Origin: Halalkalibacter suaedae
GTDB taxonomy: Bacteria > Bacillota > Bacilli > Bacillales > Bacillaceae_D
Assembly (NCBI RefSeq): GCF_017939705.1
Contig: NZ_JAGKSQ010000002.1
Span: forward strand, 434,001 to 498,000
Direction of reading: 5' to 3'
DNA length: 64,000 nt
Shown here: positions 1 through 64,000 of the stretch, in pieces
Layout of the letters: every line of letters begins with the position of its first letter
Position numbering within the stretch: position 1 is the stretch's first letter
Translations under genes and position numbers: made by a program
Notes under the pieces: generated by a model
Databases searched by the model: none
The model's input: the letters and a program-made list of their open reading frames with translations, nothing else
Told to the model about the DNA's origin: nothing

Positions 1-65
1 GCCGGTTAGTTCCACGCCCTCCTGCGGAAAGCGTGCCCCCCATCCCGGTAGCGAGGTCGAAGAGC
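1..65 (-). repeat. Type-1 GC-rich intergenic hairpin repeat, copy A (cut by window edge)
   Basis: About half of the ~130-bp element that recurs at 8865-8999, 18537-18666, 25893-26023 and 62970-63100. It carries the shared blocks GCCGGTTAGTT, CCTCCTGCGGAAAGCG and CCCCCCATCCCGGTAGCG. The other arm lies beyond the left edge of the window. It is in the same orientation as copies C and E. Confidence 0.85.
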
Positions 66-88
66 GACAGCTTACTACTAATCAAAAA

Positions 89-169
89 AACCTGTCGACT
101 TGACTCGCTATGACGAGACTTTGTCGACAGGTTAAAAGGCAGTCTAGCTTTAGAACTGGACTGCCTTTT
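89..169 (-). terminator. Tandem intrinsic terminators after the PfpI gene
   Basis: Two hairpins lie just past the stop of the minus-strand PfpI gene. The first is AAAAGGCAGTC (134-144) with GACTGCCTTTT (159-169). The second is AACCTGTCGAC (89-99) with GTCGACAGGTT (123-133). On the minus strand the second is followed by a run of seven T. Confidence 0.75.
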
Positions 170-177
170 AATCTATA

Positions 178-693
178 TTATTTTAACACCTTAAGTGATT
201 CCCTATTAAATGCAGGAATATCTTCTGGTGAGCGACTTGTAACTAAATTACCTCCACACACGACAACTTCCTTGTCATGCAATGTCGCTCCCGCATTTTT
301 AATATCAACTTGAATTGATTTAAATCCAGTTACGTCCCTTCCTTTAAGAACTTCTGCATTGATCAGTAATTGTGGGCCGTGACAAATGGCCATAATCGGT
401 TTTTTACTTTCTGCGAACTTTCTTACAAAATCGACAAACCGATCGTCCGCACGTAGGATATCTGGTGAGAAGCCACCTGGAATAAATAGAGCATCGAAAT
501 CAGCGACACTTACTTCATTAATCCCTTTATCAATAGCTACTGTAGCTTCCTTATTTTTACCTGTTACAGTCTTACCACTTTCCTTTTCAATTGTTACGAG
601 CTCATGTCCTGCATCTTTATATGCTTTCGCAGGCTCTGTATACTCCGAATCCTCAAATAGATCCGTAATAAGTACGGCAATTTTCTTACTCAT
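178..693 (-). CDS. PfpI/DJ-1 family protein (general stress protein 18-like)
   Basis: This 171-residue protein has the type-1 glutamine amidotransferase fold of the PfpI/DJ-1 family. The nucleophile elbow AICHGP puts the reactive cysteine near residue 104, and an acidic residue lies near residue 18 (EDSEYTEP). Relatives are described as deglycases, chaperones or proteases; I cannot choose a substrate. The family role in Bacillus is general stress (YfkM-like). I chose the ATG at 693 because AGGAG sits about 10 bases upstream; the GTG at 702 directly abuts that ribosome binding site. The gene appears monocistronic, with tandem terminators after it. Confidence is high for the family and low for the reaction. 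Confidence 0.88.
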   Translation of the reverse strand: MSKKIAVLITDLFEDSEYTEPAKAYKDAGHELVTIEKESGKTVTGKNKEATVAIDKGINEVSVADFDALFIPGGFSPDILRADDRFVDFVRKFAESKKPIMAICHGPQLLINAEVLKGRDVTGFKSIQVDIKNAGATLHDKEVVVCGGNLVTSRSPEDIPAFNRESLKVLK

Positions 694-843
694 GAATATC
701 ACTCTCCTGATTTAAGTCTAGTAATAATTTACCCTCTCTCAAGAATCGTAAACACAAAGTCTTTTTGATTTCTAAGCAATTTATTGGACTGAACCGAGAC
801 ATGCTAGGTATACTACAATAGAAAATGAAATGGAGGTATGATG

Positions 844-1548
844 ATGTTAATTGAAATGTGGACAGACTTTTCTTGACCTTTTTGCTATATTGGCAAAAAG
901 CGTCTGGAGGACGCTATCAAAGAAATTGAACACCCTATTGAAGTAGTCTACCGTAGCTTTGAGTTAGACCCAAATGCTGAAAGAGATATTAACTATAGCA
1001 TGTATGAGAAGCTTGCACAGAAATACGGAATGAGCATAGAAACAGCTAAATCTAACTGTGACAATATGGTCCAAATGGCCAAGACTGTTGGATTAGACTA
1101 TAAGTTCGATACACTTATTTTAACGAATACCTTTGATGCACATCGTCTGGTTATGTATGCAAAGACTCAAGGGAAAATGCAAGAAATGACAGATCGCATT
1201 TTATATGCCTACTATACCGAATCAAAGCATATTGGAGATCATGAGACATTAATTCAGCTTGCTAAAGAGATTGGATTAGATACAAAGACTGTGTCAGAAT
1301 TGCTTGCAAGTGATGAAATGAGTAAAGAGGTTCGTCAAGATGAGCAAGAAGCAGCTGAACTTGGTATTAACAGCATTCCGTTTTTCTTAATTAATCGAAA
1401 ATACTCCATTACAGGGGCACAATCTGCTGAGACGATCAAACAAGGAATTGAGCAAATCATTAAAACAGATGGTCCTTTTATCAATTTAGATGGTCAAGAA
1501 GATGCAGCAGTTTGTGATGAAAATGGTTGTGAAATTCCTAAAAAGTAG
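844..1548 (+). CDS. FrnE-type DsbA family protein with in-frame TGA at the first CxxC cysteine (candidate selenoprotein or nonsense allele)
   Basis: Reading from ATG 844 gives MLIEMWTDFS, then TGA (874-876), then PFCYIGKKRL and an open frame to 1548, 234 codons in all. FrnE-like DsbA oxidoreductases have DF(S/V)CPFCYIGK here, so the TGA replaces exactly the nucleophilic cysteine of CPFC. The rest is intact, including a cis-proline loop (INSIPFFLINRKY) and the usual family length, with no other stop or frameshift. GGAGG at 832-836 is correctly spaced for ATG 844, and a TATACT -10-like box lies at 809-814. Without readthrough the next ATG (1000) would give a 182-residue product lacking the whole active site. 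TGA could be read as selenocysteine (see hairpins at 878-915), be a recent nonsense mutation, or be a sequencing error. The family call is secure; the decoding is open. Confidence 0.8.
878..915 (+). promoter_or_regulatory. SECIS-like hairpins just downstream of the TGA codon
   Basis: Two perfect hairpins follow TGA 874-876. The first is CTTTTTGC (878-885) with GCAAAAAG (893-900). The second is AGCGTC (899-904) with GACGCT (910-915), apical loop TGGAG. They share two bases, so they would compete. The second has a 6-bp stem, a loop beginning 28 bases after TGA and a G in the first two loop positions. As I recall them, those are the published geometric limits for bacterial SECIS elements. Folding is seen in the sequence; function is inference. 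Confidence 0.4.
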
Positions 1549-1553
1549 CAAGA

Positions 1554-1584
1554 AACACACCGCTTTCAGGCGGTGTGTTTTTTT
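1554..1584 (+). terminator. Intrinsic terminator of the FrnE-like gene
   Basis: ACACACCGC (1555-1563) pairs with GCGGTGTGT (1570-1578), followed by a T run. It begins 6 bases after the stop at 1548, which supports the full frame as one transcription unit. Confidence 0.9.
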
Positions 1585-1700
1585 AAATCCTCTACTACTC
1601 AAGTACAAAGGGAAATTAGTTAAAGTGAAGATTGAGGTGCTAGAAATTCTTTTTCCATCTAAAACACATCCTTCGTCGTTGTTTCATTCGTACTTGTTAA

Positions 1701-1886
1701 CTAATGTGAAAAGAAATAGAAAACAAATCCAACCAGAAAGTTATCATCTTCATGATCAGGTACATTAGCAGTATATTCATGTTTATCCTGCCTGTATGCT
1801 TTTATAAATCGATCGACCTCTTCTATAATAGCGATCATCTCACTCGTATCAATTTTTACTGAATAATAGCTAGATTCTTCAGGCAT
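1701..1886 (-). CDS. Possible small hypothetical protein (61 aa) or gene remnant
   Basis: A 61-residue frame with protein-like composition: an amphipathic stretch around IIEEVDRFIKAYRQ and a hydrophobic C-terminus. I see no ribosome binding site before ATG 1886, and a stop lies only a few codons upstream. It sits between two terminators, 1554-1584 and 1917-1959. It may be a decayed fragment rather than a working gene. No family recognised. Confidence 0.25.
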   Translation of the reverse strand: MPEESSYYSVKIDTSEMIAIIEEVDRFIKAYRQDKHEYTANVPDHEDDNFLVGFVFYFFSH

Positions 1887-1916
1887 AAATTTAAGTGATA
1901 GTATCTTCTAAAAAAC

Positions 1917-1959
1917 AAAAAGGAAAAACGACTTTTTCATGATGTCGCTTTTCCTTTTT
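1917..1959 (-). terminator. Intrinsic terminator of the diguanylate cyclase gene
   Basis: The arm AAAAAGGAAAA pairs with TTTTCCTTTTT around CGAC/GTCG. On the minus strand a T-rich tract follows. It overlaps the end of the gene. Confidence 0.8.
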
Positions 1960-3527
1960 CAGCTGATTTCTTGTAGACTTCCTTCATAGAGATTAACACA
2001 ATTACGCCCCGCCGATTTTGCATCGTACAAAGCCTGGTCTGCCTGACGAATGAGTAACTCAATAGAATAATTATCTTTGCTAATGATACTACTTGAAATA
2101 CCGAAACTTGATGTTACATTCAACTGATTATTTCTTATTTGGAATAAGTTGTTGCTAATATTTAATCGTATTTGATTTGCCATTTCAAATGCTTGGAGAG
2201 CTGGAGTGTTAGGCAAAGCTATGATGAACTCTTCTCCACCGTAACGACCAAAAATATCAGTTTCACGTAACGTCTTCTTAGCTATTAAGACAATTTGAGT
2301 AAGGACAATATCACCAGCTTCATGACCATAAGTATCATTAACAAGTTTAAAATAATCGATATCAAATAAGATGATTGATCCAGCATCTACTTTCTCTCTT
2401 ACCCGCTCAAATGCACGTTCTGATTCTTTTAAGAAATAGGTTCGATTAAATATCTGTGTTAAGCCATCGACACTTGCTAATTCTTCTAATTTCGTTTGCA
2501 AGTGAACTCTTTCAGTTATATTGACAAATGTAACGATATAACCAATAACTCTAGTGTTATTACTTAATAGTTCGGAAAAACGAATATGATAATATGTATC
2601 CTTTTCATTATCTTTATGACAATAATCACAATCATTTTTTTGAATTAATATCTCGATTAATCGTTCATATTGCTCGAAAACGGTTGCTATTGATTTCGTA
2701 ATTGTGTTTGGGTTCAATGTAGGAATTAAATCCTTAGCAGCGAGATTGTAATCAACAAGAATATTGTTTTGATTGAGTACAATTACACCCTCCTTCATCC
2801 GTTCAAATACCTTTTCTCTAGCGATTGGTGCAACGTTGAACATTTGGAATGAAAATAATGCAGCTCCATGAAATAACCAAGTAACACTTAAAGACACTGG
2901 TCCAATATCAATTCCGTAAGGGCTTAATCCATTGATGTAGAAGTTACCCGCGACTATCGGTACAAAAATACCGAACATCATTAATAAAAGTTGGATTCGA
3001 AAGCGAAACAACGCCTGTTTCAATTGAACAAGTAGGATAGCTAAGCTAATTGCTAGGCACAAAAACACAAAAACAGAATGAACATAAAAAAAAGGCCCAC
3101 CTACAAGCTTGATAATAGGAAAAGGACTGTCATCTCTTAGCTCCATCGAGGTATAGTATAAATGATGAAATTGATTGGTATGATGCATAAAAATTGTCAT
3201 GACAGGGATAAAGAAAAGAATATAGCCCAACCATCTTGGCAGCTTTTTTCCAATGTATCCATAGCACATTAACATAATGCACAAAGGAATAAACGGTAAT
3301 GCTAAATATTGAATACCTAACCAGAAAGTAATCTCTTTCAAGGTGGTACTTGTTAACTCTAATGCGTAAGAAAAGGTAAAAATAGAAGAAAGAAAAGTTG
3401 CTAAAATGAAATAAAAAACTCCAGGTGCTTCCTTCATTTTGAAATATGCATAGATGGATAAAAATAAGCTTAATAACCCCGCTAAAATAAGTACATAAAT
3501 GTAGATAGTTAAATCATGATGCATCAT
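1959..3527 (-). CDS. Membrane diguanylate cyclase: 7TM sensor, PAS, GGDEF
   Basis: This 522-residue protein makes cyclic di-GMP from two GTP at the membrane. Residues ~5-215 hold about seven hydrophobic segments, like the 7TM input region of some histidine kinases. A PAS-like region follows (~230-340; ends IGYIVTFVNITERV), then a GGDEF domain. The active-site motif reads GGEEF at residues 430-434. The product-inhibition motif RETD lies five residues before it, so both activity and feedback control should be intact. No EAL or HD-GYP domain is present. ATG 3524 is better spaced from GAAGAGG than ATG 3527. The signal is unknown. The gene stands alone with its own terminator. Confidence 0.9.
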   Translation of the reverse strand: MMHHDLTIYIYVLILAGLLSLFLSIYAYFKMKEAPGVFYFILATFLSSIFTFSYALELTSTTLKEITFWLGIQYLALPFIPLCIMLMCYGYIGKKLPRWLGYILFFIPVMTIFMHHTNQFHHLYYTSMELRDDSPFPIIKLVGGPFFYVHSVFVFLCLAISLAILLVQLKQALFRFRIQLLLMMFGIFVPIVAGNFYINGLSPYGIDIGPVSLSVTWLFHGAALFSFQMFNVAPIAREKVFERMKEGVIVLNQNNILVDYNLAAKDLIPTLNPNTITKSIATVFEQYERLIEILIQKNDCDYCHKDNEKDTYYHIRFSELLSNNTRVIGYIVTFVNITERVHLQTKLEELASVDGLTQIFNRTYFLKESERAFERVREKVDAGSIILFDIDYFKLVNDTYGHEAGDIVLTQIVLIAKKTLRETDIFGRYGGEEFIIALPNTPALQAFEMANQIRLNISNNLFQIRNNQLNVTSSFGISSSIISKDNYSIELLIRQADQALYDAKSAGRNCVNLYEGSLQEIS

Positions 3528-3607
3528 TTGCCTCTTCCCAATATTATGAAAAAACCTTGATTATTATTATATTGTAGTTTTGATTATCTGACTAGAAAAA
3601 CTTTAGA

Positions 3608-3688
3608 CTATTTTTTCTTGAAAAATCTTGGTACTAGGATAAATAAAAATACAATAAAAACAATTAGTGCTATATGATTAATGTTCAT
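3608..3688 (-). CDS. 26-residue single-span membrane peptide
   Basis: ATG 3688 is preceded by AAGGGAGA at good spacing and opens a 26-codon frame: MNINH, then a continuous hydrophobic stretch ending FILVPRF, then FKKK. This is the usual layout of a small membrane protein with a positive tail inside. It starts 18 bases after the stop of the DUF218 gene, so the two are probably co-transcribed and translationally coupled. No family recognised. Confidence 0.55.
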   Translation of the reverse strand: MNINHIALIVFIVFLFILVPRFFKKK

Positions 3689-3706
3689 TTGTTCTCCCTT
3701 CATCGG

Positions 3707-4285
3707 TCATTTGAGGAGGTATTTATAATAAGCAGGAAACTCTCGAATCGTTGAATAAATATCTCTCGATTCAACATAATCAGCATGTGCTGAATAAATA
3801 TGGCGAAAACCGAGCTTTCTAAATGCTAGTTTCGTTCTTGTTATATGAAAATACTGTGAAATAACCAGTACAGATTCGACATTCATGTCTGATATTATTT
3901 CTTTCGTATTTTGGGCTGTCCTAAAGGAATTGTAACCATCACTATCAACTAGAATAGCTTCTGAAGGAACATCATTTTGTTGTAAATAATCCTTCATTAT
4001 TTCTGCTTCATCATAGCCTTCCTTACCAACACCACCACTTACCAAAATCAATGGAAAATATCCATCTTCAAATAGTTCAATAGCTTTGTCTAATCTTGCT
4101 TTCAAACGGTCAGACGGTACTCCGTCTAATTCAACCTTATTACCTAAAACGACAGCGACATCTACATTTGCTACTTCATCGTTTAACCCGTCAACCAAAA
4201 TGATTATTGTGTGGATAACAAACCATGCGAAAAAAAGAGACATGACGAAAGAGACATTTATAAACAGTTTACGTTTGAATCGCAC
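3707..4285 (-). CDS. YdcF/SanA-type DUF218 membrane-anchored protein
   Basis: 192 residues: one N-terminal membrane span (~9-30) and a DUF218 domain. Family hallmarks are VAVVLGNKV, ILVSGGVGKEGYDEA and VLVISQYFHITRTKLAF. Members (YdcF, SanA, ElyC) are linked to envelope integrity and peptidoglycan or lipid-carrier supply, but the reaction is not settled. The start is GTG 4285 with GAGGTG five bases upstream. The 26-residue peptide at 3608-3688 follows at once. A second DUF218 protein with more spans is encoded at 45400-46152. Confidence 0.85.
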   Translation of the reverse strand: MRFKRKLFINVSFVMSLFFAWFVIHTIIILVDGLNDEVANVDVAVVLGNKVELDGVPSDRLKARLDKAIELFEDGYFPLILVSGGVGKEGYDEAEIMKDYLQQNDVPSEAILVDSDGYNSFRTAQNTKEIISDMNVESVLVISQYFHITRTKLAFRKLGFRHIYSAHADYVESRDIYSTIREFPAYYKYLLK

Positions 4286-4419
4286 GTGCTCACCTCGTGA
4301 ATTTGTATATGTATAGAAAGGTATATTTCACGTTACCATACATTTATATAACTATCCACATTTATCAATTACTGGTAAACTATTAGAAAATGATCAGAAT
4401 TGAGAGGAGCTTTTCGAAT

Positions 4420-4824
4420 ATGACTATTCAAATTAGCTATAAAGACAATATTCTACCTACTGCAACTGAGATGGCCTATGTATTTAAAGATTCTGGTTTG
4501 AAAAGGCCTGTAGATGATTTACCTCGTATTCAAAAAATGATTGATCATGCCGATTTAATAGTAACTGCTTGGCATAATGAGGCTCTAGTAGGTGTTGCAA
4601 GATGCGTCACTGATTTCAGCTACTGCTGCTATTTATCAGATTTGGCTGTTTTAAGTAAGTACCAAAAGCTTGGTATTGGTAAAAGACTAGTTGAATTAGT
4701 TCAAAGTACTATTGGGGAACAGGTTGCACTAATACTATTATCTGCACCAGATGCCATGGACTATTACCCTCATATTGGTTTCAATGAAATAAAAAACGGA
4801 TTTATTATTCCTAGGAAAAATTAA
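4420..4824 (+). CDS. GNAT family N-acetyltransferase
   Basis: 134 residues with the acetyl-CoA binding motif A as KYQKLGIGKRLVE, preceded by the usual LSDLAV beta strand. The C-terminal Y-x-x-x-GF element (YYPHIGF) is also typical. The substrate cannot be read from sequence. I chose ATG 4420 because GAGAGGAGC lies 9 bases upstream; the in-frame ATG 4390 has no ribosome binding site. A hairpin terminator follows at 4888-4926. Confidence 0.85.
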   Translation: MTIQISYKDNILPTATEMAYVFKDSGLKRPVDDLPRIQKMIDHADLIVTAWHNEALVGVARCVTDFSYCCYLSDLAVLSKYQKLGIGKRLVELVQSTIGEQVALILLSAPDAMDYYPHIGFNEIKNGFIIPRKN

Positions 4825-4887
4825 CTTTTAAAATAAAACAATCATATTACAAATTAAATTAGATTTAAACAACATTTCAAATTCAGT

Positions 4888-4926
4888 TAAAAAGAGAACC
4901 TTCATTTTTGAAGAGTTCTTTTTTCG
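4888..4926 (+). terminator. Intrinsic terminator after the GNAT gene
   Basis: AAAAAGAGAAC pairs with GTTCTTTTTT around a short inner stem TTCA/GAA, and ends in a T run. Confidence 0.75.
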
Positions 4927-5070
4927 TATACTAGATCAGTGGGAGTTCCCTTCTTATTGCGGACACTCGATTGATAGCCATATCTAATTACACATGATTT
5001 GATTCAAAAAGGATATATTAACATAATAAGAAGATGTTGTTCATTTGCTATGAAAGAGAGTGAATCAATT

Positions 5071-5592
5071 ATGTATAATATAATATTGATCTTTTTGCTT
5101 CAAATCATTTTAGTACCAATTTTGTCACTTCGAATTATTTTTGTTGTCAAAAACGTTACGATCCTTGCGTCGATCTTTGGCTTTTTAGAAGCCTTAATCC
5201 ATATTTTCGGTCTATCTATCGTTTTAAGTGGAGATCAAAGTATAGTGGAAATGCTAATTTACGCTATTGGTTTTGGGGTTGGGATATTCATTGGTGGATA
5301 CATTGAAAACAAAATGGCGATTGGATACAGTACATTAACAGTAAACTTATTAGAGGAAAACACAACACTTGTTACAGCACTTAGAAATGAAGGGTTTGGG
5401 GTAACGACCTTTGAAGGCCGGGGAAGAGATGGCGTTCGTTACCAACTCCAAATTTTAGCAAAAAGGAATGCGGAAAAGAAATTAATAGCAATGATCGAGC
5501 AATATGAACCACAGGCATTCATTATTTCATATGAACCTCGGAAATTTAAGGGTGGCTACTTACTTAAAGCTTTGAAAGTGAAAGAACGTTAG
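5071..5592 (+). CDS. UPF0316/DUF2179 membrane protein (YebE-like)
   Basis: 173 residues. Residues 1-80 hold three hydrophobic segments with the family pattern VPxLSLRIIFVVKN and FLEALIHI. The C-terminal half is the small soluble DUF2179 domain (LRNEGFGVTTFEGRGRDGVR). The function is unknown; DUF2179 may bind a small ligand. I chose ATG 5071, preceded by GAGAGTGA, because it gives the usual UPF0316 length. The longer frame from 4999 would add 24 residues with no signal. It converges on the ZIP-like gene and shares the terminator at 5592-5631. Confidence 0.88.
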   Translation: MYNIILIFLLQIILVPILSLRIIFVVKNVTILASIFGFLEALIHIFGLSIVLSGDQSIVEMLIYAIGFGVGIFIGGYIENKMAIGYSTLTVNLLEENTTLVTALRNEGFGVTTFEGRGRDGVRYQLQILAKRNAEKKLIAMIEQYEPQAFIISYEPRKFKGGYLLKALKVKER

Positions 5593-5631
5593 AATAAGCA
5601 AATATATGCAATTGCTACTATTTGCTTATTC
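5592..5631. terminator. Bidirectional terminator between convergent genes
   Basis: GAATAAGCAAATA pairs with TATTTGCTTATTC. It lies at the meeting point of the UPF0316 gene (plus) and the ZIP-like gene (minus) and overlaps the stop of the latter. Confidence 0.7.
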
Positions 5632-6354
5632 AAAATATGTAAGAATTAATGCTGTCAACAGACCTAATGCAGAAATATAACCAACAATCGGCCCTCCTTC
5701 TTCAAACGCCTCTGGAAGCATCGTTGATGAAACCATTGCAAATATTGCTCCCGCAGCAAAAGCCCCAATCATTGTAATCACAACCGTTGAACCAGGATCT
5801 ATAAGGATATAACCTATTAATGAGCTTATTGTTGCCAGAATCATGACGACCAACCATAGGAAAATGATTTTCCCCTTGTGGTAGCCATCTTTTTTCAAAC
5901 CAATACTACTTGATAATCCTTCTGGAAAGTTACTAATAAAAACAGCAATGACGATAACTAGACTAACTGATTTATTACCCAAAACACTAACACCAATTAT
6001 GATCGACTCAGGAATAGCATCCATAATTGATCCTACAAAGATAGCCATCCCAGAATGACCAGCCGGATTTCCCTTTGAACGTTTCCGTTTTTGCCCACCT
6101 TTTTTAGAAATAAAGGCTTCAATTACCATGAACAATGTGGCACCAGAGAGAAAACCAAGTGAAGGATAAAAAATACCACCTTCTTCTACCGCACCAGATA
6201 ATAATTCAAACGTAGCTGCACCAATAAGTACACCAGTTCCAAATGCCATAATAAAGGAAGATACCTTCACTGGAATATCCTTAAAAATTCCGACTAAGGC
6301 ACCTAGCACAAGCGAAGAACTAGCTATAGACGCCCACATTATTGCAGATAACAT
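5626..6354 (-). CDS. ZIP-family metal transporter-like protein
   Basis: About 242 residues with 7-8 membrane spans and the ZIP fold (GufA/ZupT-like). The two metal-site motifs, usually HNxPEG-like, read MDAIPES and SNFPEG. The conserved histidines are therefore missing while the prolines and glutamates remain. Metal choice or transport mode may differ from zinc uptake. A basic cytoplasmic loop (KKGGQKRKRSKG) lies between spans 3 and 4. I chose ATG 6354 because GGGGTG lies 6 bases upstream; the longer frame begins at TTG 6399 without a site. Family likely, substrate unknown. Confidence 0.8.
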   Translation of the reverse strand: MLSAIMWASIASSSLVLGALVGIFKDIPVKVSSFIMAFGTGVLIGAATFELLSGAVEEGGIFYPSLGFLSGATLFMVIEAFISKKGGQKRKRSKGNPAGHSGMAIFVGSIMDAIPESIIIGVSVLGNKSVSLVIVIAVFISNFPEGLSSSIGLKKDGYHKGKIIFLWLVVMILATISSLIGYILIDPGSTVVITMIGAFAAGAIFAMVSSTMLPEAFEEGGPIVGYISALGLLTALILTYFE

Positions 6355-6516
6355 AGCCTTCACCCCAAATTCGATTTCAGATATGATTAACTTATCCAAA
6401 TTTCAATAAAATTACTTTAATGATTCTGAAATGAAAAAATAAGAGCATATACTAAATTCCTTTTTACAAATCTTCTCTAAACCTAATTTACATATATTTC
6501 TAAGCAAAAATAAAAA

Positions 6517-6551
6517 ATCAGACACAAGTGAAAAACATCAAGTGTCTGAAT
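6517..6551 (-). terminator. Intrinsic terminator of pepF
   Basis: TCAGACAC pairs with GTGTCTGA, extended by a second paired block inside. A T-rich run follows on the minus strand. Confidence 0.75.
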
Positions 6552-6564
6552 GAATTGCCTTATA

Positions 6565-8382
6565 TTAAAAGCTCTTTTCTAACTCATCTACTAATGATCC
6601 CACATATGCGACTGCTTTTTTAATAGGTTCAGAAGTCGACATGTCTACACCTGCTAATTGCATTAATTCTAGCGGCTTTAACGTGCCACCAGCCTTCAAG
6701 GCTGATAACCAACGATCGACAGCTGGTTGCCCCTCTTCCTTTATTAACTGTGCCGCAGCGGTTGAAGCTGTTAAACCCGCCGAGTAAGTATAAGGGTACA
6801 GACCCATATAGTAATGCGGTTGACGCATCCAAGTTAGTCCTGCTCCTTGGTCGATTTCTACAGCATCACCCCAGAAACTTGCTAGCAGCTCTCTCTTTTG
6901 TTCAGATAAGATCGTAGCTGTAATCGGTGTCCCTTTGTCAGCTAATTCGTACACCCTACGTTGAAGTTCACCTTCAAGAATATGAGTAACAAAATTATGA
7001 TAATACGTTCCAAGTGATTCCAGGATCACCCATCTACGCATGCGATCGTCATTAGACTTGGCGAGAATATGCTGACTAAGTAACATCTCATTCATAGTTG
7101 AAGGTGCTTCGATAAAATATCTTGAAGGTCTTGTGTTTGACATACGTTGATACCGTCCAGCTAATCGAAAATGACCAGCGTGTCCTAACTCATGCGTAAG
7201 AGTGAAGGTATTTCTCATTGAGTCACTCCATGTCATTAAAATGTATGGATGGACCCCATATGGGCTTGAACAAAACGCACCAGATCGTTTACCGACATTA
7301 TCCGCTAAATCAACCCACCGATTACTAAGACCCTCCTCCATAATCTCCATATATTCAGGCCCCATTACCTTTAGGGATTCCAAAATCATTTTTGAAGATT
7401 CTTCATAAGTGACCTCTGGCTCGAATTCGGTATCAAGAGGTGCTTTTAAATCGCTGTAATACATTTTCTCTAATCCTAGAACACGTTGCTTTAACTTTGC
7501 AAAACGCTGCATATGCGGAGCAAGCTCTGTTTGAATTGTCTCTAATTGTCTATGATACATTTCTTTTGTCACCTGTTGATCAGCTAAAAGCATATCAGTA
7601 GCAGATTCAAAATTACGTAGCTTCGCCTCTACAACTTGTTTTTTTACCTCAGTTGCATAGGTTGCTGCATATGTGTGTTGGTATTGTTCAAGTGTAGCTG
7701 TAAATGATGCGTAAGCCTTGCGACGTAACTCAGTATTTTTAGATTCTTCATATTGCGGAAAGGAATTAAACGTTAAAGGGTGCTCTACTCCATCATCAGT
7801 TGTGAATGAGGGAAACGTCATATCAGATGTTTTGCTTCGATCATAAATCATATATGGAGAATCAAGGATCTCACCAAAGGCAGCTAGTACCTCCTCAGCA
7901 TCTGGTGTAAGTCTATGTGGCTTTGTTTCTAACAAGTCTGTTAAAGTCTTTTCGAATTCCAATAGTTCTTTTTCTTCTTTTATGTACGCTTCAACGGTCT
8001 CATCTGATAATGCTAATATTTCAGATTTAATAAAAGATGTACTTGCACTGAAGGCTGACATGACAGAAGCTACACGAGCAGCATTTGATTGATTAGTTGG
8101 ATCAGTGCCATCTGCCGAAAGTTTAAGATGAGCATATGTCATGACTTGTGTGACTCTTTCAGCTAATGCATCATTAGCGAGTAGACACTCAAGTAATGTC
8201 TTTGCACTTTCATGAAGATGCCCTTTATATTTTGTTACGGTTTGAAGATCGCTTTGAACAGCTTTTAATTCAACCTCCCACGCTTCCTCAGTTTTAAATA
8301 AGTCTTCTAGATTCCAAGTATTTTCTACTGGGACTTCCGCTCTTGTTAACGTCTTTTTTATTTGCTTACTCAAATCATACAT
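6565..8382 (-). CDS. pepF: Oligoendopeptidase F (M3B family)
   Basis: This 605-residue cytoplasmic zinc peptidase trims oligopeptides of about 7-17 residues. The catalytic motif HELGH is at residues 397-401, followed by the M3 glutamate region (IEAPSTMNEML). The YMGLYPYTYSAG stretch near the C-terminus is typical of PepF. Length fits the family (~600). GAGAGGGG directly abuts ATG 8382, so TTG 8373 (MSKQIKK) is an equally good start. Monocistronic. Confidence 0.95.
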   Translation of the reverse strand: MYDLSKQIKKTLTRAEVPVENTWNLEDLFKTEEAWEVELKAVQSDLQTVTKYKGHLHESAKTLLECLLANDALAERVTQVMTYAHLKLSADGTDPTNQSNAARVASVMSAFSASTSFIKSEILALSDETVEAYIKEEKELLEFEKTLTDLLETKPHRLTPDAEEVLAAFGEILDSPYMIYDRSKTSDMTFPSFTTDDGVEHPLTFNSFPQYEESKNTELRRKAYASFTATLEQYQHTYAATYATEVKKQVVEAKLRNFESATDMLLADQQVTKEMYHRQLETIQTELAPHMQRFAKLKQRVLGLEKMYYSDLKAPLDTEFEPEVTYEESSKMILESLKVMGPEYMEIMEEGLSNRWVDLADNVGKRSGAFCSSPYGVHPYILMTWSDSMRNTFTLTHELGHAGHFRLAGRYQRMSNTRPSRYFIEAPSTMNEMLLSQHILAKSNDDRMRRWVILESLGTYYHNFVTHILEGELQRRVYELADKGTPITATILSEQKRELLASFWGDAVEIDQGAGLTWMRQPHYYMGLYPYTYSAGLTASTAAAQLIKEEGQPAVDRWLSALKAGGTLKPLELMQLAGVDMSTSEPIKKAVAYVGSLVDELEKSF

Positions 8383-8606
8383 CCCCTCTCATTTTAATGT
8401 TTCGACTATCGAAATGTTTAATATAATTATATAGTAACGAGAGATAAATTAAAATAACTTAAATGAAATTTCTTAATTTTTTGTTTAATCTATCGGTAAT
8501 TTATTTAAGTGATTTATTACTCAAAAAAAATCGTGATATTTTCTTACAAATTAATATTCAGCCTGAGTTATTGTTGATATGATGCATAGACTAAAGGAGG
8601 GATCTT

Positions 8607-8765
8607 ATGTATCTGAGTTTGTTTTTACTCGTAATTGGTTTGGTAGTAGGCTATTTGAATTTCAATTTTATCGGTGCTTTTTTAGGAGTGCTCACTGCTG
8701 TTTTAATCGGAATCGTTATACAGAATGTCAAATTCAGTACAGATATTACACAAACTCCCTCATGA
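8607..8765 (+). CDS. 52-residue hydrophobic membrane protein
   Basis: ATG 8607 follows a strong AAAGGAGG. The 52-codon product has two hydrophobic segments split by a short turn (GYLNFNFIG), then a short polar tail (QNVKFSTDITQTPS). No family recognised. It is transcribed divergently from pepF. Confidence 0.6.
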   Translation: MYLSLFLLVIGLVVGYLNFNFIGAFLGVLTAVLIGIVIQNVKFSTDITQTPS

Positions 8766-8864
8766 GAATTCGTTTAATATTAATAAGGACAGAGTTTTCT
8801 CTAAAGTGATGTAAGAGTATTTTTTGAATACCTTTTCCTATATCACAATGTTGCCATGATGCGA

Positions 8865-8999
8865 TGCTTCGACCTCGCTACCGGGATGGGGGGCACGCTT
8901 TCCGCAGGAGGGCATGGAACTAACCGGCTCTGCCGGTGGATTTCCATTTGCCCTTATGTCCTGCAGGAGTCGGCCCTCCCATCCCGTCCGCTTTGTTAG
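8865..8999 (+). repeat. Type-1 GC-rich intergenic hairpin repeat, copy B
   Basis: One long imperfect hairpin. The outer arms CGGGATGGG and CCCATCCCG pair, the middle arms GGGCATGGAA and TTCCATTTGCCC pair, and the tip is ACCGGC-TCT-GCCGGT. It fills the gap between the 52-residue protein gene and the convergent DinB-like gene. Apart from this element and the terminator at 9151-9191, I see nothing in 8766-9248. Confidence 0.9.
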
Positions 9000-9150
9000 A
9001 GAATAAATGGGAATTAACTCTCATAAATAAACTGGGTGAAAGACAATGTAAAAGAAGTTGGATATTCCGGAATCTCAATTCAGTTTTTTTGACAAAAAAC
9101 GAACTCCAAGAATCTTGGTGAAATGGTTTAATTCAAAATATAATTAAATG

Positions 9151-9191
9151 AAAAAAACGTCTTTGAGAGCGGATTCTCAAGCCGTTTTTTA
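9151..9191 (-). terminator. Intrinsic terminator of the DinB-like gene
   Basis: AAAAAACG and CGTTTTTT flank an inner CTTGAGA-like stem. The T run follows on the minus strand. Confidence 0.75.
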
Positions 9192-9248
9192 GGGTCTAAG
9201 GTGATTCAAATGGATTCGTTTGAACCACCTATTTTGATAATGTATCTT

Positions 9249-9794
9249 CTATTTATTAGCTCTATCCGGAAACCTATCAGAATTAATATATCGATCATTA
9301 AGAATGTTACGGTGATGGCGTTCATGTCCTGCGATAATGGCAATGAGTGCTCGAACAGTAATTGGTGAATCATTTGCGATCCCACTACGGATCCACTCTT
9401 CACTTGTTAAATTTTTTGCGGATTGAATGGTTGCTTGCCTGATAATCGTTAGAAGTTCGATAAGATCGCTAAGAGAACGTTGATCAAATGAAGCATTTTG
9501 AACATATTCATTTTCATTGAAACCCGGAATATTTCTAACTTCACCACGAGCAATGCATAAAAAGCGGTATGCCATGATTTGCTCCGTATCTATGATATGA
9601 CCAATAACCTCCTTAATACTCCACTTATCTGGACCGTACCGAAAAAGAGCTTGCTTGTCTGAAAGGCTTTGCAACATAGTAATCGTTTCTTCTATTTGCT
9701 GGACAAGCATCTCAATCAAATCACCATCTGGAAGCAGCTTTATGTAGGTTCCGTAAAATGGAGGGTATTCGTTTGCCTTTAGTTTATTTTCCAT
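9249..9794 (-). CDS. DinB/YfiT-type four-helix metal-binding protein
   Basis: 181 residues of the DinB superfamily. The expected metal-ligand histidines are visible in KEVIGHIIDTE and in the C-terminal GHERHHRNIL. Members are four-helix bundles, often thiol-dependent transferases or putative hydrolases; the substrate here is unknown. AAAGGAGAG precedes ATG 9794. It is a single gene with its own terminator. Confidence 0.88.
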   Translation of the reverse strand: MENKLKANEYPPFYGTYIKLLPDGDLIEMLVQQIEETITMLQSLSDKQALFRYGPDKWSIKEVIGHIIDTEQIMAYRFLCIARGEVRNIPGFNENEYVQNASFDQRSLSDLIELLTIIRQATIQSAKNLTSEEWIRSGIANDSPITVRALIAIIAGHERHHRNILNDRYINSDRFPDRANK

Positions 9795-9880
9795 ATTAGA
9801 TTTCTCTCCTTTATAGGGATTTTTTTACTTATTCCACAATCACAAGAACAATTCCTTTAAAAGCGTCTCTAAATAAAAAA

Positions 9881-9912
9881 GAGCACAAATTACATTTCTG
9901 TAATTTGGCTCT
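9881..9912 (-). terminator. Intrinsic terminator of the partner-switching/MCP operon
   Basis: GAGC-CAAATTACA pairs with TGTAATTTG-GCTC. On the minus strand it runs into TTTTTTATTT. Confidence 0.85.
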
Positions 9913-9947
9913 AAATATGCTTAAAAATCAAGGTTAATTTAACTTAC

Positions 9948-11639
9948 TTAAATCTTAAATGAAGATAAATCCTCTTGTAATTTCTGAGCTAGCTTTGCTA
10001 GATCCCTTGAACTTGCTGCAATTTCTTCAATCGTCGAACTCTGTTCTTCGGTAGATGCCGCTGCTTCCTCTGTTGAAGCAGCAGAAGCCTCAATTATTTC
10101 ATTAATGCTTTTAATTGAACCTAGAACACCTACTGTAGACGATTCAATTAGGCCGAATATATCTTTTATATCATAAATTCCATTCTGCGTTTCTTTGACA
10201 TTTTCTACAATCTTTTGAATTGAAGCCCCACCTTTTTCGATTAGAGAAACTTGCTCCTTAACAGCCTCTAAGTTGGACTCCATTGTATTTACAGTCACTT
10301 CTGTTTCTGATTGAATATCTTCTATTAGTGACGTAATTTGGTTGGCCGCACTTGTTGATTGTTCTGCAAGCTTTCGGACTTCTGTTGCAACGACTGAGAA
10401 TCCTTTTCCATGCTCTCCTGCACGAGCTGCTTCTATAGCGGCATTCAAAGCTAACAGATTCGTTTGATTAGAGATATCTGTAATAACAGTTATAATTCCA
10501 CCAATTTCAACAGATCGACTACCTAGCTTTTGAATAGACTCAGTAGCAAACTCAACAGTGTGTGTAACTTTTCCTAAATGTTTAATCGCATCACTAATCG
10601 CTGCATTTCCACTTTCAGCTTCTTCTGTTGAACTAGTTGCTTTATTAAGTGATGTAGCAACAAGTTCATTCCCACGCTCAATTTGCGAAAACGCTACTTC
10701 CATAGCACTTAAAATCGAAGCAGCCTCTTCTGACTGGTCATTCGTTCCTTCGGCAATTTCAGAGGTCGTTCGCGCGATTTGTGCACTCATTTCACCTGTT
10801 ACATCAGCACTTGCAGCAAGCTCCTCAGAAGTTGCAGCTGTTTGATTAGCTGTGTCTTTAATTCCTGCAATTAGTCGTTTTAAATTGTCACTCATTAAGT
10901 TGACTGATTCAGCTAAAGTACCAATCTCATCTTTAGATTTCAATTCAAGACGATCAACAGTCAAATTCCCTTGTGAAATTTCTTTAGCCACATTTGTTAC
11001 TTTGAGTAATGGTTTTATTTGTCTACCTACAGTATAAAAAATGATTGCTGCAATAACTAAAACTAAAACCACTCCAAATGTAATAAGTTGCGTCCGGAAT
11101 TCTGAAATCATTTCGTTATAGACATCAGCTGAATGACCTACAAAAAACATACCAATAATTTCACCAGATGCGTTTTTTATTGGTTCGTAAATCGTAATTA
11201 ATTCCCGCCCAACAACGATCGCCTCTCCTAAATAAGTATTACCGCCTTGTAAAGTATGTTCTGCCACTTCATCAGATACTTGTGTTCCTACAGCTCTTTC
11301 GCCATTTTCCCCTGTAACATTGGTAGAGATTCGTGTATCACCAAGAAAAATGGTAACAGCATTGTCCGTTAAAGAGCCAATTCGATCAACAGTATCAAAA
11401 TTATTATTCAGACTGACGGTTCCTTTATAGAGCTCACCATTTTGAACAGACCATTCACCAGGGTATGCCTCATCCATTAACGACATAGATAAAGACAGTG
11501 CTCCCTGTAAACTTTCATTTGCAACAAGTAATACATCTTTTTTTGCTGTATTAACAGAATGATAAATTAAAACAGTAGATCCAATAATAAATAATCCAAT
11601 AAATACAAATGTTAACTTTTCTTTAATTCCTAATCTCAT
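9948..11639 (-). CDS. Methyl-accepting chemotaxis protein with extracytoplasmic Cache domain
   Basis: 563 residues. A membrane span (~11-29) is followed by a ~150-residue extracellular Cache-type sensor region ([20 protein letters not shown] is the typical end), a second span (~186-204), a HAMP domain (~205-258) and a long coiled-coil signalling domain. The conserved hairpin tip lies near residues 390-425 ([20 protein letters not shown]). It should relay ligand binding to CheA/CheW. It is the last gene of a four-gene operon, 5 bases after the STAS gene. Its operon partners are anti-sigma-type switch proteins rather than che genes, which is unusual. Ligand unknown. Confidence 0.93.
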
Positions 11640-11644
11640 AAGAA

Positions 11645-11998
11645 CTAGACCCCTTTTTCCTTAATATCTTTGATGACATTCTCTTCTGTTGTCTGTAATG
11701 AAAATAGTTGATCCAGTTTGGCAATTTCAAACAGTTCTTTTATGAAATCATCATTAATTATTAAATAAATATTAGGACGATCTTGCTCAACATGCTTTAG
11801 AAATGTGACTAGAAGCCCCATTCCAGTACTATCTATAGCCTGTACCTTGGTCAGATCAAAAACGAACGCTCTTGCATTCTGATCTAAATTTTCAAGTAAT
11901 GCTGTTTTAAAATAATCCGTTTGTCCAAATTGTACTTTGCCTTTTAATTTAAAGAATTGAATCTGATCCTTAGTTGTCTGTTCAAATTTGTCTTTCAT
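11645..11998 (-). CDS. STAS-domain anti-sigma factor antagonist (RsbV/SpoIIAA-like)
   Basis: 117 residues. The phospho-acceptor motif AIDSTGMG puts the regulatory serine at residue 57. In this family the unphosphorylated form binds the switch kinase and frees its partner. The GAF-PP2C protein two genes upstream is the obvious phosphatase and the HATPase protein just upstream the obvious kinase. AAAGGAG precedes ATG 11998. Spacers on both sides are only 4-5 bases, so expression is coupled. Confidence 0.92.
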
Positions 11999-12002
11999 CT
12001 AT

Positions 12003-12431
12003 CTATCTCCTTTTCTCTATACTTACTGTGAATAAATCATGATCTTCCTGATAAAAAGATAGTTGATCGACTAGTTCCTTAACCATAAGAAGACCTCGTC
12101 CCCTCTCTTGGTGAAGAGCATCTTCTAACGTTTTCTTAGTAAAAGAACGATACTGTTGTTCGGATATTCCTGTACCCCGATCAGTAATAGAAGCACTGAT
12201 AAAGTCATTGTTAATCTCAACCTTGATATCGATATGATAATTCAACGCGGCATCTTCATACTTTTTAACTGTTGCCTCGTAAGCATTAACAATCAATTCT
12301 TGAATAACAAAGTTAAGCTTACGATCTGAAGTATCAGTAAATTTAAGAAGTGAATGCTCGATGACATCACCAATATGTTCTAACGCATATTCTTCACACG
12401 GTAATTGGAAATTCATCACTAACATCGACAT
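12003..12431 (-). CDS. RsbW/SpoIIAB-like serine kinase (anti-sigma type HATPase)
   Basis: 142 residues of the GHKL ATPase fold. The N box is VIQELIVNAYEAT (~residues 43-55), the G1 region DRGTGIS and the G2 region GRGLLMVKEL. Family members bind a sigma factor or other target and phosphorylate the STAS antagonist. The start overlaps the end of the phosphatase gene by 38 bases, with a GGGGGG site, which points to translational coupling. No sigma factor gene lies nearby, so the target is unknown. Confidence 0.88.
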   Translation of the reverse strand: MSMLVMNFQLPCEEYALEHIGDVIEHSLLKFTDTSDRKLNFVIQELIVNAYEATVKKYEDAALNYHIDIKVEINNDFISASITDRGTGISEQQYRSFTKKTLEDALHQERGRGLLMVKELVDQLSFYQEDHDLFTVSIEKRR

Positions 12432-13644
12432 TCATCCCCCCTTTTTTTCTTTGTAGTTGGATAGACATGATGCAAATATCATCCTCAAGTTCTTCCTCAG
12501 CCATAATTAGTTGTTGGATATATGGAACTAGAGGAAATTTTGTTTCCTGAGCATGGTCAATTAAACGGTTAAGCCATGTAAGATTACTCTCTCTTTGTTT
12601 GTTAAAATGATCAGTTAGCCCGTCAGTGTAAAGAAAAAGGGATTCATCTTCATGATATTGAATTTTCCCGACGATGTTTGGTAGGATGTTCATAATTCCA
12701 AGTGGAACAGTTCCATCACTTAAATACGTTTTCTTATTAGCAGCAGTCCTAAACAATACTGCTGGCGGATGCCCTGCATTCAAGTAATGAATTTCGCCTA
12801 AGTTGGTATCGATATATACATAGATCCCGGTTAAGTATGTAGTAACTTCTTCATGCTTAAATAGATCTATAATCAGTTGGTTTAAGTGATTCATTACATT
12901 AAAGGGTTCACGTATAGTCATAATTAAATCCTTTAGCTGCGAATAGACGGCCATGCCAATTAGAGCAGATGATACACCATGCCCCATCACATCTAAGATA
13001 ATTCCACCGTATACACCTTCCTCTATTAAATACCAAGCATATAAATCACCAGAAAGTAATGTAGAAGGTTTATAAAGATAATCAATTAATACCAAATCAT
13101 CTGAAAAATCTTGACTTAATGTAGTTGCTTGTATTTTATTCGCTAATAATAATTCCTTCTGTGTACGAATCTCATAATTTTTTAATTTAAGAAACATGTC
13201 TTCTAATTCAATTGAATTTGAAATAATACTCGAATATGTTTCAAGTATCGGGACATGGTCTTCATTTAAAACATTAGGCTTCGGATCAAGAGCACATAAA
13301 GTCCCAAACACACGTCCGTCATCATGAAGAATAGGTACTCCCAGATAGGATCTTATTGAAAAAATAGAGGTTACTGCTAAATTATTCACCAGATCAGATT
13401 CTAACGCATCTTGTATTAGTAATGGGGATCGGCTAGATGAGACATAATTGCAGTATGATTCCTGTAATGGTTTATCAATTGGCAGTTCAATTGAACAGCC
13501 ACCTTCCTTATTAATAATCTCTAAAATCTTAAAGCGATCATTTTCAGTTGTTGCAACAAAAAAAGATTTTGCTGGAATTGAATCCTCCATTAACTTCAGC
13601 ACATTTTGTGCAGTTTGCTCAAATTTCGATTGTACCTGTTTCAC
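12394..13644 (-). CDS. GAF-PP2C (SpoIIE/RsbU-type) serine phosphatase
   Basis: 416 residues. A GAF sensor domain (~8-160; SYLGVPILHDDGRVFGTLCALD) is joined by a short coiled linker to a SpoIIE-type PP2C domain (~185-400). Metal-site motifs are LSGDLYAW, LDVMGHGVSSAL, FLYTDGLTDHF and EDDICIMSI. It should dephosphorylate the STAS protein encoded downstream when the GAF domain senses its signal. The start is GTG 13644, with AGGAGG 6-7 bases upstream. It is the first gene of the operon, with a TGTGA-N6-TCACA palindrome 41-56 bases upstream of its start codon. Confidence 0.92.
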   Translation of the reverse strand: MKQVQSKFEQTAQNVLKLMEDSIPAKSFFVATTENDRFKILEIINKEGGCSIELPIDKPLQESYCNYVSSSRSPLLIQDALESDLVNNLAVTSIFSIRSYLGVPILHDDGRVFGTLCALDPKPNVLNEDHVPILETYSSIISNSIELEDMFLKLKNYEIRTQKELLLANKIQATTLSQDFSDDLVLIDYLYKPSTLLSGDLYAWYLIEEGVYGGIILDVMGHGVSSALIGMAVYSQLKDLIMTIREPFNVMNHLNQLIIDLFKHEEVTTYLTGIYVYIDTNLGEIHYLNAGHPPAVLFRTAANKKTYLSDGTVPLGIMNILPNIVGKIQYHEDESLFLYTDGLTDHFNKQRESNLTWLNRLIDHAQETKFPLVPYIQQLIMAEEELEDDICIMSIQLQRKKGGMNVDVSDEFPITV

Positions 13645-13680
13645 TTGATGCCTCCTAAGAACAAAATCGAAATGGCCTTT

Positions 13681-13704
13681 GAAGTGTGATCTACGTCACA
13701 CTTC
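13681..13704. promoter_or_regulatory. CRP/FNR-type palindrome upstream of the partner-switching operon
   Basis: A perfect inverted repeat, GAAGTGTGA and TCACACTTC around a 6-base centre. The core TGTGA-N6-TCACA equals the general CRP/FNR-family operator. It lies 37-60 bases upstream of GTG 13644, and a possible TTGTCT -35 box lies further upstream. It is not followed by a T run, so it is unlikely to be a terminator. Confidence 0.5.
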
Positions 13705-13771
13705 TATTGATTTTAATACATTTTTAGACAAAGTTCTACATTTTATTTCATAGTTCGATAAAAATTCGCAT

Positions 13772-13804
13772 CAAAAAAGTCCTCTAAGTAGTCTTAGAGG
13801 ACTT
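13772..13804 (-). terminator. Intrinsic terminator of the HExxH peptidase gene
   Basis: AAGTCCTCTAAG pairs with CTTAGAGGACTT; TTTTTTGA follows on the minus strand. Confidence 0.85.
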
Positions 13805-13809
13805 CAAGT

Positions 13810-15384
13810 CTATTTTGCAAATTGATTAACAAAGTAAGTTGGATTTAATTTTTCACCAGTGACCTTCTCAATTTTTGTAATCCAATCAACACTACTACCT
13901 AAATAAAAGTATTCCTTCTCTAAAAAAGAACCTACCTCAGGAGTATACGTATCCATTGAAACATTTCTTTTAATGTAAATGTCTAATTGAGACGCTGTTA
14001 ATTCGCCTAGTAAATAATTTTGATAATACACTGGAGCAATACAAAAATGAATTTTTGCTGCCCAATGAGGATAATCCGTATCATTTGGCGGATTTATAAA
14101 TTGAACATCATTTACAATTTTCCACCACAAGGCATTCAAGTCTTGATCAGGATTTTCATAGAGTTCACGCTCGAAAAAGACAAACGTCATGATCCAACGG
14201 GCTGAAATCAACATTTGACGTTGAAGTAACCGTTCCAATTTCGGTGTTAATCGTTCGATCGTTTCTGCATCGATTTCAACAAATTTCTGTAACCATTCAG
14301 GACTTTTTCCCATTCGCCCATAATACATAGCGATCGCTTCAGTACTTAGGATATGCGAGTATTTACGTAAACTAAATGGGAGCTTCGGATTTACAAGATC
14401 ATCATAGATTGCATGACCAAACTCATGTAGCATTGTATCCATCCAGTAGCTTGATTCATCAATATTACAGAGAACTCGAATATCACCAGAATGGTCAATA
14501 TTACTCATGAATGCATGTTGATTTTTCTTATCTCGTGGATATAAATCGCTATTTTTAATTAAATGTGTAATGTCTAACCCCATTGCTGAGAAGGTATCAA
14601 TCGTAATTTGTTCAATATCCTTGCCTTTGTAGTATGGATCGATGTCCAAACCTTTGACATTAGGGGCTTCTTGAAAAAACGGATCTGAATAATGCCAAGG
14701 GCGTAGATCGTTGACTGTGATATTGAATCTTTCTGATAACTCTTCATCCAATTCTTGCTTAACCTTTCGAAACGGTTCATCAGTTGTTTCCTTAAGCTTC
14801 TTAAATGTTGAAAAGACAAAGTCACGGTCAAGCTCTTGAAGTTCAAAGGCCATTTGGTGATGGTTCGCATAACCTAGACTGCGAGCTGCTTCATTACGTT
14901 TTTTAATCAGAGTGATCAGCTTTTCCTCAACTTCTGCACCAATTTGCTTACTCGCATGCCATGCTTCTTCTCTTTCAGTTAAGTCTGTGCTATTACCAAG
15001 GATCTTTCTTATTTCATTTTCTGATACTGGTTCCCCCTTAATCTCTGCACGAAATGTGTTAAAGGTTGAATTCAATTCAGTCGATAGACTTACAAGTTCT
15101 GTCAATGTTTCTTCAGGCAATTGGTTCCCGACGATATCAGAATAAAGTAAGTTGAGTTCACGCTTTTGTACCGGGTCTGTTACACCAGCATCAAGATACT
15201 CTTTTACTTGTTGAAATAAGTCAGAGCTACTAAAGTATTTGCTATAAGCCACTCCAGCTTCTCCTGTTTTTTTGCTCCACTCCTCTTCTCCTGTTGTAGC
15301 TGCTTTCCAGGATGCAAGTGAATAGGCTGTTGCTAGCTCTTTCATTTTTTCATTTTGTTGCTTGAGGAACAATTCTAGTGACAT
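13810..15384 (-). CDS. M2/M3-like zinc metallopeptidase (gluzincin clan)
   Basis: 524 residues of mostly helical sequence with the zinc motif HEFGH in DTMLHEFGHAIYDDL and a downstream glutamate in STEAIAMYYGRM. The overall layout (long helical N-terminus, late active site, C-terminal PHWAAKIHF region) resembles bacterial peptidyl-dipeptidase-like M2/M3 proteins rather than PepF. It is about 80 residues shorter than PepF at 6565-8382. No signal peptide, so probably cytoplasmic peptide turnover. I chose ATG 15384 because GGAG lies 9 bases upstream; ATG 15399 overlaps that site. Confidence 0.8.
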   Translation of the reverse strand: MSLELFLKQQNEKMKELATAYSLASWKAATTGEEEWSKKTGEAGVAYSKYFSSSDLFQQVKEYLDAGVTDPVQKRELNLLYSDIVGNQLPEETLTELVSLSTELNSTFNTFRAEIKGEPVSENEIRKILGNSTDLTEREEAWHASKQIGAEVEEKLITLIKKRNEAARSLGYANHHQMAFELQELDRDFVFSTFKKLKETTDEPFRKVKQELDEELSERFNITVNDLRPWHYSDPFFQEAPNVKGLDIDPYYKGKDIEQITIDTFSAMGLDITHLIKNSDLYPRDKKNQHAFMSNIDHSGDIRVLCNIDESSYWMDTMLHEFGHAIYDDLVNPKLPFSLRKYSHILSTEAIAMYYGRMGKSPEWLQKFVEIDAETIERLTPKLERLLQRQMLISARWIMTFVFFERELYENPDQDLNALWWKIVNDVQFINPPNDTDYPHWAAKIHFCIAPVYYQNYLLGELTASQLDIYIKRNVSMDTYTPEVGSFLEKEYFYLGSSVDWITKIEKVTGEKLNPTYFVNQFAK

Positions 15385-15477
15385 TATGTATTTCTCCATT
15401 CGAGTTATTTTAGTATAGTGAGATTATTTCATAGGTTCTACCCTTTTGACAATTATTAATGGAGAAGAATGAAAGAA

Positions 15478-15936
15478 TCAATTCCAATACTTCTTCATAA
15501 TATCTTGACTCCATTTTGGTTGGGTAACTTTTCCTTTTGGTAAAAATTCATTCATAACAGGCTTAATATCTATTATGGGTGTCTTGTTAATACAATCTAG
15601 CCCTTGGACAAAGAGCTGGCTACCCTCTATTTTTACTAGCTTAACAATCGTACTCCCTAATTTATTTGGACGGTTTTTGGCTCGTTGGGCAAATATACCT
15701 ACAAGCGGATATGAGATATTATTTCTTGGATGACGTGCACCTAAAATGATCTTATCCTTCTGTACAAGATGGAAATAATAGATAATCTCTAAATGAGAAA
15801 ATGCTTCTATTTCTTGAAGGGAATCTGCATTTAATGGTGGTGTAAGTCTAATCGTTGTAATGATACTCCCCCAGTAATCATCCGTAACTTCAACTCTTTC
15901 ATTATAGGCATAGCCAATTGGTGAAATATTAATCAA
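15478..15936 (-). CDS. TrmO/TsaA-like tRNA methyltransferase
   Basis: 152 residues of the TrmO (YaeB, UPF0066) beta-barrel family, which N6-methylates t6A37 in some tRNAs using SAM. The core pattern is GARHPRNN followed by GIFAQRAKNRPNKLG, matching the family RxPR...FATRSxxRPNxxG pattern with substitutions. It may therefore be a divergent paralogue rather than the housekeeping enzyme. The start is TTG 15936, about 10 bases after GGAGG. It lies 30 bases after the VOC gene and is probably co-transcribed. Confidence 0.75.
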   Translation of the reverse strand: MINISPIGYAYNERVEVTDDYWGSIITTIRLTPPLNADSLQEIEAFSHLEIIYYFHLVQKDKIILGARHPRNNISYPLVGIFAQRAKNRPNKLGSTIVKLVKIEGSQLFVQGLDCINKTPIIDIKPVMNEFLPKGKVTQPKWSQDIMKKYWN

Positions 15937-15966
15937 ATTATGACTACCTCCTTCCCCTCTATTTTT

Positions 15967-16338
15967 TCATTTTCTCCATTCGATAAACTCGATCCGATTT
16001 CCAAAAGGATCGTCTACAAAGATTCTATTTGCATTTTCAATTTGCTCATCTTCAATATAGTTAATATGATGTGCAGTGAGATGTGTCTTGAGCTCATTTA
16101 TATAAGCAACTTCAATTGCGGGATGTGCCTTTTTAGAAGGTATAAAAGGTTCTTCAATTCCTATATGCAATTGAATAGCTCCTTTAGCAAACCAAACGCC
16201 ACCACGGTTTCTTACTCCCTCAGGCTTAATTACTTCATTAAACTCTAATACTTCAACAAAGAACTGTCTTGCTGTATCCTCTGAAGCCTTAGGAGCAGCC
16301 AGCTGAACATGATCTATTGCCTTTAATTCAAAGCCCAT
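15967..16338 (-). CDS. VOC (glyoxalase/bleomycin-resistance fold) family protein
   Basis: 123 residues forming one vicinal-oxygen-chelate domain. It starts IDHVQLAAPKASE and ends with the typical FVDDPFGNRIEFIE strand. Candidate metal ligands are H near residue 10, H in QLHIGIEEP and E in RIEFIE. Substrate unknown. GGAGGAATTGAA precedes ATG 16338. It is divergent from the LysR regulator at 16455, so that regulator may control it. Confidence 0.85.
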   Translation of the reverse strand: MGFELKAIDHVQLAAPKASEDTARQFFVEVLEFNEVIKPEGVRNRGGVWFAKGAIQLHIGIEEPFIPSKKAHPAIEVAYINELKTHLTAHHINYIEDEQIENANRIFVDDPFGNRIEFIEWRK

Positions 16339-16404
16339 TTCAATTCCTCCTTCTTTACATTTCCTTTGAATTAAGTATAGTTAAAAATATACAATAAGAA
16401 TAAT

Positions 16405-16421
16405 ATTGATTATTTATCAAT
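16405..16421. promoter_or_regulatory. Candidate LysR-type operator in the divergent VOC/LysR spacer
   Basis: ATTGAT (16405-16410) and ATCAAT (16416-16421) form an inverted repeat that fits the T-N11-A rule for LysR-type sites. The spacer is AT-rich, so chance is possible. Confidence 0.35.
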
Positions 16422-16454
16422 AATGATAACAAATACTTATCATTTGAGGTGTTT

Positions 16455-17312
16455 ATGAAAACTGACGACTATAAATTACTAGTAATGATTAAAAAGCAGA
16501 GGACGATTCGTGCAGCTGCGAAGGAGTTATTAATCTCCCAGCCAGCGATAAGCCAGAGGTTGAAACAGATAGAAGAGCAATGGGGTGAAAAGATCTTTCT
16601 GAGAACACATAAACAACTGATTGTTACCCCTGTAGGAGAAAAGATTATTGCATTGGCAGAAAGAATCATTTCAGAGGAAAATCAGCTTTTAGATGATATC
16701 TCAAGAATGTCTGATCAAGTTAGGGGAAGGCTTTCACTCGGTGTTTCATCTGTTGTCGGCCAATACTTGCTTCCAACAGTACTTCAAGAGTATACACAGA
16801 CGTTTCCAGAAGTAGAGATCGAATTATTTACAGGTTTAAGTCAAGACATTCGGCAGTCGATGGCGAATTTTCATTTAATGATTATACGGGGTGAGAAATT
16901 AAATCAACTGAACTGTATTGAACTGTTTTCTGAACCTTTATATCTTATTGAAAGGAAAGATATCAATCCAGAGCACAAAAATAAATTATTAATTGAATTT
17001 CAAAGCGACCATAGCTTTCATTCCTTGGTTGAACAATGGCTTGTTGAACAAGCAGAGATTAAGATTTCACGCAAAATTAAGGTGGATCAAATTGAAACGT
17101 GTAAACAGCTAATGTCGCATGGTATTGGTATGGCGGTGTTGCCTGAGATGGCAATGACTAATTTGAATCTTAATGAGTATGTAATAAAGCCTTTAGTAGC
17201 GAATGAAAAAATGATTAAAAGAACAACATGGCTTTGTTATACAGATATCGTAAGAGAACTTCCACAGGTAGAGGCATTTTTTCAGTTATTAAAGAAAAGC
17301 CACTTTTCCTAA
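16455..17312 (+). CDS. LysR-family transcriptional regulator
   Basis: About 285 residues. The N-terminal winged helix (~5-62) shows TIRAAAKELLISQPAISQRL and a following FLRTHKQLIVTPVGE wing. A periplasmic-binding-like effector domain covers ~88-285. The start is ATG 16455, with GAGG 5 bases upstream. It is divergent from the VOC-TrmO pair, the usual arrangement for a LysR regulator and its targets, so those two genes are its likeliest regulon. Effector unknown. Confidence 0.92.
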   Translation: MKTDDYKLLVMIKKQRTIRAAAKELLISQPAISQRLKQIEEQWGEKIFLRTHKQLIVTPVGEKIIALAERIISEENQLLDDISRMSDQVRGRLSLGVSSVVGQYLLPTVLQEYTQTFPEVEIELFTGLSQDIRQSMANFHLMIIRGEKLNQLNCIELFSEPLYLIERKDINPEHKNKLLIEFQSDHSFHSLVEQWLVEQAEIKISRKIKVDQIETCKQLMSHGIGMAVLPEMAMTNLNLNEYVIKPLVANEKMIKRTTWLCYTDIVRELPQVEAFFQLLKKSHFS

Positions 17313-17330
17313 TACTACAAAAAGTGGCTT
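17297..17330. terminator. Hairpin between convergent LysR and methyltransferase genes
   Basis: AAGCCACTTTT pairs with AAAAGTGGCTT. No clear T run follows on the plus strand, so efficiency is uncertain. Confidence 0.5.
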
Positions 17331-17352
17331 GATGCATGATAGGTGAAATCTC

Positions 17353-18330
17353 TTAGGTTATATCTAGGTCTTTTACTTTTCGACAAACATAAATCATATT
17401 GTCGCTTGCATTCGTTAGAGGTGTTTCATTCCAATCTTGGTAAATAGCTAGAATTTCGAACCCATTCATCGTTAAAAGACGATTCATTTCTTGAGGAAAC
17501 GTGTAGCGAAGATGTATATTCGTTCTCTTTTCGGCAATGACGTCTCCCGCAAGATTCTTAAATTTTCTAATTGTGAGATAATGCTGGATTTGACTGATTG
17601 AATGATAAGTGCTACTTGTATAAACATCTACCTTATTTTGTGTATCTTTATCAATATAGCTTCTCCAGTATTCCTCTTTACTTGGTTGAAGGAGCTCCTC
17701 TTCATTTGGAAAACGAGTATCAAAGATAAACATTCCATTTACCTGTAAATGCTTATTCACAGCAAGAAGCAGAGCATCCTGATCTTCGTTTGTTAGAAAA
17801 TGCTGAAAGGAGTTACCAACTGAGTAAATCAATTGAGTTTGAACAGGCAAATCTAACTTTGTACAGTCCTGCAATTCCCATTCTATATTTACGTTCTCCC
17901 GTTGAGCTTTTGTTCTTGCTTCTTCTAACATACTTCTATGTATATCAACCCCTATCAGTTGATAACCTGCACGAGCTAGAGGGATTGTGACTCTTCCTGT
18001 TCCACAAGCAAGATCAATAATTACACCAGTAGTCTTACTAGCCCATTTTAGGATAAAAGGTAGGTCATTTATCTGAGTATTTTCTTTATCATATAAAATA
18101 GGATGATCATATTCTTCAGCATTCGTGATTGGACTCATTATGGCCCCTCCCTCTAATTGGCTCTTCTTAAATGAAACAAGGCATTCTTTACAAATACAAG
18201 ACCTCTCTAGCTCAGCTGCTGGTAGCAGTTTGAAAATCTCACTCGGGAATTCCTCTTGAAAGCACCAACATGATTCTTTGTTACACTCGTTCCCTTTACT
18301 ACAAATTGGACAAAGCTCAATAAGTAACAT
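17353..18330 (-). CDS. Cysteine-rich CWC domain fused to SAM-dependent methyltransferase
   Basis: About 325 residues. Residues ~5-55 carry a cysteine cluster (CPICSKGNEC, SCWC, CICKEC) matching the cysteine-rich CWC zinc-binding domain. From ~65 on is a class I methyltransferase with motif I VIIDLACGTGRV and a following acidic GVDIH. A strong internal site, GAGGGAGGGG, lies before ATG 18138 at the start of the methyltransferase half. The two halves may thus be made both fused and as a separate enzyme. The first start is ATG 18330 after AAGGGG. Substrate unknown. Confidence 0.85.
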   Translation of the reverse strand: MLLIELCPICSKGNECNKESCWCFQEEFPSEIFKLLPAAELERSCICKECLVSFKKSQLEGGAIMSPITNAEEYDHPILYDKENTQINDLPFILKWASKTTGVIIDLACGTGRVTIPLARAGYQLIGVDIHRSMLEEARTKAQRENVNIEWELQDCTKLDLPVQTQLIYSVGNSFQHFLTNEDQDALLLAVNKHLQVNGMFIFDTRFPNEEELLQPSKEEYWRSYIDKDTQNKVDVYTSSTYHSISQIQHYLTIRKFKNLAGDVIAEKRTNIHLRYTFPQEMNRLLTMNGFEILAIYQDWNETPLTNASDNMIYVCRKVKDLDIT

Positions 18331-18536
18331 CAACATCCCCTTACATCAGTAGTTTCAATTTCATCAGTTTAATAAAAGGCTATTAAACTTAAACGTGGTT
18401 ACAAAACTAAACTAGAGTCAAAATATAATGATCCTTACTGGTATAGTAACCGTAAATTACTACCTCTGCAATATTTTACAAAGTAAGGTTAGGCTGTCTT
18501 AAACTTAAGGAAAAGAATAGATTCTGAGTTGTCCTC

Positions 18537-18666
18537 TAACAAATCGGACGGGATGGAGGGCTGACTCCTGCAAGAAAAAAAGCAAATGGAAATCCATCGG
18601 TGAAGCCGGTTAGTTCCATGCCCTCCGGAGGGTGTGTGCCCCCATCCCGGTAGCGAATTCGAAGCG
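18537..18666 (-). repeat. Type-1 GC-rich intergenic hairpin repeat, copy C
   Basis: The most diverged copy. The outer arms CGGACGGGATGG and CCATCCCGG remain, and the middle arms are ATGGAA and TTCCAT as in copy B. The tip is decayed. It is the main content of 18331-18717; the rest looks like AT-rich spacer upstream of the methyltransferase gene. Confidence 0.85.
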
Positions 18667-18717
18667 TCATATTCAGACAATTGAGGATCTTTATCTTCAA
18701 CTAATAAACTTATACTT

Positions 18718-19998
18718 TTACTTATACTTTTTACTACTCTCTATCGATTCGATCGTTGAACCGTCCGTAACTGTAAACAGTCTGCTCTTAGGCTCATGTA
18801 AAGTTTGAGACGGCCATAATCCATGATGTCCAGAAAAGAGATAACTAATTAAACAAGCAACAAAGAAAAATTCTATTCCTTTCCCATCAAACATTTCAAC
18901 ACTCATAAGAAAAGCTGTAAGCGGAGTATTGGCACCACCACAAAAAACGGCAATCATTCCTAAACCAGCTAAAAAGGATAACGGTAGATCAAAAAATCCT
19001 GAAAGTGTGTTACCTAGCGTCGATCCGATAAAGAATAACGGAATCGCTTCCCCACCTACAAATCCCGTGCCTAATGTTACTGCTGTAAAAATAAGTTTAG
19101 CTAGGAAAGCAAAAGGTGGAACCTCCTCTACAAAAGAGTTCTCAAACATCTCTAGCCCACGGCCATTGTATTCTTGATTTCCAATGATTAATGTTAGGAC
19201 GATGATAATCACCCCACCAGTGAATGCACGGATCATATGATTTTTGTTTGTGAGTTTCTCGGAAATCTTTTGGATGCCATGTCTAAGTTGGCAGTAAAGA
19301 ACACTGACTAGACCAAACAGAACTGCCAGGATGATCACTTTTGCGAAGGATTGTAATGTTGTATCAGGTATCGTCTGAATGATTAGTGATTCATGCTTAA
19401 TGCCCCAAATGGATTCAGCCATATAATGTCCGACAAAGCTAGAGATTAGACAAGCTACAAAAGCTTCATATTTCAATTTTCCTACAGCAACAAATTCCAT
19501 TCCAAAGATCGCCCCTGCAATCGGTGTTCCAAAGGCCGCTCCAAAACCAGCACTTACTCCACACATTAGGAAGATCTTCATATCCATTTGCTTTATTTTT
19601 AAAAATTGATTAACCATTTGGGCGATGCTCCCGCCCATTTGAACAGCCGCACCTTCCCTTCCTGTTGAACCCCCAAAAATAATCGTGATAAATGTCCCGA
19701 TGTATACGAGTGGTCCCATTCGTTTTAATACCTTCTTTTTTCCATGCACGCCCTCAATAATAAGATTATTTCCCTTTGCAGCATCATTTTTACCATAGTT
19801 CATATACAAATAGCCTATTAATAAGCCTCCAATTGGTAAGAAATAGATGAGCCATGAATGATTTTCCCTTTTCGTGCCAAGAAAATCATTTGTAGTTAAT
19901 AGAAAAGACGTTGTTGTACCAACAACTAACCCTATTACTAACGCCAATACAATCCATTTTATTAACGTAAGTGAAAATACTTTATAGCTTGCAAACAT
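18718..19998 (-). CDS. ClC-family chloride channel/transporter
   Basis: 426 residues with about ten membrane segments. Selectivity-filter hallmarks are GGSTGREGAAVQMGG (usual GxEGP region), GVSAGFGAAFGTPIAGAIFGME and a C-terminal GFVGGEAIPLFFIGS. The gating glutamate of GREGA is present. It moves chloride or a similar anion, perhaps fluoride. No C-terminal CBS domains. GAGG precedes ATG 19998. It is divergent from the erythromycin esterase-like gene. Confidence 0.9.
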   Translation of the reverse strand: MFASYKVFSLTLIKWIVLALVIGLVVGTTTSFLLTTNDFLGTKRENHSWLIYFLPIGGLLIGYLYMNYGKNDAAKGNNLIIEGVHGKKKVLKRMGPLVYIGTFITIIFGGSTGREGAAVQMGGSIAQMVNQFLKIKQMDMKIFLMCGVSAGFGAAFGTPIAGAIFGMEFVAVGKLKYEAFVACLISSFVGHYMAESIWGIKHESLIIQTIPDTTLQSFAKVIILAVLFGLVSVLYCQLRHGIQKISEKLTNKNHMIRAFTGGVIIIVLTLIIGNQEYNGRGLEMFENSFVEEVPPFAFLAKLIFTAVTLGTGFVGGEAIPLFFIGSTLGNTLSGFFDLPLSFLAGLGMIAVFCGGANTPLTAFLMSVEMFDGKGIEFFFVACLISYLFSGHHGLWPSQTLHEPKSRLFTVTDGSTIESIESSKKYK

Positions 19999-20112
19999 TT
20001 AGTTTCCTCATTTCAACTACTTTTTTCTTAGCTTCTTAATAAAAAATGGAAACTATACAAGTTACTATAATTTTCTACCTGAAGGCATACTAAGGAAAAA
20101 GGAGATTAACTA

Positions 20113-21360
20113 ATGGTCAAAACACTTGATTTAACAAGTCATATTAAAGAACATTCAATTCGTTTCGATAGCATAAAAGAGATGGAGCCGCTACTGCAAG
20201 CTGCTGCAGATGCCCAATTTGTACTGCTCGGGGAAGCATCACACGGAACCTCAGAATTCTACACGTGGAGAACTGAAATTTCAAAATGGCTAATTGAAGA
20301 GAAAGGCTTTCATTTTATTGCTGTTGAAGGGGATTGGCCCTCATGTTATGAGGTTAATCGCTTTATCAAAGGCTATAACGACACCCCTGACGCAAAGACA
20401 TCGCTTAAAGCATTTAATCGCTGGCCAACTTGGATGTGGGCGAATGAAGAGGTTGTTAATTTAGTTGAATGGTTGAAAATATATAACGAACAGCAATCGT
20501 CCAAAGAGAAAGTTGGATTTTATGGAATTGATGTATATAGTCTATGGGAGTCAATGGAGGCGGTTGTCGATCATTTAGAAAAAATCAAGTCTCCAGTAGC
20601 TGAATATGCCAGAAAGGCATTTCAGTGCTTTGAACCTTTTAATCGTGAACCGCAGATGTACGGTGTTTCTGCAGCTCTATATGGAGAAGATTGCTTTGAT
20701 GAACTGATGGAATTATTGAATAAGCTACATCAAGCTCGTCATCAGTTTCCTGCAGAAGATGAATCGTCATTAAATCTCCACGTCAATGCTTTAGTTACAA
20801 ATAATGCCGAGGATTACTATCGTGCAATGATGACAAATGATAATCAATCTTGGAACATTCGTGATCAGCATATGGTTAGCGCGATTGATATGGTTGCAAA
20901 TTATTATGGGAAAGACGCAAAAGGCATCATTTGGGAGCATAACACTCACATTGGTGATGCAAGAGCAACAGATATGGCGAAAGATGAATTAGTGAATGTC
21001 GGACAATTGACTAGGGAGAAATACGGGGAAGAAAAGGTGTACGCAATAGGATTTGGCACATATGAAGGAACAGTTATGGCCGCGACCAAATGGGGTGAAA
21101 AGCAACAAATTATGTCTGTTCCAAAAGCAACACTAGGCAGTTGGGAAGACTTCTTACACAGAGCAGGTGCGTTTAATAAGTTCATTATGTTTAATAAGCA
21201 AAATCATCATTTATTTTCAGAAACAATCGGGCACCGTGCCATTGGGGTTAGCTATAATCCGAAATATGAACATCTTGGAAATTATGTACCATCACAGATC
21301 TCTGAACGATACAACGCATTTATTCATATTGAGCAATCAGAGGCTCTTCATCCACTTTAA
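20113..21360 (+). CDS. Erythromycin esterase family protein
   Basis: 415 residues. Family motifs are LLGEASHGTSEFYTWR near residue 40, VEGDWPSCYEVNRF near 78 and WEHNTHIGDAR near 278, which hold the proposed catalytic His/Glu residues. Characterised relatives hydrolyse macrolide lactones, but many Bacillus homologues sit outside resistance loci with unknown roles, so resistance should not be assumed. AAGGAGA lies 9 bases before ATG 20113. Terminator at 21364-21407. Confidence 0.88.
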   Translation: MVKTLDLTSHIKEHSIRFDSIKEMEPLLQAAADAQFVLLGEASHGTSEFYTWRTEISKWLIEEKGFHFIAVEGDWPSCYEVNRFIKGYNDTPDAKTSLKAFNRWPTWMWANEEVVNLVEWLKIYNEQQSSKEKVGFYGIDVYSLWESMEAVVDHLEKIKSPVAEYARKAFQCFEPFNREPQMYGVSAALYGEDCFDELMELLNKLHQARHQFPAEDESSLNLHVNALVTNNAEDYYRAMMTNDNQSWNIRDQHMVSAIDMVANYYGKDAKGIIWEHNTHIGDARATDMAKDELVNVGQLTREKYGEEKVYAIGFGTYEGTVMAATKWGEKQQIMSVPKATLGSWEDFLHRAGAFNKFIMFNKQNHHLFSETIGHRAIGVSYNPKYEHLGNYVPSQISERYNAFIHIEQSEALHPL

Positions 21361-21363
21361 TGT

Positions 21364-21407
21364 AAAAGAAACATGCCTACAATTATTTGTAAGCATGTTT
21401 CTTTTAA
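21364..21407 (+). terminator. Intrinsic terminator of the erythromycin esterase-like gene
   Basis: AAAAGAAACATGC pairs with GCATGTTTCTTTT around an inner TACA/TGTA stem. Confidence 0.85.
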
Positions 21408-21418
21408 TCACTCTATGA

Positions 21419-21922
21419 TTACAAGAACCGACGATATCTCAATGAAATATAGTTGTCTTCATCGTCCAATCCATCTTCAACGTTCATAAAACAAAATCCT
21501 TTCGCTTCATAGAAAGGAATACCTAGATTGTTATCTTTTTGAACTGAAACCCACTGTTCTTTAGCTTGATATTCTTCCTTTTGTTGTTTTGTAACTGCAG
21601 TAAGCAGCATTGTCCCGATCCCTTCATTACGTCGATCAGGTCTTATATACAGTACATAAATTTCTCCAACCTCATCTTCAATTATTCCACCACCACAAGC
21701 CCCTACCACTTGGTTATTGTCTAATGCAACAAAGTACCCTCCCCATTCCTTATCGGTATTAGTCACTTTATTTAAAATCCGTTCATAATTATAATATTTG
21801 TTTATAACTCTTTGGATATAGTTCTTCTTATGTAAATTGATGTATGTTGTCCAATTAGCTTTAGTGCACACATCCGAAATTCCATTGACATGATTTGAGT
21901 TTGCCTTACGAATATAAAGCAT
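21419..21922 (-). CDS. GNAT family N-acetyltransferase
   Basis: 167 residues. Motif A reads VLYIRPDRRNEGIGTMLL and motif B includes IPFYEAKGF, as in spermidine- or amine-type GNATs. Substrate unknown. AAGGGG precedes ATG 21922. It is convergent with the upstream plus-strand gene. Confidence 0.87.
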   Translation of the reverse strand: MLYIRKANSNHVNGISDVCTKANWTTYINLHKKNYIQRVINKYYNYERILNKVTNTDKEWGGYFVALDNNQVVGACGGGIIEDEVGEIYVLYIRPDRRNEGIGTMLLTAVTKQQKEEYQAKEQWVSVQKDNNLGIPFYEAKGFCFMNVEDGLDDEDNYISLRYRRFL

Positions 21923-22025
21923 TTCATTCCCCTTACATCATTTTATTCATCGTAACATGAATACGCTCGAATATGTAAAACTCATCATAATTTCCTACAA
22001 ATTGCTTATGTTTCCCACTTAAAAA

Positions 22026-22071
22026 GAGGGTGTTCCAGAAAAGTTGTAACATAACTTTTTGGAACACCCTC
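22026..22071 (-). terminator. Strong intrinsic terminator of the UbiD-family gene
   Basis: GAGGGTGTTCC pairs with GGAACACCCTC, with an inner AAAAGTT/AACTTTT stem. A CTTTTT tract follows on the minus strand. Confidence 0.9.
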
Positions 22072-22075
22072 AACA

Positions 22076-23911
22076 CTATTTGGAAATAACGCCACTTAAA
22101 CTTGCACCTTCAACAAAGAAACGCTCAATGTTTTTCTCTACATCTGGATCAGAAACTAACAGCGGTGCATGATGTGGTTTAATTCTGGCATCGATAATGA
22201 TATTGTCGCACGACCAATGTTTATTTTCATAATAACTGTTTACACCATGGATATCATGGGATGGATTACTGCGAGTGAACGTTGCCCATAGGAAGTTAGA
22301 CATAGTTTCACTCATAAATCGACTGTCATCACACAGAATGATTAAAGGGCATGAAGGCATAGCACCCTTTTCTTCAATCATTGTTGTTAACGTTTTGATT
22401 TCATTTAATGTCTGTTCACTTGACGTGTACTTAGGACCTTCAATTGCGACAACACCTGGCATCACTAATAATGCTTTGCCAAAGTTATTTAAGTCTTTTA
22501 AGTGCTCTGGCACGTCTGTACAAAGGTCTCTTTTCTTATCACCACAAGCTGCAAAAATAACCTTGCTACCGGTATTCAAACCAGTTCCAGAATAATCAAG
22601 TGTATCAATCGTTGTATTGGTCTGGAAATGAATATCTCTTCTTAAATCGATTCGTTCTAGAATGTATGCTAGAAATTTAATTTCTTCATGTGTATCTAAA
22701 GGCATTTCTTCTTCAGCCGCTATGAATAAGTATTTAGCAAGACTCAATTGCCCTGTTCCTAAAATCCGATTGGCAATTGTAAGCAGTTCTGCTGGTTGCT
22801 TCACTTTTTGATAGGGTGTATAGCGTTCACTGCCAATTGCAAAAAGAAGTGGATGAACCCCTGCTGCATCAACAGCATGAACTTCCTTAACTCCAGGGAT
22901 TTCTTGTTTGATTGCATCACCAGTTAATTCGTGGATCAAATCACCAAAGGCTGTATCCTCTTGAGGTGGACGTCCAACAACGGTAAAAGGCCAAATTGCA
23001 TTTTCTTTTGCATATACCTTGTGGACACGCATTAACGGGAATTCATGAGTTAAGCTGTAATAACCTAAATGATCCCCGAATGGTCCTTCAGGCTTTGTCT
23101 CCCCTGGATGAATCTCACCAGTTATGACAAAATCTGCGTCATGACTAATGCAATAGCCATCTACATAGCTGTATCTAAAACGACGACCTGATAATAAACC
23201 AGCAAAGGTCATCTCACTTAATCCTTCTGGCAATGGCATGACAGCTGATAATGTATGAGCCGGTGGACCACCAATAAAAATACTTACTTTTAAAGGCACT
23301 CCAAGTTTGTTCGCCTTTGCTTGATGAATACCAATGCCTCGATGTATTTGATAATGTAGACCAATTTCTTTATTTAGTTCATACTCATTTCCACTCAACT
23401 GAACACGATACATTCCTAAATTAGCATTCATTATTCCTGGTTTTTCTGGATCCTCACTGTATACCTGTGGCAACGTAACAAACGCACCACCGTCGTCTGG
23501 CCAGTGATGAATGAGTGGGATATCGGAAATTTGTATTTCTTTAAAACCATTTAAACTGTTGGTTGGTTTTTTCATAGGTAATGCCTTCGATCCTGCAATG
23601 CCTGATCCGATATGTTTGAAAGGATTCTTTAAAGCACTGATTGGATCATTACGCAGGGCAATCACGTCTTGAGTAGAATCTAATGTGTTCCTAAAAATAA
23701 ATTTACTTCTCTCCAAATGACCAAACAGATTAGATACTGCTCGATAGCTTGAGCCTTTAACGTTTTCAAATAATAACGCAGGTCCATCTGCGGCAAATAC
23801 TTTCATGTGTATTGCGGCCATTTCTAAGTGCGGGTCGACTTCTTCATGGACACGAATTAATTGTCCTGCTTTTTCTAGGTCGAGAATACACTCTTCTAAA
23901 TTACGATGCAT
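22076..23911 (-). CDS. UbiD-family prenyl-FMN decarboxylase (long form)
   Basis: 611 residues, longer than classic UbiD (~490). The conserved core HPGETKPEGPFGDHLGYYS carries the paired acidic catalytic residues, and the SAVMPLPEGLSE and LPQVYSEDPEKPG blocks are also typical. Members need the prenylated flavin made by UbiX and decarboxylate aromatic or alpha,beta-unsaturated acids. Long forms are often annotated as menaquinone-pathway decarboxylases, but this one could act on a catabolic substrate. No ubiX-like gene is nearby. AGGGGATAGG precedes ATG 23911. A small gene of unknown function lies 42 bases upstream and may be in the same operon. Confidence 0.85.
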   Translation of the reverse strand: MHRNLEECILDLEKAGQLIRVHEEVDPHLEMAAIHMKVFAADGPALLFENVKGSSYRAVSNLFGHLERSKFIFRNTLDSTQDVIALRNDPISALKNPFKHIGSGIAGSKALPMKKPTNSLNGFKEIQISDIPLIHHWPDDGGAFVTLPQVYSEDPEKPGIMNANLGMYRVQLSGNEYELNKEIGLHYQIHRGIGIHQAKANKLGVPLKVSIFIGGPPAHTLSAVMPLPEGLSEMTFAGLLSGRRFRYSYVDGYCISHDADFVITGEIHPGETKPEGPFGDHLGYYSLTHEFPLMRVHKVYAKENAIWPFTVVGRPPQEDTAFGDLIHELTGDAIKQEIPGVKEVHAVDAAGVHPLLFAIGSERYTPYQKVKQPAELLTIANRILGTGQLSLAKYLFIAAEEEMPLDTHEEIKFLAYILERIDLRRDIHFQTNTTIDTLDYSGTGLNTGSKVIFAACGDKKRDLCTDVPEHLKDLNNFGKALLVMPGVVAIEGPKYTSSEQTLNEIKTLTTMIEEKGAMPSCPLIILCDDSRFMSETMSNFLWATFTRSNPSHDIHGVNSYYENKHWSCDNIIIDARIKPHHAPLLVSDPDVEKNIERFFVEGASLSGVISK

Positions 23912-23953
23912 ATGCCTATCCCCTATTTCTCTAATGTAATCTCTAAATTACAT

Positions 23954-24220
23954 TTAATAATTTCGAACAATTTGTCCATTAAATACAGCTTCAATATTTA
24001 GATCTTGGCCAGTCGCCAATTCAGTGATCTTCGAAAGAATGGTTTCTTCAACAATCGACTCAATCCATAACTCATTCTTATCGCGAATTGACGTTGTCAG
24101 GTCGTAATAATTAAGAGCTAACTCTATTATTTTTCTTATATCACTCATACGCGTTGAATCAAAATCTTTAATTGTCGTTATTGATGCTTCAACAAACGCG
24201 TTAAAAGATTGCTTTTGCAA
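23954..24220 (-). CDS. Hypothetical protein (~88 aa) upstream of the UbiD-like gene
   Basis: I do not recognise this family. The product is mostly helical and acidic, with no membrane span. AAGGGAG lies 8 bases before TTG 24220 (QKQSFNAF), which I prefer. ATG 24241 gives seven more residues but has only a weak AAGGAA. It probably shares a transcript with the decarboxylase gene, 42 bases downstream. Confidence 0.55.
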   Translation of the reverse strand: MQKQSFNAFVEASITTIKDFDSTRMSDIRKIIELALNYYDLTTSIRDKNELWIESIVEETILSKITELATGQDLNIEAVFNGQIVRNY

Positions 24221-24320
24221 GGATAGAACTCCCTTCAACATGTTGTCAGCTTTCCTTAAGTATAATTTGAAATTGTGCTGACGTCCAGATTCGTCATTTT
24301 AAGACATAGGCTGATACTAG

Positions 24321-24349
24321 TTGACAACAAGAATAATTATGTAATAATA
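24321..24349 (+). promoter_or_regulatory. Sigma-A-type promoter of the OFA transporter
   Basis: TTGACA at 24321-24326 and ATAATA at 24344-24349, spaced by 17 bases. The next plus-strand gene starts at 24595, so the transcript has a leader of roughly 235 bases. Confidence 0.65.
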
Positions 24350-24354
24350 GATAA

Positions 24355-24594
24355 AGTGCTTATAGAGTTGTTATGACAACTAGATAGCTTGTACCAATGT
24401 TCTATAACAAGGGTGCAAGAAATCATCAAAAGATTGTCTGAAAATAAAAGAGTTTTGATCCTAATGAGAAATTAAATACATTTGGTGGCTTAAGTAAACA
24501 CATTATTGTGAGTACAAAAGAGACCGACGTTGATGGAAACTCCTATCTACGTTGGTCTCTTTTTTAATGAAACATGATTTAGGAGGAAAATGTT
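24355..24594 (+). promoter_or_regulatory. Long 5' leader with intrinsic terminator ahead of the OFA transporter (attenuator-like)
   Basis: The leader ends in a 13-bp terminator hairpin, AAGAGACCGACGT with ACGTTGGTCTCTT (24518-24563), followed by TTTTTT. It stands only ~20 bases before the ribosome binding site AGGAGG. No plus-strand gene lies upstream, so this terminator can only act on the leader itself. An upstream hairpin GAGTTGT/ACAACT lies near 24365. I could not match it to a known riboswitch class. Confidence 0.5.
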
Positions 24595-25806
24595 ATGAAC
24601 AGATGGTTGGTCGTACTTGGTGCTGTAATTATTCAAATTAATCTAGGAGCAGTATATGCTTGGAGTTTATTTAACCAACCGCTTATTGATAAATTCGGTT
24701 GGGAACGAGAGGATGTTGTTTTTACATTCTCAATCACGATTGCGGTCTTTGCATTTACAACTATTTTTGCTGGAAGACTTCAAGATAAGATAGGACCTAG
24801 GTGGGTTGCAACAATTGGTGGGTTATTACTTGGAATTGGTTTGATTTTATCAAGTCAGGCAACGACTCTGACTCAGCTTTACTTTTATTATGGTGTTATT
24901 GGCGGAATTGGAATTGGTATGACTTATGTTTGTCCACTATCCGCGTGTGTAAAATGGTTCCCAGATAAAAGAGGATTTATAAGTGGTGTTGCTGTTGCTG
25001 GCTTTGGATTAGGTGGATTAATCTATAAGCCGATTATTGGATATTTTGTAGAAAGTACTGGTGTTTCATCTTCATTTATGTACTTAGGAATCATCTACTT
25101 ACTTCTAGTAGTTGCAGGTGCTCAATTGTTAAAGGATCCACCTGTTAATCTTACTAATGAGTCTAATAATTCAAACGGTACAGATTCAGAAGAAACTAAA
25201 CAGTTCTCTCCAAAACAAATGCTTAGTACGTATCAATTCTATATGTTATGGGTTATGTTTTTATTTGGTAGTATTTCTGGGTTGTTAGTCATCAGCTTTG
25301 CTGTTGATATCGGTGTCGAGCTTGTTGGGCTTAACCTTGAAAGAGCTGCAAATGCAGTAATGGTCATAGCCTTATTCAATGCAGCAGGTCGAATTGTATT
25401 AGGGAAAATATCTGACCAACTAGGTCGTACCAATACACTTATGGTGATTTACGGAATCACTGCCTTAATCATGTTCTATATGAGTTTCGGCACAATGAAT
25501 TACGGTATTTACCTTGTTGCTGTTTCACTGATTGGTTTTTGTTTTGGCGGATACCTGGCACTCTTCCCATCAGTAACAGCAGATTACTACGGTACCAAAA
25601 ACATTGGAAGTAATTATGGTTTTATGTATCAAGCCTATGGACTTTCTGCATTTGCAGGACCATTTATTATAAAAGTGATTCCATTTACACAAGCATTTCT
25701 AATCTCGGGATTGATTTGTGTACTTGCGATTATTATGGCGAAATTAGTCCAAGCACCGAATTTGGTTTCTAAAAAATTTCCAGAACAAGAGGCTGTTAGA
25801 AACTAA
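24595..25806 (+). CDS. OFA-family MFS transporter (oxalate/formate antiporter type)
   Basis: 403 residues with 12 membrane spans. The N-terminus NRWLVVLGAVIIQINLGAVYAWS and the loop GRLQDKIGPRW are typical of the OFA branch of the major facilitator superfamily. A soluble central loop (NESNNSNGTDSEETK) splits the two six-span halves. Members exchange small monocarboxylates or dicarboxylates such as oxalate, formate or pyruvate. The substrate is unknown. AGGAGG precedes ATG 24595. The leader suggests control by transcription termination. Confidence 0.88.
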   Translation: MNRWLVVLGAVIIQINLGAVYAWSLFNQPLIDKFGWEREDVVFTFSITIAVFAFTTIFAGRLQDKIGPRWVATIGGLLLGIGLILSSQATTLTQLYFYYGVIGGIGIGMTYVCPLSACVKWFPDKRGFISGVAVAGFGLGGLIYKPIIGYFVESTGVSSSFMYLGIIYLLLVVAGAQLLKDPPVNLTNESNNSNGTDSEETKQFSPKQMLSTYQFYMLWVMFLFGSISGLLVISFAVDIGVELVGLNLERAANAVMVIALFNAAGRIVLGKISDQLGRTNTLMVIYGITALIMFYMSFGTMNYGIYLVAVSLIGFCFGGYLALFPSVTADYYGTKNIGSNYGFMYQAYGLSAFAGPFIIKVIPFTQAFLISGLICVLAIIMAKLVQAPNLVSKKFPEQEAVRN

Positions 25807-25811
25807 TATTT

Positions 25812-25846
25812 TAAGCGTAGCGAAGTTTTCATCGCTACGCTTTTTA
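25812..25846 (+). terminator. Intrinsic terminator of the OFA transporter gene
   Basis: AAGCGTAGCGA pairs with TCGCTACGCTT, followed by a T run. Confidence 0.9.
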
Positions 25847-25892
25847 ATTTATTTTTAAATATATGAACCGGTGAAACTAGTGGCTGTAAAAG

Positions 25893-26023
25893 TCGCTTCG
25901 ACACGCTACCGGGATGGGGGGCTCGCTTTCCGCAGGCGGGCGTTGAACTAACCGGCTCTGCCGGTGGATTTCAACTTGCCCTTTCTTCCTGCAGGAGTCG
26001 GCCCGCCCATCCCGTCCACTTTG
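25893..26023 (+). repeat. Type-1 GC-rich intergenic hairpin repeat, copy D
   Basis: Same orientation as copy B. The middle arms are GTTGAA and TTCAAC instead of ATGGAA and TTCCAT, so both arms changed together. It lies between convergent genes. Confidence 0.9.
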
Positions 26024-26227
26024 ATGATATGGAAGATAGAATTTTCCTCCTCCAATCAGTAAATATCACGTGATTATTAAATTCAGCCAAATAACTAATA
26101 GAATTACGAGGTTAATATTGCAACAACTAATTGAAGGATTAATTCGCTGAAGAGAATGTAAGCTTTGTCCTTTACTAGACGGGTGCTATAAAGAAGATCC
26201 TTAAACAAAAACCATTTAGTCACTTTA

Positions 26228-26340
26228 AATATCAAAGGAGTACCTTGCCCAAGAACGGGTCTATTCGTCTTGCAAGTTCAGGGATTAACTACGATTTTCG
26301 TAGTTAATCTTAAACGAATCATGGACCTGAAAGCCCCAAA
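26228..26340 (+). ncRNA. Candidate structured RNA in the 25.8-26.4 kb gap
   Basis: No coding frame is present. The plus strand shows GATTAACTACGA with TCGTAGTTAATC as a near-perfect hairpin. It also shows ATTCGT (26263-26268) with ACGAAT, and TTCAGG with CCTGAA, in interleaved order as in a pseudoknot. Strand, promoter and family are unknown. Confidence 0.3.
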
Positions 26341-26356
26341 AGAGAATAAATAAAAA

Positions 26357-26408
26357 AGGAGACAGGTCTAAATGATCCATAATATAGGTCATCTTTTCCT
26401 GTACTCCC
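26357..26408 (-). terminator. Terminator hairpin of the S9 peptidase gene
   Basis: GGAG-ACAGG pairs with CCTGTACTCC, with an inner AATGATCC/GGTCATC-like stem. TTTTTTA follows on the minus strand. Confidence 0.6.
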
Positions 26409-26434
26409 TATTTTAAACTCAGCTATTTTAGTAC

Positions 26435-28222
26435 TTAAAGAAATTCCCCTAGAAACTCAATCATTTTTTCATAAACTTTAATTTCGTTTTCTTTTTTAGA
26501 AAAGCCATGTCCCTCATCATCAAGTACTAAATAGTCAACAGAAGTACCGTTCTCTTTAAGTGCGGCAACAATTTGATCTGATTCTTCTTTCACGACGCGA
26601 GGATCATTTGCCCCTTGTATAACGAGCATTGGTTTGACCATGCTGTCCAAGTAGGTGGTCGGTGAATCTGTTTCTAAACGTTCCTTATCCTTAACTGGAT
26701 CTCCTACCCAGCGGTTCATGATTGGCTTCCAATGATCTGGGACCGAATTAATAAATGTAAATAAGTTACTTACTCCAAATATGTCAACAACTGCTTTGAA
26801 ATATTCAGGGTGACGTCCCGCTAGTAGAAGGGTCATATAACCACCATAACTACCTCCCACGACAAACAACTTGTCACGCTCGGTAATTCCTTGATCGAAC
26901 AACCATTCGATTCCATGAACACAATCTAGACGTGGACCGTGCCCCCAATCACCTTCAACAAGTGTTGTGAAAGTTGCTCCATAACCTGTACTCCCTCTAA
27001 AATTAGGTGCGAAAATAGTATAACCACGATTTAAGAAGCATTGAAACATAGCTCGAAACCATTTTCGTTCAGCTGATTGAGGCCCGCCATGTGGCCAAAA
27101 AATCGTATGACCATTTGAAACTTCTGGTTTTGCTCTAAATAGGAGCGCTTCAATCTCCATGTTATCAAATGACTTATACGTGACAACCTCGGGCTCCACC
27201 ATTTGTTCAGACGTTACACCAAGGACAAGATTATTTGTAATCCTTTCAAATGTCTTTCCTACTACTTTTCGGTAGATATTTGTTGGAATGGTCGCACTTC
27301 TCCCCATTAAATACAAATTACCACTTTCACTTACTACTAGCTTTTCGATAACGTCTGTTGGCGAATCAATTCGGTTAGCACGTTGTTCACCAAGCTTTAA
27401 AGAATATAAATGATCAGTAACACCTTTTTCCGTTACAAAATAAAAAGTCGCTTGTTGTTTATTCCATTTTAATTCAGTTACATTTTCAGTCTCTATTTTT
27501 AATACCGGTTCAAATGTTTTTGTGAGCAGATCGAAGGAAGCAATATAAGAAAATTCCTCACCGTAATTCGTTAAAAAGTAGATCGTTGAATTATCAACGT
27601 ATACAGCATTAGAGCTTGTGTGTACGTCTTCTTTTGATGGAGTAAGTAGTATCTCTTCATCATTAACATGGGCATAGGATAACTGATATGTATTTGCTAG
27701 CATACGTGTCGTAACGAAACTTTCTTCGTCTGGAGATACTGATTGTAAATAACTAGCTGCGGATTCACCTTTGTAAATAATTTTATCTTGCTCTGTCTCT
27801 AAATTATATTGATGGATGTTTAGAAATTGTGGATTGTCTTTACTTGTGACATAGTAAATGTTCTTGCCACTCGCAGACTGGTCAGCAAAAAAGAACTTCT
27901 GATCTTTTTCTCCACCAATAAACGGTTGTCGCTTGCCACCATCCAAGGGTAATGCGTAAATTTGGTAGTTCTCATCTCCATCATTATCAAATCCAGAAAG
28001 AACCATTTGATTTTCTCCATCAATTTTGATGAAATTACACGCTTGATCCACCTGTGCAAATAGATAAGGAAATTGGTTCGGGAAATCAATTGCCCAGAGG
28101 TTATGTTTTCCATTTAAATTACTGCTGAAAATTAATCGACTTTCATCTTTACTGACAGCAAAGGTCGTAATCGCAAATGTCCGAAAAAACTGATCTAAAT
28201 CTGGTTTTGGAAACTCAATCAT
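26435..28222 (-). CDS. S9 (prolyl oligopeptidase) family peptidase
   Basis: About 595 residues. Residues ~1-350 are beta-propeller-like repeats (DESRLIFSSN, DGGKRQPF). From ~360 on is an alpha/beta hydrolase. The nucleophile motif is VGGSYGGYM (serine near 458), with the aspartate in GANDPRV and the histidine in DEGHGF, giving a complete triad. It probably cleaves short peptides or acyl-peptides in the cytoplasm. I chose ATG 28222 because AGGAGCG lies ~10 bases upstream; the longer frame from 28312 has no site and would add 30 residues. Confidence 0.88.
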   Translation of the reverse strand: MIEFPKPDLDQFFRTFAITTFAVSKDESRLIFSSNLNGKHNLWAIDFPNQFPYLFAQVDQACNFIKIDGENQMVLSGFDNDGDENYQIYALPLDGGKRQPFIGGEKDQKFFFADQSASGKNIYYVTSKDNPQFLNIHQYNLETEQDKIIYKGESAASYLQSVSPDEESFVTTRMLANTYQLSYAHVNDEEILLTPSKEDVHTSSNAVYVDNSTIYFLTNYGEEFSYIASFDLLTKTFEPVLKIETENVTELKWNKQQATFYFVTEKGVTDHLYSLKLGEQRANRIDSPTDVIEKLVVSESGNLYLMGRSATIPTNIYRKVVGKTFERITNNLVLGVTSEQMVEPEVVTYKSFDNMEIEALLFRAKPEVSNGHTIFWPHGGPQSAERKWFRAMFQCFLNRGYTIFAPNFRGSTGYGATFTTLVEGDWGHGPRLDCVHGIEWLFDQGITERDKLFVVGGSYGGYMTLLLAGRHPEYFKAVVDIFGVSNLFTFINSVPDHWKPIMNRWVGDPVKDKERLETDSPTTYLDSMVKPMLVIQGANDPRVVKEESDQIVAALKENGTSVDYLVLDDEGHGFSKKENEIKVYEKMIEFLGEFL

Positions 28223-28370
28223 CTTATTCACGCTCCTAGTAATTTGTTTCAACACATTTATTTTAGCATAATGTTTCGTAGTGCGAAATATTATCATTGG
28301 TGATATTATCAAATTGCCCCAATCTTTTATGTACTAATTAATCATTCAGAAGTTAGTCGAGAGTTATTGA

Positions 28371-29144
28371 TCAACGTTTAAATCCACCTTCTGAATGAAT
28401 GATTTGTCCTGTAATCCACTCAGCATCCTCACTAACCAAAAATCTAATCGTTCTAGCTACATCTCTAGGTTCGCCAATTCTGCCAAACGGAAACATTTTA
28501 AGTAATTCGCTCTTATCATGATCAGTCATCCAGCCTGAATCAGTTGGACCAGGGTTTATCGCATTAACAGTTATTCCAAGTTTGGCTACCTCTGCTGCGA
28601 GTGTAATTGTTAGAGCATCGATGGCTCCTTTAGTTGTTGCATAGGCTAATTCACCAGGCATTGGTCCTTGAAACTGTCCCGACGTAATATTTACGATTCT
28701 TCCTCCTCTTTTCTTTTTGAATGTCCTAGCAAACTGACTACTCAACAGTGTTGTCGCTCTAATATTAATGAAATAATGCTGATCGAGGTCATCTACAGTT
28801 AGAGAAGTAAAGTCATTATTCGTAGAGTAAGCTGCGTTATTTATTAATATGTCTGGCTCACCAAATTCATCAATGACTCGATTTAATAGATCAGTCGCTG
28901 CATTAGACTTAGACAAGTCCAGCTCTACGGAGGAGACTTTCACCCCTTTTTCTAGTAATTGTTCCTTTAGTAACCTCGGTTCTTCTGATTCAATATTCCA
29001 CGGCATAGTTCGGTCATACTCTGTCCAGTATGTGAAAAAGATGTCACATCCAGCTTCAGCTAGTTCTAAGCATATTGCAGCCCCGATACCTTTCAGTCGA
29101 CTAGCACCTGTAATAATCGCAATTTTCCCTTTCAATTGTTTCAT
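28371..29144 (-). CDS. Short-chain dehydrogenase/reductase (3-oxoacyl-ACP reductase-like)
   Basis: About 257 residues. The cofactor motif is TGASRLKGIGAAI, in which LKGIG replaces the usual xGIG, followed by the LINNAAYST strand. The catalytic Ser and YxxxK are in NITSGQ and AYATTKGA. The acidic or hydrophilic residues after strand 2 do not settle NADH versus NADPH. Substrate unknown. ATG 29144 has GGGGGGAA upstream and is preferred over 29159. Confidence 0.87.
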   Translation of the reverse strand: MKQLKGKIAIITGASRLKGIGAAICLELAEAGCDIFFTYWTEYDRTMPWNIESEEPRLLKEQLLEKGVKVSSVELDLSKSNAATDLLNRVIDEFGEPDILINNAAYSTNNDFTSLTVDDLDQHYFINIRATTLLSSQFARTFKKKRGGRIVNITSGQFQGPMPGELAYATTKGAIDALTITLAAEVAKLGITVNAINPGPTDSGWMTDHDKSELLKMFPFGRIGEPRDVARTIRFLVSEDAEWITGQIIHSEGGFKR

Positions 29145-29386
29145 TGTTATTCCCCCCATTAAAGAAGTTAAGGTATTGAATTAGCATACTATATCAAATA
29201 TTTGTCATCTTTCCTCTTCTATAATTAACTATAGGTATTACTTACACATAAATAAAGTGTAGAACGACCCCTATTGTATTAAATTAAGCGTCGCCTGCTC
29301 ATAATAAAAAAAGACATTCCATCCAAAGCGAACAATCAGTAATTATGGTATAGTTAGAAACTACATAATAGTATATTGGAGGCACT

Positions 29387-29851
29387 ATGTTAACATTTGA
29401 AGAAAAATTAGCAATTATTGAATCATTTCCCGAGCTAGAAAGAAAAGATGTATCATTAGGACGTGTGAATTTTCATTACAATGAAAGCTCGTACGATCAG
29501 AAAAATGTTGTCTATCATCTCCATCCAAATGGAAATGGATTTGTTTATGCCGGTAAAATGACTGGGTACGAAACGAATGATAAAGGTATGGTTAATATTC
29601 GCAACTTTACCGAAAAAGCCATTCGATCAACTGTTAGAAAAGCCATTCTCTCCTTAACACCAAGAGAAACTGAGCGACTTGATGAACCAACCGAGGAAGT
29701 TTGGATTAATGACAATACCGTTACACTTACAGTACTTAAAGAAGAAGATATTTGGAATGTTTATACTGATGAGGATGTTCTTGATGGAACATTTAATTCA
29801 TACAGAGAAGCCACTAACTACCTAGAGGCAGAAGGTTTTTCTCGAATCTAA
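29387..29851 (+). CDS. Conserved hypothetical protein (154 aa)
   Basis: I do not recognise this family. It is soluble, with an N-terminal helical segment (MLTFEEKLAIIESFPEL), a central beta-rich part (VVYHLHPNGNGFVYAG) and a C-terminal helix ending LEAEGFSRI. The ribosome binding site is GGAGG. It is a single gene with its own terminator at 29860-29893. No link to a neighbouring pathway is visible. Confidence 0.75.
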   Translation: MLTFEEKLAIIESFPELERKDVSLGRVNFHYNESSYDQKNVVYHLHPNGNGFVYAGKMTGYETNDKGMVNIRNFTEKAIRSTVRKAILSLTPRETERLDEPTEEVWINDNTVTLTVLKEEDIWNVYTDEDVLDGTFNSYREATNYLEAEGFSRI

Positions 29852-29859
29852 CTATTTAA

Positions 29860-29893
29860 CAGACGTTCAGGGATGCCTTGAATGTCTTTTTTT
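29860..29893 (+). terminator. Intrinsic terminator of the 154-aa protein gene
   Basis: AGAC-TTCA-GG pairs with CC-TGAA-GTCT, followed by seven T. Confidence 0.75.
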
Positions 29894-30103
29894 ATTATTC
29901 TTACGCGATTAATCTAGGAATTTGATTCTTAACTAAAAATGGTCTCGATATGTTCTCATATTTCAATTAATGAACACTAAGTTTACATAATATAATTATG
30001 ACAAACTATTGAACTGAAAATAGAATTTTTTTACTAATTATCTATTTATTTATAATCTATTATTTTATAATTAATATTGTAAATTACTGTAAGGAGGCAG
30101 AGG

Positions 30104-30246
30104 ATGAATAATAAACTATTTGTTTTTTTAGTGTTCTCTTATTTATTTTAGCTTTAGTTCCAAAGAGAATGATCATTTTCACTGTTAACAATAATAATAA
30201 CGGGATCACTGAGGAATCGCCTGATAATAATGAATCAATTTCCTAA
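30104..30246 (+). pseudogene. Small membrane protein gene with a frameshift at a T7 tract
   Basis: AAGGAGG is well placed before ATG 30104. The frame reads MNNKLFVFLVFSYLF and stops at once. Adding one T to the T7 run (30123-30129) would continue as VLLFILALVPKRMIIF plus a polar Asn-rich tail, stopping at 30246, for about 47 residues. That is a typical small membrane protein. It may be a decayed gene, a homopolymer sequencing error, or a slippage-controlled gene. Confidence 0.45.
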
Positions 30247-30251
30247 AGCTT

Positions 30252-30289
30252 AAAAGACCTAGAATGATCTCTTTCTTCATTCTAGGTCT
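30252..30289. terminator. Hairpin after the acyl-CoA ligase gene (end of the fad block)
   Basis: AGACCTAGAATGA pairs with TCATTCTAGGTCT. It ends the minus-strand fad operon and could also stop plus-strand transcription from 30104. Confidence 0.8.
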
Positions 30290-30306
30290 AGCAAACTAAA
30301 AATCTT

Positions 30307-31986
30307 TCACTCTACAAACCCTTTATTCTTTTCCTCTTCAACGACTAATCTACGCAATGTTTTGCCGACTAAGGTTTTTGGTAGGCTTGTGCGAAACTCA
30401 TATTTTCTCGGTACCTTGTAAGCAGCAAGTCTTTCTCGACAAAATGCTTCTAGCTGATTAGCGTCTGTTGATACACCTTCTTTTAAGACAATATAGGCTT
30501 TCACTGTCTCACCTCGATATTCATCTGGTACTCCAGCTACTACTACGTCCATCACGGCTGGGTGTTTAAATAGTACCTCTTCTATTTCCCGAGGATAAAT
30601 ATTAAATCCACCTGCAATAATAAGATCCTTTTTCCGGTCCATAATATAGAAAAAACCATCGTTATCCATCATCGCCATATCACCAGTATAAAGCCAACCA
30701 TCTCTTAATGTTTCACTCGTTGCTATAGGCTGATTCCAATATCCTTGCATGACTTGTGGCCCCTGGATAAGTAACTCTCCAACATTTCCATTCTCAACAT
30801 CTTCACCTGTCTCTGGATCGACGACTTTAGCTATTGTATCAGGGAATGGTATACCAATCGAACCAAGTTTTCTTTTTTCCCAGATATTATTTGCATGTGT
30901 TACTGGTGATGCTTCGGTTAAACCATACCCCTCAATTAATTTTCCATTTGTTAACTTTTCAAATCGTTCCTGAACATTTCCAGGTAATGGTGCAGCACCA
31001 CTAATACAAATATTAATAGAGGACAAATTATATTTTTGAACGTCAGGATGATTAATTAGCGATATATACATCGTTGGTGCCCCTGGAAAGGTACTGGGTT
31101 TCATCTTGTCTATTAATTTTAAAGACAAATCAATATCAAACTTCGGTAATAGGATCAACATTCCACCAAGCCTCATCGCGAGATTCATTAACACGGTCAT
31201 ACCAAATACATGAAAAAAAGGTAATGCTGCTAGATAACGTTCGTTTCCTTCTTCACTCTTGTAGCACCAAGCTCTTGTTTGGATTGTATTTGCAACTAAA
31301 TTATAGTGAGTAAGCATGACCCCTTTCGCTATACCAGTTGTGCCACCAGTATATTGAAGTAGAGCGAGATCCGTTTCTGCATCAAGTTCTACAGTAATCG
31401 GAATCGCTAATGCTGATTTAAGAAGATGTTTGTAGGAGTGGACCTTTTCACTATAAGTGACATCCATTGATAAGCCGTCTTTTTTCACTGTTAATGGATA
31501 GAGTATATTTTTTGGAAAAGGGAGATAATCTTTGATAGAGGTAAAGATTATATTTCTTACATTAGTTTTAGGTATTACGCGTTGAATTCGCTTAAATAAT
31601 AGATCAAGTGCAATTAGGATTGACGTTCCTGAGTCATTCAATTGATATTCAAGCTCTTGTTCCATATAGGTTGGATTTGTTTGAACAACAACAGCACCGA
31701 TTAGTAAGGAACCGTAATAGGCAATGACGGCTTGAGGGCAATTAGGTAGCATAATTGCTACCCTATCGCCTTTTTGAACGCCAAGATCTTTTAATACATT
31801 TGCAAAACGATAGGTTTCATCGAGCAATTCCTTGTATTTTATTTTCTTACCCAAAAATGCTAAAGCGATATGTTCAGGAAATTTTTCTGCAGAATCATTC
31901 AGGAATTGAGCTAAATTCTGTTTAGGGTAATCATAATTTGGTAAAACCTCTTTAGGGTAACACTCTAGCCACGATTTTTCAGACAT
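30307..31986 (-). CDS. lcfA: Long-chain fatty acid-CoA ligase
   Basis: 559 residues of the AMP-forming acyl-CoA synthetase family. The P-loop-like motif is LLQYTGGTTGIAKGVMLTH, then YGLTEASPV, the hinge YIMDRKKDLI, and the C-terminal catalytic lysine region ...PKTLVGKTLRR. It activates fatty acids for the beta-oxidation enzymes encoded upstream. I chose ATG 31986, with GGGGTG upstream; the frame could begin at GTG 31995. It is the last gene of the fad operon. Confidence 0.92.
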   Translation of the reverse strand: MSEKSWLECYPKEVLPNYDYPKQNLAQFLNDSAEKFPEHIALAFLGKKIKYKELLDETYRFANVLKDLGVQKGDRVAIMLPNCPQAVIAYYGSLLIGAVVVQTNPTYMEQELEYQLNDSGTSILIALDLLFKRIQRVIPKTNVRNIIFTSIKDYLPFPKNILYPLTVKKDGLSMDVTYSEKVHSYKHLLKSALAIPITVELDAETDLALLQYTGGTTGIAKGVMLTHYNLVANTIQTRAWCYKSEEGNERYLAALPFFHVFGMTVLMNLAMRLGGMLILLPKFDIDLSLKLIDKMKPSTFPGAPTMYISLINHPDVQKYNLSSINICISGAAPLPGNVQERFEKLTNGKLIEGYGLTEASPVTHANNIWEKRKLGSIGIPFPDTIAKVVDPETGEDVENGNVGELLIQGPQVMQGYWNQPIATSETLRDGWLYTGDMAMMDNDGFFYIMDRKKDLIIAGGFNIYPREIEEVLFKHPAVMDVVVAGVPDEYRGETVKAYIVLKEGVSTDANQLEAFCRERLAAYKVPRKYEFRTSLPKTLVGKTLRRLVVEEEKNKGFVE

Positions 31987-32024
31987 ATCAATCACCCCTT
32001 TTTTGGCCTACAGCAAATAATTAC

Positions 32025-33797
32025 TTAAACAAGAAACTTTTCAGCAGATATCACTCGTTTTGCAATTTGTCTCTTCAATTCAATGGTATTAACAGGTACT
32101 CTTCTGGCTAGCTTTTTTAGTATAGATAGTTGTGTTCGAAGGATGTCGCCTGACTCCATCGCTGACAGAGCATCCTTTGCTAAGTGCTCTATTATGTCAA
32201 ATGACTCATGAACAATCACTTGTGTCATCTCAATTGAATTCTGACAATGAGCTTCACCCTTTTTATCGATTAATTTCTTTGTTCTTAAGTAAGCGCTTTC
32301 CATTGAGAATACTTGGATCATGATGTCTGCTAAATGACTAAGAATCTCCTGCTCCTCTTCTAGCTTTAATTGATACTTTTGTACAGCAATACCGCCAAGC
32401 ATTAGGAAGATTTTCTTCGCCATTGATATGAGGTATTCCTCTTGCTCTAACAGTTGCTCAAATGTCCTTGTTGGAACGAATGTGAGCAGTTCTGATTGTA
32501 AGGCCTGTGCCTTTTGCATGAGTGGTAACTCACCCTTCATTGCTCGTTTAATAAGTGTACCAGGAATCAGTAATCGATTAATTTCATTAGTCCCTTCGAA
32601 AATACGGTTGATTCTTGAATCCCGGTAAATTCGTTCCACCTTGTATTCCTGGATAAATCCATACCCACCGTGAATTTGCACCCCCTCATCAGCAAGGAAA
32701 TCAAGAGTTTCAGAGCCGAAAACCTTGTTAATTGAGCATTCAAGTGCATACTCAGCAATGACCTTTGCTGAAGCTAAGCCAGCGTCGGAACCACTTAATT
32801 CAATCTCACTCATATTAGAATCCATTAAACCAGCCGTCCGGTAGACCATGCTATCTAGTGCAAACGTTTTAATATTCATCTCTGCTATTTTTTTTCGGAT
32901 AAGAGAAAAAGATGAGATTGGTTTATTAAATTGTTGTCGTTCATTTGCGTATTTTGCAGTAAGTTCAATTGTATCTTTTGAAGCTCCTAAACACCCAGCA
33001 GCAAGTTTAAATCGTCCAATGTTCAAAATATTGAAAGCGATAAGATGACCTTTACCAATTTCCCATAATAAATTATCGACTGGTACTTTAACATCTTCTA
33101 AAATGAGTGAACATGTAGAAGAACCTTTTATCCCCATTTTCTTTTCTTCAGTACCGATACTGACACCTTCCATTGATTTTTCAACAATAAATGTGCTAAA
33201 TTCCTTCCCATTCACTTTCGCATATACAATGAACACTTCAGCAAAACCAGCATTCGTGATAAATTGCTTTGTTCCATTTAATAGATAGTACGTCCCATCC
33301 TTAGAAAGTGTCGCTGTCGCTTTTGCCCCTAATGCATCTGAACCTGAAGAAGGTTCAGTTAGGCAATATGCTGCGATTTTCTTTCCAGTTACGAGATCAG
33401 GCAAGTATTTCCTCTTTTGATCCGTCGTACCAAAATAAACAATCGGGAGCGTACCAATCCCAATATGTGCACCTAGTGAAAGGGCAAATGAAGAAGCTTT
33501 TGATAACCGTTCACTAATTAAAGTAGAGCTAACTTTATCGAGGCCAAGACCATTGTACTCTTCAGGTACATCTGCTCCCAAAAGTCCTAATTCTCCAGCC
33601 TTTTGAAGCAATTCAACTGTTAAATGATAGTCTAATTTCTCAATTTCCTCATCATGCGGTAAAACTTCTGCTTCAATAAAATCCTTTGTAGCGTCTGCAA
33701 TCATTCGCTGTTCCTCCGTAAAGTCATCGGGGGTCACAACTGAATGAAAATCTACATCTTCAATGATAAAACTTCCGCCAATTTTCTTTTCAGTCAT
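32025..33797 (-). CDS. fadE: Acyl-CoA dehydrogenase
   Basis: 590 residues. The acyl-CoA dehydrogenase core spans ~30-410 (YCLTEPSSGSDALGAKA; IYRDSRINRIFEGTNEIN with the FAD-adjacent glutamate). A C-terminal helical extension of ~170 residues is the feature that separates the long FadE form from short acyl-CoA dehydrogenases. It makes trans-2-enoyl-CoA and passes electrons to ETF. AGGAGG lies 9 bases before ATG 33797. Co-transcribed with fadA (54-base gap). Confidence 0.95.
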   Translation of the reverse strand: MTEKKIGGSFIIEDVDFHSVVTPDDFTEEQRMIADATKDFIEAEVLPHDEEIEKLDYHLTVELLQKAGELGLLGADVPEEYNGLGLDKVSSTLISERLSKASSFALSLGAHIGIGTLPIVYFGTTDQKRKYLPDLVTGKKIAAYCLTEPSSGSDALGAKATATLSKDGTYYLLNGTKQFITNAGFAEVFIVYAKVNGKEFSTFIVEKSMEGVSIGTEEKKMGIKGSSTCSLILEDVKVPVDNLLWEIGKGHLIAFNILNIGRFKLAAGCLGASKDTIELTAKYANERQQFNKPISSFSLIRKKIAEMNIKTFALDSMVYRTAGLMDSNMSEIELSGSDAGLASAKVIAEYALECSINKVFGSETLDFLADEGVQIHGGYGFIQEYKVERIYRDSRINRIFEGTNEINRLLIPGTLIKRAMKGELPLMQKAQALQSELLTFVPTRTFEQLLEQEEYLISMAKKIFLMLGGIAVQKYQLKLEEEQEILSHLADIMIQVFSMESAYLRTKKLIDKKGEAHCQNSIEMTQVIVHESFDIIEHLAKDALSAMESGDILRTQLSILKKLARRVPVNTIELKRQIAKRVISAEKFLV

Positions 33798-33851
33798 CGA
33801 ATCATTCCTCCTAAAATTTAAATTATTGGTTGAATCCTTTTACAAATACTA

Positions 33852-35027
33852 TTAAACTTCAAAAACTGCGGCTGCCCCCATCCCTCCTCCAATACACATT
33901 GAGACAACGCCTAAGCCTCCACCACGTCTTTTCAACTCATATAATAAGGTTGAAGTAAGCTTTGCTCCCGTACAGCCAAGTGGATGTCCGAGGGCAATTG
34001 CCCCCCCATTTACATTTACCTTTGACTCATCAATATTCAACTCGCGAATGACTTGAAGGCATTGTGCTGCAAAAGCTTCGTTAATTTCAAATAAATCAAT
34101 ATCATCTAGTTCGACCCCAGCCATTTTAAGAGCCTTTGGTATTGCCTTAATTGGTCCAAGACCCATAATTTCAGGTTCAACACCGGTGACCGCGAAAGCT
34201 TTGAGCGTTGCTAATGGCTTAAGCCCTAATGCTTCTGCTTTTTCTTTACTCATTAGGATCGATGCCGCCGCCCCGTCACTCATTTGTGAAGAGTTTCCTG
34301 CCGTTACGGTCCCACCAAGTTTGAAAGCAGATTTGAGCCTTGCGAGTGCATCAACTGTCGTTTCAGCACGTACGCCTTCATCCATTTCAAATACGATATT
34401 TTTCTCCGTTACTTCACTATTTTCGTTAATTTCAGTAACTGTCGTTTGAATAGAAGTGATTTCTTCCTTGAACTTCCCTAACTTGATTGCCGTAGCTGCT
34501 TTTTGATGGCTGTTTGCCGCAAAGAGGTCTTGATCCTGCCTCGAAACTTGATAACGACGAGCTACTTCCTCTGCCGTAAAGCCCATACCCATATAGACTT
34601 CTGGTAATTCCTCTACAATTTTTGGGTGTGGTGATGGCTTAAAGCCCGTCATTGGAACATGGCTCATACTCTCAACGCCACCAGCTATAATAACATCTGC
34701 ATGACCAAGCATAATCCGCTCTGCCGCAAACGCAATTGATTGTAAACCAGAGGAGCAAAAACGATTAATAGTTAGTGCTGGTGTTGTAACTGGAAATCCA
34801 GCATAGAGTGAAATAATTCTTGCTATATTTAACCCTTGCTCTCCTTCAGGCATTGCACATCCAAAAATAATATCTTCTACTTCTTCTTTTTTAAGGCACG
34901 GTGTTCGTGTCATAACAGCATCCAAAACGGTTTTCCCTAAATCCTCAACCCGTGTTTGTGCGAGAGCACCTTTTTTGGCTTTGCCTACGGGTGTGCGTGC
35001 AATTGAGACAATAACTGCATCCCTCAT
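33852..35027 (-). CDS. fadA: Acetyl-CoA acyltransferase (3-ketoacyl-CoA thiolase)
   Basis: 391 residues, the usual thiolase length. The acyl-binding cysteine is in [15 protein letters not shown] (~residue 90), the catalytic His in [18 protein letters not shown] and the second Cys in [11 protein letters not shown]. It releases acetyl-CoA in the last step of beta-oxidation. The start is ATG 35027, 8 bases after GAGGTG. Lies 20-odd bases downstream of fadN. Confidence 0.96.
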
Positions 35028-35050
35028 CACATTTCACCTCTTTCATTTTG

Positions 35051-37444
35051 TTAATTTCGTAGTGGTTTTCCTTTTGTTAACATATACTGCATCCGTTGCT
35101 GTGTTTTCGGTTCACCACATAGACTTAAAAAAGCCTCCCGTTCCAAATCTAATAGGTACTGCTCACTCACTAATGTACCTGCTGGAACATCTCCACCCGC
35201 TAATACATGGGCCAGCTTATTCACAATTAATTGATCATGATCACTTATATAGCCACCTAATTTCATTTGGTAGGCACCAAGCTTCATGATGGCTTTCCCC
35301 TCTTTGCCAACAACATGAATTCTCTCGTTTTTCTGCGGAACATAACGATCTACTAATCTCAACGCAGCTTGTTTAGCTTCATAGATCACATGATCTGAGT
35401 TTGTCACAATTAGATCTGATTTACGTAAGTAACCTAATTTCTGTGCATCCAAAGCACTTGTCGATACTTTTGCCATTCCAATTGTTTCAAACAATTTATT
35501 TACGAGTGGTTGAATGTCTGTTAGTTGTTCAGACGCTGATTCACTTATACGGCTCACATATTCCTTACAGCCTCCACCTGCTGGAATTAAACCAACCCCT
35601 GTTTCAACCAAACCATAATAGGTTTCTGCAGATGCAACGACTTGATCACCAGGAAGACAGACTTCGACCCCTCCTCCCAATGTCATTCGATGTGGGGCTG
35701 TCACGACTGGTTTTTCAAACTGTTTTAAATGTAGCATTGTATTTTGAAACATCTTAATAATATGATCGACTTCATCCCATTCTTCATCTTGAGCTTCCAT
35801 TAAAAGCATCATTAAATTCGCACCAACACAAAAGTTTCGGCCTTGATTTGCGATGATAAGACCATTAAAATTACGACGCACCTCCTCAATGCTTTGTTCG
35901 ATCATCATCAAAATATCGGCTCCGATTGCATTGTTAGGCGAATGGAATTCAAGGCAAGCAATCCCATCTTCAAGATCAATTAAACTCGCCCCATTGTTTG
36001 AGAGAATCACCTTGTTCTGTTCTTTAAGTGCTTTCAACGAAATAACCTCAGGCACTGAGTCAACTAATCTGTATTTACCTTTTGAAGAATAATAGGTGAA
36101 ACCATTTTCTTTTAAATAAAAGGAGTTATTTCCAGCATCAATCCACTCTTTAACCCACTCGGGAACGACTAGGCCCTCGTCTTCCATTTTTGCTACAGAC
36201 GACTTTAGTCCAATTGCATCCCAAGTTTCAAAAGGGCCTAAGCTCCAATTAAACCCCCATCTCATTGCTTGATCTATTTCAATAATCGAATCGGCGATTT
36301 CGCCTAACTTTTCTGCTGAATATAAAAGAACTTTTTTTAAAATATTCCATGCAAGCTCTGAATAGCGATCCTGACCAGCGAGTAATGCTTTCAACTTTCT
36401 TTCTGGACCCTTGACTAATTTTGCTGATTCTAAAGAAGAACCAACAACTTTGTTCTGTCGTTTGTATTGCAATGTAGTTACATCTAATGAAAGAATTTCT
36501 TTTCTTGTCTCTTTTTCCACCTTTTGGTAAAAGCCTTTCCCTGCCTTTTCACCGATCCATCCGTTGACTACCATCTGTTTTAACAATTTTGGGACTTCGA
36601 AGATCTGTTGCTCTGATCGATTATTGACCTTTTCTGATACATTCGTTGCTACATGGATAAATGTATCAATCCCAACTAAATCCAATGTCCGAAATGTAGC
36701 ACTTTTGGGTCTCCCCAACAATGGTCCAGTAACTGCATCGACTTCCTCAACTGAAAATCCTTTTTCAAGCATTTCATTTAGCGTGACAAGCAGGCCAAAC
36801 GTCCCAATTCGATTGGCAATAAAATTCGGTGTATCTTTGGCGACAACGACTCCTTTACCAAGCTTTTTCTCACAAAAATCTTTCATAAAGCTACTGACCT
36901 CTGGCAATGTTTTTTCTCCTGGTATGACTTCTAAAAGCTTCATATACCTAGGTGGATTAAAGAAATGTGTTCCAAGGAAGTGGTTTTTAAAGGAATCTGG
37001 TAGATCCTTAACCATCTCATTAACTGAAATTCCAGATGTATTCGTGCTAACAATAGTGCCATTAACCCATACTGATTCTAACTTTTTATAGAATTGCTGT
37101 TTGATCTCAAGATTTTCAACAATGACTTCAATGATCCAGTCAACCTCCTTAACTTTATCTAAATCATCCTCAATATTCCCTGGACTGATAAGAGCCACAA
37201 GATCTCGATCAAATAAAGGGGATGGATTTGTCTTTTTCAACTTATTTATCGCTTGACTCGCAAATCTATTACGTACTTGTTTGCTTTCAAGGGAAAGTTG
37301 ATTAGCTATCTCCTCATCCGTTAATTGAGCCGGTACAATATCAAGAAGTAAGCTAGGTATCCCTATATTAGCTAGGTGTGCAGCAATGCTTGCACCCATA
37401 ACACCAGAACCAATAACAGCAGCACGACGAATTTGTCTATCCAT
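35051..37444 (-). CDS. fadN: Bifunctional 3-hydroxyacyl-CoA dehydrogenase/enoyl-CoA hydratase
   Basis: 797 residues. The NAD-binding dehydrogenase half comes first (AAVIGSGVMGASIAAHLAN; THFFNPPRYMKLLEVI) and the enoyl-CoA hydratase half last (NQGRNFCVGANLMMLLMEA; TLGGGVEVCLP). This order is FadN-like and opposite to E. coli FadB. It carries out the two middle steps of beta-oxidation. AGGAGG lies 10 bases before ATG 37444. It sits between fadF and fadA with gaps of about 22 bases. Confidence 0.95.
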   Translation of the reverse strand: MDRQIRRAAVIGSGVMGASIAAHLANIGIPSLLLDIVPAQLTDEEIANQLSLESKQVRNRFASQAINKLKKTNPSPLFDRDLVALISPGNIEDDLDKVKEVDWIIEVIVENLEIKQQFYKKLESVWVNGTIVSTNTSGISVNEMVKDLPDSFKNHFLGTHFFNPPRYMKLLEVIPGEKTLPEVSSFMKDFCEKKLGKGVVVAKDTPNFIANRIGTFGLLVTLNEMLEKGFSVEEVDAVTGPLLGRPKSATFRTLDLVGIDTFIHVATNVSEKVNNRSEQQIFEVPKLLKQMVVNGWIGEKAGKGFYQKVEKETRKEILSLDVTTLQYKRQNKVVGSSLESAKLVKGPERKLKALLAGQDRYSELAWNILKKVLLYSAEKLGEIADSIIEIDQAMRWGFNWSLGPFETWDAIGLKSSVAKMEDEGLVVPEWVKEWIDAGNNSFYLKENGFTYYSSKGKYRLVDSVPEVISLKALKEQNKVILSNNGASLIDLEDGIACLEFHSPNNAIGADILMMIEQSIEEVRRNFNGLIIANQGRNFCVGANLMMLLMEAQDEEWDEVDHIIKMFQNTMLHLKQFEKPVVTAPHRMTLGGGVEVCLPGDQVVASAETYYGLVETGVGLIPAGGGCKEYVSRISESASEQLTDIQPLVNKLFETIGMAKVSTSALDAQKLGYLRKSDLIVTNSDHVIYEAKQAALRLVDRYVPQKNERIHVVGKEGKAIMKLGAYQMKLGGYISDHDQLIVNKLAHVLAGGDVPAGTLVSEQYLLDLEREAFLSLCGEPKTQQRMQYMLTKGKPLRN

Positions 37445-37466
37445 TACTTTATAACCTCCTACTTGC

Positions 37467-39611
37467 TCAATTTAGAAATTCATTTTCAGGACCAAATACT
37501 GCTCGTTCTAGTATTTCAGCAATATCTTTTGCCTTCACTTCCACTTCTTTTGCTTTCGTCCCGTCTTCAAGCATTGTTAAACAGAACGGACAAGCACTGC
37601 TAATGACTGTAGGTTTTACTTGGAGAGCTTGCTCTGTCCTTGCAACGTTCACTCTTTTGCCCGCTGTTTCCTCCATCCACATCATGCCACCACCTGCACC
37701 GCAGCACATACCATTCTCACGGTTTCGATCCATTTCTACTAATTCGACTCCTGCAATCGACCGGAGAACATCACGAGGCTGCTCATATATATTGTTGTAG
37801 CGTCCTAGGTAACAAGAATCGTGATACGTAATTCGTTCCTTCACTTCATATTTAGGAATTAAGCGTCCTTCTTTTAAAAGCGAATCAAGAAATTCGGTAT
37901 GGTGAATAACCTCAACTCCTTCTAACCCGAAATCAGGATACTCATTCTTAAATGTGTTATACGTATGAGGACAGGCTGTCACGATTTTTTTCACATTGTA
38001 CTTTTTCAATGTTGCGATATTTTCAAGACAGAGTTGTTGAAATAGCATTTCATTACCCATTCTTCTAGGTGTGTCTCCGGAATTTTTTTCTTCATTTCCT
38101 AAGATCGCATAATTGACTGAGGCCTCGTTCAGTAAACGTGCGAATGATTTAGACACCTGTAAACTGCGATTATCAAAAGACCCCATTGAACCAACGAAAT
38201 ATAAAATATCAAATTGAGGATTTTCCTTAACAGTTGGAACGAGTACGCCATCAATCGTCTCAACCCATTTTTCTCGCTCTCTGCGATTGATCCCCCATGG
38301 ATTACTTTGTCTTTCAATATTCTGAATGGCACGCTGTCCTTCAAAAGGCACACGTCCCTCCATAAGTAGTAAGTGACGACGTAAATCTATTATTTTATCA
38401 ACATGCTCATTGCCAACTGGACATTGATCCTCGCAATTTCTGCAAGTCGTACAAGCCCAAATCTCTTCTTCCGTAATAACATCCTCGATTAACGACAGCT
38501 CTTTCGGATCAGTAGCTGTCTTCTTCCACATCCTTTCTTGAAGTGACATTGTTGGTTCGATCGTTAACGCTGCTTGAGACCAATCACTTATTTCAGTCTC
38601 TACCCTCTCCATTCGATGTGTTGTTGTAGTCGATTGAAAGGCAAACGCAGGTACCCAGGCTGATTTCGATGTAATCGCTGCGCCTTTTTCTGTCAAATGA
38701 TCTCTGAGCTTGACAATTAAATGCATTGGCGAGAGAATTTTCCCAGTATTCGATGCGGGACAAACATTCGTACATCGACCACATTCAACACAGGCATAGA
38801 AATCGACCATTTGCTGGCGGGTAAAATCTTCAATTTTTCCAACACCGAATGTCTCTGCTTCTTCATCTTCTAAATCTAATTTTTTTAATTTTCCAAGATG
38901 ATCTGTTTTTCTTAATAAAAGATTAATTGGTGCAGTAATTAAATGAAAATGCTTTGACTGAGGTACGTAGACAAGAAAAACTAGTAAGATTAGTAGATGT
39001 AACCACCAAAATAGATAAAAGAGGATGTTAGCCGATGTTGTTCCTAGTTCGCTAAAAGGGGCAGCAATTAATGACGATATTGGAGCATACCACGAAACCC
39101 CTCCACCATGAATGACTCGTTCAAACGCTAATGTTAACAAAACACTGATCATTAATGAAAAAATTAAAAAGATGACAATACTAGGTTTTTTTCCACGCTT
39201 TAGACGGGATAATTTCTCGTTATAACGTCTATGAGCTGCATATCCTACTGCTAAAAATATGAGAAAGACAGTTATTTCCTGCGATAGACTGAATACTTGA
39301 TAGGCAGGAATAGGTAGAGCTTTTACGCCAAGCCCCTTCACAATAATATCCAAGGCACCTAATTGAAGAATAATGAATCCGTAAAAAATAATGACATGCA
39401 TTATTCCACTTTTGCGATCTTTTAATAGCTTCTTCTGTCCTAGTATTTCATTAACGAATGTAGCAAAACGTCCATACAAATCATGTTCAATCTTTTCTTT
39501 TTGCCCGAGCTTAATATATAAATAACGATGATAAACAGCCTTAAAAAACAAATACAACGCGTAAGCGCTTACAATAAGAAAACCACTAAACTGGAGCCAT
39601 TGCCAAACCAT
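37467..39611 (-). CDS. fadF: Membrane Fe-S oxidoreductase, ETF:menaquinone route (FadF)
   Basis: 714 residues. The N-terminal ~250 residues hold about six membrane spans like a nitrate reductase gamma/cytochrome b unit. Next come two 4Fe-4S clusters (CVECGRCTNVCP and CTTCRNCEDQCP) and two C-terminal CCG-type domains (ACPHTYNTFKNEYP; CCGAGGGMMWMEE) as in heterodisulfide reductase. It likely moves electrons from ETF to menaquinone. I chose ATG 39611 because AAGGG lies 9 bases upstream and the length then matches FadF; the frame extends to a TTG at 39725 without a site. First gene of the fad operon, divergent from etfBA. Confidence 0.92.
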   Translation of the reverse strand: MVWQWLQFSGFLIVSAYALYLFFKAVYHRYLYIKLGQKEKIEHDLYGRFATFVNEILGQKKLLKDRKSGIMHVIIFYGFIILQLGALDIIVKGLGVKALPIPAYQVFSLSQEITVFLIFLAVGYAAHRRYNEKLSRLKRGKKPSIVIFLIFSLMISVLLTLAFERVIHGGGVSWYAPISSLIAAPFSELGTTSANILFYLFWWLHLLILLVFLVYVPQSKHFHLITAPINLLLRKTDHLGKLKKLDLEDEEAETFGVGKIEDFTRQQMVDFYACVECGRCTNVCPASNTGKILSPMHLIVKLRDHLTEKGAAITSKSAWVPAFAFQSTTTTHRMERVETEISDWSQAALTIEPTMSLQERMWKKTATDPKELSLIEDVITEEEIWACTTCRNCEDQCPVGNEHVDKIIDLRRHLLLMEGRVPFEGQRAIQNIERQSNPWGINRREREKWVETIDGVLVPTVKENPQFDILYFVGSMGSFDNRSLQVSKSFARLLNEASVNYAILGNEEKNSGDTPRRMGNEMLFQQLCLENIATLKKYNVKKIVTACPHTYNTFKNEYPDFGLEGVEVIHHTEFLDSLLKEGRLIPKYEVKERITYHDSCYLGRYNNIYEQPRDVLRSIAGVELVEMDRNRENGMCCGAGGGMMWMEETAGKRVNVARTEQALQVKPTVISSACPFCLTMLEDGTKAKEVEVKAKDIAEILERAVFGPENEFLN

Positions 39612-39790
39612 AGCGTTCAACCCTTTCTTAATTGATAATCTTTCATTCTCCTTTTCACCACCTTGTGGATCGATCACAATACGTATATTTCCAAAAGAAG
39701 GAAGATATTCGTTTTCATTTTCCAAAAAATTTAATATGAATGGAACGAAAATTGTGACATAAATTGATTATGTAACTGAGAATCATTTTT

Positions 39791-39804
39791 TGAAAGGGTT
39801 TTCA
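39791..39804. promoter_or_regulatory. cre-like catabolite repression box between fadF and etfB
   Basis: TGAAAGGGTTTTCA differs at one base from the CcpA consensus TGWNANCGNTNWCA. It lies between the divergent fad and etf units, where CcpA control would make sense. No clear FadR-type TGAATGA/TCATTCA palindrome is visible nearby. Confidence 0.4.
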
Positions 39805-39863
39805 ATAATGATATGCACGTAAATGATTGTTCAAGAACTCGAAACATGAAAGGAGAATGAATT

Positions 39864-40631
39864 ATGGATATTTATGTTGTTATAAAACAAACCTTTGATA
39901 CTGAAGAAAAGATAATCATTGAAAATGGAAGTATATCCGAGGATAGCGTTCAATTTGTGATTAACCCATATGATGAATATGCAATTGAAGAAGCTATTCA
40001 AAAAAAAGAGATTTCTAGCGGAAAGGTAATTATTCTATCCGTAGGTCCAGAACGAACAACTGAAGCATTAAGAACCGCTCTTGCTATGGGAGCGGATGAG
40101 GCAGTTCTAATTTCTGATGAAAAAATCGGTTCAGACGAGACTTCTATTTCAAAGGTGCTAGCTGCATATTTAAATAGTCGAACGTATGATTTGATTCTTG
40201 GAGGGTATTTTTCCGTAGATAATGGTGCAGGCCAAACAGCTATTCGTCTTGCTCAATTACTAGATATCCCCCATGTCTCATCGATTACGAAATTAGTACT
40301 GAATGATGGAATTGCTAATGTTTGTAGAGATGCCGAGGGTGATCTAGAAGAAATTGAAGTTAAATTACCTGCTCTCTTTACAGCCCAGCAAGGCTTAAAT
40401 GAACCCAGGTATCCTAGCTTACCGGGCATAATGAAAGCTAAGAAAAAACCACTTATCCGGCTAAGCCTTGATGATTTATCTATTAGCGAGGCTGATCTAG
40501 TCGAAAAGACAAATCGCGTTTCCCTTCATCTTCCTCCCGAAAAAAAACAAGGCGAGATCTTACAAGGTGAGTTCCAAGAACAGGTGAGTGATTTAGTTGA
40601 TAAGCTTCAAAATGATCTAAAAGTATTATAG
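39864..40631 (+). CDS. etfB: Electron transfer flavoprotein beta subunit
   Basis: 255 residues. The N-terminal VVIKQTFDTEEKI and central INPYDEYAIEEAIQ segments are typical, as is the LGGYFSVDNGAGQTAIRLAQLL block. It carries AMP and forms the ETF heterodimer with EtfA. It accepts electrons from FadE and hands them to FadF. AAAGGAG precedes ATG 39864. The etfA gene follows 39 bases later. Confidence 0.94.
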   Translation: MDIYVVIKQTFDTEEKIIIENGSISEDSVQFVINPYDEYAIEEAIQKKEISSGKVIILSVGPERTTEALRTALAMGADEAVLISDEKIGSDETSISKVLAAYLNSRTYDLILGGYFSVDNGAGQTAIRLAQLLDIPHVSSITKLVLNDGIANVCRDAEGDLEEIEVKLPALFTAQQGLNEPRYPSLPGIMKAKKKPLIRLSLDDLSISEADLVEKTNRVSLHLPPEKKQGEILQGEFQEQVSDLVDKLQNDLKVL

Positions 40632-40670
40632 CAGTTGTAAACTACTTACTAATTTCAAGGAGGTCTTCCT

Positions 40671-41651
40671 ATGAGTAAAACAATCTTAGTCATTGCTGAG
40701 CATAGTGACGGGAAGCTTCGTCAAGTTTCGTATGAAGCGATTCAGGCTGCTAAACTATGTACTAAAAAAGGTGATAACATTCATATCGCTATTTTAGGAT
40801 ATCAAATTACAGAATTAGCGAACAGCATTTCAGATGAGAGTATAGAGAAGATCTATGTGATGGATCATCCTGATTTAGAACAATATAATCCAGAATCCTA
40901 CGTAGCAGGTGTGAATCAATTAGTTGAGTTATCTAGTCCTGAAGGCATTGTATTAGGACATACCGCGATTGGGAGAGATTTAGCTCCAATTATTTCAGCA
41001 AGTCATGATGCAGGCCAAATATCTGATGTCATAAAAATAGAGACATTAGAAAACGAAGTCTTATTCACCCGACCTATCTATGCAGGAAAGGCATTTGAAA
41101 CAAAGAAATTCTGTTCTACTCCCTGGGTATTAACCATTAGGCCAAATAATATTGACACCATAGAAATCAAAAATGGCAGCATAGCAATTGAAAAGGTAGA
41201 ATATAGCAACCCCATTTCCCTAAGGGCTACTATTCAACAGGTGGTTCGTAACACCTCAGGGAAAGTAGACTTATCAGAAGCGAAGATTGTCGTTGCCGGT
41301 GGGCGTGGTGTGAAGAGTCAAGAAGGCTTTAAGCCTCTTCAAGAATTAGCAGATTTACTTGGAGGAGCTGTAGGTGCCTCAAGGGGAGCTTGTGATGCGG
41401 ACTACTGTGATTACTCTTTGCAAATTGGTCAAACAGGAAAAGTGGTCACACCAGAAATTTATATTGCTTGTGGCATAAGTGGAGCGATTCAGCATGTGGC
41501 TGGCATGAGTCAATCGAAAGTCATTATCGCTATTAACAAAGACCGTGACGCTCCCATCTTTAAAATTGCTGATTTTGGAATAGTTGGTGATCTCTTCACG
41601 GTTGTTCCGATGCTTACAGAAGAATTCAAGCAAGTTCTCGCAAAATCATAG
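40671..41651 (+). CDS. etfA: Electron transfer flavoprotein alpha subunit
   Basis: 326 residues. The C-terminal FAD domain shows VVAGGRGVKSQEGF, LQIGQTGKVVTPEIYIACGI and INKDRDAPIFKIADFGIVGD. The segment after GASR reads GACDADYCDYS, with two cysteines where many EtfA proteins have AAVDAG, so this is a variant subtype. It works with EtfB as the electron carrier for beta-oxidation. AAGGAGG precedes ATG 40671. Confidence 0.94.
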   Translation: MSKTILVIAEHSDGKLRQVSYEAIQAAKLCTKKGDNIHIAILGYQITELANSISDESIEKIYVMDHPDLEQYNPESYVAGVNQLVELSSPEGIVLGHTAIGRDLAPIISASHDAGQISDVIKIETLENEVLFTRPIYAGKAFETKKFCSTPWVLTIRPNNIDTIEIKNGSIAIEKVEYSNPISLRATIQQVVRNTSGKVDLSEAKIVVAGGRGVKSQEGFKPLQELADLLGGAVGASRGACDADYCDYSLQIGQTGKVVTPEIYIACGISGAIQHVAGMSQSKVIIAINKDRDAPIFKIADFGIVGDLFTVVPMLTEEFKQVLAKS

Positions 41652-41686
41652 AACGACTAAACCAAGCCTATTCCCTGATATGAAAA

Positions 41687-42067
41687 CTAAGATCTAACAT
41701 ACTCTGCCTGGTACGAATTATCTCCAGCATGAACAGACAGTAAAGTATTCGCATAGCCAACTAAACGGTTGACTAGCTCATCACAGATGGCGTAAATAAG
41801 AGAATCTAATCTTGGTTGAAAAAGTTTGGGATCGTCAAATATGATCGTCGTGTTAATAAATATATCTTTATTACCTTGAAGATCATAATGAATAATGACT
41901 TTCCCTGCTGCCCCTTGCGTTTTAGGGTCCTGGTAATCAGCTAAAAAAATAAACCATTCTTCTGCAGTTGCGGAACGAAAATTTTTAGAAAACGTCATTT
42001 CTTTTAGAGCTAGATTTATTTCACTCTCCATTTCAGGGCTAATCAAATCAACAATATTTTTCTTCAT
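41687..42067 (-). CDS. Hypothetical protein (126 aa)
   Basis: I do not recognise this family. It is a soluble alpha/beta protein, with FRSATAEEWFIFLADYQDP and a C-terminal helix LIYAICDELVNRLVGYAN. I chose ATG 42067 because AGGAG lies 7 bases upstream; the longer frame to 42133 adds 22 hydrophobic residues with no site. It is convergent with etfA. Confidence 0.65.
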   Translation of the reverse strand: MKKNIVDLISPEMESEINLALKEMTFSKNFRSATAEEWFIFLADYQDPKTQGAAGKVIIHYDLQGNKDIFINTTIIFDDPKLFQPRLDSLIYAICDELVNRLVGYANTLLSVHAGDNSYQAEYVRS

Positions 42068-42189
42068 GACACAACTCCTAAACGGTTTAATAAAACTAGT
42101 TTCTATTAGTATTAAAGAATTTATCCAAAACAAAAAACCTTTTTCTTTGGAGGAAAAAGGCTCTTTGTTGCCATACAGTTAAGAGTATA

Positions 42190-42224
42190 TAGAGGGGTGC
42201 TCACTTATAAGGACACCCTCTAGG
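42190..42224 (-). terminator. Hairpin after the laccase gene
   Basis: TAGAGGGGTG pairs with CACCCTCTA. The T run on the minus strand is weak. Confidence 0.5.
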
Positions 42225-42237
42225 TTAAACAATCTAA

Positions 42238-43767
42238 TTATTCTGGATCAATTACTTTAAGTGGTCGCATCATATCATAATCTTCATGTTCTAATATATG
42301 ACAATGCCAAACATAATTACCAGAATAAGGTCCATATTTGCCAATTACACGTGTAATAAAGCCAGAAGGAGAGGCTATAGTATCTTTCCAGCCACGTTCA
42401 TTTGGTTCAGGTGATTGCGGTGGTCCTGTGTAAATAATTGATCCGTCATGATTGTATTTCTCCAAATCAAAGGGTTGTCGCTCTAATACTTGAAATTGGA
42501 TTAAGTGAATATGCATCGGATGCGTAAATCCTGTTGTATTAATAAATGACCATATTTCCGTTGTTCCTACTTTAGGTTTCTCTGTAACAGCTTCATGCCA
42601 TCTTTTGTTATTTAGTAAGAGTAATGGTCTGCCATATTTGTCAGATGAACCAACTAACTTTAAATTTCTCATTGCCACTATCTCATTCCCTTTTAAAGAT
42701 GGTATATGAGATAATCGTTTCGGGATGATGCTTTTATCTGGTGCAGAAAGGGAATCACTTACCTTTATTTGCATTACATCATCTGTTTCATCCTCTGGGC
42801 TGGCATTTTCTCCAAGATCATTTTTTAAAATCAATTCCTGTCCCTTATATCTCTCAAAATCTATAATAACATCAACTCGTTCAGATGGTTGCATTGAGAT
42901 AACCTGCATTTCAACTGGTTTTTGCAGCAGTCCACCATCAGACCCTATCTGATAGATTGGTTGATTCGAACTAAGATACAAACTATAACTTCTTGTGTTT
43001 GATGCATTTAATATGCGAAAACGATATTTCCTAGGCTCTACCTCTACATATGGCCATACTTTACCATTTACTAAAATAGTATCTCCTGTAAATGCTGGTA
43101 CAATTGAAGGATTTGGAAGCTCTTCCGATGCATCATTAGGCTGAGTTGGATAATTCAATGACCCATCTTCGTTAAATGAACGATCTTGGATAATTAATGG
43201 GATCTCATACGAACCAGATGGCAAATGTAAAGACTTTTCATGCTTATCCCGAATAATATAAGCACCTGCTAAACCTGCATAATTATTAAGCCTCGTCATT
43301 CCCATCGCATGATCATGGTACCATAGCATCGTCGCTCGTTGTTTATTGGGATATTCATATATTTCTTTCTGAAAAAAAGGACCAACCTCTTTGTAATCCT
43401 TAGTAAACCATGCCTCAGGATAACCATCACTTGGCCATGGAGTTTCCCCCCCATGCAAATGTGTGACTGTTCGTACCTCTGGCAGATCGGAATCATGAAT
43501 GGACCGATCGACTGGCAATATATGCCTTGAAGGAAGTTGATTATCCCACTTAATTTCAATTGGTTCACCTTGATTTACTTCAATTGTAGGACCCGGGACT
43601 TGACGGTTATATCCCCAAACTCGGGTTGGAGGTAAATCTCTATGCATTTTTTGTGAGAACTCCTCCATTTTGATCTCGTAATAATGACGCTTATCCTTTG
43701 TTTTTGAAGGACGTATTGCTTCCATTATAGGTAAATAGTCTACAAATTTCTCTAGTTTTGGACTCAT
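42238..43767 (-). CDS. cotA: Multicopper oxidase, CotA-like spore coat laccase
   Basis: 509 residues with three cupredoxin domains. Copper ligands are visible in THLHGG (~101), WYHDHAMG (~149), THPMHIH (~414) and WHCHILEHEDYDMM (~487). The final methionine is the axial ligand of the type-1 site. No signal peptide, as in CotA of Bacillus, which is packed into the spore coat and oxidises phenols and pigment precursors. GAGGTG precedes ATG 43767. Sporulation (SigK) control is likely from family knowledge; I did not define the promoter. Confidence 0.93.
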   Translation of the reverse strand: MSPKLEKFVDYLPIMEAIRPSKTKDKRHYYEIKMEEFSQKMHRDLPPTRVWGYNRQVPGPTIEVNQGEPIEIKWDNQLPSRHILPVDRSIHDSDLPEVRTVTHLHGGETPWPSDGYPEAWFTKDYKEVGPFFQKEIYEYPNKQRATMLWYHDHAMGMTRLNNYAGLAGAYIIRDKHEKSLHLPSGSYEIPLIIQDRSFNEDGSLNYPTQPNDASEELPNPSIVPAFTGDTILVNGKVWPYVEVEPRKYRFRILNASNTRSYSLYLSSNQPIYQIGSDGGLLQKPVEMQVISMQPSERVDVIIDFERYKGQELILKNDLGENASPEDETDDVMQIKVSDSLSAPDKSIIPKRLSHIPSLKGNEIVAMRNLKLVGSSDKYGRPLLLLNNKRWHEAVTEKPKVGTTEIWSFINTTGFTHPMHIHLIQFQVLERQPFDLEKYNHDGSIIYTGPPQSPEPNERGWKDTIASPSGFITRVIGKYGPYSGNYVWHCHILEHEDYDMMRPLKVIDPE

Positions 43768-43867
43768 ATAAACACCTCTACTGTTTTATGATTACTTCAG
43801 TAGATGGCAAATGTGTAGAAATCGGAACGGCATCTGTCCTAAGGATTATTAATCAGCTAAAGATCAA

Positions 43868-43893
43868 CAAAAAAGACCTAGTCTAAGACTAGA
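43868..43893 (-). terminator. Short hairpin after the 75-aa hypothetical gene
   Basis: CTAGTC-TAA-GACTAG, followed by CTTTTTTGTTG on the minus strand. Confidence 0.55.
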
Positions 43894-44116
43894 TCCTTCC
43901 TCTTACTTCGTTTCTTACTGCTTCAATTAACTCATCTGTTAAATTGGCTGGCAAGGATGTTTCTTCTTCGAAAACCCATGAATTAATAATTTCTAAATCA
44001 TTCTTCTTAAACGTCACACTATAGTTTTTGTCTTCATGAGTGATTGTCGCAGTAACTGTTTCTTCACCATAGAAATCATCATCAATAATCATATCTGTCA
44101 ATTCATACGACTGCAT
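43889..44116 (-). CDS. Hypothetical protein (75 aa)
   Basis: A small acidic protein, beta-rich at the N-terminus (ETVTATITHEDKNYSVTF) with a C-terminal helix (LTDELIEAVRNEVRGRI). No family recognised. ATG 44116 follows GGGAGGG. It is transcribed divergently from guaC. Confidence 0.65.
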   Translation of the reverse strand: MQSYELTDMIIDDDFYGEETVTATITHEDKNYSVTFKKNDLEIINSWVFEEETSLPANLTDELIEAVRNEVRGRI

Positions 44117-44245
44117 GTTATACCCTCCCAAATAAACTGATTAGTAATAGAATGAACCAATTTTCAAAGGTTATTCTCCTGTTTGAAACTAAGAGGCAAC
44201 TCCTGAATTATATTAAGAAAAAAATACCTATGTAGATAAAAGTCT

Positions 44246-44274
44246 TTGACATTCAATCAAAAATGAGGTAAATT
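44246..44274 (+). promoter_or_regulatory. guaC promoter
   Basis: TTGACA at 44246-44251 and TAAATT at 44269-44274, 17 bases apart. Transcription would start near 44281. Confidence 0.65.
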
Positions 44275-44284
44275 AGCAAATGGT

Positions 44285-44319
44285 CGAACGTTTCACTAAT
44301 AACTTAACTTTAATATTCG
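44285..44319. promoter_or_regulatory. Possible PurR-type operator at guaC
   Basis: CGAAC (44285-44289) and ATTCG (44315-44319) form an inverted pair just after the predicted transcription start. The layout is like Bacillus PurBox pairs, but the 27-base gap between CGAA and TTCG is a little longer than usual. guaC belongs to the PurR regulon in B. subtilis. Confidence 0.3.
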
Positions 44320-44337
44320 TATTTAGGGGTGTATTTC

Positions 44338-45321
44338 ATGGATAATGTGTTTGATTACGAAGATATTCAATTAATTCCTTCAAAATGTATTGTAAATAGT
44401 CGTTCAGAGTGTGATACTTCAATTACTTTAGGAGGACATACATTTAAATTACCAGTCGTACCTGCAAATATGCAGACAATTATAGATGAAAAAATTTCAA
44501 TCTATTTAGCTGAAAATGGCTACTTCTATATTATGCATCGATTTGAACCTGAAAAACGTCGCAACTTTATTAAAGAAATGAAGTCTCGTCAATTAATTGC
44601 ATCTATTAGCGTAGGAGTCAAAGAAGAAGAGTATAGCTTTATTAAGGAGTTGGCGGAGGAAAACCTTTCTCCTGACTTTATTACAATCGACATTGCACAT
44701 GGACATTCAAATGCAGTTATCGAAATGATCAAGCATATTAAGAAGCATCTACCTGAAAGCTTCGTAATCGCTGGAAATGTGGGGACACCAGAAGCTGTAA
44801 GAGAATTAGAACACGCTGGTGCTGATGCTACAAAGGTCGGAATTGGGCCAGGGAAAGTGTGTATTACTAAAATTAAAACAGGCTTTGGAACAGGCGGATG
44901 GCAATTAGCTGCTCTAAGATGGTGTGCAAAGGCTGCAAGTAAGCCGATCATTGCCGATGGCGGTATTCGTACACATGGTGACATTGCTAAGTCCATTCGT
45001 TTCGGTGCCTCAATGGTAATGATCGGATCATTATTTGCCGGTCATGAGGAATCTCCAGGTGAAACCATTGAAAAGGACGGTAAGCTATACAAGGAATATT
45101 TCGGTTCAGCTTCTGAATTCCAAAAGGGCGAAAAGAAAAATGTTGAAGGTAAAAAGATGATTGTTGAACATAAAGGTGCATTAAAAGACACCTTAACAGA
45201 AATGGAACAAGATCTACAGTCTTCAATTTCCTATGCTGGTGGAACAAAATTACTATCTATTCGAAATGTAGATTATGTTGTCGTGAAAAATTCAATTTTT
45301 AATGGTGATAAAACCTACTAA
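44338..45321 (+). CDS. guaC: GMP reductase
   Basis: 327 residues of the IMPDH/GMPR TIM-barrel family. It converts GMP to IMP with NADPH. The start [17 protein letters not shown] and absence of CBS domains mark GuaC rather than GuaB. The catalytic cysteine is near residue 175 in [26 protein letters not shown] holds the phosphate site. I chose ATG 44338, 6 bases after GGGGTG. Strong terminator at 45335-45381. Confidence 0.95.
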
Positions 45322-45334
45322 GTATCCAAAACGA

Positions 45335-45381
45335 CGATTGCCTAACCAAAGCCATTAGCTTTGGTTAGGCAATCTTTTTTT
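45335..45381 (+). terminator. Strong intrinsic terminator of guaC
   Basis: GATTGCCTAACCAAAGC pairs perfectly with GCTTTGGTTAGGCAATC, followed by seven T. Confidence 0.95.
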
Positions 45382-45399
45382 ATTAAAGAAGAAAAAATT

Positions 45400-46152
45400 C
45401 TAGAATATCAATGTTTTTATAAGACCAAAATATTCTCTTATAACATAATTCATTTTTATAAAAAAAGGTGAATTTCCACTTGCTCCATTGCAGGTTAAAC
45501 CTACTTGCTTGCAGATGATTTTGGCTCTTAACATATGATAATCACTTGTGACAATCAAAACGGTTGGGTTCTCCATTTCTAATTCTGTCATTAGATCTTT
45601 TGAAAATTGGATATTTTCGTTTGTCGATGTTGATTGTCTTTCATATTCAATACGATTAGCTTCAATACCGTGTTCAACTAAAAAACGCCCCATTGCCTCA
45701 GCCTCGGTGATTGTCTCTCCAGGACCTTGACCACCAGAAACAATGACCGGTAAGCTTTCATCACGTTGGAGTACACGTAAACCAGTGTTCAACCGGTCTT
45801 CAAGTGTCTTAGAAGGAATCTCTCCATTAAGTCCTGCTCCTAGTATGACAACAACATCTATGTCTGAAGTAGTCATTTCTTTGCTAGTATGACCGTGATA
45901 AATGATAATGGTTTCTACAAGCACGAACGAAATGATAAAAATACAATAACTTGTTAAAACAATTTGAAATAATCTTTTTAATTTTCGACTCTTTTTTCTT
46001 TTATGTGCTAACATTTTCAGAGAAAGAATGAGGATAATATTAACGGTGATAAATAACACACCAAAGCTTCTGCCAAACAACAATATAATAACGAATAAAC
46101 TAGAAACGAGAAATAAATAACGTAACCTTACATTCGAGAAATAAGTATTCAT
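45400..46152 (-). CDS. YdcF-type DUF218 membrane protein
   Basis: 250 residues. About three N-terminal membrane segments (~10-95) are followed by the DUF218 domain (VVVILGAGLNGEIPSKTL; VIVSGGQGPGETITEAEAMG; VLIVTSDYHMLRAKII). It resembles E. coli YdcF/ElyC in layout, with a probable envelope role. A paralogue with one span is at 3707-4285. AGAGG lies 9 bases before ATG 46152. Confidence 0.86.
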   Translation of the reverse strand: MNTYFSNVRLRYLFLVSSLFVIILLFGRSFGVLFITVNIILILSLKMLAHKRKKSRKLKRLFQIVLTSYCIFIISFVLVETIIIYHGHTSKEMTTSDIDVVVILGAGLNGEIPSKTLEDRLNTGLRVLQRDESLPVIVSGGQGPGETITEAEAMGRFLVEHGIEANRIEYERQSTSTNENIQFSKDLMTELEMENPTVLIVTSDYHMLRAKIICKQVGLTCNGASGNSPFFIKMNYVIREYFGLIKTLIF

Positions 46153-46248
46153 TTATATTAGCCTCTTCTCTATTGAGTCAGATCATTATTCTAGTTCGCA
46201 ATTCCTCATAAATCTCCTGCTTAAAATGGAATAAACATTGAAAAGCAC

Positions 46249-46275
46249 GATTCCCACCTAGGAAACGTGCCTTCT
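46249..46275 (-). terminator. Hairpin after the HAD phosphatase gene
   Basis: AAGCACG-TTCC pairs with GGAA-CGTGC. The following T run is weak. Confidence 0.45.
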
Positions 46276-46278
46276 TAT

Positions 46279-47133
46279 TTACAGATTAAATTTAGATTTC
46301 AGATAATGATAGACGCCATCTTCATCACAAGTAAATTCGGTTACTTCGTCAACTACCTCTTTTATTTGTTCCCCTGCATTTTTCATTGCAACCGAAAACT
46401 GAACAAAGTCTAGCATAGGAAGGTCATTATGACTGTCGCCAATAGCCATTGCTTCAGCCGAGGTTAAATTAAATTGGTCTAGGATTTGCTTGATTCCGGT
46501 AGCTTTATTTACATTTGCAACCATGACCTCAACATTATGCCCCGAGGAAATTGACGTCGTAAAATCAATTTCATGCTTTAGTTGCTCTAATTCATTTTTC
46601 CAATTGTTAATATGTTCTTTCGTTCTAGAAAAGAAATAAAATTTAGAAAAACGATTACCTTCGATTGTTTCCTCCCAGGATATTTCTTCTTTGATCGCTT
46701 GTTTTCTTGAAAGCCATTCATTAATTCCAACACCTTCGGGCTTCGGTTCACGAATCTCGTTTTCTACATAAGCTTGATCTTGTTTTAAAGTCACCCGCGG
46801 TGCACCATAAGGAAATAGCTCATAATATACTTTGCTTTCTCTAGCTCTTTCAATAATTTTCTCGACAAGTTCAATTGACAAGGAGTGTTCAAAAACGACG
46901 TCTCCTTCTATGTAACCGGCCATTCCATTTGATGTGACAAACCCATCCACTTTGAACCCTTCAGGTACAACGCCAGCAATTTCATCATAAGAACGACCTG
47001 TCGCTACAAACACATAAAAACCCTTGCTTCTTAAGTTATCGATTATGTCTTTTGTAGCCATTGTAACTTTGTTCAGATGGTTTAAAATTGTTCCATCCAT
47101 GTCTAAAAATATTGCTTTAGGTGTGAATCCCAC
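46279..47133 (-). CDS. Cof-type HAD-superfamily sugar-phosphate phosphatase-like
   Basis: About 284 residues. Motif I is FLDMDGTI, motif II is in VFVATGR and motif IV is AMAIGDSHNDLPML, with a type-IIB cap between. It probably dephosphorylates sugar phosphates or nucleotides. I prefer GTG 47133 because GGGGGG lies 8 bases upstream. The frame can be extended to ATG 47169, which has no site. Single gene. Confidence 0.87.
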   Translation of the reverse strand: MGFTPKAIFLDMDGTILNHLNKVTMATKDIIDNLRSKGFYVFVATGRSYDEIAGVVPEGFKVDGFVTSNGMAGYIEGDVVFEHSLSIELVEKIIERARESKVYYELFPYGAPRVTLKQDQAYVENEIREPKPEGVGINEWLSRKQAIKEEISWEETIEGNRFSKFYFFSRTKEHINNWKNELEQLKHEIDFTTSISSGHNVEVMVANVNKATGIKQILDQFNLTSAEAMAIGDSHNDLPMLDFVQFSVAMKNAGEQIKEVVDEVTEFTCDEDGVYHYLKSKFNL

Positions 47134-47279
47134 TAATAAATCCCCCCGTTTTTTTGTAAATAAGTTCATTTATCAAGTATACACATAGCTATATGCAAGC
47201 TCAACTTGATTTACCTCAAAGCAAATAGTAATTATAAAGGTCGAATTCAAAACGACTTAATTAGATCTTTTACTTGCTA

Positions 47280-47316
47280 AAAGAGACATTTGAGAATTAT
47301 TTCTCAAATGTCTCTA
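47280..47316 (-). terminator. Intrinsic terminator of the LLM oxidoreductase gene
   Basis: AGAGACATTTGAGAA pairs with TTCTCAAATGTCTCT. Confidence 0.7.
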
Positions 47317-47335
47317 GTCCGATTCGTATCACAAT

Positions 47336-48340
47336 TTACTCACCATCAATTACGTCTTTAAATAATTGATAGGATCGAATTTGTTTTTCTTGATCATAGA
47401 TATAAGATACTGCCATAATTTCATCAACTTTATACTTATCTTGGAAGCTTGTTAACTGTTTTTTAACCGTTTCTTTACTGCCTTGTAATGTAACACTAGA
47501 CATGGATTTGGCCATCTCTTTTTCAGGCTGACTCCATATACTGTCCATATCCTCTACTGGAGGACTTAACGGTATTTGCGTGCCTCGAACAACATTTAAG
47601 AAAAACTGTTGCATCGTCGTCGATTCAAATGCGGCTTCTTGATCACTCTCAGCAGCAATGACGTTAAGACATACCATCATATAAGGTGATTTCAAGTATT
47701 CTGATGGTTTAAATTCTCTCCGATAAATCGATATCGCCTCTTCCATATATCTAGGTGCAAAATGAGAAGCAAATGCATATGGTAGCCCAAGTTTTGCGGC
47801 CAAATGAGCCGAATCTGTTGATGAACCCAGAATGTATATCGGGATATTAGTCCCAACACCAGGATGTGCCTTTACATAGCCTTGTTCTTCAGCAGGACCG
47901 AAGTATGTAAGCAGAGCCTGAACATCATCTGGAAACGTATAGACGGAAGAATCATTTTGAGTACGTCTTAATGCACTGGCTGTTCTCATATCTGTACCTG
48001 GGGCACGACCAAGACCTAGATCTAAACGGTTAGGATAGATTGTTGCCATCGTACCGAACTGCTCTGCAATTATAAGAGGAGAATGATTAGGCAACATCAC
48101 ACCACCTGAACCAACTCGAATGCGATCAGTATGTTCAAGTGTATGTTTAATCAATATAGGAGTAGCTGAACTTACAAGAGTTGGCGTGTTATGATGCTCA
48201 GCAATCCAATAACGTGTATAACCCATTTCTTCAGTAGCTTGGGCCAAATCAACCATTGATTGAACAGCCTCTTTTGCATCCTGACCTTGACGAATTGGTG
48301 CAAGATTTAAGACGGATACTGGAATATTTATGTTTGACAT
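47336..48340 (-). CDS. LLM-class flavin-dependent oxidoreductase
   Basis: 334 residues of the bacterial-luciferase-like TIM barrel, MsnO8/YhbW-type. Landmarks are the start [46 protein letters not shown] and [10 protein letters not shown]. These enzymes use FMNH2 to oxidise small organic molecules; the substrate is unknown. AAAGGAAC precedes ATG 48340. Confidence 0.9.
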
Positions 48341-48416
48341 TTGGAAGTTCCTTTCTTGATCAAGTTTCCTTACTATAGTAACAGCTCAAGACAAGGAACA
48401 AAAATTTAATGCCTAG

Positions 48417-48923
48417 TCATTTTTTTACGTTTTCTAATGTAGATTTTTCATCAAATTCTGATTTTTTTATGATAGAAATTCTACCGTCGGTTTCTAAAAT
48501 GACAGCATCAACACTGGACATTGAACCAATTCCATTTGAACGGGCAGCTTGCAATATTTCAACTTCTAATACCCTTTTCTTCTTCATCACTGTTCTGAGA
48601 AATTGATCATTATAATAGAGTAATTCAGGAGTAGATTTCACCAATCTACTAACTTTACTCGATCGAACCGAAAGCCAAGCAATCATATATTGCATTCCTA
48701 CTAAGACACCAAAAGCAGTTATACCTTCTGCAAGTGCCACATTCTTATTTAGTAAAATGGTTGCCAACGTCGAACCTAGTGCTACGGTGACAACTAAATC
48801 AAATGCGTTCATTTTTGACAGCGTTCGCTTTCCAGAACTCCTTAACACTACGATTAAACCAAGATAGGCTAGTATTCCAACTAATAACGTTCTCCCAATT
48901 GTTTCCCAATCATTAAAAAGCAT
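48417..48923 (-). CDS. DUF421 (YetF-like) membrane protein
   Basis: About 168 residues. Three N-terminal membrane segments (~10-85) carry the family pattern LRSSGKRTLSKMNAFDLVVTVALGS. They are followed by a small soluble domain typical of DUF421 (RVLEVEILQAARSNGI). Function unknown; members are common in spore-formers. ATG 48923 lies about 6 bases after AAGGGTG. Confidence 0.87.
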   Translation of the reverse strand: MLFNDWETIGRTLLVGILAYLGLIVVLRSSGKRTLSKMNAFDLVVTVALGSTLATILLNKNVALAEGITAFGVLVGMQYMIAWLSVRSSKVSRLVKSTPELLYYNDQFLRTVMKKKRVLEVEILQAARSNGIGSMSSVDAVILETDGRISIIKKSEFDEKSTLENVKK

Positions 48924-49015
48924 CAATACACCCTTTCTTTTATGCTCGCCTTCTTACTTTTTTGTTCCCTTCTATTCTTAATTACAAACAGTCAGCGGAA
49001 ATATTACAAACAAAA

Positions 49016-49434
49016 AAGGCTAGGACATAATTAATGTGCCTGACTAAAAACCCGAACAAAATAATCCTTTAGCGGATTAAATATACGTAGACTCCAGCGG
49101 GATCTAAAAGAGGCCACTGAAAAAGGTGTAATTTTTACCTTTTTTAGTGGCCTTTAAGCAATGAGCGGAACCGTTGCATTCTCTTAAGTCTTGCTATGAG
49201 TGGGTTTCTCATAGCAGGCGTGCAACGAGTGGAGCCATTGCTGCTTCCTAGAATCTGCTCAAAGGGGCTTTTTCAGTGGCCTCATCTAAAAGCCAAAGTT
49301 GAGTCCCCGCAGGCTAACGTGAGGCGGCTCAACGGCTTCCCGCGGAAAGCGAAGTATATTTCAGGAGCGGTTTCCTTACTCCATACCCCTTCGTTTGCTT
49401 TTTTAGTTAGTTAAATCACTTTTTTCCCAGCCTC
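49016..49434. repeat. Type-2 intergenic repeat, copy 1, interrupted by a MITE
   Basis: Bounded by aggctaggacat at 49017-49028 and the inverted cccagcctc at 49426-49434. Internal blocks (ATATACGTAGACTCC; GCTTCCCGCGGAAAGCGAAG; ATATTTCAGGAGCGG) are shared with 59468-59714 in opposite orientation. The MITE at 49110-49283 splits it. The 72-codon open frame across this region (49196-49414) is a by-product. Confidence 0.8.
49110..49283. mobile_element. MITE-like element (174 bp) with 16-bp terminal repeats and 8-bp target duplication
   Basis: It starts GAGGCCACTGAAAAAG and ends with the exact inverse CTTTTTCAGTGGCCTC. ATCTAAAA flanks both sides (49102-49109 and 49284-49291). It has no coding capacity. 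The left part also folds on itself (GCCACTG-AAAAAGGT with ACCTTTTTTAGTGGC). A related copy is at 62364-62514. No transposase with these ends is in the window. Confidence 0.85.
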
Positions 49435-49461
49435 TGTTACCTTTGATAAAGAACACTTATT

Positions 49462-49599
49462 CTATTTCATGTATGCATCAACTAACTCATAACTTCTCTC
49501 TTTTGTTAGTTCTATTCTTGTACTTACATACTCCAGTATTTCCATCGTTCCACCTTCATATTTTAAGGCAGCTTTTCTGGCTGTTTCAGCACAATACAT
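49462..49599 (-). CDS. Possible 45-residue protein or gene remnant
   Basis: The frame reads MYCAETARKAALKYEGG and ends ELVDAYMK; it looks like a real helical protein. No ribosome binding site precedes ATG 49599, and the frame stays open upstream, so it may be the 3' end of a decayed gene. Not recognised. Confidence 0.25.
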   Translation of the reverse strand: MYCAETARKAALKYEGGTMEILEYVSTRIELTKERSYELVDAYMK

Positions 49600-49768
49600 T
49601 TTAAAAAAGTAAGAATATAAGTAATAAATTATGGTCACATGTTCACATAAATTAAGCTATCTACCATTATTATAAAAATTTTCCACTTCAAGCATTCTAT
49701 TTAAATTATTATGTTTACCACTTTCACTGCAGGGAATAAAGATGAAAAAGTAAATGGAGGCGATTGAA

Positions 49769-50554
49769 ATGACTAAAACCATTTTCATTACAGGAGCAGC
49801 AACAGGACTCGGTAAAGGAACAGCAATCGGATTAGCAAAGAAAGGCTATAAGGTTATTGCAGCAGTCGAGTTACATTCACAAGTGACTACATTAAGAGAA
49901 GATGCCAAGAATGCGGAAGTTGAACTTGAAGTAATCAAAATCGATATTAAAAATCAAGATGAACGAGCTCGGATGCTACAATATGATTTTGATATTTTTG
50001 TAGCAAATGCAGCAGTAAATGAAGGCGGGCCACTTGGAGAAGTTCCAATGTCAATTTTCAGAGAGATTTTCGAAGTAAATGTTTTTAGCACATTAGAAAC
50101 TGCTCAACTTGCAGCTCGTCTATTCATGAAGAAAGGACATGGGAAAATAGTATTTATGTCCTCCATCGCTGGAATTATGGCATCCCCTTACAGTGGTTTA
50201 TATGCAGCATCAAAACACGCACTTGAAGCTATTGCTAAAACGATGCAAAAAGAGATGGAACCATTTGGTGTCCAAGTTGCCACCATCAATCCGGGTCCGT
50301 TTGCGACAGGATTTAACGACCGAGCAGTTGAAGCTAAATGGAATTGGTATAACGAGGATATTCATTATACACCGAAGGAAGAAATGAAAGAAGCGGACAA
50401 AAGCGTTAAAAACCAGTTTGATCCTAAAAAAATGATTACGAAAATGATCGAAATCATCCCAGAGGATTCTCACCAATTCCGGACGGTTTTTCCAAAAGAA
50501 ACAGAACAGCAAATGAAAAAAGAAGAAGCTGAGTATTGGGAGAAAAAGATATAA
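49769..50554 (+). CDS. Short-chain dehydrogenase/reductase
   Basis: 261 residues. The cofactor site is FITGAATGLGKGTAI, then VANAAVNEGG, the catalytic serine in MSSIAG and YAASK. The C-terminal region after NPGPFATGF is longer than in minimal SDRs. Substrate unknown. I chose ATG 49769, 8 bases after GGAGG. A small gene follows 84 bases later and might share the transcript. Confidence 0.88.
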   Translation: MTKTIFITGAATGLGKGTAIGLAKKGYKVIAAVELHSQVTTLREDAKNAEVELEVIKIDIKNQDERARMLQYDFDIFVANAAVNEGGPLGEVPMSIFREIFEVNVFSTLETAQLAARLFMKKGHGKIVFMSSIAGIMASPYSGLYAASKHALEAIAKTMQKEMEPFGVQVATINPGPFATGFNDRAVEAKWNWYNEDIHYTPKEEMKEADKSVKNQFDPKKMITKMIEIIPEDSHQFRTVFPKETEQQMKKEEAEYWEKKI

Positions 50555-50637
50555 TTACGACCTATTCTTGCAAATCCAGCTGAATGGTCCTTCGATAGTT
50601 GAGCATATTAATACTAAGAAAGTGAGGTGCCAAACAA

Positions 50638-50793
50638 ATGTCAAAACAAGGTATGCAGAAGAAGGACCAGACGAGAGAGCAAATCGAGAAACAAGATCAT
50701 CGAAACGATATTGAAATGGGTGAAGATTACCAAATTGGTAACACAGGTTCACAGAGCCAAAAAAAGAGTGGTCGACAAGTAAATAAGAAATAG
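50638..50793 (+). CDS. Small hydrophilic protein (51 aa)
   Basis: ATG 50638 follows GAGGTG by 8 bases. The product is highly charged (MSKQGMQKKDQTREQIEKQD at the start, KKSGRQVNKK at the end) with no hydrophobic core. Size and composition recall minor small acid-soluble spore proteins, but I see no specific family motif. Confidence 0.5.
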   Translation: MSKQGMQKKDQTREQIEKQDHRNDIEMGEDYQIGNTGSQSQKKSGRQVNKK

Positions 50794-50913
50794 AGTTAGA
50801 TCAATTGCTTCCTAACCCTATATGTGATGTTATTTTACATTCTCTATATCAAGTAAACGAGTCATACTTTTAACTAACATAATTTAACAGCTTCTTTTAT
50901 AATCAAGATGTGT

Positions 50914-51043
50914 TATACTAAACTAGCGATGAGCTAAGTTGCATAAGACGAGATTGACACGCCTTCTAGGCATGCATAATGTGGATTCTGCAGTCTCTCG
51001 CCGTAACACGCATAAAAAGACGTCCTTTTTGGGCGTCTTTTTT
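50914..51043 (+). ncRNA. Candidate small RNA with its own terminator
   Basis: A TATACT box (50914-50919) stands before a GC-richer, non-coding stretch with CGAGA (50949-50953) pairing TCTCG (50996-51000), GAC with GTC inside it, and GCCT-TCT-AGGC as a side hairpin. AAAAAGACG pairs with CGTCTTTTT at 51014-51043 as a terminator. The -35 region is poor. It makes up the gap 50794-51123, and the terminator could also serve serA. Confidence 0.35.
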
Positions 51044-51123
51044 CAATTCAATTGAAAAAATATTAAAAGACACTATCCAAGAGGATAATGCCTTTTCTTA
51101 TAAGAGATTTAAGAGATTATTTA

Positions 51124-52320
51124 TTAAATGACACGAGTTGTAATCATACCGTCAATCTTATTAAAGTTATCCTGCAAATTTGCAAGTACTTCGTCATTAA
51201 CATTGTTTTCAATATCAATCATCGTATATGCGTAGTCACCACGGCTTCTGTTCACCATGTCAGCAATATTCAGTGCAGAACTTGAGATAAGAGAAGTGAT
51301 TTGCCCCACCATATTCGGTACGTTTTTATGGAAAGCAGCTACACGTCTTTTACCTGTGTATGGCAAAGAAGTGTTCGGGAAATTAACTGAGTTTTTGATA
51401 TTTCCTGTCTCAAGGAAGTTCTTCACTTGTCTTGCCGCCATGATCGCACAGTTTTCTTCTGACTCATTCGTTGAAGCACCTAAATGAGGAATTGGAACAA
51501 CATTTTTCATTTTAAGTACATTTTCATTTGGGAAATCCGTAATATACTTACCAACTTGACCACTCTCAAGTGCGGCTTCCATATCCATTTCATTGACAAG
51601 TTCCCCACGTGAGAAGTTCAAAATATGAACACCAGGCTTCATCGTGTTAAATGTTGATTCGTTGAACATTCCAGCTGTATCTTTCGTATATGGAACGTGA
51701 ACAGTAATGTAGTCACAGTTTGCGTATAACTCTTCAACAGTCATCGCTCGTTGAACATTACGAGATAGATTCCAGGCTGTATCAACAGAAATGAATGGAT
51801 CAAAACCGATAACATCCATTCCTAAATGAAGAGCATCGTTAGCAACAAGAGCACCAATTGCCCCTAGACCAATAATACCAAGTGTTTTTCCTTTTATCTC
51901 TTTCCCTACAAATTGCTTCTTCCCTGCTTCAACAAGCTTACCAATCTGGTCTCCTTGATCTTCTAACGTTTTTGCCCACTCCACCCCTGCAAACAGATTA
52001 CGTGAAGAAGCCATAACAGTAGTTAATACAAGTTCCTTTACTGCGTTCGCATTCGCACCAGGTGTATTAAATACGACAATTCCTTGCTCAGTGCATTTTT
52101 CCACAGGGATATTATTAACACCTGCACCTGCTCTAGCTATCGCTTTTAATTGATCATTAAATTCGATTGAGTGCATATTGAAACTACGGACAACAATGGC
52201 ATCCGGATTCTCACTTTCATTATCAACAATATAATTTTCTTTAAAGACATTTAACCCACTTTCCGCTATGTTGTTTAATGTCTTAATCGTTTTTACATTA
52301 TCTAAAGCAATTGTACTCAT
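51124..52320 (-). CDS. serA: D-3-phosphoglycerate dehydrogenase
   Basis: 398 residues. NAD-binding Rossmann motif LGIIGLGAIGALVANDA, the arginine in LNFSRGELV, and the catalytic histidine in VPIPHLGASTNESEENCA. A C-terminal ACT domain (~320-398) probably gives serine feedback. It commits 3-phosphoglycerate to serine and so to one-carbon units. GGGGAGAG precedes ATG 52320. A ZTP riboswitch with terminator lies upstream at 52445-52552. Confidence 0.93.
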   Translation of the reverse strand: MSTIALDNVKTIKTLNNIAESGLNVFKENYIVDNESENPDAIVVRSFNMHSIEFNDQLKAIARAGAGVNNIPVEKCTEQGIVVFNTPGANANAVKELVLTTVMASSRNLFAGVEWAKTLEDQGDQIGKLVEAGKKQFVGKEIKGKTLGIIGLGAIGALVANDALHLGMDVIGFDPFISVDTAWNLSRNVQRAMTVEELYANCDYITVHVPYTKDTAGMFNESTFNTMKPGVHILNFSRGELVNEMDMEAALESGQVGKYITDFPNENVLKMKNVVPIPHLGASTNESEENCAIMAARQVKNFLETGNIKNSVNFPNTSLPYTGKRRVAAFHKNVPNMVGQITSLISSSALNIADMVNRSRGDYAYTMIDIENNVNDEVLANLQDNFNKIDGMITTRVI

Positions 52321-52444
52321 TTCATTCTCTCCCCTAACTCTTTTTTTATTATTATAGAATGAATAACTAAAATCATAAACATATTATTTCTCATTCGTCT
52401 ACTTCAGGTTACTAGAATATAAGCATACTTCTATACGAGTAAAC

Positions 52445-52552
52445 AGAAAGAGGCAAGGAGAAAATCCCCTTACCTCTGCCCAGGCGAACGGCTAAAACGA
52501 CACTATATGCTCCCTCACGGTTATCCGCATTCGCCAGTTACATATAGCCTTT
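52445..52552 (-). promoter_or_regulatory. ZTP (pfl) riboswitch with terminator controlling serA
   Basis: On the minus strand the aptamer shows ACTGGCGAA, then AACCGTGAGGGAG, and the hallmark 3' pseudoknot block CGCCTGGGCA (around 52478-52487). A terminator follows at once: AGAGGTAAGGGGA pairs with TCTCCTTGCCTCT, then TTCTGTTT. ZTP/ZMP binding should disrupt the terminator and raise serA expression when 10-formyl-folate is short. ORF-free gap 52321-52693 is explained by this leader. Confidence 0.88.
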
Positions 52553-52693
52553 AAATTAATTTCATTTTATCAAATTTTCTAACAATGAGCAAGTGTAATA
52601 TTTATTAAAAATAGTGTATTCAGTTATCTTAGCAGATAAGCGAAATAACCCTACTTTTATGTAAATAAACGATTGTTCCCACAATCAATTTTA

Positions 52694-53068
52694 CTAAAGA
52701 ACATATCCTGCTAAAACACTTTGAACATCATAAATATTGAGACTCTTATTAAACTGCTTCTGGATAGGTGCTGAGCTACTAGAAATCCAAATCTTTAATT
52801 CGGCATCTAAATCAAAATTACCAGCAGTTTCAATACTAAAGTGAGTAATATTACGATATGGAATTGAGTGTAACTCAATTTTCTTTCCTGTTAAGCCCTG
52901 CTTATCTAGAAGGATCAATCGCTTATTCGTAAAAATAAACATATCGCGAACGAGCTTGTATGCCTTGTCTACAGTTTCACCATTCGTTAAGACATGTTCA
53001 AATTCCTTTCTAACATCCTCAATTTTAATCTCAGAAGCATTACCCATCATTCCATCTAGGAAACCCAT
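52694..53068 (-). CDS. Bacterial PH-domain protein
   Basis: 124 residues of the small bPH family: DMFIFTNKRLILLDKQGLTGKKIELHSIPYRNI is the diagnostic strand pair. No membrane span. The role is unknown; members often bind membranes or partner proteins. GGGGG precedes ATG 53068. Confidence 0.85.
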   Translation of the reverse strand: MGFLDGMMGNASEIKIEDVRKEFEHVLTNGETVDKAYKLVRDMFIFTNKRLILLDKQGLTGKKIELHSIPYRNITHFSIETAGNFDLDAELKIWISSSSAPIQKQFNKSLNIYDVQSVLAGYVL

Positions 53069-53256
53069 TATTTATTCCCCCATTCTAATATATTCATTAT
53101 TAGCTTTGACTCTTTGGGTAGTAGACATCAAATTCAATCACTAAGTGTAAGATATTTTCATCTTATAACGCTAAGTTGAATTATAACATATTAACCTAAT
53201 TATGGAAGACACTCAACAAAAACTACAGTAAATCCAACAAAGATAATGTGTATTTG

Positions 53257-54042
53257 CTATTTTTCCTCTCCAAAAAAAGGTTTATTAACATAGTAATACA
53301 TTACACCCATTAGCCCACCACCACCAATGATATTACCTGCCGTCACGGGTACAAGATTGTGTACAACCCCAGACCAAGAAATCGTTTCGGGGTGGTCAAC
53401 AACTAATGCAATTGCAAATGTGCACATATTTGCGATACTATGTTCGTATCCAGAGATAAAAAAACAAAAAACAAAAAGCATCATAGAAAATATTTTTGGA
53501 CCATCCCCTTGCAATGACATAGGAATGAAAAATGCTAAACATACGAGCCAATTACATAAAATGGCTCGGAAAAACAACTCTGATTGAGGGGCATTCATTT
53601 TATACTCGGCAACACTTAACAGAAATCCATTAACGGTCGGTTCAGCGAACAAACCTGTCAAAAGGATAAGGAGAGCAAAAACAGTTGCTCCAAGAAGGTT
53701 CCCAATATAGCTCATTAGCCAAAGTTTAAGAACATCAAACCATTTCATCTTTTTGCGAAGTGCTGTATATGTATAATAGAATGTATTACCAGTAAACAAA
53801 TCTCCTCCCCCGTAAGCAATTAGGATAATCGCAGCTCCAAACGTTAGTGCAGCAATAGGATACGTAAGCGGAGAATGTTCTAAATAAAATAAACTACCTG
53901 TTTTAAATGCAACGATAACGCCAAACCCAATAAACATGCTAGCTAACATTGCTCTAGCTAAATACATAAGCGGACTAACACGGTAGATTCTTTGTTTTTT
54001 TAATGCAAGCTCCTCCACCTTTAACAGTGCATTAATTTCCAT
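53257..54042 (-). CDS. Formate/nitrite transporter (FNT) family channel
   Basis: 261 residues with six membrane spans. FNT signatures are FIGFGVIVAFKTGSL, the GGDLFTGNTFYY loop, CNWLVCLAFF and GYEHSIANM with the pore histidine. It passes small monovalent anions such as formate, nitrite or hydrosulfide. It is two genes away from cysJI on the same strand, so a sulfide or nitrite role is possible but unproven. GGGAGAG precedes ATG 54042. Confidence 0.9.
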   Translation of the reverse strand: MEINALLKVEELALKKQRIYRVSPLMYLARAMLASMFIGFGVIVAFKTGSLFYLEHSPLTYPIAALTFGAAIILIAYGGGDLFTGNTFYYTYTALRKKMKWFDVLKLWLMSYIGNLLGATVFALLILLTGLFAEPTVNGFLLSVAEYKMNAPQSELFFRAILCNWLVCLAFFIPMSLQGDGPKIFSMMLFVFCFFISGYEHSIANMCTFAIALVVDHPETISWSGVVHNLVPVTAGNIIGGGGLMGVMYYYVNKPFFGEEK

Positions 54043-54261
54043 GAGTGTCTCTCCCTTCTCTCTCTACTTCGAAGCCCTCTTTCCTATCTATCCTGCTCTA
54101 AATCATTTGGCTATATGTATAACCAGATTCACATAATCTATTTCGGGAAATAGAAAAAAGGTACCATTAGGATACCTCTTTCTTTATTATAAGACAGTGA
54201 TTATAATCACAAGTTCGTTCATTGTTTCTTATTTTTCAAGTAGAAGATATGGTGAACCTCA

Positions 54262-55254
54262 CTATCTAGCATAATAATTTTTCACCAATTCTCCCATCAC
54301 CCAATTGGTTCTTGTACCGGTCTCCCCGTTGCTCGGACACTGCTGCCCTTTGCCAGTTAATTCTGCTACAATTGTTTCGAGTAATGGCTGATGGACATGT
54401 TTAGGGGGATCAAAGCTCCATTCCTTTGTTCCATTTTTTGTTGTTAAAACAATTGGCGTGTTACCAAAAGTCGAGAAGCTGATCGTCCCTTCACTACCGA
54501 TAATTTTATTTACATCTAACTCCTCATGAGCAGAATAACACCACTGACCGACACCATGGGTTCCGGATTCAAATTGATACGTACCAGTAACAAGATCTTC
54601 TGCTTCATAATACCCGGATTGATTTGAAGCATATCCACTAACGGATTTAATCGGTCCTAGTAAGAAGTCTAATATATCAAGTGTATGACTTCCTAAATCG
54701 TAAAATAGTCCACCACCCGACAAATGGGGTTGAACCCTCCACGGGGGATTTACCATATTCTTTTCCTTTTCAGAAACCTGTTGATACTGAATGGTCGAGA
54801 CAAGGCGAACATCCCCGATTACATTATCTTCTAGTAGCTCTTTTATTTTTAAGAACCTCGGTTGTGCTCTCCGATAATAAGCTACATATAATGGAACTTG
54901 AGCTACCCTACAAGCATCCACCATTTCTTCACACTCATTAACATTTAATGCCATGGGTTTTTCAACATAAACGACCTTCCCTGCCTTGGCTGCCTTCAGT
55001 GTGTATTCTTTATGTAAACCTGGTGGTGTTGCTATGTATATAGCATTAATTTCCGGATCATTAATCAATTCATCCGCGTTATCATACCACTTTGGAACCA
55101 TATGCCTTTTTGCATAATCCTCTGCTAGTTTACCAGTTCTTCTCATTACAGCAATCAATTCCGAATTCTCTATTTTCCCAAAGGCAGGACCACTTTTGAC
55201 TTCTGTTACATCCCCACATCCAATAATTCCCCACTTTACCTTTTCGAAATTCAT
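54262..55254 (-). CDS. Gfo/Idh/MocA family NAD(P)-dependent oxidoreductase
   Basis: 330 residues. N-terminal Rossmann motif WGIIGCGDVTEVKSG, then IYIATPPGLHKEY and the EKPMALNVNE lysine motif. A C-terminal substrate domain holds GGGLFYDLGSHTLDIL with the catalytic His. These enzymes oxidise sugars, inositols or sugar acids; the substrate is unknown. AGGAGG precedes ATG 55254. Confidence 0.9.
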   Translation of the reverse strand: MNFEKVKWGIIGCGDVTEVKSGPAFGKIENSELIAVMRRTGKLAEDYAKRHMVPKWYDNADELINDPEINAIYIATPPGLHKEYTLKAAKAGKVVYVEKPMALNVNECEEMVDACRVAQVPLYVAYYRRAQPRFLKIKELLEDNVIGDVRLVSTIQYQQVSEKEKNMVNPPWRVQPHLSGGGLFYDLGSHTLDILDFLLGPIKSVSGYASNQSGYYEAEDLVTGTYQFESGTHGVGQWCYSAHEELDVNKIIGSEGTISFSTFGNTPIVLTTKNGTKEWSFDPPKHVHQPLLETIVAELTGKGQQCPSNGETGTRTNWVMGELVKNYYAR

Positions 55255-55348
55255 GTCAGTCCTCCTATGCTAAAATTCAGTTCAATTTAACATATTAACA
55301 TTATTTACCGTTTGATAGGCAGAATTTTTGTTAAAGTTAAGTAAAAAA

Positions 55349-55376
55349 AAGAGACAGATATCACCTGTCTCTTTCG
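55349..55376 (-). terminator. Intrinsic terminator of cysJI
   Basis: AAAGAGACAG pairs with CTGTCTCTTT; TTTTTTTAC follows on the minus strand. Confidence 0.85.
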
Positions 55377-55382
55377 TTCAGA

Positions 55383-57104
55383 CTAATTATGAAAATTCGT
55401 TCCATCCGTTGTTTCTGCAATTACACCAGTCCGTACAACGAAGTCACCGAAATGTTCGCCTTCTGTACGTTCTTTTGCATAGTTAGCAAGAAGGGCTCTT
55501 AATTCATTCAGAATCTCTTCTTCCCCAATATTTTCACGATACATTTTGCTTAACCTGCTTCCATCATGAGCAGCACCTAAATACATATTGTACTTACCAG
55601 GTGCTTTACCAATGAAGCCAATTTCACCTAATGCCGGACGACCACAGCTGTTCGGACAGCCTGTCATACGAATTGTGATCTCTTTATCTTTTAAGCCGTT
55701 CGCATCAACAATTGCATCAATCTTTGTTAATAGCTCAGGTAAGTAACGCTCAGCTTCCGCCATTGCCAAACCACATGTTGGCAACGCGACACAGGCAAGA
55801 GAACTACGGCGAATCGCTGTATAATGTGCACCATCTGTTAAACTATATTGCTCAATTAGTTCGGTAATTTTCTTCTTCTTTTGACTCGTCACATTTGCAA
55901 TGACAAGGTTTTGATTACCAGTTAATCGGAAATCCCCTGTATGGATTTTGGCAATCTCACGTAAGCCTGTCATTAGCTTATAGTTTTCATAATCGGCAAT
56001 CCGACCACCTTCAACGAATAAAGTAAAATGCCATTTACCTTTAACACCCTTTACCCATCCGTAACGGTCACCATTATGATCAAAATGAAATGCTTTTGCT
56101 TCATCAAGACTCCAGCCTAAACGATTCTCAAGCTCTTCTTTCACCGTTTCCAAACCAAGACGATCAACCGTATACTTGAAACGAGCATTTTTTCTTTCTG
56201 AACGATTTCCGTAATCACGTTGAATCGTAATGATCTTTTCAGAGATGTCATACAATTGTTCTGGCTTACAGAAACCAATCACTTTAGCAAGCTGAGGATA
56301 TGTTTCTTTGTCACCATGAGTCATTCCCATACCACCACCGATAGCTACGTTAAATCCAATAAGCTTATTATCTTCAACGATGGCAATGAAACCAAGATCT
56401 TGCGAAAAGACATCAATATCGTTTGATGGTGGAACCGCAATACCAATTTTGAACTTTCTTGGTAAATAAAGCGGACCGTACATTGGCTCAACCTCTTCAT
56501 CAACTTCAGGGGAACTAGCCACTTTCTCTTCATCAAGCCAAAGCTCATGGTAGGCTCTTGTACGTGGTAACAGTTCATCACTTAGCTGTTTAGACCATTT
56601 AAAAACTTCCGTATGAATCTCAGATTGATCTGGATTTGGATTACACATCACATTACGGTTAACGTCTCCACAGGCTGCAATTGTATCTAACATTGATGCA
56701 TGAATATCTTGAATTGTTTGTTTCATGTTCCATTTCAATATCCCATGCATTTGAAACGCTTGTCGAGTTGTCAGCTTCAACGTACCATTTCCATATTTCT
56801 GTGCGAGTTCATCCATTACAAGCCATTGATCAGCAGTTGAAACCCCACCTGGCGTACGAACACGAAGCATAAATTGGTATGCAGGCTCTAGTTTTTGCTT
56901 ATGACGCTCATTTCGAAGGTCACGGTCGTCCTGCAAGTAGCTACCATGGAATTTCATCAGACGATTATCATCATCAGAGATACCTGAGCTAATTCGTTCT
57001 AGCATCGTTTCTCTCAGCGTACCACGTAGATAGTTACTTTCTTCTTTTATACGCTCAACATCGCTTGGCGATCCTTCTGGTGCTTTTAACGTTTTATTTG
57101 CCAT
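55383..57104 (-). CDS. cysI: Assimilatory sulfite reductase hemoprotein subunit
   Basis: 573 residues. The siroheme-4Fe4S cysteines are in [16 protein letters not shown] (~440) and [16 protein letters not shown] (~480). Sulfite-binding basic residues are in the N-terminal half ([10 protein letters not shown]). It reduces sulfite to sulfide with six electrons from CysJ. AAAGGAG precedes ATG 57104. It follows cysJ by about 30 bases, forming cysJ-cysI. Confidence 0.96.
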
Positions 57105-57134
57105 TTTTCAGTAAAACTCCTTTCGACCAAAAAC

Positions 57135-58970
57135 TCAATATACGTCGCGCTGGTAACGTTTTTGTTGCTGCATGTCAGCAAGATAGCTTTCCGCTTGTTC
57201 TCTGCTCATGCTGCCTTCTTTTTCAATAATATCGATAAGTGTATTGTGAACATCATGTGCCATATGCTTTTCATCACCACAAATGTAAACAACCGCCCCA
57301 GCTTCAAGCCACTCATATAATTCCTTACTATTTTCTTGCATTCTATTTTGAACATACACCTTTTCAGCTGTATCACGTGAGAAAGCAACGTCCATCTTGG
57401 TTAAGACACCATCTTTTAATGCCTTTTGCCATTCTATTTGATAAAGGAAGTCTGTTACAAAATGCTGATCACCAAAGAATAACCAAGATTTCCCTTCTGC
57501 TCCAGTTTCCTCACGCTCTTGAATGAACGAACGGAATGGTGCAATGCCTGTCCCAGGTCCAACCATAATGATTGGAGTATCAGGGTTTTCTGGCAACTTA
57601 AAGTTTTCGTTATGTTGTACGAAAACCGGAAGTGTATCACCAGGCTCTAATCGCTCTGAGCATAAGATTGAACAAACTCCATTACGCTCGCGTCCGTGTG
57701 CTTCATAACGAACCGCACCGATCGTTAAGTGCACTTCGTCTGGATTTGCTGATAAACTACTTGCAATCGAATATAAGCGAGCTGGCATTTTACGTAAAAT
57801 ACCAGTGATTTCTTGAGCTGAAACGTTCCAAGGACCGAAATCTTTTAGCAAATCAAGTAAATCATGTCCATCTAGATAGGCTTTTAATTTATCTTCGTTT
57901 CCTGTAGATACAAGGTCTTTGAGCTCACTATTTGAGGAAAGCTCAGCAGCCTTTTGAATAATTGGTTTCGTCAGTATAGTAATTTCATAATAAGAAATAA
58001 GTGCATCTTTAAGTGAACGTGTTTCACCTTGCTTATTCAATGTTACTGTTTCTTCTGAATTCCAGTTCATTTCTTTAATTACCATATCTACAAGTATTGG
58101 ATCGTTTTCTGGATAAACCCCAAGGCTGTCACCAGGTTGGTATGTAAGACCAGAGCCTTCAAGTGATATCTCGAGATGTCGTGTTTCTTTGTTTGAGCCA
58201 CGGCCATTTAAATTTAGATTTTCTAGCACTTCCGCTCTAAATGGGTTTGTGCGAGAAAATTCCGATTCGACAGCTGCTTCAGTAGACACTTGTGCTTCTG
58301 GAGTTGCTGTTTCACCTTGTGCTTCACTTAGGCCATTAATAACCCCTTCGATCCACTCTGCCGCTGGTTCATCAAAATCAAGATCACAGTCAACACGAGG
58401 ATAAATGCATGTTCCACCAAGCTCTAGAAGCTTTTCATCAAAGTCTTTCCCTGTCTTACAGAAAAATTCATAAGAACTATCTCCAAGCGACAGAACAGAG
58501 TAGCGAAGATTTTCAAGCTTAGGTGCACGCTTCCCGTGAAGGAATTCATGGAATGAGATCGCATTATCTGGTGGATCGCCTTCTCCATGCGTACTAACAA
58601 CGATAAGAAGGTTTTCTAGCTTCTTAAGATTGTTTGGTTTGAAATCGTTCATTGATGCGACAGTTACCTTAAAGTCTTTTGCCTCAAGAGCTTTCCCTGC
58701 TTTCTTAGCAAGTGCTTGTGAGTTTCCTGTTTGTGACCCAAATAAGATTGTTACATCCTTTGAGATCGTTTGTACTGGAGCTGCGGCTGGCGTCACCGAT
58801 TCAATTGCTTGAGCACCCTGCTCTGGAGCACTAACGACTGAAGTAGCCGATGATGCAGCAATATAACCACTTAACCAAACCTTTTGTGATTCTGTTAATG
58901 TTGGTAGAAGGCGATTAAGAAGCTCTACCTGTTCCTGATTAAAAGGACTGTTCATTACCTGAAGTTGCAA
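57135..58970 (-). CDS. cysJ: Assimilatory sulfite reductase flavoprotein subunit
   Basis: 611 residues. Flavodoxin FMN domain (~70-205; LFGSQTGNSQALAKK, STHGEGDPPDNA), FAD domain (RLYSIASS; VCSILCSERL) and NADPH domain (MVGPGTGIAPFRSF; YICGDEKHMAHDV). It carries NADPH electrons to CysI. I chose TTG 58970 (MQLQVMNSPFNQEQ), as in B. subtilis CysJ, because GAGGTG lies 7 bases upstream; the longer frame to 59045 adds 25 residues without a site. The promoter is at 59075-59103. Confidence 0.95.
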   Translation of the reverse strand: MQLQVMNSPFNQEQVELLNRLLPTLTESQKVWLSGYIAASSATSVVSAPEQGAQAIESVTPAAAPVQTISKDVTILFGSQTGNSQALAKKAGKALEAKDFKVTVASMNDFKPNNLKKLENLLIVVSTHGEGDPPDNAISFHEFLHGKRAPKLENLRYSVLSLGDSSYEFFCKTGKDFDEKLLELGGTCIYPRVDCDLDFDEPAAEWIEGVINGLSEAQGETATPEAQVSTEAAVESEFSRTNPFRAEVLENLNLNGRGSNKETRHLEISLEGSGLTYQPGDSLGVYPENDPILVDMVIKEMNWNSEETVTLNKQGETRSLKDALISYYEITILTKPIIQKAAELSSNSELKDLVSTGNEDKLKAYLDGHDLLDLLKDFGPWNVSAQEITGILRKMPARLYSIASSLSANPDEVHLTIGAVRYEAHGRERNGVCSILCSERLEPGDTLPVFVQHNENFKLPENPDTPIIMVGPGTGIAPFRSFIQEREETGAEGKSWLFFGDQHFVTDFLYQIEWQKALKDGVLTKMDVAFSRDTAEKVYVQNRMQENSKELYEWLEAGAVVYICGDEKHMAHDVHNTLIDIIEKEGSMSREQAESYLADMQQQKRYQRDVY

Positions 58971-59044
58971 AAATACCCACCTCACAAAGGAAATATAATT
59001 TATCATCCCTAATTTTTCAATTATTGGAATCAACAATTCTAGCA

Positions 59045-59059
59045 TTCACTATTAGTGAA
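59045..59059. promoter_or_regulatory. Palindrome in the cysJI leader (candidate operator)
   Basis: TTCACTATTAGTGAA is a perfect palindrome lying just downstream of the predicted transcription start. It could be a regulator site for sulfur control, such as a CysL-type or repressor operator. Confidence 0.4.
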
Positions 59060-59074
59060 AGAATGATTAATTTT

Positions 59075-59103
59075 ATCATAGTTCTACAATCCCTATGAGT
59101 CAA
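59075..59103 (-). promoter_or_regulatory. cysJI promoter
   Basis: On the minus strand TTGACT (59103-59098) and TATGAT (59080-59075) are 17 bases apart. The leader to TTG 58970 is about 100 bases. I see nothing else specific in 59104-59387. Confidence 0.65.
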
Positions 59104-59387
59104 GTCGGTTTTTCATAATAAACCATTCTTTCTTTTAAAATAAGACAATTTATAACACATAATCTTTTACGTTCTAAAGCAGAAATCCTGTTAGATCTTT
59201 ATAATAGTAAGTATCAAAATCCTATTGTATGATATCATTTTAAAACTTCCCGATAAACTGTCTGAACCTTTTATTAAAAGAATATTTTAGGAGCAGGTAA
59301 CAAACCACGGATCCTTTAATTTATTATTTGTTTACAATTTTCCTTAACTGGGAATTGAAGATTAACGAATTAAAGGAGGAATTAGCA

Positions 59388-59456
59388 ATGATCAGAACTA
59401 TCCTAATGGTAATTGGAGCAATTGTTGTGATTGGCTTCATTATTTCTTTATTGTAA
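59388..59456 (+). CDS. 22-residue hydrophobic peptide
   Basis: ATG 59388 follows AAAGGAGG. The product is almost entirely one membrane span (MIRTILMVIGAIVVIGFIIS plus LL). No family recognised. The strong ribosome binding site supports translation. Confidence 0.5.
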   Translation: MIRTILMVIGAIVVIGFIISLL

Positions 59457-59467
59457 TCAATAGCAAA

Positions 59468-59714
59468 GAGGCTAGGACATATGTGTATGAGCTAACTTAA
59501 AACCTGAACAAAGTTAGATAGTGTATCGACACCGCTCCTGAAATATACTTCGCTTTCCGCGGGAAGCCGGTGAGCCTCTTCGTGCCACGGCACTGCGGGG
59601 TCTCACCTTTGGCTTTTCATTCCGCAGGAGTCTACGTATATTCATGCGCTAAATAAATGCTTTGTTCAGAATCTAAGTTAATTACTCAATTACTTTAGTT
59701 AGGGTCACAGCCTC
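59468..59714. repeat. Type-2 intergenic repeat, copy 2 (uninterrupted)
   Basis: Same ends as 49016-49434 (gaggctaggacat and inverted cagcctc), with the inner GC-rich hairpin in the opposite orientation. Landmarks are CGCTTTCCGCGGGAAGC, GAGCCTCTT and TCCGCAGGAGTCTACG. It fills most of the 59457-59739 gap. Confidence 0.8.
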
Positions 59715-59739
59715 AATAATGCTCACCCAAGCAAATCAC

Positions 59740-60309
59740 TTACTTATCCCTGTTTTCAACATCATGAGAAACAAAACTACTATTTCTATCAACACAGGTG
59801 TAGATAGATCTTCCTAAATATAAAGGAATTGATAACTTCTCAAAGTCAGGTAATCCGTTTTCTTGAAACTTGCTTTGATCCTGATAAAATTGAACAATAT
59901 TACCGACAAACCAATCATGATCTCCATACGTCTGACTATCGAAAACTTCACATTCATAAGCAATATAAGCATCCTTTAAAATAGGGGTATTTGTGATTAT
60001 TCCTTTTTCGAAATTCACTCCCCCTTGTTCAAATTTATTTGTACTTGACCCTGAAAATACCCCTGCTTCTTGTATAAATCTTGCCTTTTCAAAAGGGAGG
60101 AAATTTACAGCAAAAGACCCCGCTTGTTTAATCAGTTGATATGTATGCCTTTCACGTCCGATAGCTACACCGTACATTGGCGGATTATATGAAATATACG
60201 AATGCCACCCAACTGCCATTACATTTTCCTTTCCGTTGTGAGAAACAGTCACGAGGGCAACCATCCCTGGGTAACTATGCATAACTTGTTTGTTTATTGC
60301 CTTAATCAT
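59740..60309 (-). CDS. Flavin reductase-like (flavoredoxin) protein
   Basis: 189 residues of the FMN-binding split-barrel flavin reductase family: MVALVTVSHNGKENVMAVGWHS at the start, YGVAIGRERHTYQLI and the GSFAVNFLP strand. It likely binds FMN and reduces flavin or a small partner. GGGAGG precedes ATG 60309. It is adjacent to a quinone-type dioxygenase on the same strand but has a separate spacer with a hairpin. Confidence 0.86.
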   Translation of the reverse strand: MIKAINKQVMHSYPGMVALVTVSHNGKENVMAVGWHSYISYNPPMYGVAIGRERHTYQLIKQAGSFAVNFLPFEKARFIQEAGVFSGSSTNKFEQGGVNFEKGIITNTPILKDAYIAYECEVFDSQTYGDHDWFVGNIVQFYQDQSKFQENGLPDFEKLSIPLYLGRSIYTCVDRNSSFVSHDVENRDK

Positions 60310-60415
60310 ATTATTACCTCCCTAATCTTTTAAACTTATTCTCTCATAGTTTTTAAATTATATTGAAATATATTTTAGCGGAATTTTTGTATTCTTGAAA
60401 TACTTGACATAATTA

Positions 60416-60451
60416 AGGACCCAGAGTCATATAGACTGCGGGTCCTTAGTC
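60416..60451 (-). terminator. Hairpin after the dioxygenase gene
   Basis: AAGGACCC pairs with GGGTCCTT with an inner AGTC/GACT stem. Confidence 0.6.
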
Positions 60452-60476
60452 ATGTGTATTAGAAGTCTTATTGGTA

Positions 60477-61454
60477 TTATTCCTTCACAAACTCTTTTGT
60501 ACTTCTTACTGTATTAATTGGACGAACCATTTTCTCGATTTCTTCACGTTTGGATTCCAAAAACGGAGGTAAAGATAACTTCTCTCCTAATGTTTCGTAT
60601 GGTTCATCACCCATAAATCCAGGCCCGTCTGTAGCAAACTCAAATAAAATTTGTGGAGCAACTCGTGCGTAAAGTGATTCAAAGAAAAAACGATCAACAT
60701 AGCCAGATGTCTGCATCCCAAAACTTGGTAGCCTATCAATCCACTCATTTAATACATTTCGGTCTTCAACACGAAAAGCAACATGATGAACTGTACCAAA
60801 CCCCTGTCTTGATTGAGGAAGAACGACATTATGCTCTGCAATGACTTGGGCCCCGTTTCCACCCTCTCCAACCTCAAACAAGTGGAAAGAACCTTCTTGA
60901 GCAACTTCTTTAAACAAAAGAACCTTTTCAAGTACTTCTTTAAAATGATCAAAGTTAGCAATTCTTATGAAGATTGGACCTAATCCGGTAATCGCGTATT
61001 CTAAAGGAATCGGTCCCTTTTTCCAAGGTTCTCCTGCTTCAACACCTTGATTGAATTCATCGGAGATTAATTGATACTGCTGTTCATCGAAATCAATAAA
61101 AGAAAGAGTCTTTTTACCAAATTGCTCTTTAATTCCTTCGTGCTTCACATTTAATCGTTCAAACCTTGTTAGCCAGTATTCTAATGCTGCATCACTTGGT
61201 ACGCGAAATGATGTCTTTGAAATTTCATTCGTCCCGTGTCTTCCCTTAGGAATACCAGGGAAATCAAAAAATGTCATATCAGTACCAGCACTACCTACAT
61301 CATCAGCAAAAAACAAATGATAGGTTTGGATATCATCTTGGTTAACCGTCTTTTTAACCAAACGCATTCCTAGAACATAAGTGAAAAATTCATAATTTTT
61401 CTCTGCACTGCTAGTAATTGCTGTTACATGGTGTATCCCTTTTAAATGATTCAT
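60477..61454 (-). CDS. Ring-cleaving dioxygenase, MhqO/MhqA type (VOC family)
   Basis: 325 residues with two tandem VOC domains. Metal ligands are visible as His in LKGIHHVTAI (~9), His in GTVHHVAF (~218) and Glu in ILFEFATDGPGF (~269). B. subtilis MhqA/MhqE/MhqO are induced by quinones and catechols and help remove them. The operator-like repeat AAGTTAT-N4-ATAACTT sits just upstream. GGAGG precedes ATG 61454. Confidence 0.9.
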   Translation of the reverse strand: MNHLKGIHHVTAITSSAEKNYEFFTYVLGMRLVKKTVNQDDIQTYHLFFADDVGSAGTDMTFFDFPGIPKGRHGTNEISKTSFRVPSDAALEYWLTRFERLNVKHEGIKEQFGKKTLSFIDFDEQQYQLISDEFNQGVEAGEPWKKGPIPLEYAITGLGPIFIRIANFDHFKEVLEKVLLFKEVAQEGSFHLFEVGEGGNGAQVIAEHNVVLPQSRQGFGTVHHVAFRVEDRNVLNEWIDRLPSFGMQTSGYVDRFFFESLYARVAPQILFEFATDGPGFMGDEPYETLGEKLSLPPFLESKREEIEKMVRPINTVRSTKEFVKE

Positions 61455-61483
61455 CTAATCCTCCAATGAGCATAGCTTCTCTT

Positions 61484-61501
61484 AAGTTATTAAGATAACT
61501 T
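61484..61501. promoter_or_regulatory. Inverted repeat upstream of the MhqO-type gene
   Basis: AAGTTAT (61484-61490) and ATAACTT (61495-61501) flank a 4-base centre, 30-47 bases before the start codon. MarR-type quinone repressors such as MhqR bind palindromes of this size, though the B. subtilis MhqR sequence differs. Confidence 0.4.
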
Positions 61502-61650
61502 TTATTTTATGGTATGTTGAGAAAGCTATACGCTTCTTTTTTATTTAAATGATTAATAATTCTATATTGAATTAATTTATAACCCAACTATATCATAGTG
61601 ATTAAAATGAAGTCAATAATATCAATTTCATTCCTAGGCTATGTCTTTAC

Positions 61651-62355
61651 TTGATAAATTGGTTTATTTTTTTCAAGGAACGTTTATACTTTGTTGTAAA
61701 GGAGGGGCTTTCAATTACGATCATTTTTTATATTATCATTGCATGCGTGATTTCCTTCATACCGATCCTACGTACGATTTTTGGAAGCTATCACACACTT
61801 ATACATGAAACAGGTCATGCGATTATAGCAATTATAACAAGAGGAAATGTACGTTCCATTTCTCTATTTTCAAACACTGAAGGAGTAGCTCACACAAGTT
61901 ACCGATCTTGGTTTGGTGGAGTGATTACTAGTTACTTTGGCTATACCTTCGCAACATTGTTTACAATTTCCTCGTTTTTTTTGATCTATCACCATCACTA
62001 CACGGCCTTATCGTATTGTTTAATCGTTTTAGCTACAATCAATTTGTTTCTCTGGGTTCGCAATACATATGGAATCCTATGGCTTATATGCTTTCTTTCA
62101 CTTATGATATTTATTGAGTATAATCAGCTACTTACCTTTCGAATCCATTTTTTGACTCTTTTATCAAGTATACTATTGGTTCAATCACTATTAAGTTCTT
62201 TTATAATATTTCGGTTAAGTATTGTTCATTCCAAAGGGGCTGGAGATGCAACAAGCCTGAACAAACTAACAGCAATCCCTACCCTACTTTGGGGTCTACT
62301 ATTCTTTGTTCAAGCACTATATGGTACTTATTTTGTTATTACGAATTATCTATAG
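61651..62355 (+). CDS. M50-like membrane metallopeptidase (HETGH)
   Basis: 234 residues with five or six membrane spans. The zinc motif HETGH follows the first span (SYHTLIHETGHAIIAII), as in M50B-like intramembrane proteases. The second metal ligand, usually in an NxxPxxxLDG motif, is not obvious, so this is the compact PF13398-type protein of unknown substrate. The start is probably TTG 61651; its ribosome binding site is weak. A MITE begins 8 bases after its stop. Confidence 0.75.
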   Translation: MINWFIFFKERLYFVVKEGLSITIIFYIIIACVISFIPILRTIFGSYHTLIHETGHAIIAIITRGNVRSISLFSNTEGVAHTSYRSWFGGVITSYFGYTFATLFTISSFFLIYHHHYTALSYCLIVLATINLFLWVRNTYGILWLICFLSLMIFIEYNQLLTFRIHFLTLLSSILLVQSLLSSFIIFRLSIVHSKGAGDATSLNKLTAIPTLLWGLLFFVQALYGTYFVITNYL

Positions 62356-62363
62356 ATAAAACA

Positions 62364-62514
62364 GAGGCCACTGAAAAAGATAAGGTTTTAATCTTTTTAG
62401 CGGCCTTCAAGCAACGAACGGAGCCGTTGCATTCTTTTAAGCCTGTGTTTTTTTCATAGCAAGCGCCATTACAACTTCCTCGATTCTGTTCAAAGAGACT
62501 CTTTTAATGGCCTC
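62364..62514. mobile_element. MITE-like element, second copy (151 bp, diverged)
   Basis: It starts GAGGCCACTGAAAAAG and ends with the imperfect inverse CTTTTAATGGCCTC. It shares the inner GGAGCCGTTGCATTCTTTTA-like block with 49110-49283. No matching target duplication flanks it. The sequence to its right (from 62515) resembles one arm of a type-2 repeat. Confidence 0.75.
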
Positions 62515-62575
62515 ATGCAAAAGCCGCAGGTGAGATTGCACACTGCAAAGGAGTCCCCTGATAAACGTAACTTTT
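62515..62575. repeat. Remnant of a type-2 repeat arm next to MITE copy 2
   Basis: ATGCAAAAGCC-GCAGGTGAGA aligns with AATGAAAAGCCAAAGGTGAGA of the intact copy at 59468-59714 (reverse complement). Only this arm is left. From here to 62969 I see only AT-rich, non-coding sequence. Confidence 0.45.
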
Positions 62576-62969
62576 GATTGGCGGCTGTTTTTCTTTTTTT
62601 AGGTTTAGAATTTGTTTTGGATTAACTACTAAAATCTCAGCTACAATCTGAACTTGCAAGTCGAACTAGAGGATTTTTCATAGCAGTGTCTATGCTCTAA
62701 CTCACCTTTTTACATTCTATTTGCTAGCCTTTTTAATTCTTCTGTATGCTAGAATACCTCTTGATCAAGGAGCTCGTTTGATTTTAGCGTGATTACTTCT
62801 TTATAGTATCCGTCTCATAAAGGATAGACCTTAGATTCTTTACTGCGAAGAGTATTTCAACTAGTTGTTGAGATTTTGAACGAGTGATTTCATCAGTTTC
62901 TTTGGCTGAAATTTTACTGTTCTATTGATATTTACTTATAAGAGCAGAAAAATTCCATCTTACCTTTCA

Positions 62970-63100
62970 TCAAAGCGGACGGGATGGGCGGGCCGACTCC
63001 TGCAGGAACAAAGGGCAGGTTGAAATCCACCGGCGTAGCCGGTTAGTTCAACGCCCTCCTGCGGAAAGCGTGCCCCCCATCCCGGTAGCGGTGTCGAAGC
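62970..63100 (-). repeat. Type-1 GC-rich intergenic hairpin repeat, copy E
   Basis: Intact copy in the orientation of A and C. Middle arms are GTTGAA and TTCAAC, as in copy D, and the tip is ACCGGC-GTA-GCCGGT. It lies between convergent genes. Confidence 0.9.
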
Positions 63101-63164
63101 AACTTTTACAGCCATCGCTGAATGTTTTACGATATACAACTTTCCACTAACCTTGCCTCTTATT

Positions 63165-64000
63165 TTAAATAATCCACACAAAATAAGTAATGGTTACAGT
63201 GACAATCATATAGAGTAAATTTAACGGAATCCCGACCTTAATAAAATCTGAAAAACGATAACCCCCTGGTCCGTATACAATTAAATTGGTTTGATAGCCA
63301 ATCGGTGTCGAGAAACTCGCGGAAGCACCAATAGCAACCGTCACAAAAAATGCCATTGGATCAAGAGATAACTGATTAGCCATTGCAAATGCAATTGGAA
63401 ACATGAGAACAGCAGCAGCGTTGTTAGTAATAATTTCAGTAAAAACCGTCGTCAATAAGTAAACACCTATTAAAGCACCTATTACCCCTGCCCCTTTCGT
63501 TAACTGAACAAAATGATCAGCAATAAAAGTAGCAGCCCCCGATTGATCCAAAGCGATACCGACACCGATCGCACAAGCGATTAGTAATAAAACATCGAAT
63601 TGAACATGTTTTTTTGAACTTTCAAATGTAATGGTTTTCGTCAAAAACAGTGTAATAACAGCTAATAAGGCTGCTTTAAACATAGACATGATCCCAAAAG
63701 ATGCGAGTATAATCATTGCAATTAGTGTGCACATTGCCATCGTTGATTTTTTGGTGTCAACAATTCCAGGCTCCTCAAGTGCTGATACAACATAAAAATC
63801 TCTCGTTAAGGAACCTCTTGTTATAAAATCCTTATTAGCCACTAGAAGGAGTGTATCCCCTGGCTTCAAGGCGATATCTCCAATTTTATTATGAATGCGT
63901 TCATCATTGCGATGAACAGCTACAACGCCTGCATCGTACTTATTCCTAAACTTACTTTCTTTCACTGTTAGATTGACTAAAGAGGATTGATGTGAAACTA
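63165..64000 (-). CDS. SLC13-type permease with RCK_C (TrkA-C) domain, partial
   Basis: The C-terminal ~278 residues are present; the gene runs off the right edge. The visible part begins with an RCK_C-like ligand domain (YDAGVVAVHRNDERIHNKIG, LKPGDTLLLVA), then six or seven membrane spans of the DASS/SLC13 family with ITNNAAAVLMFPIAFAMA and SASFSTPIGYQTNLIVYGPG. These transporters move sulfate or dicarboxylates, often with sodium. The frame remains open past GTG 63965, so that is not the start. Confidence 0.85.
   Translation of the reverse strand, partial: VSHQSSLVNLTVKESKFRNKYDAGVVAVHRNDERIHNKIGDIALKPGDTLLLVANKDFITRGSLTRDFYVVSALEEPGIVDTKKSTMAMCTLIAMIILASFGIMSMFKAALLAVITLFLTKTITFESSKKHVQFDVLLLIACAIGVGIALDQSGAATFIADHFVQLTKGAGVIGALIGVYLLTTVFTEIITNNAAAVLMFPIAFAMANQLSLDPMAFFVTVAIGASASFSTPIGYQTNLIVYGPGGYRFSDFIKVGIPLNLLYMIVTVTITYFVWII

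Follow-up and report, generated by a model that had tools for sequence, protein, structure and literature searches.

The gene at positions 844 to 1548 of the window, which is the whole 64,000-nucleotide stretch of Halalkalibacter suaedae DNA that was analysed, raises the question of whether a TGA codon within its reading frame ends translation or specifies selenocysteine (Sec). The frame, MLIEMWTDFS-TGA-PFCYIGKK...EIPKK-TAG, comprises 233 sense codons, a single TGA as codon 11, and a terminal TAG stop. The gene and its signals are as follows.

832..836, forward strand: ribosome binding site GGAGG, 7 nt before the ATG at 844, read from the sequence
844..1548, forward strand: predicted Sec-FrnE coding sequence of 234 residues with Sec as residue 11 (U11); UPFC active site (U11, C14); C-terminal CX4C (C224, C229)
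874..876, forward strand: UGA codon predicted to encode selenocysteine as the nucleophile; 67 genomes have TGA in this column
about 1555..1584, forward strand: terminator-like inverted repeat with a T run, read by eye from the sequence

A sequence-only reading had described a TGA at the nucleophilic Cys of an FrnE-type DsbA protein, in a frame otherwise free of lesions, with a well-spaced ribosome binding site and a terminator right after the gene. Each part of this description was borne out. The TGA is the sole internal stop and falls on the first Cys of the CPFC motif of an FrnE-type DsbA protein. The Pfam DSBA domain covers residues 3 to 201 of the readthrough protein (143.9 bits; cut-off, 25.6). 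Among solved structures, it best matched 5cnw and other chains that bear the name FrnE protein (E value, 1.2e-51; near whole-length), which we take to be the Deinococcus radiodurans protein. In the alignment with these chains the TGA lies opposite the first Cys of CPWC, and CDENGC, the C-terminal CX4C of the window protein (residues 224 to 229), lies opposite a CX4C. The CP(W/F)C active site of the FrnE subfamily is thus present as UPFC, with Sec replacing the first Cys. Three consecutive ATG codons, at 838, 841, and 844, provide several possible starts. Single-sequence structure prediction was too poor for use (pLDDT, 39). Membership in the Rcas_1661 thioredoxin-like (seleno)lipoprotein family (NCBIfam NF041057) was considered and rejected, as the match was confined to residues 118 to 204 and scored 37.1 bits, far under the cut-off of 190.

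The sequence-only reading had suggested a search of the genome for selA, selB, selD, and the tRNA-Sec gene (selC). In 14 control genomes, tRNA-Sec, selB, and selD each gave a match at an E value of 0.001 in all 14 and selA did so in 4; because control genomes match at this level too, machinery was counted only above curated cut-offs. All four components were present above them in the source genome, on a single contig (C29): tRNA-Sec at 92663 to 92755 (60.2 bits; gathering cut-off, 47), also found by ARAGORN with anticodon TCA; selB at 93079 to 94938 (358.8 bits; cut-off, 242.25); selD at 98676 to 99605 (407.4 bits; cut-off, 125), which contains a single internal TGA; and selA at 100046 to 101404 (562 bits; cut-off, 267.9). 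A formate dehydrogenase match in this genome was under the cut-off and had no internal stop. Sec-FrnE is a second selenoprotein candidate of the source genome, besides SelD.

The region of the sel cluster between selB and selD (L022:11941-15522, on C29) holds further genes. A GT4 glycosyltransferase gene overlaps the end of selB, and its product has sub-cut-off matches to Glyco4_Geo_Pelo and to the selenosugar synthase SenB. The same region encodes a PhnD/PhnE/PhnC-type ABC importer, the substrate-binding protein of which has a sub-cut-off match to the 'putative selenate' family TIGR04553. The glycosyltransferase and the three importer genes all recur in the sel stretch of six of the six genus members fetched. 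Selenium uptake is a candidate function for the importer, and some glycosyl step a candidate role for the glycosyltransferase.

Orthologues were compared within the genus (13 genomes), an order-wide sample (397 genomes), and a class-wide sample (398 genomes). Within the genus, TGA-containing FrnE orthologues were found in the source genome and six others. FrnE matches at 1e-40 were present in 312 order-sample genomes, and 150 rows were listed. The best 53 of the listed rows, which span 14 family codes and have at least 56% identity, carry an internal TGA, at the U11 column in all 53; this count of at least 53 of 397 genomes rests on the matches listed, and more distant Sec proteins may exist. 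Class-wide, FrnE matches at 1e-75 were found in 14 genomes. Nine of the 14 come from beyond the order, and a TGA is present in eight of the nine, each time at the U11 column. TGA was read at this column in 67 genomes, the source genome included (53 + 6 + 8), and TGT or TGC in all 33 rows with Cys. The alternation of Cys and TGA codons that the sequence-only reading had proposed to look for among homologues was thus seen. The 68 TGA rows referred to below are the 67 FrnE genomes plus L037, a distinct DsbA protein.

In the order sample selA was above the cut-off in 181 of 397 genomes. All 53 TGA genomes among the matches listed have selA, as do 42 of the 97 other listed genomes, most of which were not read at the U11 column. 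Therefore, selA does not force Sec in FrnE. The probability of the co-occurrence of TGA-FrnE and selA was 7e-21, a figure that ignores the relatedness of the genomes.

Several other TGA-containing frames were rejected as Sec-FrnE. Five order-search matches of 46 to 51% identity (L129 to L133) have TGT at the column and their TGA elsewhere. A contig scan for the U-P-F/W-C motif, with a pattern spaced one base short (9 rather than 10 free bases ahead of the Leu codon), had a single hit (L070), which gave no alignment at the column (score, 39) and was taken as chance. Two further TGA-joined frames found by scanning the window were read as ordinary adjacent genes. As for conserved neighbours, the two proteins flanking Sec-FrnE in the window had no match in 44 loci with about 1.5 kb of flanking sequence.

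If the UGA is decoded as Sec, RNA just downstream of it would be expected to carry a bacterial SECIS element. Two hairpins were considered.

900..914, forward strand: predicted bacterial SECIS hairpin GCGUC-UGGAG-GACGC; stem 900-904/910-914, loop 905-909; 24 to 38 nt after the UGA
879..899, forward strand: possible upstream helper hairpin UUUUUGC / GCAAAAA, 879-885 with 893-899; weak; sequence conserved

According to the portion available of PMC13188914, the bacterial SECIS model comprises a stem of 4 to 16 bp, a loop of 3 to 9 nt with a G in its first two positions, a UGA-to-loop distance of 16 to 37 nt, and an energy clause. The 900-914 hairpin has a 5-bp stem, the loop UGGAG, and a spacing of 28 nt, in agreement with the stem, loop, G, and spacing parts of the model. 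Among the 67 sequences (51 distinct; L037 left out of the hairpin columns), 98.4% of cells were paired, compared with 18 to 62% for slid-partner controls. Two pairs show changes on both sides: G-C to A-U at columns 29/39 (L031, L120, L123) and U-A to G-C at columns 30/38 (L127, L128). None of 500 shuffles reached the covariation score of the hairpin or its number of cells with both-side changes; 15 of 500 reached the number of pairs with such changes and 123 of 500 the number of further pair types. The slid controls at -2 and +1 also have both-side changes, with a covariation score that is higher (-2) or equal (+1), but only 37% and 18% of their cells are paired. A first covariation count, on 36 rows and both hairpins together, was reached by 55 of 500 shuffles. 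No covariation was seen in the upstream hairpin, one pair of which is broken in 11 of the 51 distinct rows. A first minimum-free-energy fold with a different pairing through the UGA was set aside, as the alignment-based fold and the 67-row count favour the 900-914 hairpin. The GG of its apical loop presumably resembles that of the E. coli formate dehydrogenase SECIS.

The hairpin pattern fits 61 of the 68 TGA rows and none of the 33 Cys rows. The seven TGA rows off the pattern are L037, which has its own hairpin, L116 to L118 (internal G-G mismatch), L124 (wobble), and L127 and L128 (changed pairs). The stem scan was passed by 65 of the 68 TGA rows; L116 to L118 failed because of the mismatch within the stem. 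Over the 45 nt that follow the codon, the mean folding energy was -13.8 kcal/mol in the 68 TGA rows versus -5.3 kcal/mol in the 33 Cys rows. With its compensatory changes, the 900-914 element may be of use for training SECIS predictors.

Codon choice provided a further view of the same RNA, and the most constrained codons of the gene are those around the UGA. In the 67 genes Leu21 is always CTG, whereas CTG is never the leading codon at ten other conserved Leu positions, where the most frequent codon accounts for 26 to 68%. Gly17 is GGC in 96% (other Gly columns, 30 to 54%) and Arg20 is CGT in 97% (other Arg columns, 27 to 56%). All 67 use TGC for Cys14, for which there is no second conserved Cys column for comparison. 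Because synonymous codons are frozen at the hairpin and free elsewhere in the gene, this pattern after the UGA points to selection on the RNA. Codons before the UGA are frozen as well, which the hairpin does not account for: Glu4 is GAA in 96%, and, among rows with Ala at residue 10, the codon immediately before the UGA (871-873) is GCT in 95% versus 32 to 56% in other Ala columns. The window itself has TCT (Ser) at this position. The freezing of this codon is possibly a UGA-context effect.

These findings bear on three explanations that do not involve selenium. If the TGA were a nonsense mutation or a sequencing error, the frame would represent either a defective FrnE gene or an artefact. TGA is one base change away from the TGT or TGC found in every Cys row, as such an event would produce, but its recurrence in this one column across 67 genomes makes sequencing error very unlikely, and the constraint on the downstream RNA further argues against mutation or error, to which we give next to no credence. 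The UGA could also be a genuine stop, with the protein starting at an internal ATG (position 1000); the product would be a truncated DsbA of 182 residues that lacks the active site. The frame from 1000 to 1548 is indeed open. In each of the 53 listed TGA rows, nevertheless, the orthologue match starts within query residues 1 to 3, and the strongest codon constraint of the gene surrounds the UGA; a start at position 1000 is thus very improbable.

The third explanation is plain readthrough, or insertion of Cys or Trp at the UGA. UGA is a leaky stop when C comes next, and the frozen codon before the UGA would suit such a mechanism. It does not account for the presence of selA in every listed TGA genome of the order sample, nor for the finding that the sole Cys orthologue nested among the Sec proteins comes from a genome in which neither selA nor tRNA-Sec scores over the cut-off. 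Together with the agreement of the hairpin with the SECIS model in spacing, stem, and loop, these observations leave only a very small likelihood for decoding of the UGA without selenium. Therefore, we conclude that the product of 844-1548 is very probably an FrnE-type thiol-disulfide oxidoreductase of the DsbA fold, predicted to be cytoplasmic, with selenocysteine as the predicted nucleophilic residue. The codon, the machinery, the SECIS-type hairpin, the conservation, the grouping of the Sec rows, and the Cys orthologue whose genome lacks selA and tRNA-Sec over the cut-off, on which this conclusion is based, are all computed. This evidence from sequence strongly supports the selenoprotein reading, and the candidate proposed in the sequence-only reading gains from the sel genes and tRNA-Sec, the alternation of Cys and TGA, and the compensatory changes of the hairpin.

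The history of the Sec residue was examined with trees that left out L037 and L038, which are other DsbA proteins. With the Sec column masked, 99 proteins gave a tree in which a branch with support of 97/97 sets the 67 Sec rows, together with one Cys row, apart from all others; an earlier tree of 59 rows placed 36 Sec rows and the same Cys row (L030) together (support, 100/100). L030 comes from genome G005 and has the Sec row L031 as its sister (support, 100/99). G005 is the only one of the 13 genus members without selA over the cut-off (best match, 49.6 bits) and without tRNA-Sec over the cut-off, as would be expected if the Sec of L030 had reverted to Cys. Parsimony gives two Sec/Cys changes; the count alone does not fix their direction, and the tree was rooted at its midpoint. 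The simplest account is that Sec arose once in the FrnE subfamily and that Cys returned once, with loss of the machinery. L031 and L030 form a natural Sec/Cys pair with which to study the benefit of selenium to a DsbA-fold enzyme. In two other genomes, G011 (L067, L144) and G006 (L068), the selA match is split into two adjacent pieces, and in G011 selB is split too, although G011 keeps a TGA FrnE. The split genes reflect either assembly errors or Sec machinery under loss, beside G005, the genome of the sister protein.

Documented Sec-to-Cys reversals are primarily limited to the FdhA and SelD families, according to the available part of PMC13188914. A broader interpretation, which we offer tentatively and rate somewhat below an even chance, is that Sec-FrnE is a subfamily of single origin that holds Sec across much of the Bacillales and slightly beyond, that cytoplasmic disulfide repair depends on selenium where there is no Cys paralogue, that the UGA and SECIS act as a selenium-status switch, and that the Cys form in G005 is a reversal outside FdhA and SelD. 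The source genome has one FrnE match at an E value of 0.001, with no close Cys copy found as a fallback under selenium shortage.

We infer actual Sec insertion, the catalytic roles, the substrates, and the cellular location of Sec-FrnE. In the proposed mechanism the hairpin would recruit SelB carrying Sec-tRNASec, and the ribosome would then decode the UGA as Sec; without this recruitment translation would yield only ten residues. As the nucleophile, the Sec of UPFC would react with substrate disulfides, C14 would act as the resolver, and the C-terminal CX4C might regenerate the active site by analogy with Deinococcus FrnE. FrnE proteins are predicted cytoplasmic thiol oxidoreductases, and the CX4C of the D. 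radiodurans protein has been proposed to regenerate its active site (PMC8945050, section 2.4). That protein (DR_0659) shares the CPxC position and the C-terminal CX4C with the window protein but has Cys rather than Sec at the nucleophile. By pattern, CX4C occurs in 55 of the 68 TGA rows and 29 of the 33 Cys rows. The 13 TGA rows without it include L126, which has CX5C, and L072 (genome G303), in which an in-frame TAG besides the TGA stops the reading frame short of the tail. Because of these 13 rows, a CX4C relay would not be universal, and some species would need another reductant.

DsbA-like UxxC selenoproteins (PF01323) are an established predicted family in the available portions of PMC13188914, PMC9312934, PMC2398784, PMC1794560, and PMC5029168. 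Four are given in the part available of PMC1794560, which also counts three selenoproteins in Bacillales with families not named there, and the corresponding table entry in PMC5029168 lists 45 proteins in 41 organisms. The window protein has the Pfam domain and UxxC motif of this family. Where the available descriptions name no subfamily, the proteins analysed here are FrnE-type, usually with CX4C, and come from 14 family codes of the order; they may overlap with the earlier lists, unnamed in their tables. A literature search for FrnE together with selenoprotein found no Sec-FrnE in the text it covered, and the supplementary tables of PMC5029168, outside that search, might hold cases; PMC12013277 contained no occurrence of DsbA, FrnE, or Bacill. 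Thus, Sec-FrnE appears to be a well-supported FrnE-type addition to the known DsbA-like UxxC selenoproteins, spread through the order to which the window belongs. As in the E. coli formate dehydrogenase system (available part of PMC13188914), the UGA is accompanied by a hairpin just downstream. A gene caller that takes the UGA as a stop would truncate or drop the gene and lose the active site of a redox enzyme.

Genome G007 encodes another DsbA-family protein, distinct from FrnE, whose UPFC motif likewise has TGA as its first codon (L037:1501-2133). Its hairpin, AGCGGA[GTT]TCCGCT, has a loop that begins 20 nt after the UGA, and the FrnE proper of the same genome has Cys.
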